Virus record (IMG/VR): IMGVR_UViG_3300021962_004212
Coordinates: 1-33,589 of that record
Length of the DNA: 33,589 nt
From: a virus
Direction: 5' to 3' (one strand)
Both the position numbers and the translations under genes were made by a program. Of the stretch, positions 1-33,589 are shown in pieces (within the stretch, counting starts at the first letter, position 1; every line of letters begins with the position of its first letter). The notes beneath the pieces were generated by a model. That model made no database searches. It was not told the origin of the DNA and was given only the letters and a program-made list of their open reading frames with translations.

Positions 1-314
1 ATAGAATGACCGCCTATTTTTGCTCCGCAACTTATAGTAACATTGTCTAAAATTGTACAATCGTGTCCAATGTGTGCGTGTTTCATTATGAAACAATTAT
101 TTCCAACGAAGGTGTCAATCTCCGTACCTGCGTCTATTGTTACAAGTCCTGTGATAACATTGTTATCTCCAATGTATACTTTGCCTTTTTCTTTTTGCCA
201 AAACTTTTTATGCTCGGCTTTGTCGCCTATAATACAATAAGCACCAATGTAGTTGCCATCTCCGATAATTACGTTATCGCCAATAATAGCGGTAGGGTGG
301 ATAAAGTTAGCCAT
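1..314 (-). CDS. LpxA-like hexapeptide-repeat acyltransferase (3' end outside window)
   Basis: I translated this frame by hand from the ATG at 314; it stays open to the window edge (104 codons). It shows repeated hexapeptide turns (HPTAIIGDNVIIGDG, YIGDNNVITG, TIDAGTEIDTFVGNN) and the motif KHAHIGHDC at residues 78-86. This matches the NAHIAHDC block of LpxA, UDP-GlcNAc O-acyltransferase, whose catalytic His is the second His (here His84; His81 is also kept). Known family role: left-handed beta-helix acyl or acetyl transfer to nucleotide sugars. Whether this one acts on lipid A precursors or on an amino-sugar (an LpxA-like sugar N-acyltransferase) cannot be told without the C-terminus. It overlaps the upstream gene by 8 nt, so it belongs to the early operon. 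It could be an auxiliary gene for host surface glycan or for sugar decoration. Confidence 0.85.
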   Translation of the reverse strand, partial: MANFIHPTAIIGDNVIIGDGNYIGAYCIIGDKAEHKKFWQKEKGKVYIGDNNVITGLVTIDAGTEIDTFVGNNCFIMKHAHIGHDCTILDNVTISCGAKIGGHS

Positions 315-552
315 TCTTTTTTTTATTTTTAGGTTTAGGTTGTTCTTCGTACCAAGTGTAAAGTCGTTTAATCATATCGAATATACAATTACCGCACCAT
401 ACTGTTAATATGAAATCTGGGCTCATATACTTGCGGTATATATGCTCATACATTTTTAAGATGTCTAAGTCGATATTACGCACATAACCATTCTGGACTG
501 TGTGCCAATTACCAATGTGTTGATCTAAAAAGTTGCGGTGTTCTATTTCCAT
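307..552 (-). CDS. hypothetical protein, 81 aa
   Basis: Not recognised. I chose the ATG at 552 (MEIEHRNFLDQHIGN...); a GTG three codons upstream at 561 is also possible. The protein is soluble, rich in Tyr and Trp, and ends in a basic tail (PKPKNKKKNG). It overlaps the upstream membrane-protein gene by about 10 nt and the downstream LpxA-like gene by 8 nt, which supports it as a real operon member. Confidence 0.6.
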   Translation of the reverse strand: MEIEHRNFLDQHIGNWHTVQNGYVRNIDLDILKMYEHIYRKYMSPDFILTVWCGNCIFDMIKRLYTWYEEQPKPKNKKKNG

Positions 553-776
553 AAGTTCCACATTAGTTTTGAAAGTAAAGGTGCTGCTACTCCTGGTATA
601 AATACAAACGCAATAACGTCAGTACAAATTGCAGGTAGTAAATATAAAGCCAAACCTGTCCAAGCTGCTAAACAACTTGTGCAGCTGAAAGGCTTAAAAT
701 CTAATTTCCACCTCCTATGAAATTGGTGTATCTCTACAAAGAATATTGCAAAGCATATCGCTGCTATAATTATCAT
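543..776 (-). CDS. small membrane protein, 77 aa
   Basis: The N-terminus (MIIIAAICFAIFFVEI) is a strong membrane segment. A CTSC pair and a second hydrophobic stretch follow (LALYLLPAICTDVIAFVFIPGVAAPLL, about residues 42-68), giving two to three membrane passes with a basic loop HRRWK between them. No family recognised. It starts 4 nt after the upstream stop and overlaps the next gene. Membrane microproteins of this sort are common in phage early regions, but no role can be assigned. Confidence 0.6.
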   Translation of the reverse strand: MIIIAAICFAIFFVEIHQFHRRWKLDFKPFSCTSCLAAWTGLALYLLPAICTDVIAFVFIPGVAAPLLSKLMWNLWK

Positions 777-780
777 AATT

Positions 781-1044
781 TTAATATTTATGCCAACCTT
801 TTATCGGTGAGTATTGTATATCTAAAAATGGAAATTTTATATTAAATTTTCCGTGTTGCCAATGAACTTCATTTAATTCTCCACCAAACCAAGCTTGATG
901 CCATACAAATAAATATCCACAAAATAAACTAAAACCACAATTACCGCTATGCAAATTATTTAACATCAAACCAAATTTTGGATATAAACCTAATTTTGGA
1001 AAGCTAAATGATTTTAAAAAATATCTACTTTTATATTGTTTCAT
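781..1044 (-). CDS. hypothetical protein, 87 aa
   Basis: Unrecognised protein, unusually rich in aromatic residues, Gly and Lys (FPKLGLYPKFGLML, WHQAWFGGELNEVHWQHGKF). Its ATG overlaps the stop of the upstream sigma-like gene in an ATGA junction, which supports translation. The central GNCGFSLFCGYLFVWHQAWFGGE is hydrophobic but too broken by polar residues for a confident membrane helix. Confidence 0.55.
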   Translation of the reverse strand: MKQYKSRYFLKSFSFPKLGLYPKFGLMLNNLHSGNCGFSLFCGYLFVWHQAWFGGELNEVHWQHGKFNIKFPFLDIQYSPIKGWHKY

Positions 1045-1517
1045 TTTCGTAATTGTTTTTTAAGTTCTCGTTTAGTAAGTTTAAGTTCCCTATGGATTGA
1101 CATATACGGAATACCTGTAACCCTGCTCAATTCTTTAGCGTTGCAGTTATGCTTGATAGCATACACTCGTAATAGTTCCGCTTTGTACCAGTGCATCTTT
1201 GACAACTCATCTTCTACTTTGTTAAGTAAATCTTCGTCTCTATCGTGTACTATCAATTCTACTTCTAAAGGCTTTCGGTATGTTCTATAAAATTGGCTTG
1301 TATTACTTTGCATCATATTAATCATAGTCCTTACCAAGTAAAACTTTAATACATTACGGGTGCGCATATCAATTAACCTATCCTCTTCCATTTCACATAG
1401 CACCTTAAATAATTCGCTTCTTAAATCGTCTCGTAAATCTTCAGGCTGCATCTTATCTATTGCTTCCTTTAGTTCTCTGCTTTCCCAAAGTTCTAATATG
1501 ATGCTATTCTTGTTCAT
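1041..1517 (-). CDS. sigma-factor-like transcription regulator, 158 aa
   Basis: The N-terminal half (about residues 28-75: LRSELFKVLCEMEEDRLIDMRTRN and then FYLVRTMINMMQSNTSQFYRTYRK) has the look of a reduced sigma region 2, as seen in proteins annotated as sigma factors in Bacteroidota phages. The C-terminal part (about 120-155: AKELSRVTGIPYMSIHRELK) is a helix-turn-helix like sigma region 4. A role in switching host RNA polymerase to phage promoters is inferred, not shown. It lies in the early operon and overlaps the nuclease gene by 14 nt. A plain HTH regulator is the alternative. Confidence 0.6.
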   Translation of the reverse strand: MNKNSIILELWESRELKEAIDKMQPEDLRDDLRSELFKVLCEMEEDRLIDMRTRNVLKFYLVRTMINMMQSNTSQFYRTYRKPLEVELIVHDRDEDLLNKVEDELSKMHWYKAELLRVYAIKHNCNAKELSRVTGIPYMSIHRELKLTKRELKKQLRK

Positions 1518-1809
1518 ATTCTTTTAAGGTTAGTTTACCATTATCTTCGGTTGCTATGTAACAAAAACAATTTGCCGTCTTTGCTAAGTTTAAGAAAGCT
1601 ATTTGGTAGCTGCTAAGTTTATCTCCAATGGCTTTTGTCTCGCAGTATACCGCTACTCCTGTTTGTGTGTGGAAACCTACAACATCTGGAACGCCTTTTA
1701 AACCTATGAAGGTTCGACCTCTAACCGCAAGGTTATTGTTGCGCCATACAAAGCACCCGTTTTTGTTTAGGGTTTTTATAGCTTCTTTGGTTAATTCATT
1801 TGCGGTCAT
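1504..1809 (-). CDS. VRR-NUC family nuclease, 101 aa
   Basis: A compact PD-(D/E)xK nuclease of the VRR-NUC type. GLKGVPDVVG supplies Asp42, YCETK supplies Glu57 and Lys59, and a following SSYQIAFL carries the usual Gln. The length is that of the stand-alone virus-type domain. Family members cut branched DNA or act as Holliday-junction resolvase-like enzymes, so a role in resolving replication or recombination intermediates before packaging is likely. The ERF annealing protein in the same operon fits this. Confidence 0.85.
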   Translation of the reverse strand: MTANELTKEAIKTLNKNGCFVWRNNNLAVRGRTFIGLKGVPDVVGFHTQTGVAVYCETKAIGDKLSSYQIAFLNLAKTANCFCYIATEDNGKLTLKEYEQE

Positions 1810-1823
1810 ATTACAAAACTATA

Positions 1824-2582
1824 TTAAGAAAATGAAACTTTGCCAATTTTTATTTGTTCCTCAAAAAATAAAGATACGGCTACTGCTCTGGCTTGGTTCT
1901 TAAGCCAACTATCAGTCCATTCGTCTCGGTACTGCTTTGCACTTATGATGTCCATTTTATTAGCTTTGTAGGTAATAATCTCCATTAGTTTCTTTTTAGC
2001 AAGTGCGCCATCTTCTTTTGTCCATACCTTGATGCCTGTACTATTAAGCTTTGTAAATACGGATAATGGGTTAAACAACCTATCAAAAGTTCTATTTTCC
2101 AGAACCTTATATTCCTGGTAACTGTAATCAATTATTTCTAAATCGGTTAAGTGTGGTATTGCTTCTACTCGTTCTTGTGGTATCATTTTTCTAACTTCGT
2201 TTGCTTTTTTCTTGTACCTATCCATTACCTGACTAAAATATGCAGGACTAAAGTTTTGGTAATGGTCTATAAAGTCATTGGCTACCATTTGCTTAAACGC
2301 TACTTTCACTTCGTTTATTGTAAAGTTCCCATATTCAGTCCTTATCCAATCTTCTAATAAAGCTAACTTAACTTCTCCAGGTGTATTAATTCCTACAAGC
2401 TGCATCAAGTAAATAATGTTTTGCTTAAATATGATAGAGTTTAGGTTCCTCATTCTTTCCCCCGAAAATGCGGTCATAATCTCCTTCTCCATAGGAAGTA
2501 GAGTAGACATAGTTGTGATTTCTAAGTTCTTCGAGTTCGTGCTTATTAAGTTTTCTGTGATTGTTTGTAGTTCCTTTTGCAT
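1824..2582 (-). CDS. probable replication accessory protein, 252 aa or shorter
   Basis: No firm family assignment. The protein is helical and charged, with a block GNFTINEVKVAFKQMVANDFIDHYQNFSPAYFSQVMDRYKKKA (in pieces: GNFTINEVKVAFKQ, NFSPAYFSQVMDRYKK) of the kind found next to replication initiators in Bacteroidota phages and prophages. It follows the replisome organizer, so a helicase-loader or initiator-partner role is possible. The first in-frame ATG (2582) would give a 158-nt overlap with the upstream gene; later ATGs at 2510, 2492 and 2453 shorten this to 86, 68 or 29 nt. The true start is undecided. Confidence 0.65.
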   Translation of the reverse strand: MQKELQTITENLISTNSKNLEITTMSTLLPMEKEIMTAFSGERMRNLNSIIFKQNIIYLMQLVGINTPGEVKLALLEDWIRTEYGNFTINEVKVAFKQMVANDFIDHYQNFSPAYFSQVMDRYKKKANEVRKMIPQERVEAIPHLTDLEIIDYSYQEYKVLENRTFDRLFNPLSVFTKLNSTGIKVWTKEDGALAKKKLMEIITYKANKMDIISAKQYRDEWTDSWLKNQARAVAVSLFFEEQIKIGKVSFS

Positions 2583-3159
2583 ATTGTTTAGAGTTTATTA
2601 ACCAAGTATTTGCTGCGTGTGTCCAACTTTTCATTGGGTTTTTCCCTACTTTCCACCCGTTGCTTGTATAGTAATTTACAAACTTTTCAGCTTCAATCTT
2701 AGCTAAATCTAAACTAATTTTATTAGCCATATATTCAAAAGCTTGTTCAAAACTACATTTACTTTTATTAGTATTAATATCTTTATTTATATTTTCATTT
2801 ACATTTTCCATATGGGAGTCCATATGAGGTTGCATATGCGTTTCATATGGTGGTTCATATGAGGGTTTGTCTTTAGGTTTCATATTGTTTCGCCTTGACT
2901 CAGTAAAGGTTTTACGCTTTTCTTTTTCAACATCAAGCCTGACATTGTACCATAAACCTTCGTTATCCTGAATAAACTTGCATTTCACTTGTTCCCACAA
3001 GTGTCCAACCGTATGTTGTATCATATGCGTATTCATATGACCTCGATTAAATTGAAGCATTAGCAGGTCCATATATGCACCTTTTTCTTCAAATGTCATT
3101 CCCATTGTGCCACTTACATAGTCACCGGGATAAAATAAAAAAGCTGGGTCTTTTGCCAT
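2425..3159 (-). CDS. replisome organizer / DUF1376-like replication initiator, 244 aa
   Basis: The N-terminus (MAKDPAFLFYPGDYVSGTMGMTFEEKGAYMDLLMLQF) is the winged-helix start typical of phage replisome organizers of the DUF1376 type. A low-complexity linker follows (about residues 75-135, rich in Pro, His-Met, Asn and Lys). A C-terminal helical domain (about 136-190, AFEYMANKISLDLAKIEAEKFVNYYTSNGW) is of the kind that contacts helicase or loader. The role is to bind the origin and recruit the replicative helicase. The linker-coding DNA carries regularly spaced CATATG palindromes beside an AT-rich tract, which points to the origin lying inside this gene, as in lambda O. Confidence 0.8.
   Translation of the reverse strand: MAKDPAFLFYPGDYVSGTMGMTFEEKGAYMDLLMLQFNRGHMNTHMIQHTVGHLWEQVKCKFIQDNEGLWYNVRLDVEKEKRKTFTESRRNNMKPKDKPSYEPPYETHMQPHMDSHMENVNENINKDINTNKSKCSFEQAFEYMANKISLDLAKIEAEKFVNYYTSNGWKVGKNPMKSWTHAANTWLINSKQYAKGTTNNHRKLNKHELEELRNHNYVYSTSYGEGDYDRIFGGKNEEPKLYHI
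2755..2861. other. putative replication origin inside the initiator gene
   Basis: The iteron-like array (2809-2861) directly abuts an AT-rich tract. I count 42 A/T of 48 bases at 2761-2808, which encodes an Asn/Ile/Lys-rich linker. Iterons plus an AT-rich unwinding element within the linker of the initiator gene is the layout of the lambda origin in gene O. This is inference from arrangement only; no replication data are available. Confidence 0.5.
2809..2861. repeat. array of five CATATG palindromes, 11-12 bp apart
   Basis: CATATG occurs at 2809, 2821, 2833, 2844 and 2856, with start-to-start spacing of 12, 12, 11 and 12 bp. Two more lie at 3022 and 3034, again 12 bp apart. The first three are read as His-Met and the last two as (Ser/Pro)-Tyr-Glu, because the 11-bp step changes the codon phase. 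The DNA word is therefore kept while the amino acids change, so selection on DNA is more likely than a peptide repeat. These look like iterons spaced about one helical turn apart. Confidence 0.75.
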
Positions 3160-3180
3160 AAAAAAAATAAACCCCGATAG

Positions 3181-3236
3181 CTGCGAACTACCAGGGTTAT
3201 TATTATTTAACCACTAAACACATAGGCGGTTCGCAG
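3181..3236 (-). promoter_or_regulatory. nested inverted repeat in the leader of the replisome-organizer gene
   Basis: CTGCGAAC (3181-3188) is perfectly complementary to GTTCGCAG (3229-3236). Inside lies a second pair, GGTTA (3195-3199) and TAACC (3208-3212). On the minus-strand RNA this makes a stem with an inner hairpin, followed after some ten bases by a T-rich run (about 3160-3169) that reaches the start codon of the next gene. It could be an attenuator, a translational regulator, or a DNA site bound by the initiator. Confidence 0.5.
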
Positions 3237-3260
3237 TTCGTCTATGAGTTTTCTATTCTG

Positions 3261-3290
3261 CAAATATACACTATTTATCCGTAATTTCAA
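3261..3290 (-). promoter_or_regulatory. candidate Bacteroidota-type promoter (P3)
   Basis: Reading the minus strand, TTG (3290-3288) is followed after 19 bp by TATATTTG (3268-3261), which matches the TTG / TAnnTTTG consensus. It lies across the 3' end of the DnaA-like gene and would start a transcript with a leader of roughly 90 nt that contains the nested hairpin before the replisome organizer. AT-rich DNA produces chance matches, so this is moderate evidence. Confidence 0.45.
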
Positions 3291-3699
3291 TTTTTTGACA
3301 AATTCTTTTCATTTTGTCCTTAAACCAATCTTCCGTGTCTATTAGGTTATTTGCTTGTTTGATATTGTGAATTGCGGTCGTATGGTCTTTAGTTCCGGTG
3401 TATGCGCTTATCTCTTTAAGGTTCAATTTAGTATACCTTCTCAGTAAGTAAGCAGCAGCCTTGCGACCAAAGGTAGTTCTTAAAGACCTATCCCTTCTTG
3501 ATATATCGCATTCAAATGCTTCTTCTACTAATTTTACGATGCTTCTCGCACCTATATCCGCACCTAAAGGCTCGTTATCTTCTATGCCTAACAACCCTAA
3601 TTGCGACATCATTTCGTGCAGTTTAACGTGGGTATTACGTTGAGCATAGTATAACTCCTTTAGTTGTCTTATTGAAACATCTTTATTTCTCGTTAGCAT
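3271..3699 (-). CDS. DnaA domain IV-like DNA-binding protein, 142 aa
   Basis: Residues about 65-120 match the C-terminal DNA-binding domain of DnaA: an N-terminal helix pair (SLRTTFGRKAAAYLLRRYTKL), then LKEISAYTG and the signature DHTTAIHNI at 105-113, equivalent to GRDHTTV in DnaA. There is no AAA+ ATPase part, because 142 aa is far shorter than DnaA. It may bind DnaA boxes or phage origin sites, either to recruit or to compete with host DnaA. It starts 2 nt after the SSB-like small gene, in the replication operon, one gene upstream of the replisome organizer. Confidence 0.75.
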   Translation of the reverse strand: MLTRNKDVSIRQLKELYYAQRNTHVKLHEMMSQLGLLGIEDNEPLGADIGARSIVKLVEEAFECDISRRDRSLRTTFGRKAAAYLLRRYTKLNLKEISAYTGTKDHTTAIHNIKQANNLIDTEDWFKDKMKRICQKIEITDK

Positions 3700-3701
3700 A
3701 A

Positions 3702-3896
3702 TTAAAACGGCAATCCTTCCGTATCTTCTTTAGGTTTGAAATCATTTACATAAATCTTGTAATCTGGTTGCTTGTCCTCGGTCTTGTAAGCGTTTGCCCA
3801 CATTGAATATTTAACATCATTGATTGTAAAATTAATTACTTCTCCTTTAGCGGTCTGCTTTTTCCAACCGCCAGTACTCCATTTTTTTTGTTCCAT
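3702..3896 (-). CDS. small SSB-tail-like protein, 64 aa
   Basis: A short beta-rich protein (WSTGGWKKQTAKGEVINFTI, KYSMWANAYKTEDKQPDYKIYV) that ends in an acidic tip, KEDTEGLPF. The ending resembles the D/E-rich xxPF tip by which SSB proteins recruit partners. Its size is about half an OB fold, so it is not a normal SSB. It lies between an HTH gene and the DnaA-like gene, in a replication context. A small ssDNA-associated protein is an inference. Confidence 0.6.
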   Translation of the reverse strand: MEQKKWSTGGWKKQTAKGEVINFTINDVKYSMWANAYKTEDKQPDYKIYVNDFKPKEDTEGLPF

Positions 3897-3899
3897 TTT

Positions 3900-4109
3900 T
3901 TACTTTTTTATTAGTGAATATTTACTTACAAATTTAGGTTGTTTCTTATTACCTACGTTAATTAGATCGGACTGTATCTTATATCCTTTGCGTTTAAGTT
4001 CAAAGATAACTGCCGATAATCTTAGGCTATTGTACTTCGTTAGAGCCTGGATTGGTGTCAAGGTCTTGCCCGAAAGCAAGTGGTTCAAGATTTGTTGTTT
4101 CTGTGTCAT
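3900..4109 (-). CDS. helix-turn-helix protein, 69 aa
   Basis: MTQKQQILNHLLSGKTLTP followed by IQALTKYNSLRLSAVIFELKRKGYKIQSDL is the compact winged-helix pattern of the phage HTH_39-type family, with a recognition helix around residues 27-40. It ends four bases before the SSB-tail-like gene starts. Its first 83 nt overlap the 3' end of the upstream gene in another frame. It may be a small regulator of early genes, but the target is unknown. Confidence 0.75.
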   Translation of the reverse strand: MTQKQQILNHLLSGKTLTPIQALTKYNSLRLSAVIFELKRKGYKIQSDLINVGNKKQPKFVSKYSLIKK

Positions 4110-4266
4110 TGTTATTGATTGGGTTAAAAAATACTGGTTTGTCTAATTTGTTTTCATACTTTTTAATAAAGGCTAATAAGTCCTCGTATGCTTCTTGGTT
4201 ATACCAAGCGTAATGGTATACTTCTGCAAGTAGCATCTGCCTTTCAAATGGTAGCAATTCTCTCAT
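4027..4266 (-). CDS. hypothetical protein, 79 aa
   Basis: The ATG overlaps the stop of the ERF gene by one base (TAATG), which argues for coupled translation. The first 50 residues are helical (MRELLPFERQMLLAEVYHYAWYNQEAYEDLLAFIKKYE, written here as MRELLPFERQMLLAEVYH plus the rest). The tail is low-complexity (NNNDTETTNLEP) and lies in the 83-nt overlap with the HTH gene. Family not recognised. Confidence 0.6.
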   Translation of the reverse strand: MRELLPFERQMLLAEVYHYAWYNQEAYEDLLAFIKKYENKLDKPVFFNPINNNDTETTNLEPLAFGQDLDTNPGSNEVQ

Positions 4267-4799
4267 TAGCTTTTCTTTATATGTTCTTTGATCTTGTTAT
4301 ACTCCTCTAAGGTCTTGATAGCTTTTATTTTCTCAATAGCTTTATACTTCTGCTCCTGAGTAAACTTTGTTTTATCAAGTGCTTCAATTAAGAACGCCTT
4401 TTGACCTTCGCTTACTTCGTCTTTATGCTCATTAGTAGCATCTGCATCTTTGGTATCGTCTATTGCGAAAAGTCCGTTAAGCGCATATTTTCGAGCATAC
4501 GAGCTACACGCACCAGTGAGCTGCGCTGCGTCCATACCTTTCTTATTCTCCTCTTCACGGGCAAGACCTGTGCAGGTTATATTGTCATCTCCGTTACTTA
4601 GACAAGCGGTTGCCTTTACATACACTCGCCCACCTACTTCTACTACTTCGTCGCTTAACATTAAAGCGTATCCGTATTTATGGCAGATAGGTTTTGCTGC
4701 TTCGATTATATCTTCTGCACTTCGGTATTTGTATTTAGCAAAAGCGTTAAATTGGTTTTTAGGTGCTTTTAATTCCTGTTGGATTTTAATTAAACTCAT
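4266..4799 (-). CDS. erf: ERF-family single-strand annealing protein, 177 aa
   Basis: The N-terminal two thirds carry the ERF superfamily pattern: LKAPKNQFNAFAKYKYRSAEDI, a central KPICHKYGYALMLSDEV, and MDAAQLTGACSSYARKYALNGLFAIDD at about residues 89-115. The C-terminal 60 residues form a charged helical tail (EGQKAFLIEALDKTKFTQEQKYKAIEKI). ERF proteins bind single-stranded DNA and anneal complementary strands for phage recombination and genome circularisation. The VRR-NUC nuclease downstream in the same operon is a plausible partner. Confidence 0.9.
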   Translation of the reverse strand: MSLIKIQQELKAPKNQFNAFAKYKYRSAEDIIEAAKPICHKYGYALMLSDEVVEVGGRVYVKATACLSNGDDNITCTGLAREEENKKGMDAAQLTGACSSYARKYALNGLFAIDDTKDADATNEHKDEVSEGQKAFLIEALDKTKFTQEQKYKAIEKIKAIKTLEEYNKIKEHIKKS

Positions 4800-4809
4800 T
4801 GTTGTTTTT

Positions 4810-5037
4810 TTATTCGGTTTCTTTAAATGCTTTTTGTACTTCTGGATTTGTGCTTAACTGCTCAAATATAAACTCATACCTTTGATTTTGAAATTTTAAA
4901 GGTACAATTTCATTATACAAGCTATCTGATTTGGACTGTATTGCAGCCATTTTAATCTTCATATTATTTGTCTGCTTTATTATAAACACAATTAATAAAA
5001 TTATAATAAATAGTAAAACGATAATTAACTTTTTTAT
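4810..5037 (-). CDS. small membrane-anchored protein with probable non-AUG start, up to 75 aa
   Basis: Translating 5040-4810 by hand gives an open frame straight after the in-frame TAA of the upstream gene. If the ATA at 5037 is read as the start, the product begins MKKLIIVLLFIIILLIVFII, a textbook membrane anchor, followed by a soluble charged tail that ends FKETE. The first ATG (4962) would give only the 50-residue tail and leave the membrane segment unused. Options are an AUA or AUU start, readthrough of the TAA, or a 50-aa gene from 4962. It lies between the ERF gene and an unknown gene. Confidence 0.5.
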   Translation of the reverse strand: MKKLIIVLLFIIILLIVFIIKQTNNMKIKMAAIQSKSDSLYNEIVPLKFQNQRYEFIFEQLSTNPEVQKAFKETE

Positions 5038-5040
5038 AGC

Positions 5041-5238
5041 TTATAGATTTTGAGTGTCAATAGAATAGTGTTCTAAAATTTCGATAATCGGTTCTTGCCT
5101 TTTCTTTAGGCTAAGAAAATACTCGTATGCCTGAGAATAATCTAAGTACATACTTGCGCCATCGTATTTGTTATCTACTAAAGTATAATAAAAAATAGTT
5201 CCGTCTGGCTTAGTTTCTTTTACAAATTCAATCTTCAT
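5041..5238 (-). CDS. hypothetical protein, 65 aa
   Basis: Unrecognised, with a beta-rich N-terminus (MKIEFVKETKPDGTIFYYTLVDNKYDG) and a helical acidic end (SLKKRQEPIIEILEHYSID). Its ATG lies in an 11-nt overlap with the upstream gene. Its stop is in the same frame as the membrane-anchor frame just downstream, separated only by one TAA. Confidence 0.6.
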   Translation of the reverse strand: MKIEFVKETKPDGTIFYYTLVDNKYDGASMYLDYSQAYEYFLSLKKRQEPIIEILEHYSIDTQNL

Positions 5239-5434
5239 ATAATTCGGTTTTTAAAAGTTCAAGTTCTGCATTGTTTTGTACCCAACGAGTAAACGTGTAA
5301 TCGTCATCTTCGTAATCGTAGTTTTTAGGCAGTAATCTGGGGTCGTTCGGGTTTTGTGTACTGCTCCCGTCGTGCAGTAAGATAGTGCCAAATCTCTCGA
5401 ATTGGAACTTCTGGTACGTGGTTAAGTGTGTCAT
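5228..5434 (-). CDS. hypothetical early protein, 68 aa, first gene after promoter P1
   Basis: First gene of the left operon; its ATG is about 17 bases downstream of the -7 box of P1. The sequence is acidic (NYDYEDDDYTFTRWVQNNAELELLKTE), with no membrane segment and no recognised domain. Small acidic proteins at the front of an early operon often target host factors or DNA-binding proteins, but nothing in the sequence proves that here. Confidence 0.6.
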   Translation of the reverse strand: MTHLTTYQKFQFERFGTILLHDGSSTQNPNDPRLLPKNYDYEDDDYTFTRWVQNNAELELLKTELYED

Positions 5435-5450
5435 TTGTGTTTTGTTTCAA

Positions 5451-5484
5451 CAAATTTACTACAATTAACAATACGAAGTACAAA
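5451..5484 (-). promoter_or_regulatory. Bacteroidota-type promoter P1 (early/replication operon)
   Basis: Minus strand: TTTG (5484-5481), a 22-bp spacer, then TAAATTTG (5458-5451), matching TTG / TAnnTTTG. The predicted start lies about 10 bases before the ATG at 5434. The leader word CAAAACACAAA just before the ATG is shared with P2, as is the 28-nt box 4 bases upstream of the -33 element. Confidence 0.65.
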
Positions 5485-5488
5485 ACTA

Positions 5489-5516
5489 TATAAATTATTT
5501 TTGCAACATTGTTGCA
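5489..5516 (-). promoter_or_regulatory. shared upstream regulatory box, copy 1
   Basis: A 28-nt element on the minus strand, 25/28 identical to 28617-28644. It begins with the perfect inverted repeat TGCAAC-AAT-GTTGCA and continues into an A/T tail. It lies 4 bases upstream of the -33 box of P1. The palindrome suggests a dimeric repressor or activator, and the A-rich tail could also act as an UP-like element. Confidence 0.7.
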
Positions 5517-5517
5517 T

Positions 5518-5622
5518 TTGTACGTAGGATTGTACGGATATACGTACAGATAATGTGTCATAAAACGCACTTTAACGTACAAAAAAGTGTCGTGTAAGGG
5601 ACTTTTGCGACAAAAAAGTGTC
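5518..5622. repeat. repeat cluster upstream of P1 (TGTACG and GTGTC repeats)
   Basis: GTGTC occurs at 5555, 5587 and 5618, 31-32 bp apart. The last two share a 12-bp word, CAAAAAAGTGTC. Each is preceded by CGTACA or a variant (5543, 5576, and GCGACA at 5607). Further copies of TTGTACG lie at 5518 and 5530, and TGTACG (5531-5536) forms an inverted repeat with CGTACA (5543-5548). No gene lies at 5435-5722. These look like an operator array or a second origin-like site. Confidence 0.6.
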
Positions 5623-5722
5623 ACATAATTTTACATAAAGTAAGGGTAGAACTTTACAAAATATGTAATAAAGTTTGCCAAAGTAGGAAATAAAATGCAG
5701 CCAAAAGTAGTAGTATTACTAC

Positions 5723-5893
5723 CTAATTTAAGAAAATTTTAAGCGTTCTTTTGCCGTCTTGATAAGATAATTCAATCGATTTGAAGTCCCCAAGCTCTTG
5801 GTATAAGGTTAATATCCTACCTATTGGGTAATCGTTTTTAGCGTGGTTAATTACTTCTAATCTTGTAATTTCTGGCTTGGTTTCGTTTTCCAT
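5723..5893 (-). CDS. small hypothetical protein, 56 aa
   Basis: ATG at 5893, TAG at 5723-5725. The product reads MENETKPEITRLEVINHAKN and continues with DYPIGRILTLYQELGDFKSIELSYQDGKRTLKIFLN (shown as two parts: DYPIGRILTLYQEL and GDFKSIELSYQDGKRTL). It has an acidic helical start and a predicted beta-hairpin at the end. The composition is clearly coding-like, and I know it as a common kind of small phage protein without a function. It is the last gene before the repeat-rich control region. Confidence 0.7.
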   Translation of the reverse strand: MENETKPEITRLEVINHAKNDYPIGRILTLYQELGDFKSIELSYQDGKRTLKIFLN

Positions 5894-5935
5894 TTTATAA
5901 AATGTTGTTGTATCTAAATTATAATAAGTTGCACT

Positions 5936-6364
5936 TTAGAGCAACTTTTGAAAGTAAAGTTTGTCAGAACCCCCGTAAGAATACTCTGGAAGGTAAAGCC
6001 TAAAGCCACACGCAATAAGATTATTTGCAGAAGGGAAGTTGTCTAAGGTTGTGTAAGTAATAGCTATATGGCAAAAAGTAGAAGCTGCCTTTAACCTGGT
6101 TTTTATCATTCGCTTTTGTATGCCTTGACCTCTATGTGATTTCTTAACCCACGCACGATTGAAAATGCAGATGCCTTTGCTATAAATAGAACCGCAATAA
6201 GCTACAATTTCTCCTTGATCTAACATAACCCACCATTCACGATTAAACTGGAACTCATCTCCGCACCCCTTAAAGTTTGGGTTTCTATAATCTAATTCCT
6301 TTAGCTGCTCGTAGGTTTCGTGATCTAATACGTTGCCGAAGCTAAATATCTTTTTGAGGCGCAT
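5936..6364 (-). CDS. GNAT-family N-acetyltransferase, 142 aa
   Basis: The central VKKSHRGQGIQKRMIKTRL (about residues 73-91) is GNAT motif A with the R-G-x-G acetyl-CoA loop. It follows a beta strand, IVAYCGSIYSKGICIFNRAWV. The later NLIACGFRLYLPEYSY is motif B-like. The length is normal for a minimal GNAT domain. The substrate is unknown; phage GNAT proteins can modify host proteins or small molecules. The gene overlaps the MazG-like gene by 23 nt. Confidence 0.85.
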   Translation of the reverse strand: MRLKKIFSFGNVLDHETYEQLKELDYRNPNFKGCGDEFQFNREWWVMLDQGEIVAYCGSIYSKGICIFNRAWVKKSHRGQGIQKRMIKTRLKAASTFCHIAITYTTLDNFPSANNLIACGFRLYLPEYSYGGSDKLYFQKLL

Positions 6365-6569
6365 TGATTAACATAATTTTTTTTAGGTATAAACTTAAAT
6401 CTAAGGCTTCTTCGTAAGCATATAAAAGCCAGTCATCTTTTTTTAAATCAGTTCTATCTAATGTTGTCTTGTATTCCTCTTTGCCCTTCGCTTCACGTCT
6501 ACGCATATCTTCTATTACGGCTGCTAATATCTTACTGTCTTGCATATCTGGTTGTGCATTATCACTCAT
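6342..6569 (-). CDS. MazG-like small protein, 75 aa
   Basis: The pattern GKEEYKTTLDRTDL, then DDWLLYAYEEALDLSLYLKKIM resembles short MazG/NTP-pyrophosphohydrolase-like phage proteins, in which EExxD helices bind Mg and nucleotide. Only one such helix is obvious, so catalytic activity is uncertain. It could adjust nucleotide pools. The ATG overlaps the exonuclease stop by one base (TAATG). Confidence 0.6.
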   Translation of the reverse strand: MSDNAQPDMQDSKILAAVIEDMRRREAKGKEEYKTTLDRTDLKKDDWLLYAYEEALDLSLYLKKIMLINAPQKDI

Positions 6570-7303
6570 TATCTGTCTGTTTTGGTGTGCATTTTATGAC
6601 ACGTTTTACATTGAAGTTGTACCTTCTTTACTCCTGTTGTTGTTGTTCTCCTGTTAGCAATAACTAATTCATCGCTACCACACTCAGGGCAGCTACCTCT
6701 ATCCGCTCCGAATATAACTCCATAATGTGTTTTTGGCTCGATGTGGTTTTTAAGTGCGTTAAATACTTGCTCTAATAACACAACATCTTTTTGGCAGTAC
6801 TTAATCATTTTAGCCATTGCTATCTTATCCTTATGCAGCACGATGTCTTTCCATAAACTATATTCGGTTTTGATTTTAGTGCCAATGCCTAAATAGTCAG
6901 CTATGTAATTAAGTTTGTTGCTATTAAATCTAAACTTAGACCTTGCTACCTTTAGCGTGTCGATAGTTGTGTAAGAAGGGAACATCGTTATGCCGTGAAA
7001 TAAACATCTGGTTCTAACCCAAGGCAAATCGAACTTGTCACCATTATGCCCTACTAACTCCGAAGCACTATTGGCTACTTCTACAAACTTCTTAAGCATT
7101 GCTTTGTCGTTCTGCTTACTATCCCAATGCAAATAATGTACTTCTTTTTCGTCTTCCCACTTGTAACAAATACAGATTATTGCTCGTTCCTTGATTATGC
7201 TTTCGGTTGATATGTTTAACTTGTAACCTGCACTCCAAAAAAAACCGATGTTGGGCGACGATTCCAAATCGAAGTAAAGTCGTTTGCGTTTTGATTTTAG
7301 CAT
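6569..7303 (-). CDS. DEDD-type 3'-5' exonuclease with C-terminal zinc ribbon, 244 aa
   Basis: RNase H-like exonuclease. Motif I is YFDLESSP (Asp12, Glu14), motif II is GHNGDKFDLPWVRTRC (Asp92), and motif III is YCQKDVVLLEQVF (Tyr169, Asp173), the DEDDy set of DNA polymerase-proofreading-like enzymes. The tail carries CPECG (Cys205, Cys208) and CKTCHK (Cys232, Cys235), a four-cysteine zinc ribbon. It probably trims DNA ends in replication or recombination. It lies with nucleotide-metabolism genes after the lysis block, away from the main replication operon. Confidence 0.85.
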   Translation of the reverse strand: MLKSKRKRLYFDLESSPNIGFFWSAGYKLNISTESIIKERAIICICYKWEDEKEVHYLHWDSKQNDKAMLKKFVEVANSASELVGHNGDKFDLPWVRTRCLFHGITMFPSYTTIDTLKVARSKFRFNSNKLNYIADYLGIGTKIKTEYSLWKDIVLHKDKIAMAKMIKYCQKDVVLLEQVFNALKNHIEPKTHYGVIFGADRGSCPECGSDELVIANRRTTTTGVKKVQLQCKTCHKMHTKTDR

Positions 7304-7306
7304 TGT

Positions 7307-7525
7307 TTATTTTTGGCTGAATTTATCTATAGTTGTAGTACCCATAGCAGCTATGCAAATAACCATTACGGCATCTACAAGTTTATCCGAAGGGGCAATT
7401 TCTTGATGCGTAAAGCTATTAGCTAATAATGTAATGCAAATAAATAAAGCCGATAATAAAGCAATTACTCGCTTAGTAGATACCGAACCCCTTTCGTCTG
7501 CTAATAAATTGGCTAACCATTTCAT
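7307..7525 (-). CDS. holin-like membrane protein, 72 aa
   Basis: Two membrane segments (about residues 19-39, RVIALLSALFICITLLANSF; and 50-65, VDAVMVICIAAMGTTTI) join a short charged N-terminus (ADERGSVSTKR) to a polar end. Small size, two helices and a position directly downstream of the endolysin support a holin. Other small membrane proteins in this block also qualify, so the assignment is tentative. Confidence 0.6.
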   Translation of the reverse strand: MKWLANLLADERGSVSTKRVIALLSALFICITLLANSFTHQEIAPSDKLVDAVMVICIAAMGTTTIDKFSQK

Positions 7526-7535
7526 AATATATATT

Positions 7536-8135
7536 TTATTTTAGTAAAGAATTAAATAGAGCGAATTTAGTAAGCCTATCTTCAAGTCCGTGAGTACCCC
7601 CGTTAATACGTTTGGTAAGTGCAATAACGTCTTCTTTGTCAGCACCGCCATCACAAATTTTCCAAAGGCTATTCCTTTCAAAAAAGAAGGCAGCCGACAT
7701 TAAAGGATATTTTGTTGCTACTAAATCTGGGTTAGCTAAAATGTCATCTGCAACCGATTTGTCAAACTGGGTGTAATTATCCTTGCCTGTTAATTGAATA
7801 TAGCCACGACCTCTAAACTTCCAACCATCGCCACTCGCTTCGTCGCCATTACCCATTCTGGAACTATAAACTCTATTAGCTATCTTCTCAGGTTTCCTTT
7901 CGTAAGCAAGGGCAGTAGCATCATCTTTAAAGTACTTGCCAAAAATAGACCTTAGTCCTTTAGCACCATAGTTAAGATTCTCAGTAACGGCTTTAAAGTT
8001 TCCGCTTTCGTGAGCGCATTGAGATAAAAAATGTGCTAACCTTATATTACTATTCAAGCCAAACTTTTCAGTAATTTGAGGTATCTGCTCTAATACGTTT
8101 GCAGGTATCTTTGTTGATAATGCTTCTAAATTCAT
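7536..8135 (-). CDS. GH19 (chitinase-class) endolysin, 199 aa
   Basis: A single glycoside hydrolase 19-type domain fills the protein. HFLSQCAHESGNFKAVTENLNY contains the catalytic acid region (Glu43, with Glu52 nearby), and GDGWKFRGRGYIQLTGKDNY is the family signature. Phage members cut the glycan of peptidoglycan. There is no signal peptide, so release depends on a holin. The gene lies between spanin-like genes and a holin-like gene. Confidence 0.92.
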   Translation of the reverse strand: MNLEALSTKIPANVLEQIPQITEKFGLNSNIRLAHFLSQCAHESGNFKAVTENLNYGAKGLRSIFGKYFKDDATALAYERKPEKIANRVYSSRMGNGDEASGDGWKFRGRGYIQLTGKDNYTQFDKSVADDILANPDLVATKYPLMSAAFFFERNSLWKICDGGADKEDVIALTKRINGGTHGLEDRLTKFALFNSLLK

Positions 8136-8136
8136 A

Positions 8137-8577
8137 TTAATTTATTTGAGAGTATAAAAATAAAGTTAGCATAGCAAACAGAACCGAGTTAAGCCTATGT
8201 AGTTTTATTTCAAAATCTACTGCCTTTTCGTACTTCTCGTATATAGCTATGTTTTTATAATATCTATTGCGATAGTCGTTTAACGTATCTATTGCTATTT
8301 TATTGCGTATTGTAAGCGTGTCCTTTAGGGTAAGTAAGTCGATGCGAAGGCTATCCCTTGTCTTAATATTTGCCTTAATTAAACTATCTATTCGGGTGTT
8401 CTGGTAACCAACTAAATTAGTCAGGCTATCAAAAGCGTTGTTAATCTTTTCGCCTTCTGCTTTACTAATTAAAATCTTATCCTCGCCACCAATCTTTTTA
8501 ACGTATTGGGCGAAGCTTAAACTTGGTGCTATTAGTATCAACAGAATTAGCAGAGTCCAATTTAGCTTTAACTTCAT
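8137..8577 (-). CDS. secreted coiled-coil protein with C-terminal hydrophobic end, spanin-like, 146 aa
   Basis: An N-terminal signal segment (LNWTLLILLILIAPSLSFAQ, residues 5-24) is followed by a long helical region with spaced hydrophobics (residues 45-125) and a hydrophobic C-terminus (LNSVLFAMLTLFLYSQI). Its first 80 nt overlap the lipoprotein gene in another frame, like the nested Rz/Rz1 genes of lambda. It may be the inner-membrane partner in host envelope rupture. The C-terminal anchor is unusual for Rz. Confidence 0.55.
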   Translation of the reverse strand: MKLKLNWTLLILLILIAPSLSFAQYVKKIGGEDKILISKAEGEKINNAFDSLTNLVGYQNTRIDSLIKANIKTRDSLRIDLLTLKDTLTIRNKIAIDTLNDYRNRYYKNIAIYEKYEKAVDFEIKLHRLNSVLFAMLTLFLYSQIN

Positions 8578-8788
8578 TTAGTTCTGTTTTTAATTCTTTT
8601 ACTTCTTCTTTTAAAGTAACTATCGTTTCAACTGTCTTCGTAATTACCTTCTTGTTATCTTCAGACGCTATCACTTGCACCGAGTCACTTTGCACCTGGC
8701 TTTGTTTTACCTTGTCTTGCAACTCTTTGATCTTATTGTCGGGTTTAACTCCGCAACCTATCAATGCAACCAGTAATAAATAACGCAT
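8498..8788 (-). CDS. outer-membrane lipoprotein, o-spanin-like, 96 aa
   Basis: A short signal peptide ends in a lipobox, LIGC (Cys12), followed by a helical coiled-coil stretch (IKELQDKVKQSQVQSDSVQV, VTLKEEVKELKTELNEVKAKL, residues 20-80). Lipidation plus a coiled coil in a lysis cassette fits an outer-membrane spanin subunit. The 3' end overlaps the secreted coiled-coil gene. The order is the reverse of lambda, where the inner-membrane partner gene comes first. Confidence 0.6.
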   Translation of the reverse strand: MRYLLLVALIGCGVKPDNKIKELQDKVKQSQVQSDSVQVIASEDNKKVITKTVETIVTLKEEVKELKTELNEVKAKLDSANSVDTNSTKFKLRPIR

Positions 8789-9060
8789 TACTTAAAGCTT
8801 TTAAGTGCTTTTAGGTCTACTGCCATTTCTAAACGAGCCGTACTTGCTGCGTTGCTGCTATCACTTTTACGCACCATTTCATACAAAGCACCAATCTTTT
8901 CGTCTTGCTTATTATTGTTCTTTGCGTTGTCAATATACAAGTAGCTGATGCCACAAATACACAAAAACAACATTCCGACTACCGGGTTTTTGCTGAACTC
9001 TTTGAACGAAATAGGTAACGGGTTAGCCGATACGTTTACGCTTTTTGCTGCTTTTGCCAT
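8788..9060 (-). CDS. membrane protein with one transmembrane segment, 90 aa
   Basis: A polar N-terminus (MAKAAKSVNVSANPLPISFKEFSK) is followed by one membrane helix (about residues 28-44, VGMLFLCICGISYLYID) and a charged helical tail (NAKNNNKQDEKIGALYEMVRKS). Its stop overlaps the lipoprotein start by one base (TAATG). It lies in the lysis block; a pinholin, antiholin or accessory anchor are possible, and none is proven. Confidence 0.6.
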   Translation of the reverse strand: MAKAAKSVNVSANPLPISFKEFSKNPVVGMLFLCICGISYLYIDNAKNNNKQDEKIGALYEMVRKSDSSNAASTARLEMAVDLKALKSFK

Positions 9061-9061
9061 T

Positions 9062-9493
9062 TTATTTACGTTTCCAAAAGAATAAGATTAGCGTAATTAT
9101 CAATATAAGCGCGATTAGAGCCTTATAAAATTCGCTGAATGACTTATCCTTAGTTTTAATTATCTTCGAAATTTGAGTGGTTTCTGTGCGATTAAGAGCC
9201 ATTGAGTCCGTCTTGCTCTGCTTACTATCTGTCTGTTTCTCTTTTGAACCCCTTGTATATGTTTCGGTGTACTTAGGTACTGTAACCATACTATCCTTTG
9301 TAAGCCATAAGGTATCGTAGTAAGTTATCGTTTTGGTAAAATACTCTTCCTTTTCTACTACTTTAGTAACGCTATCAAAAACCACAACCCTAACTGAGTC
9401 GAAAGTTTTAACAACAGTGCTATCTATTTTCTCGGTCGCCTTCTTAACTGAAGCGCAAGACGTAAGTAGTAAAGCTAAAAGTATTAATCTCAT
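9062..9493 (-). CDS. unimolecular spanin (u-spanin) candidate, 143 aa
   Basis: The N-terminus MRLILLALLLTSC is a lipoprotein signal with lipobox LTSC (Cys13). The C-terminus (residues 124-140, KALIALILIITLILFFW) is a transmembrane helix with a basic end, WKRK. The middle 100 residues are periplasmic, with repeated beta-like patterns (DSVRVVVFDSVTKVVEKEEY, TITYYDTLWLTKDS). Lipid anchor in the outer membrane plus one C-terminal inner-membrane helix is the topology of u-spanins such as T1 gp11, which link both membranes and fuse them at lysis. It starts in an ATGA overlap with the holin-like gene. Confidence 0.7.
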   Translation of the reverse strand: MRLILLALLLTSCASVKKATEKIDSTVVKTFDSVRVVVFDSVTKVVEKEEYFTKTITYYDTLWLTKDSMVTVPKYTETYTRGSKEKQTDSKQSKTDSMALNRTETTQISKIIKTKDKSFSEFYKALIALILIITLILFFWKRK

Positions 9494-9660
9494 TTTAGTT
9501 TTTTGGTCATTTTGTAATAGTAGCGAATAGCCATACCGCCAGAAACAATAGCCACCAAACTTGCAATCAATGTGAATAGTGGTTGAATACTTGTAATGCT
9601 TAAAGTAGCACTAATTAAAGAAACGATTGTTGATTGGTCTGCTTGGTGGTTATTTGCCAT
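9490..9660 (-). CDS. holin-like small membrane protein, 56 aa
   Basis: ATG at 9660, TGA at 9490-9492, overlapping the start of the u-spanin candidate by 4 bases. The product starts MANNHQADQSTIVSLIS and has a hydrophobic stretch (about residues 24-46, LFTLIASLVAIVSGGMAIRYY) and a basic tail, KMTKKLK. Size, helix and charge distribution fit a holin, and this is the first gene of the lysis block. No experimental link. Confidence 0.7.
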   Translation of the reverse strand: MANNHQADQSTIVSLISATLSITSIQPLFTLIASLVAIVSGGMAIRYYYKMTKKLK

Positions 9661-10046
9661 TATAATTCTTCTTCTTCTTGTTTGTTAAATTCTATCCCGG
9701 TAGTCCAAATATCTAAAAAGGTAAAGTCCTTAAGTCCGTCTTGGTTCACTACGTTAATTATTTGAAAATCAAATTCTTTATCATTTAAAGCCTCAATATC
9801 TTTTGTAAGCTTCTTGATGCCTTCTTTTGAGAATTTAAAATCTCCTTTTTCGTTTAAGATTAAAATACCTTTTTCGTCTACTGAGGCATTATCTAAGCGA
9901 AGTTCCTCAACTTGTGAGTTGTATTCTTCGTGATACTTTTTAACCTTCTCATAAACTTTTACCAACTTCTTGGCTACTTTTGTTTCTTGGTTTCCGATTA
10001 CTGAATTAATGCTCTGCACTAATTGTTGTAGTTGTTTGTACTTCAT
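9660..10046 (-). CDS. hypothetical protein, 128 aa
   Basis: A charged helical N-terminus (about 1-55, with a coiled-coil pattern in KKLVKVYEKVKKYHEEYNSQ) is followed by a beta-rich part and an acidic tail, KQEEEEL. No family recognised. It sits between the fibre-associated gene and the lysis block and overlaps the upstream gene by 41 nt. A tail-fibre assembly or virion role is possible from position only. Confidence 0.6.
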   Translation of the reverse strand: MKYKQLQQLVQSINSVIGNQETKVAKKLVKVYEKVKKYHEEYNSQVEELRLDNASVDEKGILILNEKGDFKFSKEGIKKLTKDIEALNDKEFDFQIINVVNQDGLKDFTFLDIWTTGIEFNKQEEEEL

Positions 10047-10410
10047 TGTTTGTTTTTATTTGTAAAGATAATTGTGGATTGTTGAATGGCAAAGGTAATG
10101 TTACAATTTTTGGTGTAATTTGGTCAGCTATCTGGCTATCTAAGTTCGCATTAAGTGACTCAACATCTAAAATGCTTTCAAGCCAACCGCATACCATTTC
10201 ATAAGTAACTTCTTCGTAAGGTACAAAGTCAGCAGGGTCAGGAGAGGGAACGCTTGAAGCTCCATAAACTTCTGCAAAATAAGTTTTATCATCTTGCACT
10301 TGTTCTGCTTGGTATCTCCAATGTATTACGCAGATTACGTCTGTTAAACCTTCTGCATCTTTAGGGTAACTGTCTAAAGAGCTTACAACCCATTTGTAGT
10401 TTGTTGCCAT
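10006..10410 (-). CDS. fibre-adjacent protein (DUF7936-like), 134 aa
   Basis: The N-terminal part (YKWVVSSLDSYPKDAEGL, VICVIHWRYQAE, FVPYEEVTYEMVCGWLES) matches the pattern of small phage proteins coded directly behind tail-fibre genes. The C-terminal 40 residues are low-complexity (NNPQLSLQIKTNNEVQTTTT). It may be a fibre chaperone or tail-tip component. It starts 3 bases after the fibre stop codon. Confidence 0.65.
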   Translation of the reverse strand: MATNYKWVVSSLDSYPKDAEGLTDVICVIHWRYQAEQVQDDKTYFAEVYGASSVPSPDPADFVPYEEVTYEMVCGWLESILDVESLNANLDSQIADQITPKIVTLPLPFNNPQLSLQIKTNNEVQTTTTISAEH

Positions 10411-10413
10411 TTT

Positions 10414-13400
10414 TTATTTGTTTTTTAAAGTGTCTAATTCTGCTTTTAATTCTTGTATTGCTTTGATAAGTACAGGAACGATTTTGCTATAATCTACTCC
10501 TTGCATTCTATCCCCGTCTTTTATTCCGGTAACTGCATTGTTAATTATTGATTGTAATTCGTGAGCGATAACACCATAAGAACGGGTTTTATCTGCTTTC
10601 CATTCGTAATCGTATGTCTTAATCTTAGTTAATAAATCAAGACCATTAAAATCTTTTAAGTCAGTTTTTAGTCGGTAGTCAGATGCCGTTGCATAAGTTG
10701 TAGAAGAACCATTAGTGCTAATCCCACCAACATAAGTACCATTAACAAAGTGTGCAGTATAATCTCCCGAAGTATAACCTGAAGCTTTAGACCAATATTG
10801 ATTTGAGTTATTATTAACTTGAGAAGAAATTACACCACCGCCAAGTGATATACCTACATTAACAGAACTACCTGTAGTAAGTCCTGTAGTCGATGTCGTT
10901 CCCACAAGTATATCACCACCGCTTGTTATTCTCATACGTTCGGTGTCATTGCTCCAAAACTGAACAGAGTGATTAGATTGTGAGCCAAATATTATAGCAG
11001 ATAAATTACCTTCTGCCATTGCTAAACCTCTAACACTGTTGTCAGAATTTGTTAAGTATAATAAACCACCGCCTGTTGTAGTAGGTGCAGCCAAATGTAA
11101 TATGCGATAGTTAGTATATGCTTGTGGATTGCTTGTACCTATACCTACGTTACCGCCTGTTGGGTTAATAACAAATGCTTTTGTAGAAGGCTTAAAATTA
11201 AATATTGAATATCCGTTTGTTTCGTTATATACTTGGAAAATGTCATTGTAAGTACTCATTGATACTTTAACTGCACCTGTACCCGTATAGTCCGCAACAA
11301 AACCTGCTTGTGAGTTGTTTGTATTTACAAAACCTAAATTGGTTAATGACGTTATATTACTACTTGCCGTTACACTACTTGAGAATGTAGCTGCTCCTGT
11401 AGAGGCTATTCTTAACCTCTCAATAGGATTTCCGCTTGTATCATCATTAGTTGCAAATCGTAAACTATAACCTGAACCATCATAAGAATATCCTATATCA
11501 ACTCCATAAATAGAAGTATCATATCCTGCCAATAATGATTGTATTGTGCCTGATGTATAACCACCCCCAAAGCCCGTATTTACTATTATATTTTGATAAG
11601 CATAATTTGACTGTGTAGTCATTAAAGGTCTACTAATATAAAACAAATTACTAAACCTACCCGTACCCGTTACATCTAACTTATATGTATCATTAGTATT
11701 TCCTATTGATAAATTACCACTCGCATTTAACGTCATTGCTTGGGTAAAGGATATAGCGTTACCTGCCGTTCCTGAAGGAGCGTTGTACCATTTATGAACT
11801 CCTGCTATTAAATCATACCTTGCTGCCGCTGCGGTAATTCCATAAGCCCAACCTGTAGTTAAATCACTTGTATTTAAATATGCATTACTCGTTATGGTTG
11901 TTATTTCATTACTTACATCACCCCAAATTGCATTTCCAATAGTTCCTATTTCAAAAGCTTTACCCCTCGCCCACGCACTCGGTGTAACTGCTAATCCTAA
12001 ATTTCCTGAGTTAGTTAGTAACATTGCTTGAGTATAAGTTGCATTTACCTCAGCAGTATTATTTGCAGTAACTTGAAAAGACAATCCAACTCCACCTATT
12101 GCAGCATCTCTGAAAGCCTCAATTTTTGAACCACCACTAACTGTTGTTCTTATGAATTCAATACCACTTTGAAATAGTGAACCTGACAATGGGTTTACTA
12201 TTTTTAGCTTAGAAGTTGCAGCACTCCCATTAATAGTAACATTTGTTCCGTCATCTGTAATCGCACTATTCCCTATTGTACTTGTACCTGTAAACTTAGG
12301 TAGGTAGTTAGTAGTACCTGTACCGGTTACGGGGTTTGTTAAAGCACTTTGCTTATTGTTAAACGTAGTCCAATCGGTAGAAGATAATAAACCTTGTTGT
12401 GAGCCACTTGCAGTAGCAATAGCTAAAGTAATAGTTCCGCTTGTAGTAATAGGAGTTGAGCCAATAGTTACTCCGCTTGTTGCAGAAGATAAACCTACAC
12501 TTGTTACAGTTCCTACGCCTGCGCCACCTACTAAAGCAATCGTTCCATCTGCTCCAGGAAGCGTATAAGTATAAGTTCCGTTTGTTAATGTGCTATCAAA
12601 TCTAACTTGATAAAAAAACCTTGTTATTCCTGAGTTACTAAACTCAGCACTACCATCTGTTAAGATTTTAAAGCCGTTAAATACTCCAGAGTTTTGATAA
12701 CCTAACGCACTAAAAGTAGGTGTTACAATTAATCTACCTGAAGTAAAAGGACTTGTTTTACTTGATACATCAAATGTTTGCCCGTTTATATCTATATCTT
12801 TTGCAGTAGAACTTAATACCATAGGTAAGTAAGTAGTAGCTGCAGCCGATGTTGTTAAGTAAGTATTAGTATCTACACTGCCATCAGCTTTTAAAAACTG
12901 AGTAGAAGTACCACCGCTTTTAACTAAAGTAGTTGCGTTTAGTGTACCTACAATCGTTGCAGCGTTACCCGAACCGCTTGTCTTGTTTATGTATAAGCCT
13001 TCGCCATTACCACCCTTAGTAATATTTAAAGCAATACCGCCACCGCTTGAATGGGTTACCTCTAAAGTATTGCCACCGCCAGAACTTGTATAAGAACCCC
13101 TTGTAGCCGTGATAAAATCAGCCGTTAAATCAAAAGTTCCTAAATCTACATTAGCAGTTGCGCCCGTGTAAGGTACGTAACCTGTTAAACTTGGAAAGGT
13201 TGTTAAGTTACCTGCTCCGTTAATGTACTGAGTGCTATTCCCTGCAAAGCCTAAGTTAATAGTTCCGCTTGTTGTTATTGGACTTCCCGTAATAGCTAAA
13301 GCATCGCCACTTCTTGTTACCGCTACGCTTGTAACTGTACCCACCGCACCGCTTGAACGCTGCCAAATACTTCCGCTATATATAGTATAATCACCCACCG

Positions 13401-13908
13401 CAAAAGTGATAGGACCAGCACCAAAGTTTACTGTACCTGCTACGTTACAAATATAAACGTCGCCCGTATCGCCCGTACCATTTGCAAGTGTTGGGGTGTT
13501 AGTAGCTGCATTCCAAGTCCCCTTGTATTCCATAATAGAACTCGGTAGCTGACTTATAGGAACTTTACCGCCACTATCCAAAGAAGCATAACCATTACTT
13601 ACACCTTTCTCGCTTCTAAGCTGGTAAGTGTCTAAAAGTGCTTGTGAAGGGAAAACCTCAGTATAAGCCGAGCCGCTCCACAAATAAAGTTTCTGCGTGT
13701 CTTTAGCGCAATAGATAACGTTAATATCGCCCACAACTGGGAACGATGCAAGGTTAGTATAGAAGCTAACTGCACCGCTAAATATCGCACCTAATTGTGC
13801 AAGTGTAATCTTCTTACTTACTCCACTAATCGGGTCGCCTATTATAGTTAAATCGGTGCTTACAGGTGCTAACTCGGTTGCTAATTGGTTAATCTTTTTT
13901 CCTATCAT
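10414..13908 (-). CDS. tail fibre/spike with C-terminal S74 chaperone domain, 1164 aa
   Basis: The longest gene of the window. The body is rich in Ser, Thr, Gly and Asn, with recurring units such as GTVTSV...ITTSGTI(T/N)L (near residues 190-220 and 460-490) and ASGNLSIGNTNDTYKLDVTG. Repeated LTNSGNLGL-like strands suggest a trimeric beta-rich shaft. The last 89 residues start with SDYRLKTDL (Ser1076, Lys1081), the Ser-Lys dyad of the peptidase S74 intramolecular chaperone, which helps trimerisation and then cuts itself off. VIAHELQSIIN and the final coiled coil IKAIQELKAELDTLK are standard for that domain. The likely role is host receptor binding. Confidence 0.88.
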   Translation of the reverse strand: MIGKKINQLATELAPVSTDLTIIGDPISGVSKKITLAQLGAIFSGAVSFYTNLASFPVVGDINVIYCAKDTQKLYLWSGSAYTEVFPSQALLDTYQLRSEKGVSNGYASLDSGGKVPISQLPSSIMEYKGTWNAATNTPTLANGTGDTGDVYICNVAGTVNFGAGPITFAVGDYTIYSGSIWQRSSGAVGTVTSVAVTRSGDALAITGSPITTSGTINLGFAGNSTQYINGAGNLTTFPSLTGYVPYTGATANVDLGTFDLTADFITATRGSYTSSGGGNTLEVTHSSGGGIALNITKGGNGEGLYINKTSGSGNAATIVGTLNATTLVKSGGTSTQFLKADGSVDTNTYLTTSAAATTYLPMVLSSTAKDIDINGQTFDVSSKTSPFTSGRLIVTPTFSALGYQNSGVFNGFKILTDGSAEFSNSGITRFFYQVRFDSTLTNGTYTYTLPGADGTIALVGGAGVGTVTSVGLSSATSGVTIGSTPITTSGTITLAIATASGSQQGLLSSTDWTTFNNKQSALTNPVTGTGTTNYLPKFTGTSTIGNSAITDDGTNVTINGSAATSKLKIVNPLSGSLFQSGIEFIRTTVSGGSKIEAFRDAAIGGVGLSFQVTANNTAEVNATYTQAMLLTNSGNLGLAVTPSAWARGKAFEIGTIGNAIWGDVSNEITTITSNAYLNTSDLTTGWAYGITAAAARYDLIAGVHKWYNAPSGTAGNAISFTQAMTLNASGNLSIGNTNDTYKLDVTGTGRFSNLFYISRPLMTTQSNYAYQNIIVNTGFGGGYTSGTIQSLLAGYDTSIYGVDIGYSYDGSGYSLRFATNDDTSGNPIERLRIASTGAATFSSSVTASSNITSLTNLGFVNTNNSQAGFVADYTGTGAVKVSMSTYNDIFQVYNETNGYSIFNFKPSTKAFVINPTGGNVGIGTSNPQAYTNYRILHLAAPTTTGGGLLYLTNSDNSVRGLAMAEGNLSAIIFGSQSNHSVQFWSNDTERMRITSGGDILVGTTSTTGLTTGSSVNVGISLGGGVISSQVNNNSNQYWSKASGYTSGDYTAHFVNGTYVGGISTNGSSTTYATASDYRLKTDLKDFNGLDLLTKIKTYDYEWKADKTRSYGVIAHELQSIINNAVTGIKDGDRMQGVDYSKIVPVLIKAIQELKAELDTLKNK

Positions 13909-13909
13909 C

Positions 13910-14353
13910 TTAGTATGTATAAATAGAAGGCACTTGGCATCTATCGTTTAAGTAAGGTAATTCCATTGTAATATCTATCTTAACTCCTGCAAGATAGTCG
14001 GGGTCGCTTTCAGTAAAGTAAGTCAATGGAGCGGTATCGCCAATATCCCAAATTGCTTTAGGGTAACGAAGCTGCGCTACAATATCTTGACCTACTAAAG
14101 TCATATCACTAAGTACTTCGGTTTCGTTGGTTTCTTCCATTAACATTCTGTCCATAAAATAAAGGCTAAAATTATAAGTAATATTTTTAGCGTTTATAGT
14201 CGCACCCGTTAGCGTGTAGAACATAGCAGGGTAAGTAACCTCTCCGTTGCTTAAACGTTCCCACACATCTCCAAAATAAACAAAGTTAATTTGTTCGTGG
14301 TCGTTTCCGAGTGTCGTTATTTGCTTTGTTATTTGGTTTAACGTCAGGCTCAT
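13910..14353 (-). CDS. head-tail connector / tail-completion-like protein, 147 aa
   Basis: I recognise this as a common Bacteroidota phage structural-block protein (INFVYFGDVWERLSNGEVTYPAMFY, NITYNFSLYFMDRML, VLSDMTLVGQDIVAQLRYP). Its size and mixed alpha/beta make-up suit a tail terminator or neck protein. It lies between the DUF6712-type connector and the fibre. The exact role is unproven. Confidence 0.6.
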   Translation of the reverse strand: MSLTLNQITKQITTLGNDHEQINFVYFGDVWERLSNGEVTYPAMFYTLTGATINAKNITYNFSLYFMDRMLMEETNETEVLSDMTLVGQDIVAQLRYPKAIWDIGDTAPLTYFTESDPDYLAGVKIDITMELPYLNDRCQVPSIYTY

Positions 14354-14417
14354 TCTTAATTTTTTCTAAATAAACACGCAGTTTATTTTGGTTTTTAATC
14401 GTTGTTACTTTACTCAT
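14286..14417 (-). CDS. possible basic microprotein, 43 aa
   Basis: ATG at 14417, two bases after the upstream stop; TAA at 14286-14288. The product starts MSKVTTIKNQNKLRVYLEKI and ends in a very basic tail, NDTRKRPRTN. The last 68 nt overlap the next gene in another frame. The tight junction favours translation, while the long overlap and lack of a known family weaken it. Confidence 0.35.
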   Translation of the reverse strand: MSKVTTIKNQNKLRVYLEKIKNEPDVKPNNKANNDTRKRPRTN

Positions 14418-14419
14418 AA

Positions 14420-15001
14420 TTAGCAATCACTACAACCTCTATTCCCTTGGTATAATTCCTCGAAGCTTTTACCTGCGCAGCAATCAAAATCGCCAAGCCA
14501 AATGCTCGTTGTGTAAGCATCGTTCTCAGGGTGTATTGCATCAATGCCACTTCCAGGGTTCAAGTACTCAGGGTAAGTTGTAGAATATTCTTTTAAATAT
14601 TTAATCATTCTTTGCTTGTAGAACTCAGCACGGGCTTTGTATCTATTCGCCACGTCTATCATATCTTGCATAGAAGGCGCTTCTGTATTATCGCCAGTTT
14701 TTCTTAACAAACCTTTGTTGTAATATTGAAAAGATAAACCAATAGGCATTTCGCTAAGTACATAATGCACTAAAGTATCTGCTATATAATTGTCTAATAA
14801 AAGAACTTCGTTAGCGTTTAAGTTGTTAGCCGTAATACCTGCTTGAAGCCTGTTGTATAATGCGCTACCTAAAGCCGGTAGTATATACATATCCTGAGAA
14901 GTTTTAATCTCAGGTAATACAAGTTTTTCGTCTACGTTAGCGTGTAAGCCAGAGCGGTCTTTAATATTCTGTACGCTTATAAATAATGTGTTTAAACTCA
15001 T
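14420..15001 (-). CDS. DUF6712-type head-tail adaptor, 193 aa
   Basis: A helical protein with the features of the Bacteroidota DUF6712 family: an early KTSQDMYILPALGSALYNRL segment, a central LLDNYIADTLVHYVLSEMP and YNKGLLRKTGDNTEA, and a long basic helix (VANRYKARAEFYKQRMIKYL). The size and helical bundle resemble gp6-type connectors that bind the portal. It follows the portal gene directly. The C-terminus carries CCAGK and GCSDC cysteines, possibly a metal site. Confidence 0.7.
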   Translation of the reverse strand: MSLNTLFISVQNIKDRSGLHANVDEKLVLPEIKTSQDMYILPALGSALYNRLQAGITANNLNANEVLLLDNYIADTLVHYVLSEMPIGLSFQYYNKGLLRKTGDNTEAPSMQDMIDVANRYKARAEFYKQRMIKYLKEYSTTYPEYLNPGSGIDAIHPENDAYTTSIWLGDFDCCAGKSFEELYQGNRGCSDC

Positions 15002-15012
15002 TTCTTATTCTT

Positions 15013-16989
15013 TTATTTTCTTTTCACGATATTGCTGCGCCACTCGTGTCTGCAACTTGGACTGTGTGTATTTGTACCTGGCTTAGTGTACCAACCGCCT
15101 CGCCTATCCCATACAGAATAGCCAAGCCTTGCACTCATTTGTTCTATATCGCTACGAGTATAAAACTTATTAGCAGTTACTAAGTATTTGCAAAAAGGTC
15201 TGCTTGTATCTAAATCGCTATCATTAAAACCTGCTTTCCATTCGTAAGTGTAACGAATTAAAATCTGCGTAGTTTGTGGCTTGATAGCTTCAACAATTTT
15301 ACCAATAGGTGCAGTTAATTCTCTCTCGATAATAACGTTGCTATCAATTCCCTTGCCTTGCTTTACTTCGCTTGTCTTAATAAACCCCTTCTCGATTAAT
15401 AGATCAATAACACGCTTAACCGCTCCAATGTCTTCTTTTAAAGTGTCAGCAATTACCTCTGGAGTAATACGCTTATCCTTTACGATTAAGTCCAAAATAT
15501 TGCTTTGTAATTGTGTTACGTCTGCAAACATTTCAAAGTCCGCATCGTCGCTAAATCTTGATTTGCTTTTAAGAACCTCGTAGTTATTTCTGTCCTCTCC
15601 AAACTCAAAGAACACTTGAAAATCTTGTTCACTAAATTCTAAATCTTCTGCACCTAACCAGGTTGCAACTTCTTCGTCGCTTAAAGCATAACCGCCTTTA
15701 AGCATTGAACTTGCTTGTTCTCTGGTAATCTTGCCCTTGTTAAAATCACGAATTATGCGCTGCATATTTTGCCATTCCCTACCCTTTAAACCTTTGATGT
15801 GTTCGTTAACACTTAAAGGACTTGCTGCCATTGGTTGCTCAGTTTCGGTAGGTATTCCGTACTGCGTTGGGTCAATACCAAGCTTTTCTAATATCCATTC
15901 TTTTGGTGCTACTTCTTTAATAACGCTTTCGCTAAACTCAATACCGATTGGGTCGGTAGGCATAATCTTTAATTCCTCAGTAAGACCTGCATAACTGCCA
16001 AGCATATTAAATACACCCTCAAGTTGCATTTGCTTATAACGAATATAAGTATTGTTAAAAATCTCGTAGCTATCACGCATCTGTTGTCTGCTACCTAATT
16101 GACCTGGTGTTGCGATACCGAAAAGGTCAGGGCTTGTAATCTGGTGTCCGCTAAAAATGTTAGTTTGTATTAACTCATCTACACGTCCAAAATCTTCTTT
16201 AGTTAGATCACTTGCACCTAAATCGTCAACAATAGGCTTACGAGTTACATCGTTTACAAAAGCAAGTAAATACTTCTTGCCGTCTGCACCCGTGTACATA
16301 TTGTCGAACTGTCTGCTAACCGCACGTTTCTCGTCAGGGCTTGGCTCTCCGTTTGGTAAAGTAATAAGTTTACTGGCACTAAATCCTGTTTGAGCATTAC
16401 CTAAAACGTGCTTACTTACTTCAACATCACTTTCAATATAGTTAAGCGCACCAAAATAACCAGGTAGGCTATAAACGTTCATTCCTGGGCGATACTCTTT
16501 AACGTAAAGTATCTGCACACCTTGTGGGTTAGCAGGGTTAAACGCATTGTATATCTCAGCTTTTTCTTGATTGCGTGTAGCCTTCCAATCTTCTTTGTAC
16601 CAAAACTGAGTATTGTCTTTGTTAGTTCTAATCTTTGTATAATCACAATGCCACAACTCAGCTACCTGACCGCCCATTACTGACCAAATAACTTGGATAT
16701 AAGCACCGCCAAATAGTTCTAAATCTAAAGCAACCTTTTTAGTAAGGTCATTTAGGCTCTCTTCTCTATTAACTTTTTTAACAATAGCATCCTCTCCTGC
16801 CCATCCGTTCCCTACAATATAGTTTACTTTGTTTCTTACAATAGCATTATGCTTTGCAGATTTGTTAAATAGGTCTAATAGGTATTGAGGATAGTCATTA
16901 TTCTGACCATACTGCATATACCCTTCGCCTTTTTTCTCTTTATATTCAGGCTGCTTTGCTTCCGCAAATGTCAATACTTGTATTTCCAT
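15013..16989 (-). CDS. portal protein with winged-helix and MuF-like C-terminal extension, 658 aa
   Basis: Residues 1 to about 390 look like a portal: NDYPQYLLDLFNKSAKHNAI and VNYIVGNGW at the start, HCDYTKIRTN, then the region around DLFGIATPGQLGSRQQMRDS and a long helix. A region near 400-470 (REWQNMQRIIRDFNKGKITREQASSML) is helical. Residues about 492-545 (NILDLIVKDKRITPEVIADTL and VKRVIDLLIEKGFIKT) form a predicted winged helix. Residues about 582-658 (SRPFCKYLVTANKFYTRSD, RRGGWYTKPGTNTHSPSCRH) resemble the MuF-type C-terminal domain of head-morphogenesis proteins. The portal forms the DNA entry ring and connects head to tail. Confidence 0.8.
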   Translation of the reverse strand: MEIQVLTFAEAKQPEYKEKKGEGYMQYGQNNDYPQYLLDLFNKSAKHNAIVRNKVNYIVGNGWAGEDAIVKKVNREESLNDLTKKVALDLELFGGAYIQVIWSVMGGQVAELWHCDYTKIRTNKDNTQFWYKEDWKATRNQEKAEIYNAFNPANPQGVQILYVKEYRPGMNVYSLPGYFGALNYIESDVEVSKHVLGNAQTGFSASKLITLPNGEPSPDEKRAVSRQFDNMYTGADGKKYLLAFVNDVTRKPIVDDLGASDLTKEDFGRVDELIQTNIFSGHQITSPDLFGIATPGQLGSRQQMRDSYEIFNNTYIRYKQMQLEGVFNMLGSYAGLTEELKIMPTDPIGIEFSESVIKEVAPKEWILEKLGIDPTQYGIPTETEQPMAASPLSVNEHIKGLKGREWQNMQRIIRDFNKGKITREQASSMLKGGYALSDEEVATWLGAEDLEFSEQDFQVFFEFGEDRNNYEVLKSKSRFSDDADFEMFADVTQLQSNILDLIVKDKRITPEVIADTLKEDIGAVKRVIDLLIEKGFIKTSEVKQGKGIDSNVIIERELTAPIGKIVEAIKPQTTQILIRYTYEWKAGFNDSDLDTSRPFCKYLVTANKFYTRSDIEQMSARLGYSVWDRRGGWYTKPGTNTHSPSCRHEWRSNIVKRK

Positions 16990-17363
16990 TATTGTCTAAT
17001 TGTGAATGTGCTTGTTGTTTCGTATTCTGTGAATGATATAGTAGTTCCTGAAAGCTCCATAATGCCACTTTCGAGCAAGTTTAAGCCTGTCGGGTCTGTA
17101 TTGGTAGTACTTGTTTGTTCGTAGATTGTGTATGTGTATTGCCCGTTTAAAGCCGTATTAAAGTAGCTATTAACTACAATACTAAACTCGTTGTATCTAT
17201 CCTTATAAGGACTAATATCCGTATTGTTTAGCTTAACAAATTTAATGTCCGTATTCGTGCTTCTATTCTCGAAAACAAATAGATAGTTAGGACTTGTAAG
17301 CGTTTGCTTCTCAGTCAAGGTAAGTATTATATTTTGGGTTTGCCCCTTAGTTAATCTTATCAC
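16989..17363 (-). CDS. structural-block protein of unknown role, 124 aa
   Basis: Beta-rich, with recurring patterns (NYLFVFENRSTNTDIKFVKL, GQYTYTIYEQTSTTNTD, GIMELSGTTISFTEYET) that I associate with a small protein often coded near the portal and capsid in Bacteroidota phages. It may be a virion decoration or baseplate part. It starts with GTG at 17363 just after a terminator, and its stop overlaps the portal start by one base. Confidence 0.6.
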   Translation of the reverse strand: MIRLTKGQTQNIILTLTEKQTLTSPNYLFVFENRSTNTDIKFVKLNNTDISPYKDRYNEFSIVVNSYFNTALNGQYTYTIYEQTSTTNTDPTGLNLLESGIMELSGTTISFTEYETTSTFTIRQ

Positions 17364-17368
17364 AACTA

Positions 17369-17398
17369 TAAATATAAACTATTGCGATTGTTTGCAAA
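17369..17398 (-). promoter_or_regulatory. weak promoter candidate after the tail-tube terminator
   Basis: Minus strand: TTTG (17398-17395), an 18-bp spacer, then TATATTTA (17376-17369), one base off TAnnTTTG. The downstream GTG start at 17363 would leave almost no leader. It would restart transcription for the portal group after the terminator. AT-rich DNA makes chance matches likely. Confidence 0.3.
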
Positions 17399-17430
17399 AT
17401 AAAAAACCCCCGCCTAATTAAAGACGAGGG
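17398..17430 (-). terminator. rho-independent terminator after the tail-tube candidate
   Basis: On the minus strand CCCTCGTC (17430-17423) pairs with GGCGGGGG (17414-17407) over 8 positions including two G-U pairs. The 8-base loop is TTTAATTA, and a T-rich run follows (17406-17397). It lies 26 bases beyond the stop at 17456. Confidence 0.8.
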
Positions 17431-17455
17431 CATCTATATACAAAACCAAAACAAC

Positions 17456-17977
17456 CTAAGAGCCTGCGGTAGTTAATTGACCTGCCACAGTTGAGTTAAC
17501 TTCTGGAGCAAGGGCTGGCTCAGCACCTGTAAAGGTAAGAGTGTAACCGCTTCTGTCTCCTTCAGCCGTACCTGTACCTGCGCTACCGCCTGTAAGGTCT
17601 AAGCCTCTTTGTTTTCCTAAGTACCAGTATTTGCCATTGTTATCTTTGGCAACCGCTACTAAAGTGTTTTGAGCTAACAACAAGATTTCGTTTCTTGTGT
17701 TCGCTTGTAATTTGTTTAATACTATGGTTAATTCTGGAGCATAAAAGATAGTACCATTTTGTACGTTTGCGTTAACATTCTCAACTAATTGAGAAGTGCC
17801 TTTTACAAGTTCGTACTTATAGAACTTCTTGCCAGATGCTTTTACTAAAGCAGTGATAACACCACTTGCCTCGGTAGTTGAGGTTACATCTGAAGATGCC
17901 ATAAAATAAACCTCAGTAATTCCGCCCAATGAATCTTTACAGTCAAGGGTGTAATTTTGAGATAATGCGCAACTCAT
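17456..17977 (-). CDS. tail tube (major tail) protein candidate, 173 aa
   Basis: Starts MSCALSQNYTLDCKDSLGGI and continues with a beta-rich core (TEVYFMASSDVT, FYKYELVKGTSQLVENVNAN, GTIFYAPELTIVLNKLQANT, EILLLAQNTLVAVAKDNNGKY). It ends in a Gly/Ala/Thr-rich stretch (TGGSAGTGTAEGDRSGYTLT). The length and fold type fit a tail tube subunit. It is flanked by two terminators right after the major capsid gene, as expected for a high-copy virion protein. The identification rests on context and composition, not on a motif. Confidence 0.6.
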   Translation of the reverse strand: MSCALSQNYTLDCKDSLGGITEVYFMASSDVTSTTEASGVITALVKASGKKFYKYELVKGTSQLVENVNANVQNGTIFYAPELTIVLNKLQANTRNEILLLAQNTLVAVAKDNNGKYWYLGKQRGLDLTGGSAGTGTAEGDRSGYTLTFTGAEPALAPEVNSTVAGQLTTAGS

Positions 17978-17999
17978 TTTTATTAAATTAAATAGTTTG

Positions 18000-18030
18000 A
18001 AAAAATGGGTAGGTATATTTCAACCTACCC
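18000..18030 (-). terminator. rho-independent terminator after the major capsid gene
   Basis: On the minus strand GGGTAGGT (18030-18023) pairs perfectly with ACCTACCC (18014-18007) across an 8-base loop, followed by ATTTTTTC. It lies 7 bases past the capsid stop codon. Confidence 0.85.
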
Positions 18031-18036
18031 GATAAA

Positions 18037-18990
18037 TTATGCAAGTACGAAAGAAGCTACTTCGTCTGGGAAGCTTATGTTAGTACCGAATTTGAACTCT
18101 GATACAAATCTAATTTGGTCACTTTCTCTGGCATAAAACACCTCGAATTTTTCTTCACCATTTAGTAGGTCTGTACCTAAGAACATATTGCTTAAACGCA
18201 TAGCGTAAACTTTGTTAGTTCCGTTAAGACCTGCAACTGCAATAACTTTAATTGTAGTACCCGGTAATACAAATTCGCTATCAGCTTTTACATCAATTTG
18301 ATAATTGAAAGAACCGCTATTTTTAAGAGCGATAGTGTAAGTACGGAATAAATCTTGACCGCAGAAGATAGTCATATCATCAGCAGCTACAACTTTTGCA
18401 GGGATTGCTTTGTAAACACCATCAAAGATAGAGATTACGTTAGCAGCAGTAATGCTTGATAAAGGAGCGCCAGAAATGTAAGTAGAAGCGTTTGCAGCAA
18501 CAACACCTGAAGCAGCACCGATTAACTTAACAAGACCATCGAACTTGTTTAAGTTTACGTTTACACTTGAAGTGTCACCTTGCCAAATAGCAGTTTCTAA
18601 TTGAGCAGCGATTGTCTTAGCTTTCTTTTCAGTGTACTCTTGCTCAAAAGGAATAGAGTCATAATAAGAACCAGTAGGTAAAGCTTTTTGTAAATACTTT
18701 GCTTCAAGGTCTTTAGGACATAAAGCTTCGTTTACTTTAATTTTACCAGGAGTTACAGTACGCTGAGTGAAGGTAGTAGAACCAGAAGCATTAAAGCCAC
18801 AAGAAGCACCATCTTGGAAGATAGCGTCTGTTTCCATAATGTTGATTTTTTCGCTTGACTTTACACCAACCATAACGTTACCTGCGCTCTTAATAAGAGA
18901 AGCAGTTTTTGCACCCAATACAGATGAAGTTACAAGTAGAGCTTCGTTTTCTTTTGTATAGTTTGCTAATGCAGATACATCAAATCCCAT
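18037..18990 (-). CDS. major capsid protein (HK97-fold type), 317 aa
   Basis: The protein shows the pattern of Bacteroidota phage capsids: an N-terminal helical start (MGFDVSALANYTKENEALLV), a region FTQRTVTPGKIKVNEALCPKD, the block PFEQEYTEKKAKTIAAQLET and IWQGDTSSVN, and near the end RLSNMFLGTDLLNGEEKFEV with QIRFVSEFKFGTNISFPDEV. The length fits an HK97-type subunit without a long delta domain. It follows protease and scaffold genes and is backed by its own terminator. It assembles the icosahedral head. Confidence 0.88.
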   Translation of the reverse strand: MGFDVSALANYTKENEALLVTSSVLGAKTASLIKSAGNVMVGVKSSEKINIMETDAIFQDGASCGFNASGSTTFTQRTVTPGKIKVNEALCPKDLEAKYLQKALPTGSYYDSIPFEQEYTEKKAKTIAAQLETAIWQGDTSSVNVNLNKFDGLVKLIGAASGVVAANASTYISGAPLSSITAANVISIFDGVYKAIPAKVVAADDMTIFCGQDLFRTYTIALKNSGSFNYQIDVKADSEFVLPGTTIKVIAVAGLNGTNKVYAMRLSNMFLGTDLLNGEEKFEVFYARESDQIRFVSEFKFGTNISFPDEVASFVLA

Positions 18991-19002
18991 TTTATTTTAT
19001 TT

Positions 19003-19593
19003 TTATTTGTTTAATAAAGCGTTTCTAAATTTTTCTAATCTGTCTAACTTCATTGCGTGTGTAGTAATGTTAGCAGAAAAGTTTTGTTTTGGTTGCGCAA
19101 TAGGTTCAGCGTTAGGAGTTTTAGTAAGTGCTTCTATTAACTCAGCTACTTGACTAAAGCCATTCTTAACTTTTGCCTCTAATTGTGCTACTTGTGTTTT
19201 AAGATTTTCGTTTTCAGAAACTAAAGCAGCGATTTCGTCTGCCATTTTCTCATCGATTTTGTTACCCATTTCAGCAGGTACTTCTTCAGCTTCTTTTGCT
19301 TCAGCTTCAGGAGTTTCAATAGATAAGATTTTTGCAGCTTCGTCTAATACGATTTTAGTTCCGTCTGCTAATTGGTGTTCGCCCATTGGTGCAGGACTTC
19401 CGTCTTCCAATGTAACTTCTCCGCCAACTGCAAGTTCGCTAATCATAACCTTTGTTCCATCCATAAGGCTATACTCTGCGAATGTAACAGGTACTTCCTC
19501 GATAGGTGCTTCAGCAGGAGCAGGTGCTTCTACTGGTGGCATATCTTCGAACAAAGCCCTAATTTGCATAATTGCATCTTTTGCGTTCATCAT
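19003..19593 (-). CDS. capsid scaffold protein candidate, 196 aa
   Basis: Highly acidic, with a Pro/Ala/Glu-rich N-terminal half (EDMPPVEAPAPAEAPIEEVP), a central region with DGTKV and DGTKI repeats, a coiled coil (about residues 115-150, EIAALVSENENLKTQVAQLEA), and a basic helical end (MKLDRLEKFRNALLNK). This layout (acidic body, coiled coil, basic C-terminus that binds capsid) and a place between protease and major capsid gene are typical of scaffolds. Two ATGs (19593, 19590) are possible starts. Confidence 0.75.
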   Translation of the reverse strand: MMNAKDAIMQIRALFEDMPPVEAPAPAEAPIEEVPVTFAEYSLMDGTKVMISELAVGGEVTLEDGSPAPMGEHQLADGTKIVLDEAAKILSIETPEAEAKEAEEVPAEMGNKIDEKMADEIAALVSENENLKTQVAQLEAKVKNGFSQVAELIEALTKTPNAEPIAQPKQNFSANITTHAMKLDRLEKFRNALLNK

Positions 19594-19629
19594 TCTTTTT
19601 GTTTAAATATTAATAAAAGATTTTGTTTA

Positions 19630-20214
19630 TCATTTAACCCTCTGCAATATTTCCTTTATTGCATTCATAACCTCTTGTTCTTTGGTAGGTTTTGTCTTGT
19701 AAGTAAACAAACCCTCTACGCTAAAGCCTTTAAATTTCCCCTCTTTAACATCGTTCCACACGCCTTCATTGTCTACTTTAAAGCTACCAAACCAAGACCC
19801 GTCGGGTGCATCTTCAAATCCTTTCATTGGTAAGATGCCTCTGCTCTCGTCTGTAATAAAACTCTCAAACATTGTTACCCCTTCTACTTGTTTATCTGGA
19901 GAGTGCATAATGTTTACGTTTGATTGGTAGCCTCTTTTGAAAAACTTTTGCGCAATCTTGAAAATAGTATCTTTAGAAAAGACAACATAGTAATCGCCAT
20001 AAGTAGCATCGCTCCTAAAGATAGGCATATCAGCCAACATAAGAGGACCAGAAATAATGCGCTTGTCTTCGCTAACCACTTCAAAGCGTTGTTGGTTTTT
20101 AAAAGCATTCCAGTTCTTTTGAATAGCAGGTTTGTCAACTAATGCAACGTAATCTACTTCTGCATCGTCATTCATATCCTCGCTAATGTCTAATAAATAA
20201 ACAGGTAAGTCCAT
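19630..20214 (-). CDS. XkdF-like prohead serine protease, 194 aa
   Basis: Follows the XkdF/prohead protease pattern: VDYVALVDKPAIQKNW at residues 20-35, KRIISGPLMLADMPIFR at 51-67, then NVNIMHS with His104, a VTMFESFITD strand, PDGSWFGSFKVDNEGVWNDV, and FKGFSVEGLF with Ser165. His104 and Ser165 are the likely catalytic pair. These enzymes cleave the scaffold and often capsid precursors inside the prohead. The scaffold and capsid genes follow immediately. Confidence 0.82.
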   Translation of the reverse strand: MDLPVYLLDISEDMNDDAEVDYVALVDKPAIQKNWNAFKNQQRFEVVSEDKRIISGPLMLADMPIFRSDATYGDYYVVFSKDTIFKIAQKFFKRGYQSNVNIMHSPDKQVEGVTMFESFITDESRGILPMKGFEDAPDGSWFGSFKVDNEGVWNDVKEGKFKGFSVEGLFTYKTKPTKEQEVMNAIKEILQRVK

Positions 20215-20249
20215 ACTCGTAAATATTAAGTTTTTTAAATTGTTATCAT

Positions 20250-22382
20250 TTAACCAAATCTTGCACGTTGCTGAATAGCTGCAATACGTTCTTGGCTGCT
20301 TGTTACATCGCTTTCCACTACATAGGCTCTTGTTGCTTGGTTACCCAAAGCATTAATAGATTGTGCGCTAATATTAGTAGTTGCTGCTTGTGGTTGAGGT
20401 GGGGCTATTGGTGCGCCAGATAAACTTGGAGCAGAAATATTAGCTGCGCCACCGCCACCGCCACCGCCTGGAACTTTAACTGCTAATATTGACTTAACAT
20501 TTTTGATACCTGCTGCAATAGCAGCACCTGCTGCAACTGCACCCAATGCTGGACCGACAATAGGTATACCTGCTAATGATTGGTAGGCTTTTTGAGCCGA
20601 TAAATAAGTGTCAATGGTAGCTTGTCCTACTGCAAATGCCTTTCCTGCTGCAGTCTCCTTACCCATCACGTCAGACAAAGAGCCTAACAAAGCAGATATT
20701 TTCTGGGCATTCTCAATCTTTGTAGCAGTTTCCTGTTTGTCTATTTCTTCCCTTGCCTTTGCATTTGCATCTAATGCTGCATTGTATTGTTCTTCTGTTA
20801 TTAAACTACTGGCATAAGCTTCTTCAACTGCAATTTGCTTTTCGTCTAATAAACTCCTTTCTAATTCTAAATCAGTAGTATTTTTTGCAATCTTTTTGTC
20901 TAAGTCAGAAAGTTCTTTTTCTGCTTGTTTCTTTTCGTCTTCTTGTGTTTTAGCAAACTTTTTTTGTAAATTTTGAAATTCAAGTTCTTCTTCTTTAGCA
21001 ATTTGCGCTGCTGCATCTTCAAGCATCTTTGCATCTTCCGCTGCTTTCTTTTCTTTTTCAGCTTGATTAATAGCATCTAAATCTGAATTAAGTTTAGTCC
21101 TTGCTGCAACTATTAATTGGTTTCTTGTATCTTCTGTTATTTTAGTGTTAGCTAAAATCTCATCTTTTTCTTTAATAAAAGCCAAATTAAGTTCTGCTCT
21201 TTTTTTATCATTTTCGTTTTTGATACTTGATAAAAATACTTGGTTTCTTAAATCAGCTATTTTTTGTAAAGCTACTTTTTCTGCCTCTAACCTTTCTTTT
21301 GCTAAAGCCTCTGCATCAGCTTTTGACTTACTTGCCCCTTGTTTGTCTATATTTTGTAAAGCTAATTGTGAACCTGCTTTGCTTTCTTGTAGTTTATTAA
21401 GTGTTGCTTCTGCTGCTTTAATTGTAGCGTCGCCATCTTTTGCTACTTGCCCAGGATCAAATACTAATTTTGCAATGCCACCTGTGAACTTATCAAGTAG
21501 ACCAAAATTTTTGCCTAATGCAGTACCAAGTGCATCTGCTGCTGCAAGTACTGCGGTAACTGGTAATGATAAAAAGTTTAGTAGCCCTTTTGTAAATTCG
21601 TAGTTTCTTTTTGCTGCTTCAACTTGTGCGTCTTTTGTAGCTTTAGCATTTGCAAGGTTTATTTTAGCAGCTTTAATTGCTTCGTCTGCTTGTTTTATTT
21701 TAAGAACTAAAATATCCTTTTCGCTTTTACCTTGAAGTTTAAGTTGATTAGATTGCCCGTCAATAGCGCTTAGCTTATCTTCTTGCGTCTTTAAGTTTTC
21801 TTGAGATTTTTCATTAAGTTTTTGTTGCTCATCACTTACTCCACCTACCAATTCTTTAATGTCGTCCCAATAAGCATAAATTGTACCTAATGCTACAACT
21901 AAAAGACCTATCCCCGTCGCACCAATAGCTCCTTTAATTGCTTTAAAAGCATTAACTGCAACAGTCTTCATATTTGTAAAAGCGTCTCTTAAATCACCTA
22001 ACTGCTCAAGACCTTGTGATAATGCAAGTGCCGATTGAACTTTTAAAAGTGTTTTTTCTACTTCTTCTCCTTCTACACCAACTAAGCCCATCGCTCCTTG
22101 AACTGCTGAGAAGCCACCAGCAACCGCTCCTAAAGTTTGTGAAAATGCTTTAAACTTTGTATCTGGGTTGAACGCGTCTATTAAAGCTTTAGAGTCGCCT
22201 ATCTGGTCTTTTAATTCAGCCGCTCTTTTTGCTGCATTTACTGCTTGTTCGGAAGTAGCACCAAACTTATCGGATAGTTCTTGTACTTCTAAAGTAGCTT
22301 CTCTTAATTGCTTTTTTAAAGAGCCTAAAGCTTGGTCTTGGTTTCCACCGACTTGTATATCAAACGTAAGTTTTTCTGCCAT
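20250..22382 (-). CDS. tail tape measure protein, 710 aa
   Basis: Long helical protein with coiled coils at the start (LKKQLREATLEVQELSDKFG) and a Lys/Glu/Ala-rich middle (about residues 360-560). Hydrophobic stretches occur at about 152-172 (IGATGIGLLVVALGTIYAYW) and 270-290. The C-terminus contains AYQSLAGIPIVGPALGAVAA and a Gly run. These are standard tape-measure features. With the usual rule of about 0.15 nm per residue, a tail near 105 nm is expected, so a siphovirus with a medium tail. It sits upstream of the head genes here, which is unusual. Confidence 0.87.
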   Translation of the reverse strand: MAEKLTFDIQVGGNQDQALGSLKKQLREATLEVQELSDKFGATSEQAVNAAKRAAELKDQIGDSKALIDAFNPDTKFKAFSQTLGAVAGGFSAVQGAMGLVGVEGEEVEKTLLKVQSALALSQGLEQLGDLRDAFTNMKTVAVNAFKAIKGAIGATGIGLLVVALGTIYAYWDDIKELVGGVSDEQQKLNEKSQENLKTQEDKLSAIDGQSNQLKLQGKSEKDILVLKIKQADEAIKAAKINLANAKATKDAQVEAAKRNYEFTKGLLNFLSLPVTAVLAAADALGTALGKNFGLLDKFTGGIAKLVFDPGQVAKDGDATIKAAEATLNKLQESKAGSQLALQNIDKQGASKSKADAEALAKERLEAEKVALQKIADLRNQVFLSSIKNENDKKRAELNLAFIKEKDEILANTKITEDTRNQLIVAARTKLNSDLDAINQAEKEKKAAEDAKMLEDAAAQIAKEEELEFQNLQKKFAKTQEDEKKQAEKELSDLDKKIAKNTTDLELERSLLDEKQIAVEEAYASSLITEEQYNAALDANAKAREEIDKQETATKIENAQKISALLGSLSDVMGKETAAGKAFAVGQATIDTYLSAQKAYQSLAGIPIVGPALGAVAAGAAIAAGIKNVKSILAVKVPGGGGGGGAANISAPSLSGAPIAPPQPQAATTNISAQSINALGNQATRAYVVESDVTSSQERIAAIQQRARFG

Positions 22383-24463
22383 TATATTGTTGGATATTTT
22401 GTGTTAATTACTTTTAAAAAGGATAGCTTAGTCGTGTTATATTCCATTGGGTTAAAGTTTTCGATTTTGTTAAGCCTAAACAATACCCCGTCTATATAAA
22501 CGTACTTGCTAAAATCTAAATTAAATATGTCTACTATATCAAGTAAACCAAAGCAGCTTAATAGCTTACTATCTTTGTTTGTTATCTCTGCAAGGTACGG
22601 ACTATGGTAATCGTTGAACACATTAAACTCCGTAAAGTTAGCAGGGCTAAATTGTATTTCTTTAGGCGCACCAAAGTTAATATCGCTTGTTGAGTTATTA
22701 GGGTCGTTTAAATGACCTGCGTAACCATAGCTTGTATAACTACCTAAGACAGTGCTTGTATTCATTATATCCCAACTTGCAACGCTCGTTATCTTTTTGG
22801 CTTGCATAATACGGATAACGCTATCCATTCTATCCTCAGCACTATTTGTATTTGACTTCTTATAAATAGCAGGGAAAACTTTGTCTTGCCCTGTTGCTTG
22901 GTATAATACAGAAGCAGCAAATATAACTTCTAAAACGTCTGTTTCTTTTACGAAATCAAACTCAGTGTCGTAGATAAAATCGCCATAACCTTCAGTGTAC
23001 TTTTTGCGGTAGTTTTCATTATAGAAATCATTGTCTTGTTTAAACTTGTAGTTATAGTAACGAGCATTTACCTCACTCATTGGCTTAATGCTTAAAGGCT
23101 TTGCACGATCTACCTTGTCAGTCCAATCTAAAGCGGTAGACGAGTTAATAGGATAAAAGTCCACATACGGAGCAATAACCAGTTCTTTATCGTTAAACTT
23201 ATTTTCATATACATATAGGTTAAACATCTTAACAATGCTTAAAAAGAAGTCCCTTTGAAATATACCTTTAGGGATTGTTTGACTTACCTTAATAGTTTCT
23301 CCTAAGTTAATTTGTACTTGTGTAGGTGTGCTTGTAGTTACTCCTACGTTACCTGTAAATATTTCAATTTCCATTAACGTACCAAGTATTTCTACTTGCA
23401 TAGTGTCTCCGCTATTAAACGTAATACCTTGAGCAGTAAAGTCACAATTAAGCATTCTTCTTACACTTGCATCAAAATCTTGTGAGGCAATTGGTAACCC
23501 GTTTTTTCTAAGTATTACAGTGTATGTAGGTTGTGCAGAATCAAAGAAATTTACAAAGCCCGTTAAGGTTATTTGTATGTTTGTAGTTAGACTTGCACCT
23601 GAATAAGTAAATAAAGTATTAGTTCCGTCAAGTGCAAAGCTACCTATGGTTACTAAAGTATATTGAACGTAAGGGTCGCTTGTTAATAGCATATCTCTAT
23701 TAATAGCAGTTGCGCTCATACTCGTATTATTCAACGCAGTTATGTTTGTCTGGTTGTTAGGAATGATAAGCCTTTTAAATAAAGGTGTATCAAAGAACGA
23801 GCAATCGAATGTATAATCTGTACCTGCAAATATCTTTTGTATATACTCCTTAACGTACAAAGCAGGTCTAAACGTTGTGTATTGAAAGTCCTTTTTAGCT
23901 ACTCCGTACCCACCTAATCCACCTGCACCTGCTCCAGTGCTAACATTCCCGTAATCAATAAGCGGATAGTAATATCCCGAACCCCCTGCGTTATCCCAAC
24001 TCGCACTAATATTAGCTACGCTATAAGTATGGTCGTATGCGCTAAAATCTAAGTCTTCTAAACGTCTATTACCTAACTGGTTAATAAAACCTCCAAGCTC
24101 TCCAAACACGCTACATTGGTATTCAATAGTTTCTTTGTCTATAACTATTTCCAATATTCTTAAAGTGCCTTTAAATATCTGCACCTTATCAATAAAGATT
24201 TTGCAGTTAGCTTGTTTAGTTACGTTGTAGTTATACCCTACGTTTGGCAGTGAATTGACTGTTACATTTGCGTTGTTAAGTTCAAAGATGTACCCAAAGA
24301 TTAGGTTATTGTTAGCCGTACCCGGTATGCTTATTGTTTTACTAAATGAAGTATTGCGACTACCGAACTCGCTTACGTCATCAATAGCGTAAGTAAACTC
24401 GGTAGATATATCCTGCAATAAATCTATCTTCTGTTCCTCGATGTATATTTCAGTGCTAATCAT
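22382..24463 (-). CDS. tail tip / baseplate protein, 693 aa
   Basis: Starts MISTEIYIEEQKIDLLQDIS; the beta-rich N-terminal part (FTYAIDDVSEFGSRNTSFSK and TISIPGTANNNLIFG) is typical of a hub-like tail-tip protein in Bacteroidota phages. Later parts include LKVINTKYPTI at the C-terminus and several beta blocks (FQRDFFLSIVKMFNLYVYEN). It follows the other tail-tip gene with a one-base overlap and precedes the tape measure. The specific role (hub or distal tail) is inferred from order and size. Confidence 0.65.
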   Translation of the reverse strand: MISTEIYIEEQKIDLLQDISTEFTYAIDDVSEFGSRNTSFSKTISIPGTANNNLIFGYIFELNNANVTVNSLPNVGYNYNVTKQANCKIFIDKVQIFKGTLRILEIVIDKETIEYQCSVFGELGGFINQLGNRRLEDLDFSAYDHTYSVANISASWDNAGGSGYYYPLIDYGNVSTGAGAGGLGGYGVAKKDFQYTTFRPALYVKEYIQKIFAGTDYTFDCSFFDTPLFKRLIIPNNQTNITALNNTSMSATAINRDMLLTSDPYVQYTLVTIGSFALDGTNTLFTYSGASLTTNIQITLTGFVNFFDSAQPTYTVILRKNGLPIASQDFDASVRRMLNCDFTAQGITFNSGDTMQVEILGTLMEIEIFTGNVGVTTSTPTQVQINLGETIKVSQTIPKGIFQRDFFLSIVKMFNLYVYENKFNDKELVIAPYVDFYPINSSTALDWTDKVDRAKPLSIKPMSEVNARYYNYKFKQDNDFYNENYRKKYTEGYGDFIYDTEFDFVKETDVLEVIFAASVLYQATGQDKVFPAIYKKSNTNSAEDRMDSVIRIMQAKKITSVASWDIMNTSTVLGSYTSYGYAGHLNDPNNSTSDINFGAPKEIQFSPANFTEFNVFNDYHSPYLAEITNKDSKLLSCFGLLDIVDIFNLDFSKYVYIDGVLFRLNKIENFNPMEYNTTKLSFLKVINTKYPTI

Positions 24464-25677
24464 TATCTAAATTGGCTTGTTAAATACTTACCTACTTCTA
24501 CTTCAATTTCAAAGTTAAATAGTTTATCTGCACTTTCTAACTTGTAGTCGTAATTTGTTACTGTTATCGTAACAGGAAAATAAGCACCAAGTACTTCCAT
24601 ATAAACAATAGGACTCGATACCAGTTGAGCCAACCAAGAATAATCTTGTTCGCTAACCCAATCAGAAGTAAGCTTATATCTATCTTTATGCTGAATAGCA
24701 TAGTTGAAAGTCGTTTCGTTATATCTGTTATATCCATCTATGTTTGTCATTTGTCCACCTACAAGCTGCCAATCGCTTCGCCTATAAGATGCCCTTTGGT
24801 ATTCGCTCGACCTTCTATTTACTAAAGCGAACTTTTTAGTGTCCCAACCCCCAAGCCTATTTAAGAACTCAAGGTTAAATTGTTGGTATTTAGGATAGCA
24901 TTTATGTCTTATCTTAATTACCCTTGTCTGCGCTCCACCTCTTTTTAAATAGAAGTTATAGCCGTAAGTATCTTCGTCTATAATCGTGCCAGATGCCCAA
25001 TCGTTTATATGCCCTGCTTGTAAGTTAAACATATTGAATTGACCGCCTAAGGTAATGTTGCCGCTAACTGTATTAGTAACTACATCGCCATCTGCTAATA
25101 CTTCAACCCACGCAGAATAACCGCCTGTTGCTATGCGTAGGAAAGTAATGTAAAAGTTATCGCCATACTCAAGGGTTATGTTATCGGTATCACGCTCAGT
25201 CAAGAAGTCGTCGGTAAAGTTTTCTAAAAGCAAATTGTCGTAATAATCAGATAGCACCAATGGGGTGTTATTCTTTGTCAAGAACACATCGGCAAACAAT
25301 GGCGGTACAAAGTTATAAGCTGAGTAACTGCCAGACGCCAAATTACTTGTTGTTATACCGCTTACTTCTTCGCCTATTCTAATATCGTAATCTACTTTAA
25401 TCTTGTCATTTGAAGCTACAAGGATTGAATTACCTGAAGGCTCAAAATAGTTAGTTACAAAGCTGCGAACCATTGGGGACGCGTTAAATACCCCATAGCT
25501 ACCCTCGGCACTTGGCGAAGGGAAAACCTTTGATCTAATTACTTGGCTTCCGTTTATATAAACATCATACACAAATTTAAAGTTTGTAGTTCCGCTATTA
25601 GTAGAACTTGATACAAACCAAAGGTTATCGTGCATCGACGAATAGGGTGCAGGGCTACTTGTTATTGTTATTGCCAT
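24463..25677 (-). CDS. distal-tail / baseplate-like protein, 404 aa
   Basis: Beta-rich protein with patterns I associate with Bacteroidota siphophage tail proteins (MAITITSSPAPYSSMHDNLW, FNLEFLNRLGGWDTKKFALV, KLFNFEIEVEVGKYL). The C-terminal part is likely a beta sandwich. Its stop overlaps the next gene's start by one base (TAATG). No catalytic motif seen. The exact baseplate role is uncertain. Confidence 0.6.
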   Translation of the reverse strand: MAITITSSPAPYSSMHDNLWFVSSSTNSGTTNFKFVYDVYINGSQVIRSKVFPSPSAEGSYGVFNASPMVRSFVTNYFEPSGNSILVASNDKIKVDYDIRIGEEVSGITTSNLASGSYSAYNFVPPLFADVFLTKNNTPLVLSDYYDNLLLENFTDDFLTERDTDNITLEYGDNFYITFLRIATGGYSAWVEVLADGDVVTNTVSGNITLGGQFNMFNLQAGHINDWASGTIIDEDTYGYNFYLKRGGAQTRVIKIRHKCYPKYQQFNLEFLNRLGGWDTKKFALVNRRSSEYQRASYRRSDWQLVGGQMTNIDGYNRYNETTFNYAIQHKDRYKLTSDWVSEQDYSWLAQLVSSPIVYMEVLGAYFPVTITVTNYDYKLESADKLFNFEIEVEVGKYLTSQFR

Positions 25678-26335
25678 TCTTACTCTCGTTAATTGTTTGC
25701 TTTATTTGTATTTGGACATCGCCACCTATTGCAAGTGCTATGTCTGCTATAAAATCTTTATTAAATATTTGTGCTATTGCCCTATCAAAGTACTTTGTAG
25801 AACGTATACCTTTTCTGTGAATACTTCTGGCTATAACAAAGGCTAAGGACTTTTTGCTTTCAATAGCCTTTGACTCTACTCCAAGCTTACTATATTTTTT
25901 AACCGATACGGCTTTTAATTTATTGTAACTTAGATATTTTTCTATTGACTTAATCGGAACTGACTTCTTAGCCGTGTCAAATTTATAAGGTGTATTTGGG
26001 TCAGCCTTTTCATTTGTTGTACCTAATACCCCTTTATTGACATAGTCATAATACTTTGAGGCTTCGCTACCTTGCTCGTAACCTACACTCAAAATGTAAG
26101 CATTACCAAATTTAGTTATTATAGGTTCTGCCGGGTTTGCTAACTTGCCAGAACTTGTAATATTTTCATCGTCTAATATTTGGGTAACCCTTTTATTAAA
26201 CGCTTCTCCATAGATTGCAAGTACCCTTTCCAATATAGGTAGGTCATTAGGGTTGACCTTGCCAAATCCTGTATCGCCTAAGCTTTGTATAAAACCTGAC
26301 TGAAGTTCTTTTATTTGTGCTTTTGCTATTCCCAC
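25655..26335 (-). CDS. tail-block protein, possible tail completion, 226 aa
   Basis: I chose the GTG at 26335 (MGIAKAQIKELQSGFIQS), because the upstream stretch from the GTG at 26374 reads as a poor hydrophobic leader. The helical basic N-terminal half and the segment LAFVIARSIHRKGIRSTKYF are a pattern I know from unnamed Bacteroidota phage tail genes. It overlaps the next gene by 23 nt. It may have a role in tail tube or neck assembly. Confidence 0.55.
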   Translation of the reverse strand: MGIAKAQIKELQSGFIQSLGDTGFGKVNPNDLPILERVLAIYGEAFNKRVTQILDDENITSSGKLANPAEPIITKFGNAYILSVGYEQGSEASKYYDYVNKGVLGTTNEKADPNTPYKFDTAKKSVPIKSIEKYLSYNKLKAVSVKKYSKLGVESKAIESKKSLAFVIARSIHRKGIRSTKYFDRAIAQIFNKDFIADIALAIGGDVQIQIKQTINESKNGNNNNK

Positions 26336-26403
26336 GCAAATAAATATACTTAACGGATAAAAATAACTAACCACACCAAAAATGGCAGGGCTTGTTTGGG
26401 GGG

Positions 26404-26568
26404 CTATTTTAATTTCCTATGTTGCTCTTTGTCGTAATCGGCTTTAGCCTTTAGGTAACTAAGCGTATTTAAGAACTGGATTGTTGCAAGTTCATAGCTT
26501 TCGTCAACTGTGATATTTTCGTGGTCGGCAACAGATTTGGCGCAATATTGCCATCCAAAGTGCTGCAT
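26404..26568 (-). CDS. tail assembly chaperone, frameshift extension or small overlapping gene, 54 aa from ATG
   Basis: Hand translation gives ATG at 26568, TAG at 26404-26406: MQHFGWQYCAKSVADHENIT and LSYLKAKADYDKEQHRKLK at the end. The frame is -1 relative to the chaperone gene and stays open upstream through residues ending RGGSNF back to the T9 run at 26675-26683. The sequence has an F-x-GW start and a helical end, like the second half of tail chaperones in related phages. It is most likely joined to the upstream gene by -1 frameshifting (fusion of about 252 aa). An independent 54-aa gene is the alternative. Confidence 0.6.
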   Translation of the reverse strand: MQHFGWQYCAKSVADHENITVDESYELATIQFLNTLSYLKAKADYDKEQHRKLK

Positions 26569-27161
26569 AAAATTTGAACCGCCTCTTGTGCTGACTCCGG
26601 ACTCATTCCCTTCGACATCATTTCCTGTATCAAATAAGCCTGAGAAACTTCTATCCAGTTTCTGTATACTTGATAAAAAAAAACAACCGAATGATATATG
26701 TGAACAAAGTTCGAGGCTTGTAGGTCGGCTGCATATTCGCTATGCTTGGCTGCATCGTAGGTATCGTCTACCCATCTTCCGTACCAAGTTTTCTTTTGAG
26801 GCATAACCATTGAGGCTGCTAACTTGTGTAGGTTGCTAATTAAGTCAGTGCTAAATACCTTGCTTTCGATATATCTGGCAGCTTTGATTTGTTGCACGTC
26901 ATAAACAAAGCGGTAACGTTTGCCGTTTACCTCGGTGTACTTAACAGGCTTACCTTCTATCTTATCGTCTAAAAAACTAAGTGTTGCCCTTAGATTATTG
27001 AACTGGCTAATTGATAAGCTATCTACCTGAGTATCGGTTAGGTTGTAGATTATACCTACAAGTTTACTTTCCACGTCTAAGTTAGTCCAATCCTTTTCAG
27101 GCTTTGTAACTATTGGATAAATTTGTTGGTACTGCCAAATTGTTAATTCGTTCCAAGTCAT
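26469..27161 (-). CDS. tail assembly chaperone (short form), 230 aa
   Basis: Starts MTWNELTIWQYQQIYPIVTK and carries ESKLVGIIYNLTDTQVDSLS and the block NLHKLAASMVMPQKKTWYGR. The patterns recall tail-assembly chaperone proteins of other Bacteroidota phages, coded just before tail genes and the tape measure. The 0-frame ends after NLLPTTKISQLTKAMNLQQS. A slip in the T9 run at residues 160-163 would give an alternative long form. The ATG overlaps the stop of the upstream gene (ATGA). Confidence 0.65.
   Translation of the reverse strand: MTWNELTIWQYQQIYPIVTKPEKDWTNLDVESKLVGIIYNLTDTQVDSLSISQFNNLRATLSFLDDKIEGKPVKYTEVNGKRYRFVYDVQQIKAARYIESKVFSTDLISNLHKLAASMVMPQKKTWYGRWVDDTYDAAKHSEYAADLQASNFVHIYHSVVFFYQVYRNWIEVSQAYLIQEMMSKGMSPESAQEAVQILCSTLDGNIAPNLLPTTKISQLTKAMNLQQSSS
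26675..26683 (-). other. putative -1 frameshift slippery run (T9 on the minus strand)
   Basis: In the chaperone gene the codons GTT TTT TTT TAT contain a run of nine T, with a T-TTT-TTT slip site of the classical X-XXY-YYZ type. A shift by -1 enters a frame that is open to the TAG at 26404. The position, in the last third of the chaperone gene, agrees with gpG/gpGT-type recoding of siphophages. A polymerase slip or sequencing error in the homopolymer is the main alternative. Confidence 0.55.
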
Positions 27162-27358
27162 AATTTTTCTATTTCGGTTTTAACTTCTTTCCACCATTGT
27201 TTTGCTATGCAGTTTTCGTCTTCGTCAAAGCTAATCGGGTTAGCTTCTATTATTTCGTCTACTGCTATTAAGGCGCATTGTTTAGCGCATTCATAATTTA
27301 TATTATGAAATTCATAGTATTTGTCTACTAAATCTTCAGCCTTTTCTTTTGGTGTCAT
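27158..27358 (-). CDS. hypothetical protein, 66 aa
   Basis: I chose the ATG at 27358 (MTPKEKAEDLVDKYYEFHNI); a TTG six codons upstream would extend it slightly. The pattern with CAKQCALIAVDEIIEANP and WWKEVKTEIEKL is common in small phage proteins of Bacteroidota, with unknown function. It is helical and acidic. It joins the next gene in an ATGA overlap. Confidence 0.7.
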   Translation of the reverse strand: MTPKEKAEDLVDKYYEFHNINYECAKQCALIAVDEIIEANPISFDEDENCIAKQWWKEVKTEIEKL

Positions 27359-27464
27359 TGTTTTTGTCTTGTTCAAGTATCTTATTGCTTTGATCTATTA
27401 ATCGCACCCATACTATTGAGATAAGGGTTGCTGAGATTAAAGAACATATTATTGCTACTATCAT
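27336..27464 (-). CDS. tiny single-pass membrane protein, 42 aa
   Basis: ATG at 27464, TGA at 27336-27338: MIVAIICSLISATLISIVWV followed by a charged tail (RLIDQSNKILEQDKNNDTKR). It overlaps the previous small gene in an ATGA junction and the next gene by 23 nt. One N-terminal membrane helix. Function unknown. Confidence 0.65.
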   Translation of the reverse strand: MIVAIICSLISATLISIVWVRLIDQSNKILEQDKNNDTKRKG

Positions 27465-27541
27465 TTTGTTTGTTTATACATATCCCTAATTTCTATTATA
27501 GCTATCGTTACTATAATTATTGCAAATGGTAAAAGTATCAT
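27461..27541 (-). CDS. tiny membrane peptide, 26 aa
   Basis: ATG at 27541, TGA at 27461-27463, both overlapping neighbours in ATGA junctions. The product is MILLPFAIIIVTIAIIEIRD plus MYKQTK. One membrane helix with a basic end. The back-to-back coupled start and stop make translation credible despite the size. Confidence 0.55.
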   Translation of the reverse strand: MILLPFAIIIVTIAIIEIRDMYKQTK

Positions 27542-27633
27542 TTGAATTGTTTTATCATATATACAATATGCCCACCGATGTAAGCTACTGCAAACAAAGG
27601 TAAGCAAATTGTAAAGAAGTATAATATTTTTAT
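27538..27633 (-). CDS. tiny membrane protein with probable non-AUG start, about 31 aa
   Basis: The frame from the ATA at 27633 to the TGA at 27538-27540 reads (M)KILYFFTICLPLFAVAYI plus GGHIVYMIKQFK. The ATA overlaps the upstream stop in a TAATA junction, a variant of the TAATG seen at many gene pairs here. ATT and ATC codons just upstream are alternative rare starts. The stop is fused to the next start (ATGA). The first ATG inside would leave only six residues. Confidence 0.45.
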   Translation of the reverse strand: MKILYFFTICLPLFAVAYIGGHIVYMIKQFK

Positions 27634-28178
27634 TACTTTAATGATACGGCTACTGAGGTTGTGCTACTCTTAGCAGGTGGGTAAACTCTGGTAACTTCGC
27701 CAGTAACTCCGTTTATAATGTCAAGTCCTTGATGCGGAACTTTTTTAAGGAACTCTTCCATATCCTTTTTGGCTTTGGCTGCGCTATTGTACTCGGTCAT
27801 TATCTCGTCGTAGGCAGGGCTTTCACATTTAGTATAATCATATTTAACCCCGACCTCTCGAATGTTAAACTTAGCACTCATATACTCAAAATCCTTGCCA
27901 TTAAGTACGGCTGCTTGTAATACTGCATCTTTATAGTCCTTACTTGCTTTTAAGGTCTCAAGCATATCTTCTAAGGCTTTAACCTGGAGATGCGTTTTTA
28001 ACGGGTCAAGTTCCCCATTGTTTAAGCGTTCAATTAATTGGTGGGTAAACTCCACTCGTTGCTCTTTTGTTGTTTCGAAGATTTGTTGTAATTCCATTGT
28101 GTTTATTGTTTGGTTATATAATCCGTCTTGTTCGTCTAACTCCATAATGTCTATAATGTGCTGCTTTGTGTCGCTCAT
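27633..28178 (-). CDS. conserved phage protein of unknown function, 181 aa
   Basis: The patterns ERLNNGELDPLKTHLQVKAL, GVKYDYTKCESPAYDEIMTE and VYPPAKSSTTSVAVSLK are typical of a protein found in many Bacteroidota phages without a known role. It is helical and charged, with a Thr/Ser-rich strand at the end. Its ATG is in an ATGA overlap with the preceding gene. It may act in DNA handling or be virion-associated. Confidence 0.65.
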   Translation of the reverse strand: MSDTKQHIIDIMELDEQDGLYNQTINTMELQQIFETTKEQRVEFTHQLIERLNNGELDPLKTHLQVKALEDMLETLKASKDYKDAVLQAAVLNGKDFEYMSAKFNIREVGVKYDYTKCESPAYDEIMTEYNSAAKAKKDMEEFLKKVPHQGLDIINGVTGEVTRVYPPAKSSTTSVAVSLK

Positions 28179-28387
28179 ATTGTTTCGGGTTTATAATTAT
28201 CAATATCAAAGTAGCCAATCTTAAAGCTGCTCGGCTCTCGTCTTAATCTGCGCTTGGCAGGTTCGTAGCCTTTGCTCTGGCAGTACGTTAGTATCTCTAA
28301 ATATGTCGCATCTATGTTGCACATCATTATACTAATGGGTTCTGTTGCGTAATATTTGTCTATGTATTCTTTGCTTAGTTTTGTCAT
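28175..28387 (-). CDS. hypothetical protein, 70 aa
   Basis: MTKLSKEYIDKYYATEPISI, then MMCNIDATYLEILTYCQSKG and a strongly basic patch KRRLRRE followed by SSFKIGYFDIDNYKPE. No family recognised. The basic patch may bind nucleic acid. It overlaps the previous small gene by 56 nt in another frame, and its stop overlaps the start of the next gene. Confidence 0.6.
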   Translation of the reverse strand: MTKLSKEYIDKYYATEPISIMMCNIDATYLEILTYCQSKGYEPAKRRLRREPSSFKIGYFDIDNYKPETI

Positions 28388-28469
28388 TGTATTGTTTTAG
28401 TGTGTAATCGGTTAAGGCTGCCATTACAAAGCCTGTTGCAATAAGCAGGAAGCAGATAGCGTAAATCAT
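28332..28469 (-). CDS. small membrane protein, 45 aa
   Basis: ATG at 28469, TAG at 28332-28334: MIYAICFLLIATGFVMAALT followed by a basic tail (QRIHRQILRNRTH at the end). The ATG overlaps the stop of the preceding peptide gene (ATGA). The last 56 nt overlap the next gene. One N-terminal membrane helix. Confidence 0.5.
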   Translation of the reverse strand: MIYAICFLLIATGFVMAALTDYTLKQYNDKTKQRIHRQILRNRTH

Positions 28470-28552
28470 TTTGCGTATACGTCTTGAAGTTGCCCAATAA
28501 GGTAACAAGCTACTAAAAATACGGCTAATAATTGTGCGGTTTCTTTTTTCAT
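28466..28552 (-). CDS. tiny membrane peptide, 28 aa, first gene after promoter P2
   Basis: ATG at 28552, TGA at 28466-28468: MKKETAQLLAVFLVACYLIG plus QLQDVYAK. One short membrane helix. The leader before the ATG contains CAAAACACAAA, shared with P1. It is the first reading frame of the transcript from P2, so it may be a short leader peptide as well as a protein. Confidence 0.6.
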   Translation of the reverse strand: MKKETAQLLAVFLVACYLIGQLQDVYAK

Positions 28553-28580
28553 TGTGTTTGTGTTTTGATTAAATAATAAC

Positions 28581-28611
28581 CAAATATACAAGTTTTACAC
28601 AATCCACCAAA
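28581..28611 (-). promoter_or_regulatory. Bacteroidota-type promoter P2 (tail/head operon)
   Basis: Minus strand: TTTG (28611-28608), a 19-bp spacer, then TATATTTG (28588-28581), a full match to TTG / TAnnTTTG. It lies in the gap behind the large terminase gene, 29 bases before the first ATG. The upstream 28-nt box (28617-28644) is shared with P1. Confidence 0.7.
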
Positions 28612-28616
28612 TATTT

Positions 28617-28644
28617 TATAATTTATTTTTGTAACCTTGTTGCA
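28617..28644 (-). promoter_or_regulatory. shared upstream regulatory box, copy 2
   Basis: A 28-nt element 25/28 identical to the one at 5489-5516. Here the palindrome is imperfect: TGCAAC-AAG-GTTACA. It lies 5 bases upstream of the -33 box of P2 and ends two bases beyond the TerL stop codon. Confidence 0.7.
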
Positions 28645-28645
28645 A

Positions 28646-29794
28646 TTATAAGAAAGCATATCTGCCCGTCCCACGCTTAAGGCTGAAGTTTTGCCAAGCT
28701 AAAGCCAAAGCCATAACGGCATCGTCGTGATAGCCTGAAGGTGCTGAGTACTTAACCCCAGTCGCTCCGTATTGGTATTCAAATATCTCAAGTTCTTGGC
28801 TAATTATCCCGTCTGGATAACCTATCTTGCCTTGATGTATTGCTGATTGCAGCCCTTCCATTAGTTGCTGCTTACTTGTAGAAGTGAACTTTAAGCCTTG
28901 TATCATTACCCCTTCTCTTTGTAAGTCCTCAAGTATTGGGTCGCCAACCCCCGTAGAATCGACAAGGATAGGGCATTTAGGCAGCCTAATTATGTTTTGC
29001 TTAGTGTTATGCCAATCCATTTGGAAGCGGTCAAAATAAGCTACATTCCCGTTTTCGTCTAAACCTATTATAACTGTCCAATCGACCGACTTTGCCAGAT
29101 CAATTCCAAAAGCTACAATCGGCATAGTTGTTACCGGGTGTATGCAGTTACGGATAAATTGTGTACCGAATGGATTGGCTGCGTTCTCAGCCGGGTTCGC
29201 CATATACTCCTGCTCAAATACAACCTCGGGTAGTTGCCTACGGGCATCGTCTATCTCTTGTGGGTCAATGTAAGGGTTATCGTATGTAGTAAACTTAAAG
29301 CTTTGCCAATCGGGTTCTGCTTTGCTAAACAAACTAAAGAAGTAATTCTTGCCTTTAGGGGTGCTTAAGAATATAGCCTTACCCTTATAGTCCGTTAAGG
29401 TAGGTCTTATCGAGTTTAGCCACCCGTCTTCCAAGTTAGGTATAAAGGAAGCCTCGTCTACTATTACCAGGTTGAATTTTCTACCTCTTAAATTATCCAA
29501 GCGTTCCCCTGTAAAGAACTCCACCTTGCCACCATTAGGGAAGCTGATATTTAAGTCCGATTTGTTATTAGGGAACGGAAGGCTATTGCATAACTTCTCA
29601 AAGAATACCTTAGCCAATTTATAGGTAGGTGTTATGTAAGCAACCTGACCGCCTTTAACTGCAGTTGTAATACATTTGATTTGGCTTAACTCCGATTTGC
29701 CGAACCTTCTACCGCACATAACAACAATGTACCTGGCTTCGCAGTCAAGTATCTTCTTTTGATTTATATGTCCGTTAGGTAGTTCTATACGCAT
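28646..29794 (-). CDS. terL: terminase large subunit, 382 aa
   Basis: The ATPase part has a Walker A-like GRRFGKSE (residues 28-35), a QVAYITPTYKLAKVFFEKL block, and Walker B LVIVDEASF (Asp113, Glu114), then a coupling motif AIFLSTPKGK. The nuclease part starts with GIDLAKSVDWTVI and keeps acidic residues in ILVDSTGVGDPI and YHDDAVMALALAW near the C-terminus. The length is on the short side but includes both domains. It packages DNA into the prohead through the portal. Its ATG overlaps the small subunit's stop by one base. Confidence 0.93.
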   Translation of the reverse strand: MRIELPNGHINQKKILDCEARYIVVMCGRRFGKSELSQIKCITTAVKGGQVAYITPTYKLAKVFFEKLCNSLPFPNNKSDLNISFPNGGKVEFFTGERLDNLRGRKFNLVIVDEASFIPNLEDGWLNSIRPTLTDYKGKAIFLSTPKGKNYFFSLFSKAEPDWQSFKFTTYDNPYIDPQEIDDARRQLPEVVFEQEYMANPAENAANPFGTQFIRNCIHPVTTMPIVAFGIDLAKSVDWTVIIGLDENGNVAYFDRFQMDWHNTKQNIIRLPKCPILVDSTGVGDPILEDLQREGVMIQGLKFTSTSKQQLMEGLQSAIHQGKIGYPDGIISQELEIFEYQYGATGVKYSAPSGYHDDAVMALALAWQNFSLKRGTGRYAFL

Positions 29795-30153
29795 TAAAGA
29801 ATTGTCTTGCCGTCTACAAATACTATCTCAATCCTATTATCTGTTTGAATATCCATTTGTTCCTTTGGCTTACCATAAACACGAGTAAGCAAAGTTTCTA
29901 AACTATAAAGGCTGCCCTTCTCCAAGCTTTTACGCATAGCTGCTGCAATCGTCTTTTCAAGTATTGTTGCCTTAGGGTTATCCCATACTGTTTTAAGTTC
30001 CTCTAAGTCCATTGACATCATAGCTTGTATGGTATCGTTTATCTCAGCAAGTTTATATCCTTGCTCTTTAAGTAGGCTTACATACTTACGAGGTCTGCCG
30101 TTTGGGTTACCTGATTGTCCTGGTTTGAATGGTATTAAGTGCTCTTTGCTCAT
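29794..30153 (-). CDS. small terminase-type protein (DUF5681-like), 119 aa
   Basis: The start (LIPFKPGQSGNPNGRPRKYV) is the DUF5681 signature, a basic region followed by helices (YKLAEINDTIQAMMSMD, EKTIAAAMRKSLEKGSLYSL) and a beta end, RIEIVFVDGK. Proteins of this type precede large terminase genes and are taken as small subunits that recognise packaging sites. The one-base overlap with terL supports the pair. Confidence 0.8.
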   Translation of the reverse strand: MSKEHLIPFKPGQSGNPNGRPRKYVSLLKEQGYKLAEINDTIQAMMSMDLEELKTVWDNPKATILEKTIAAAMRKSLEKGSLYSLETLLTRVYGKPKEQMDIQTDNRIEIVFVDGKTIL

Positions 30154-30168
30154 TCTGTTACGCTTCTG

Positions 30169-30225
30169 TTATTGAGCGGTAGGGTGGTATTGCACCCCTT
30201 CTCTTACCTGGAATGGTAAGCGCAT
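30169..30225 (-). CDS. possible 18-aa peptide between Mom-like and terminase genes
   Basis: ATG at 30225, TAA at 30169-30171, coding MRLPFQVREGVQYHPTAQ. Two small inverted repeats lie in the same stretch: CTTACC (30203-30208) with GGTAAG (30215-30220), and GGGTG (30182-30186) with CACCC (30193-30197). The sequence may be a peptide gene or a structured RNA. Weak support. Confidence 0.25.
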   Translation of the reverse strand: MRLPFQVREGVQYHPTAQ

Positions 30226-30230
30226 TACTT

Positions 30231-30929
30231 TTATGCTTCTACCGCTTGTTGTCTTTCCTGCAAAGTTACTTTCTTTCCTTTGTACATACCTGCACCTAAT
30301 TCATCAATTTTGCTGAAAGGTAGTATAGGAACTGTAATTTCACAAGTTTTATTTATTAAATATATATATCTAATTTGGAAGCCGTCAAGCATTTTACCGC
30401 CATTTTGCTTTATCCAATTAGTACCGCTTTTGCCGTTGCTTTCTTTTGTTCTATGTGCCGAACTTGTTAAGCTGCATACAACTTCTCCGTTTGGCATTTG
30501 GTAAGTACTTGTATTTTTATTTACTCCAATTAGCTTAAAGCCACTTGCTCTATAAATTGTTCCGTCTCCGCATAAGTTTCCGTCACTAAAACTTAATATC
30601 CATTTTATATGCGGTGCGTTCTTTTTAATTAATTTAATAGTAATTGCTATGCATCTACTTTCCGAATATTTAGGCAGGTATTCATCAAAAGCCATTCTAT
30701 TAAGTTCTATTACCTCATTCCATTTAGTGTCCTTTACATAATGAATAACCTTTGCTTTTACCATTGGACTTCCGTAACTCAATACTCCGTGTAGCTTTCC
30801 GTCTAAAAAGCATCCAAAGTGCAGTGTGCTATTAGGCACTACCTTACCGCTATAATGGTTTTGCTTTACAAACTCATTAGCAATCTTTGCAGGTATAACC
30901 TTTACTATTATTTCTTTTGCTCTGCCCAT
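30231..30929 (-). CDS. Mom-like DNA modification protein, 232 aa
   Basis: Matches the phage Mom pattern, a GNAT-like fold: ANEFVKQNHYSGKVVPNST, LHFGCFLDGKLHGVLSYGSP, VIELNRMAFDEYLPKYSES, RCIAITIKLIKKNAPHIKW, then LSFSDGNLCGDGTIYRASGF. In phage Mu, Mom modifies adenine bases to protect DNA from host restriction. The gene lies between a ParB-like gene and the small terminase gene, fitting modification of DNA before packaging. It overlaps the upstream gene by 22 nt. Confidence 0.8.
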   Translation of the reverse strand: MGRAKEIIVKVIPAKIANEFVKQNHYSGKVVPNSTLHFGCFLDGKLHGVLSYGSPMVKAKVIHYVKDTKWNEVIELNRMAFDEYLPKYSESRCIAITIKLIKKNAPHIKWILSFSDGNLCGDGTIYRASGFKLIGVNKNTSTYQMPNGEVVCSLTSSAHRTKESNGKSGTNWIKQNGGKMLDGFQIRYIYLINKTCEITVPILPFSKIDELGAGMYKGKKVTLQERQQAVEA

Positions 30930-31501
30930 TGCATTATGATTAAATATAAAGCGTTTCCGTTTGAGTTTTCGTTGCCCATAGTTTCTGCGTACTTATACTC
31001 TTCAGTACCTTTTATTTCGTCTATTGCGTTCTTTATTTGTGTAGCCTGTTCGTCTGCCAATGTAAAAGTCATTTGTTGGAATGGTGCTTTATCCCCGTCA
31101 GGTAAGCTAAAATTTTCGCCTAAATCTTCTACATCAGAAAAGCCAGGTATATCTAACCCCCACTCTTCTAATTGGTCGCTATCCCAATTATTAGCAAGGT
31201 CGCTCCAATCCCATTCGCCATAGCCTACGTTGTCTTTAACTATAAATTCCTTTTGTTGCTGCTCGGTTAATTCACTTGCCTTAATGATAGGTATCTCTTT
31301 AAGTCCTGCTTCCTTACAAGCCTTTAATCTCATATTGCCACCAAGCACTACCATATCATCATTTACAACAATAGGTCTTAGGTTTAGCATTTGAGGGAAC
31401 TCGTTAATTGACTTTACGAGCTTTGCAAACTTATCATCCTTGATTATTCTGGGGTTGTTAGGGTTTGCCTTTACTGTGTTGATTGGTACGTTTTGTATCA
31501 T
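30908..31501 (-). CDS. ParB/Srx-fold protein, 197 aa
   Basis: The N-terminal region (VPINTVKANPNNPRIIKDDK, FPQMLNLRPIVVNDDMVVLG, GNMRLKACKEAGLKEIPII) is the ParB-like nuclease/CTPase-type domain of phages, with the GGNxR-type motif at about residues 54-58. The C-terminal half is acidic, including EWDWSDLANNWDSDQLEEWG and DIPGF. In many phages such genes sit next to DNA methylases or terminases. It overlaps the Mom-like gene and the preceding small gene (ATGA). Confidence 0.85.
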   Translation of the reverse strand: MIQNVPINTVKANPNNPRIIKDDKFAKLVKSINEFPQMLNLRPIVVNDDMVVLGGNMRLKACKEAGLKEIPIIKASELTEQQQKEFIVKDNVGYGEWDWSDLANNWDSDQLEEWGLDIPGFSDVEDLGENFSLPDGDKAPFQQMTFTLADEQATQIKNAIDEIKGTEEYKYAETMGNENSNGNALYLIIMQWAEQKK

Positions 31502-31719
31502 AGTATTCCGTTTATTATATCGTTTGCTTCGTCTATTGCGTCTTCTTGGTCTAAGTAAGTATCTACGTCTGCTATGTGCTTATTGATTAAAGTTTCTGCC
31601 ATTGCATAGGTGTAGTGTCCAATGGTGGTCATATCATCTCCGTTTTTACCCGTCTTACATACCGCAAGGAAGTAAGCTTTATGCGTAAGGAGTAGCCATA
31701 TAGCGTTTAGTTTTCTCAT
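31498..31719 (-). CDS. hypothetical protein, 73 aa
   Basis: MRKLNAIWLLLTHKAYFLAV, then TGKNGDDMTTIGHYTYAMAE and an acidic helical tail (VDTYLDQEDAIDEANDIING). The N-terminus looks hydrophobic but has charged residues, so it is probably not a membrane anchor. A common small phage protein near terminase genes, function unknown. ATGA junctions on both sides. Confidence 0.7.
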   Translation of the reverse strand: MRKLNAIWLLLTHKAYFLAVCKTGKNGDDMTTIGHYTYAMAETLINKHIADVDTYLDQEDAIDEANDIINGIL

Positions 31720-31838
31720 CTGCCTTGACCTCTATAAGCTTTCTCTCTTGGCGTATGCTTGTTAAAGGACTTCTTTGCAGACCCTCTTTTGCGTTTGCCA
31801 AATTGAATTTTGTTTTTATTCTCGTTACCTTTTGCCAT
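31716..31838 (-). CDS. basic microprotein, 40 aa
   Basis: ATG at 31838, TGA at 31716-31718: MAKGNENKNKIQFGKRKRGS and AKKSFNKHTPRE then KAYRGQGR. It is very basic with a K/R-rich body, a pattern I recognise from Bacteroidota phage genomes near terminase genes. It may bind nucleic acid or pack with DNA. The ATGA overlap with the next gene and the 14-nt overlap with the HNH gene support it. Confidence 0.7.
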   Translation of the reverse strand: MAKGNENKNKIQFGKRKRGSAKKSFNKHTPREKAYRGQGR

Positions 31839-32085
31839 TGGGTATATTTTTTAAGTGTATCTCTTTTAAAAACTCTTTATATTGTTTCTTGTCTCCGTAT
31901 TCTATGTGGCACTTCCTACACAAACCCATAAGGTTTTCTATTACATCTGCCTTTTTGTTGCCACCCATTCCCCTTGCCTCAATATGATGTACATCTACCG
32001 CTTGTGAGCCACACACTTCGCAAGGAATAAAGTCCGTTTTTTTATACCCCATTCCCTGCAAATATATTTGTGTGTGTTTCTGCAT
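31825..32085 (-). CDS. HNH endonuclease, 86 aa
   Basis: Small HNH nuclease: CEVCG (Cys22, Cys25), VDVHHIEARGMGG (His33, His34), ENLMGLCRKCH (Asn51, Cys56, Cys59, His60). Two CxxC pairs frame the beta-beta-alpha-metal core. HNH proteins near terminase genes often assist in cutting DNA during packaging. The ATG lies inside the left arm of the inverted repeat at 32081-32138. Confidence 0.9.
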   Translation of the reverse strand: MQKHTQIYLQGMGYKKTDFIPCEVCGSQAVDVHHIEARGMGGNKKADVIENLMGLCRKCHIEYGDKKQYKEFLKEIHLKNIPNGKR

Positions 32086-32138
32086 ACTTTCCCCATTAAA
32101 TTTTCCGTTGATTAATAATTAAAAAATTTAAGTATGCA
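32081..32138. repeat. inverted repeat TGCATACTT / AAGTATGCA around the HNH start
   Basis: Perfect 9-bp arms at 32081-32089 and 32130-32138 with a 40-bp AT-rich spacer. The left arm includes the HNH start codon. It could form a long-range hairpin in the leader, or be a pair of half-sites for a regulator. Confidence 0.5.
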
Positions 32139-32140
32139 AA

Positions 32141-32563
32141 TTATTTATTGTCTATTTCTTTTAACTTATTGATTGCCCATTCAATCCCACTTGTACCGCC
32201 CCAGGCGTCAAACATTAACCCACCACAACCTTCGCTATATGGAACGTCTTTATGTTGTTGGTGTCTTTTAAACGAAGCCATACGTGCAATAGTATCTCTA
32301 CTAATTGGCTCACGATTTGCCAACTGTCTTGCTCTTGCCTTGCCAGTTGCTTCTCCGCAAGAACCCCAACCATTTTTCTCAGCCCATTCTATTGCCCTCT
32401 TTGCGTTGTTAGTAGCTGACTCAGGATAGTCGGTATAGCTTTCAGCAAACTTGCCACCTGCAAGGATAGCTTTCCATACTTGCATAGCCTTCTCTTCGGT
32501 ATCGTACACGCAACCGCCTTGTCCGATTTTCCATTTTCCTGAACTGCATTGTGTTACTGGCAT
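32141..32563 (-). CDS. conserved phage protein (XkdF-associated type), 140 aa
   Basis: The central block SYTDYPESATNNAKRAIEWA, NGWGSCGEATGKARARQLAN and REPISRDTIARMASFKRH is a domain I know from phage head genes, often fused to or next to XkdF-like proteases. The C-terminal YSEGCGGLMFDAWGGTSGIE fits as well. The N-terminus KWKIGQGGCVYDTEEKAMQV is also common. No enzymatic role is known. Here it lies far from the protease gene. It overlaps the glycosyltransferase gene by 10 nt. Confidence 0.75.
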   Translation of the reverse strand: MPVTQCSSGKWKIGQGGCVYDTEEKAMQVWKAILAGGKFAESYTDYPESATNNAKRAIEWAEKNGWGSCGEATGKARARQLANREPISRDTIARMASFKRHQQHKDVPYSEGCGGLMFDAWGGTSGIEWAINKLKEIDNK

Positions 32564-33549
32564 AGTTTACTATAAATATACTTTCTGTCTAAATTTATCT
32601 CCTCAAAGTTATAGTTCTTTTTGCAGAACTCAAATAGTTTATCTCCGCTTTCCTTTCGCATATCCGCATCGCTTACTAAATCTCGTATATGTTTATACCA
32701 ATCCTTCTGACTTTTAACGTAATGCACCGGCATATCTAGGTAAGGATTGACATAGCTAACAACGGCAGGATTCTTTTTTGCAGCCGTTTCTAATACTTTA
32801 AGATTTGACTTCATAGCGTTAAATTTGTTATCTACCAATGGTATGATTGAAATGTCGCTATCTGTGTAAGCTCCCATATATTCTGTGACCTTTGCATAGT
32901 TGTAAATAGTAGGGTTAAGTTTTAGTCCGCAAGTGAACGCATCTATCATTTTATCCCATACCGGCTTCTCGCCATCGTTATACCCGGCTATCACAGTTCT
33001 TATATTCATACCTTGCAACCTTTTAAAAGGATGCCTAATTAAATCTAAGTCCCTTTCGTGTGTTCCGCTTCCGGACCAGAATAACCTAATCTTGTCGCTA
33101 TCTAACTTCTCGTCTCTAAACTGCTCGTCTCCATAAGGTAAAGCGTTTGGTAATATGTGAACGTTTTTATTATATGTACTTATCTCTGTTGCTAGTCTTT
33201 CGTGGGTGCAGGTGCAAAGGTCTGCAATTTCTAAATAATTAGTAATCAGTTTAGGTATGTTATTGAGCTTGTATCTTAAATACAACAAATGGCTTTCGCT
33301 TAGTTCCCAATAATCATCATTATCTACTACCAACTTAAAGCCGTACTTAGTCCTCCAAGTGTCCATTTGCTTTGCGTGTATCTCGTTAAGCATTCTGTTC
33401 ATTAGTACAATATCCCACCCCTGCTCTAATAACTCATCATTAAGTACGTCTGTGATAAGCGCATACTCTTTTTCCATATGTACTATTGGCATCATTATCC
33501 TGTGAAATCCTACACCCGAATTGGCTGAGGTTATACAAAGTATTCGCAT
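32554..33549 (-). CDS. glycosyltransferase (GT4-like), 331 aa
   Basis: Starts MRILCITSANSGVGFHRIMM, the start of many phage glycosyltransferases with an R-x-x-x-P or H-R segment for nucleotide-sugar. KLVVDNDDYWEL, ICTC-type middle, and KIRLFWSGSGTHERDLDLIR mark the two Rossmann halves, and SDISIIPLVDNKFNAMKSNL followed by KVLETAAKKNPAVVS is the donor-binding GT-B pattern. It probably adds sugars to phage DNA, virion proteins or host glycan. With an LpxA-like gene at the other edge, a glycan function is plausible. Confidence 0.8.
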   Translation of the reverse strand: MRILCITSANSGVGFHRIMMPIVHMEKEYALITDVLNDELLEQGWDIVLMNRMLNEIHAKQMDTWRTKYGFKLVVDNDDYWELSESHLLYLRYKLNNIPKLITNYLEIADLCTCTHERLATEISTYNKNVHILPNALPYGDEQFRDEKLDSDKIRLFWSGSGTHERDLDLIRHPFKRLQGMNIRTVIAGYNDGEKPVWDKMIDAFTCGLKLNPTIYNYAKVTEYMGAYTDSDISIIPLVDNKFNAMKSNLKVLETAAKKNPAVVSYVNPYLDMPVHYVKSQKDWYKHIRDLVSDADMRKESGDKLFEFCKKNYNFEEINLDRKYIYSKLCQ

Positions 33550-33589
33550 CTTATATTCTTTTGGTTGTGATAGATGTCTTGGTATTTAT
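33531..33589 (-). CDS. 3' end of an upstream gene cut by the window edge
   Basis: One frame is open from the edge and ends with a TAA at 33531-33533, reading KYQDIYHNQKNIRCEYFV. The stop lies inside the glycosyltransferase start region (19-nt overlap), as at other junctions here. The fragment is too short to identify. Confidence 0.35.
   Translation of the reverse strand, partial: KYQDIYHNQKNIRCEYFV

Follow-up and report, generated by a model that had tools for sequence, protein, structure and literature searches.

The DUF1376-like replication initiator gene of this virus likely carries its own replication origin, in the manner of lambda O, with the initiator's binding repeats placed within the gene itself; no binding or replication data are available. 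The window analyzed is the whole virus record, 33,589 bases in length. The gene contains two arrays of the 6-bp palindrome CATATG and an adjoining AT-rich tract. DNA-level conservation of the words, recurrence of the layout with its AT tract, and replacement by other words in other subfamilies are shown by sequence.

The initiator gene (2425..3159, minus strand) encodes 244 amino acids and hosts both arrays. Its protein matches Pfam DUF1376 (PF07120) with 25.7 bits (E 1.5e-5), below the curated cut-off of 30.1, and also matches phrog_9327 (primosomal protein). A fold search against a viral library returned DUF1376 and Lin1244-like N-domain proteins as the best named relatives, the annotated viral DUF1376 proteins with E values down to 6.5e-7. 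The protein is named DUF1376-like because its Pfam score is below the cut-off and its fold links it to annotated viral DUF1376 proteins; the match is genuine though sub-threshold. Searches of solved structures by sequence and by fold gave no significant match for the initiator, and the N-domain model had no significant match in the PDB. The protein is predicted by structure modeling to be ordered as N-domain, disordered linker, and C-domain. The predicted DNA-binding N-domain (residues 10–93, encoded at 2881..3132, minus strand) has a pLDDT of about 84–95 over most of its length and is modeled as helices, two short strands, and a helix, a winged-helix-like arrangement. The disordered linker (residues 98–131, 2767..2868, minus strand) has a pLDDT below 50, and its coding region contains the linker array as well as most of the AT tract. 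The helical C-domain (residues 137–232, 2464..2751, minus strand) is common to a sister group of phages with another N-domain and other words.

CATATG occurs eight times in the window versus 7.3 expected by chance, and is not enriched overall. Seven of the eight copies are clustered within 231 bp of the initiator gene. Five form the linker array (2809..2814, 2821..2826, 2833..2838, 2844..2849, and 2856..2861), spaced 12, 12, 11, and 12 bp apart, and two form the N-domain array (3022..3027 and 3034..3039), 12 bp apart. The first three linker words, of which the one at 2809 adjoins the AT tract, are read CAT ATG (His-Met), and those at 2844 and 2856 are one codon phase off, read xCA TAT Gxx. The residue preceding Tyr-Glu at 2844 varies among Pro, Ser, and Thr in relatives, yet its codon always ends in CA. 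The word at 2856 (Ser-Tyr-Glu) is optional and is missing from many relatives, with 2–8 changes per site. Both N-domain words read His-Met and are unchanged in 50 distinct relatives. The conserved unit is the 6-bp palindrome alone, and its flanking bases vary. When the gene was shuffled among synonymous codons, five copies within 160 bp were reached in 0 of 100 shuffles, and seven copies divided between N-domain and linker in 0 of 60.

The AT-rich tract (2761..2808) has A/T at 42 of 48 positions, is read as linker codons NVNENINKDINTNKSK, and is the presumed strand-opening element. It follows the linker array in the C-terminal direction. Only 66 of the 33,542 48-bp segments of the window reach 42 A/T. 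Third codon positions within the tract accumulated 0.39 changes per site among the 50 relatives, versus about 3.6–3.8 elsewhere in the gene. Across families of relatives, a segment AT-richer than its own gene follows the array in 39 of 40.

Much of this had been proposed in an earlier note. Its five words at 2809–2861 with 12-, 12-, 11-, and 12-bp spacing, plus two at 3022 and 3034, held exactly, as did its reading of three of the five as His-Met and two as Tyr-Glu with a change of phase, and its 48-bp tract with 42 A/T adjoining the array. Its DUF1376-type initiator held with the correction that the Pfam match is below cut-off. The pair at 3022 and 3034, mentioned merely as two more copies, is a second array kept in all 50 relatives.

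Constraint on the words was measured in close relatives L002–L057 (n = 56; 73–99% identity), two of which lack part of the gene start and one part of its end. Six words are kept at matching places in these relatives. Changes were counted on a tree of 50 distinct genes. The six common words (36 sites) had no changes, versus 196 changes over 51 linker spacer sites (3.84 per site) on the same tree. The 12 third codon positions inside words were likewise unchanged, whereas third positions outside words averaged 3.77 changes each in the N-domain, and those of the linker spacers 4.41, with the C-domain also within about 3.6–4.4. The sequences are related, so these counts are not independent events. 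Kinship does not explain the contrast with neighboring sites, which belong to the same genes and were scored on the same tree. Codon choice gave the same picture. Histidine codons within words were CAT in 250 of 250 cases, versus 63 CAT and 152 CAC elsewhere. His-Met was encoded as CATATG in 245 of 245 cases (121 expected) and 108 of 108 (66 expected) in two separate samples. The close relatives were retrieved with six peptide patterns, two of which contained His-Met, so that sample is not word-blind; the other two samples, a spaced-word scan and a KDPA[FV]L[FL]Y scan, were chosen by other criteria. The words are thus conserved as DNA rather than through the protein. The earlier note had predicted that CATATG would persist in homologs while linker residues varied, and its prediction was borne out in these relatives.

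The breadth of the CATATG version was surveyed by a DNA scan of viral contigs for three copies 4–7 bp apart, which returned at least 119 loci. An N-domain HMM found the initiator at 89 of the 119 scanned loci; the remainder are mostly repeat-rich proteins or isolated matches. At six of the 89 HMM-positive loci (L085, L107, L134, L142, L099, and L095), most or all of the array lies outside the matching reading frame, and frameshifts, split genes, or extragenic arrays are possible. Clustering at 70% identity gave 42 families, 40 of which have words; because the word was a selection criterion of the scan, these numbers describe breadth, not frequency. Neighboring words less than 40 bp apart are spaced by 11 or 12 bp in 117 of 123 cases across the 42 families. 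All three codon phases are in use (107, 46, and 41 words). In one common form, the words are read ...SIC.AYD... at the N-domain array and ...AYAKHM... at the linker array, and all three phases are then found within one gene. In the protein alignment, N-domain words fall in different registers by family (columns 120/132 or 135/146/157), which means that residue conservation alone does not account for them. The N-domain array is missing from some CATATG families. Four distant DUF1376 genes (L101, L150, L185, and L195) have three linker CATATG words exactly 12 bp apart in an Ile-Cys phase, and in the first three of these the array is present even though gene A/T is only about 33–37%.

Frequency was estimated from a sample gathered with the single peptide pattern KDPA[FV]L[FL]Y, which is unrelated to the word. 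At least three words are present in the gene at 79 of these 80 loci, usually one pair per place, with few outside the gene. The only locus of the 80 without any CATATG (L309, 3001–3798) has AYAKRM in place of AYAKHM, and its word was maybe lost or changed. Searches for a cultured phage carrying the CATATG version found none.

Related phages replace both the N-domain and the words. Sister group L058–L081 has flanks mostly 75–100% identical to the window, and shares the C-domain and AT tract. Across gene positions 60–360, identity to the window is mostly 30–60% and CATATG is absent; identity resumes at the AT tract. The differing block holds the N-domain and both arrays. Several sister-group members and relatives have TTAGGT/AACCTA-type words at 139, 150, and about 293–323. 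In more distant DUF1376 genes the words include GTTGAA and CGTTGA, again in the N-domain and linker and about 11 bp apart. The N-domain and its words thus differ as one block between otherwise similar phages.

Spacing of other words was compared with synonymous-codon shuffles at p<0.01, which replaced an over-permissive degenerate 7-mer test in which shuffles also reached high counts. Arrays passed in 13 of 61 non-CATATG DUF1376 representatives, versus 0 of 78 neighboring control genes; the other 48 representatives had no exact-word array at this threshold. An exact-6-mer search of individual genes from Rhizobium, Microcystis, Flavihumibacter (L201), and MT837034 found no other word. The two-array layout is common in DUF1376 genes, and has not been demonstrated to be universal. 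A gene annotated as replication protein O in E. coli phage vB_EcoS-673R7 (L319, 754–1542; no Pfam match) has TAACGC at 149, 161, and 172 and at 368, 379, and 402, and it is possible that the layout extends to O proteins with other N-domains, as in 673R7. The N-domain array, reading in all three phases, the words of other subfamilies, and cassette exchange were all absent from the earlier note.

Neighboring genes were examined for replication functions. The gene immediately downstream (1824..2582, minus strand) overlaps the initiator gene and encodes a 252-amino-acid protein of unknown function with an all-helical model. No helicase-loader domain was recognized in it, and a solved-structure search gave no significant fold match. 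It occupies the place where several relatives encode a helicase loader or DnaB, and a loader role for it is a guess. DnaB-like genes follow the initiator in L139, L126, and L201, and the one in L139 is confirmed by Pfam. Named phages encode a DnaC-like protein, helicase loader, or DnaB next to the DUF1376 gene. E. coli UC4316 encodes a DUF1376 protein with a DnaT domain followed by Phage_lambda_P. The upstream gene (3271..3699, minus strand) encodes a 142-amino-acid protein that has only the helix-turn-helix of DnaA domain IV (Bac_DnaA_C, E 3.2e-11); similar small DnaA_C proteins adjoin several relatives.

Other origin candidates in the window were considered. One-mismatch matches to the DnaA box TTATNCACA number 32 in the window versus 47 expected, with none in the initiator gene. 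A DnaA/oriC-type origin was rejected, as the window has no DnaA-box cluster. The region 4750–6000, around the 5.5-kb position that the earlier note had named as an alternative, is AT-rich but has no comparable spaced array. Within it, 5436–5740 lacks long open reading frames, contains a perfect 13-bp direct repeat (ACAAAAAAGTGTC, positions 5579 and 5610), and lies where GC skew turns positive (5001–6000); it is possibly a promoter or operator region. GC skew is uninformative for the origin because nearly all long open reading frames are on one strand. No tRNAs were detected in the window.

The favored explanation is an origin that works as in lambda O, and protein binding to the words, melting of the tract, and a replication start at the gene are inferred, not shown. 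The earlier note had proposed a lambda-O-like origin in this gene; the layout, the AT tract, the predicted domain order, helicase or helicase-loader neighbors in relatives, and the C-domain that lambdoid O proteins have in common with YdaU support the proposal, and binding and firing remain inferences. The palindrome CATATG is most likely the binding site of the N-terminal winged-helix-like domain, and the inference that this domain reads the word is strong, without binding data. Sites 11 or 12 bp apart would recur about once per helix turn, and would make up two arrays, with two or three sites in the N-domain segment and about three to five in the linker segment. By analogy with lambda O, filled arrays would form an O-some-like complex, the adjoining AT tract would then open, and the replicative helicase would be positioned by the C-domain with the help of helicase loaders or helicases encoded nearby. 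The second array may join two complexes, act as a reservoir, or dampen the gene's own transcription. Word and domain would be swapped between phages as one cassette, so that related phages would recognize different words.

The main rival explanation is that the words are an operator through which the initiator limits its own transcription, with the true origin elsewhere. Plasmid Rep proteins do self-regulate through their iterons, and the sequence data reveal a constraint like that of binding sites, not what binding does. However, operators usually lie at promoters, and these words are 120–350 bp inside the gene. The array adjoins an AT tract constrained at silent sites, relatives have helicase-loading neighbors and O-type or DnaT C-domains that indicate initiation, and 4750–6000 offers no array of this kind. 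We consider the operator unlikely. Still less support exists for the words serving copy-number or incompatibility control, partition, recombination, or packaging. Sites for such transactions are likewise clustered short words, and the segment is exchanged between phages, but the words track the DUF1376 N-domain rather than a packaging or partition gene, and other DUF1376 subfamilies carry different words at these two places. This reading is very unlikely.

Selection could instead act on the protein, for example on a His-Met-rich linker that binds metal and is encoded as CATATG by chance. Three of the five linker words and both N-domain words do read His-Met in the window. Against this, all three phases are used, histidine within words is never CAC, residues around the words vary freely, and no relatives were seen to keep His-Met with CAC codons; this explanation is all but ruled out. 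The word could also be driven by the host, for example as a methylation or restriction site kept or spread irrespective of replication. CATATG is the NdeI site, and palindromes are typical of restriction-modification sites. Yet the rest of the window shows no enrichment of the word, its 11/12-bp spacing is strict, and unrelated words replace it in the same layout in other subfamilies, which makes a host-driven word highly improbable.

Phages and prophages, among them Rac of E. coli K-12, commonly encode DUF1376 proteins, whose function Pfam lists as unknown. If the lambda-O-like origin is correct, the origins of many uncultured phages, along with the recognition word of each initiator, can be read from the genome, and the family supplies many natural protein-word pairs and swaps for studying the evolution of initiator specificity. 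The gene also illustrates cleanly how a DNA signal can persist within coding sequence while the codon phase in which it is read changes. A bolder reading, which we lean toward with reservation, is that DUF1376-type initiators are very widespread self-contained phage replicons. The DNA-binding domain and two arrays of its own word would be one exchangeable specificity cassette, and replicon identity would change by cassette swap or drift while the AT tract, C-domain, and helicase-loading partners are kept.

Several known systems resemble this one. Iteron plasmids (RepE/F and similar) also have an initiator that binds spaced repeats beside an AT-rich region; these repeats are around 19–22 bp long and, in most cases, located outside the rep gene. 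Open-access literature on DUF1376, YdaU, and CATATG iterons yielded no link to an origin, with subscription papers mostly outside the search. DUF1376 genes of two named phages, annotated as hypothetical proteins, have arrays in the same two places: Pseudomonas phage UFJF_PfDIW6 has CGTTGA at 182, 193, and 208 and at 366, 374, 385, and 399, and Bordetella phage vB_BaM-IFTN2 has GTTGAAC (one mismatch or fewer) at 183 and 194 and every 11 bp at 341–385. Their words differ from CATATG, and their N-domains are only distantly related to that of the window.

The cryptic prophage Rac of E. coli K-12 carries an active origin, oriJ (PMC3945230). Its YdaU protein has a DUF1376 N-domain (E 2.7e-26) and a C-domain in common with lambdoid O proteins, matching those of Gifsy and mEpX1, and the neighboring YdaV is an ATPase of the IstB/DnaC-like type. 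This O-type C-domain was not found in the window protein. The ydaU gene (L310, 3620–4477) has repeated TGTTCAA words in its N-domain and linker, and an A-rich stretch comes after them. Its word differs from that of the window, and its repeats are fewer and individually weak (1 to 13 of 100 shuffles reach them). It is possible that oriJ is the ydaU gene.

In lambda, the central part of gene O contains initiator-binding repeats with an AT-rich tract beside them, and the helicase loader is encoded next (PMC7466680). The window resembles ori-lambda and its lambdoid relatives in having repeats and an AT tract inside an initiator gene whose product is predicted to have an N-terminal DNA-binding part, a linker, and a C-terminal part. 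It differs in its 6-bp palindrome at 11/12 bp, where lambda has longer inverted-repeat iterons; the earlier note had remarked that so short a unit appears unusual for an iteron. The window also has a second array in the coding region of the DNA-binding domain, its N-domain is DUF1376-like, and its downstream protein is not recognizably P. No O family match was found in either the N- or C-domain of the window protein, whose only matches are to DUF1376 and to PHROGs of primosomal or unknown type. By analogy, the initiator would act like lambda O, which it resembles in layout but not in sequence family, through a word far shorter than the lambda iterons.
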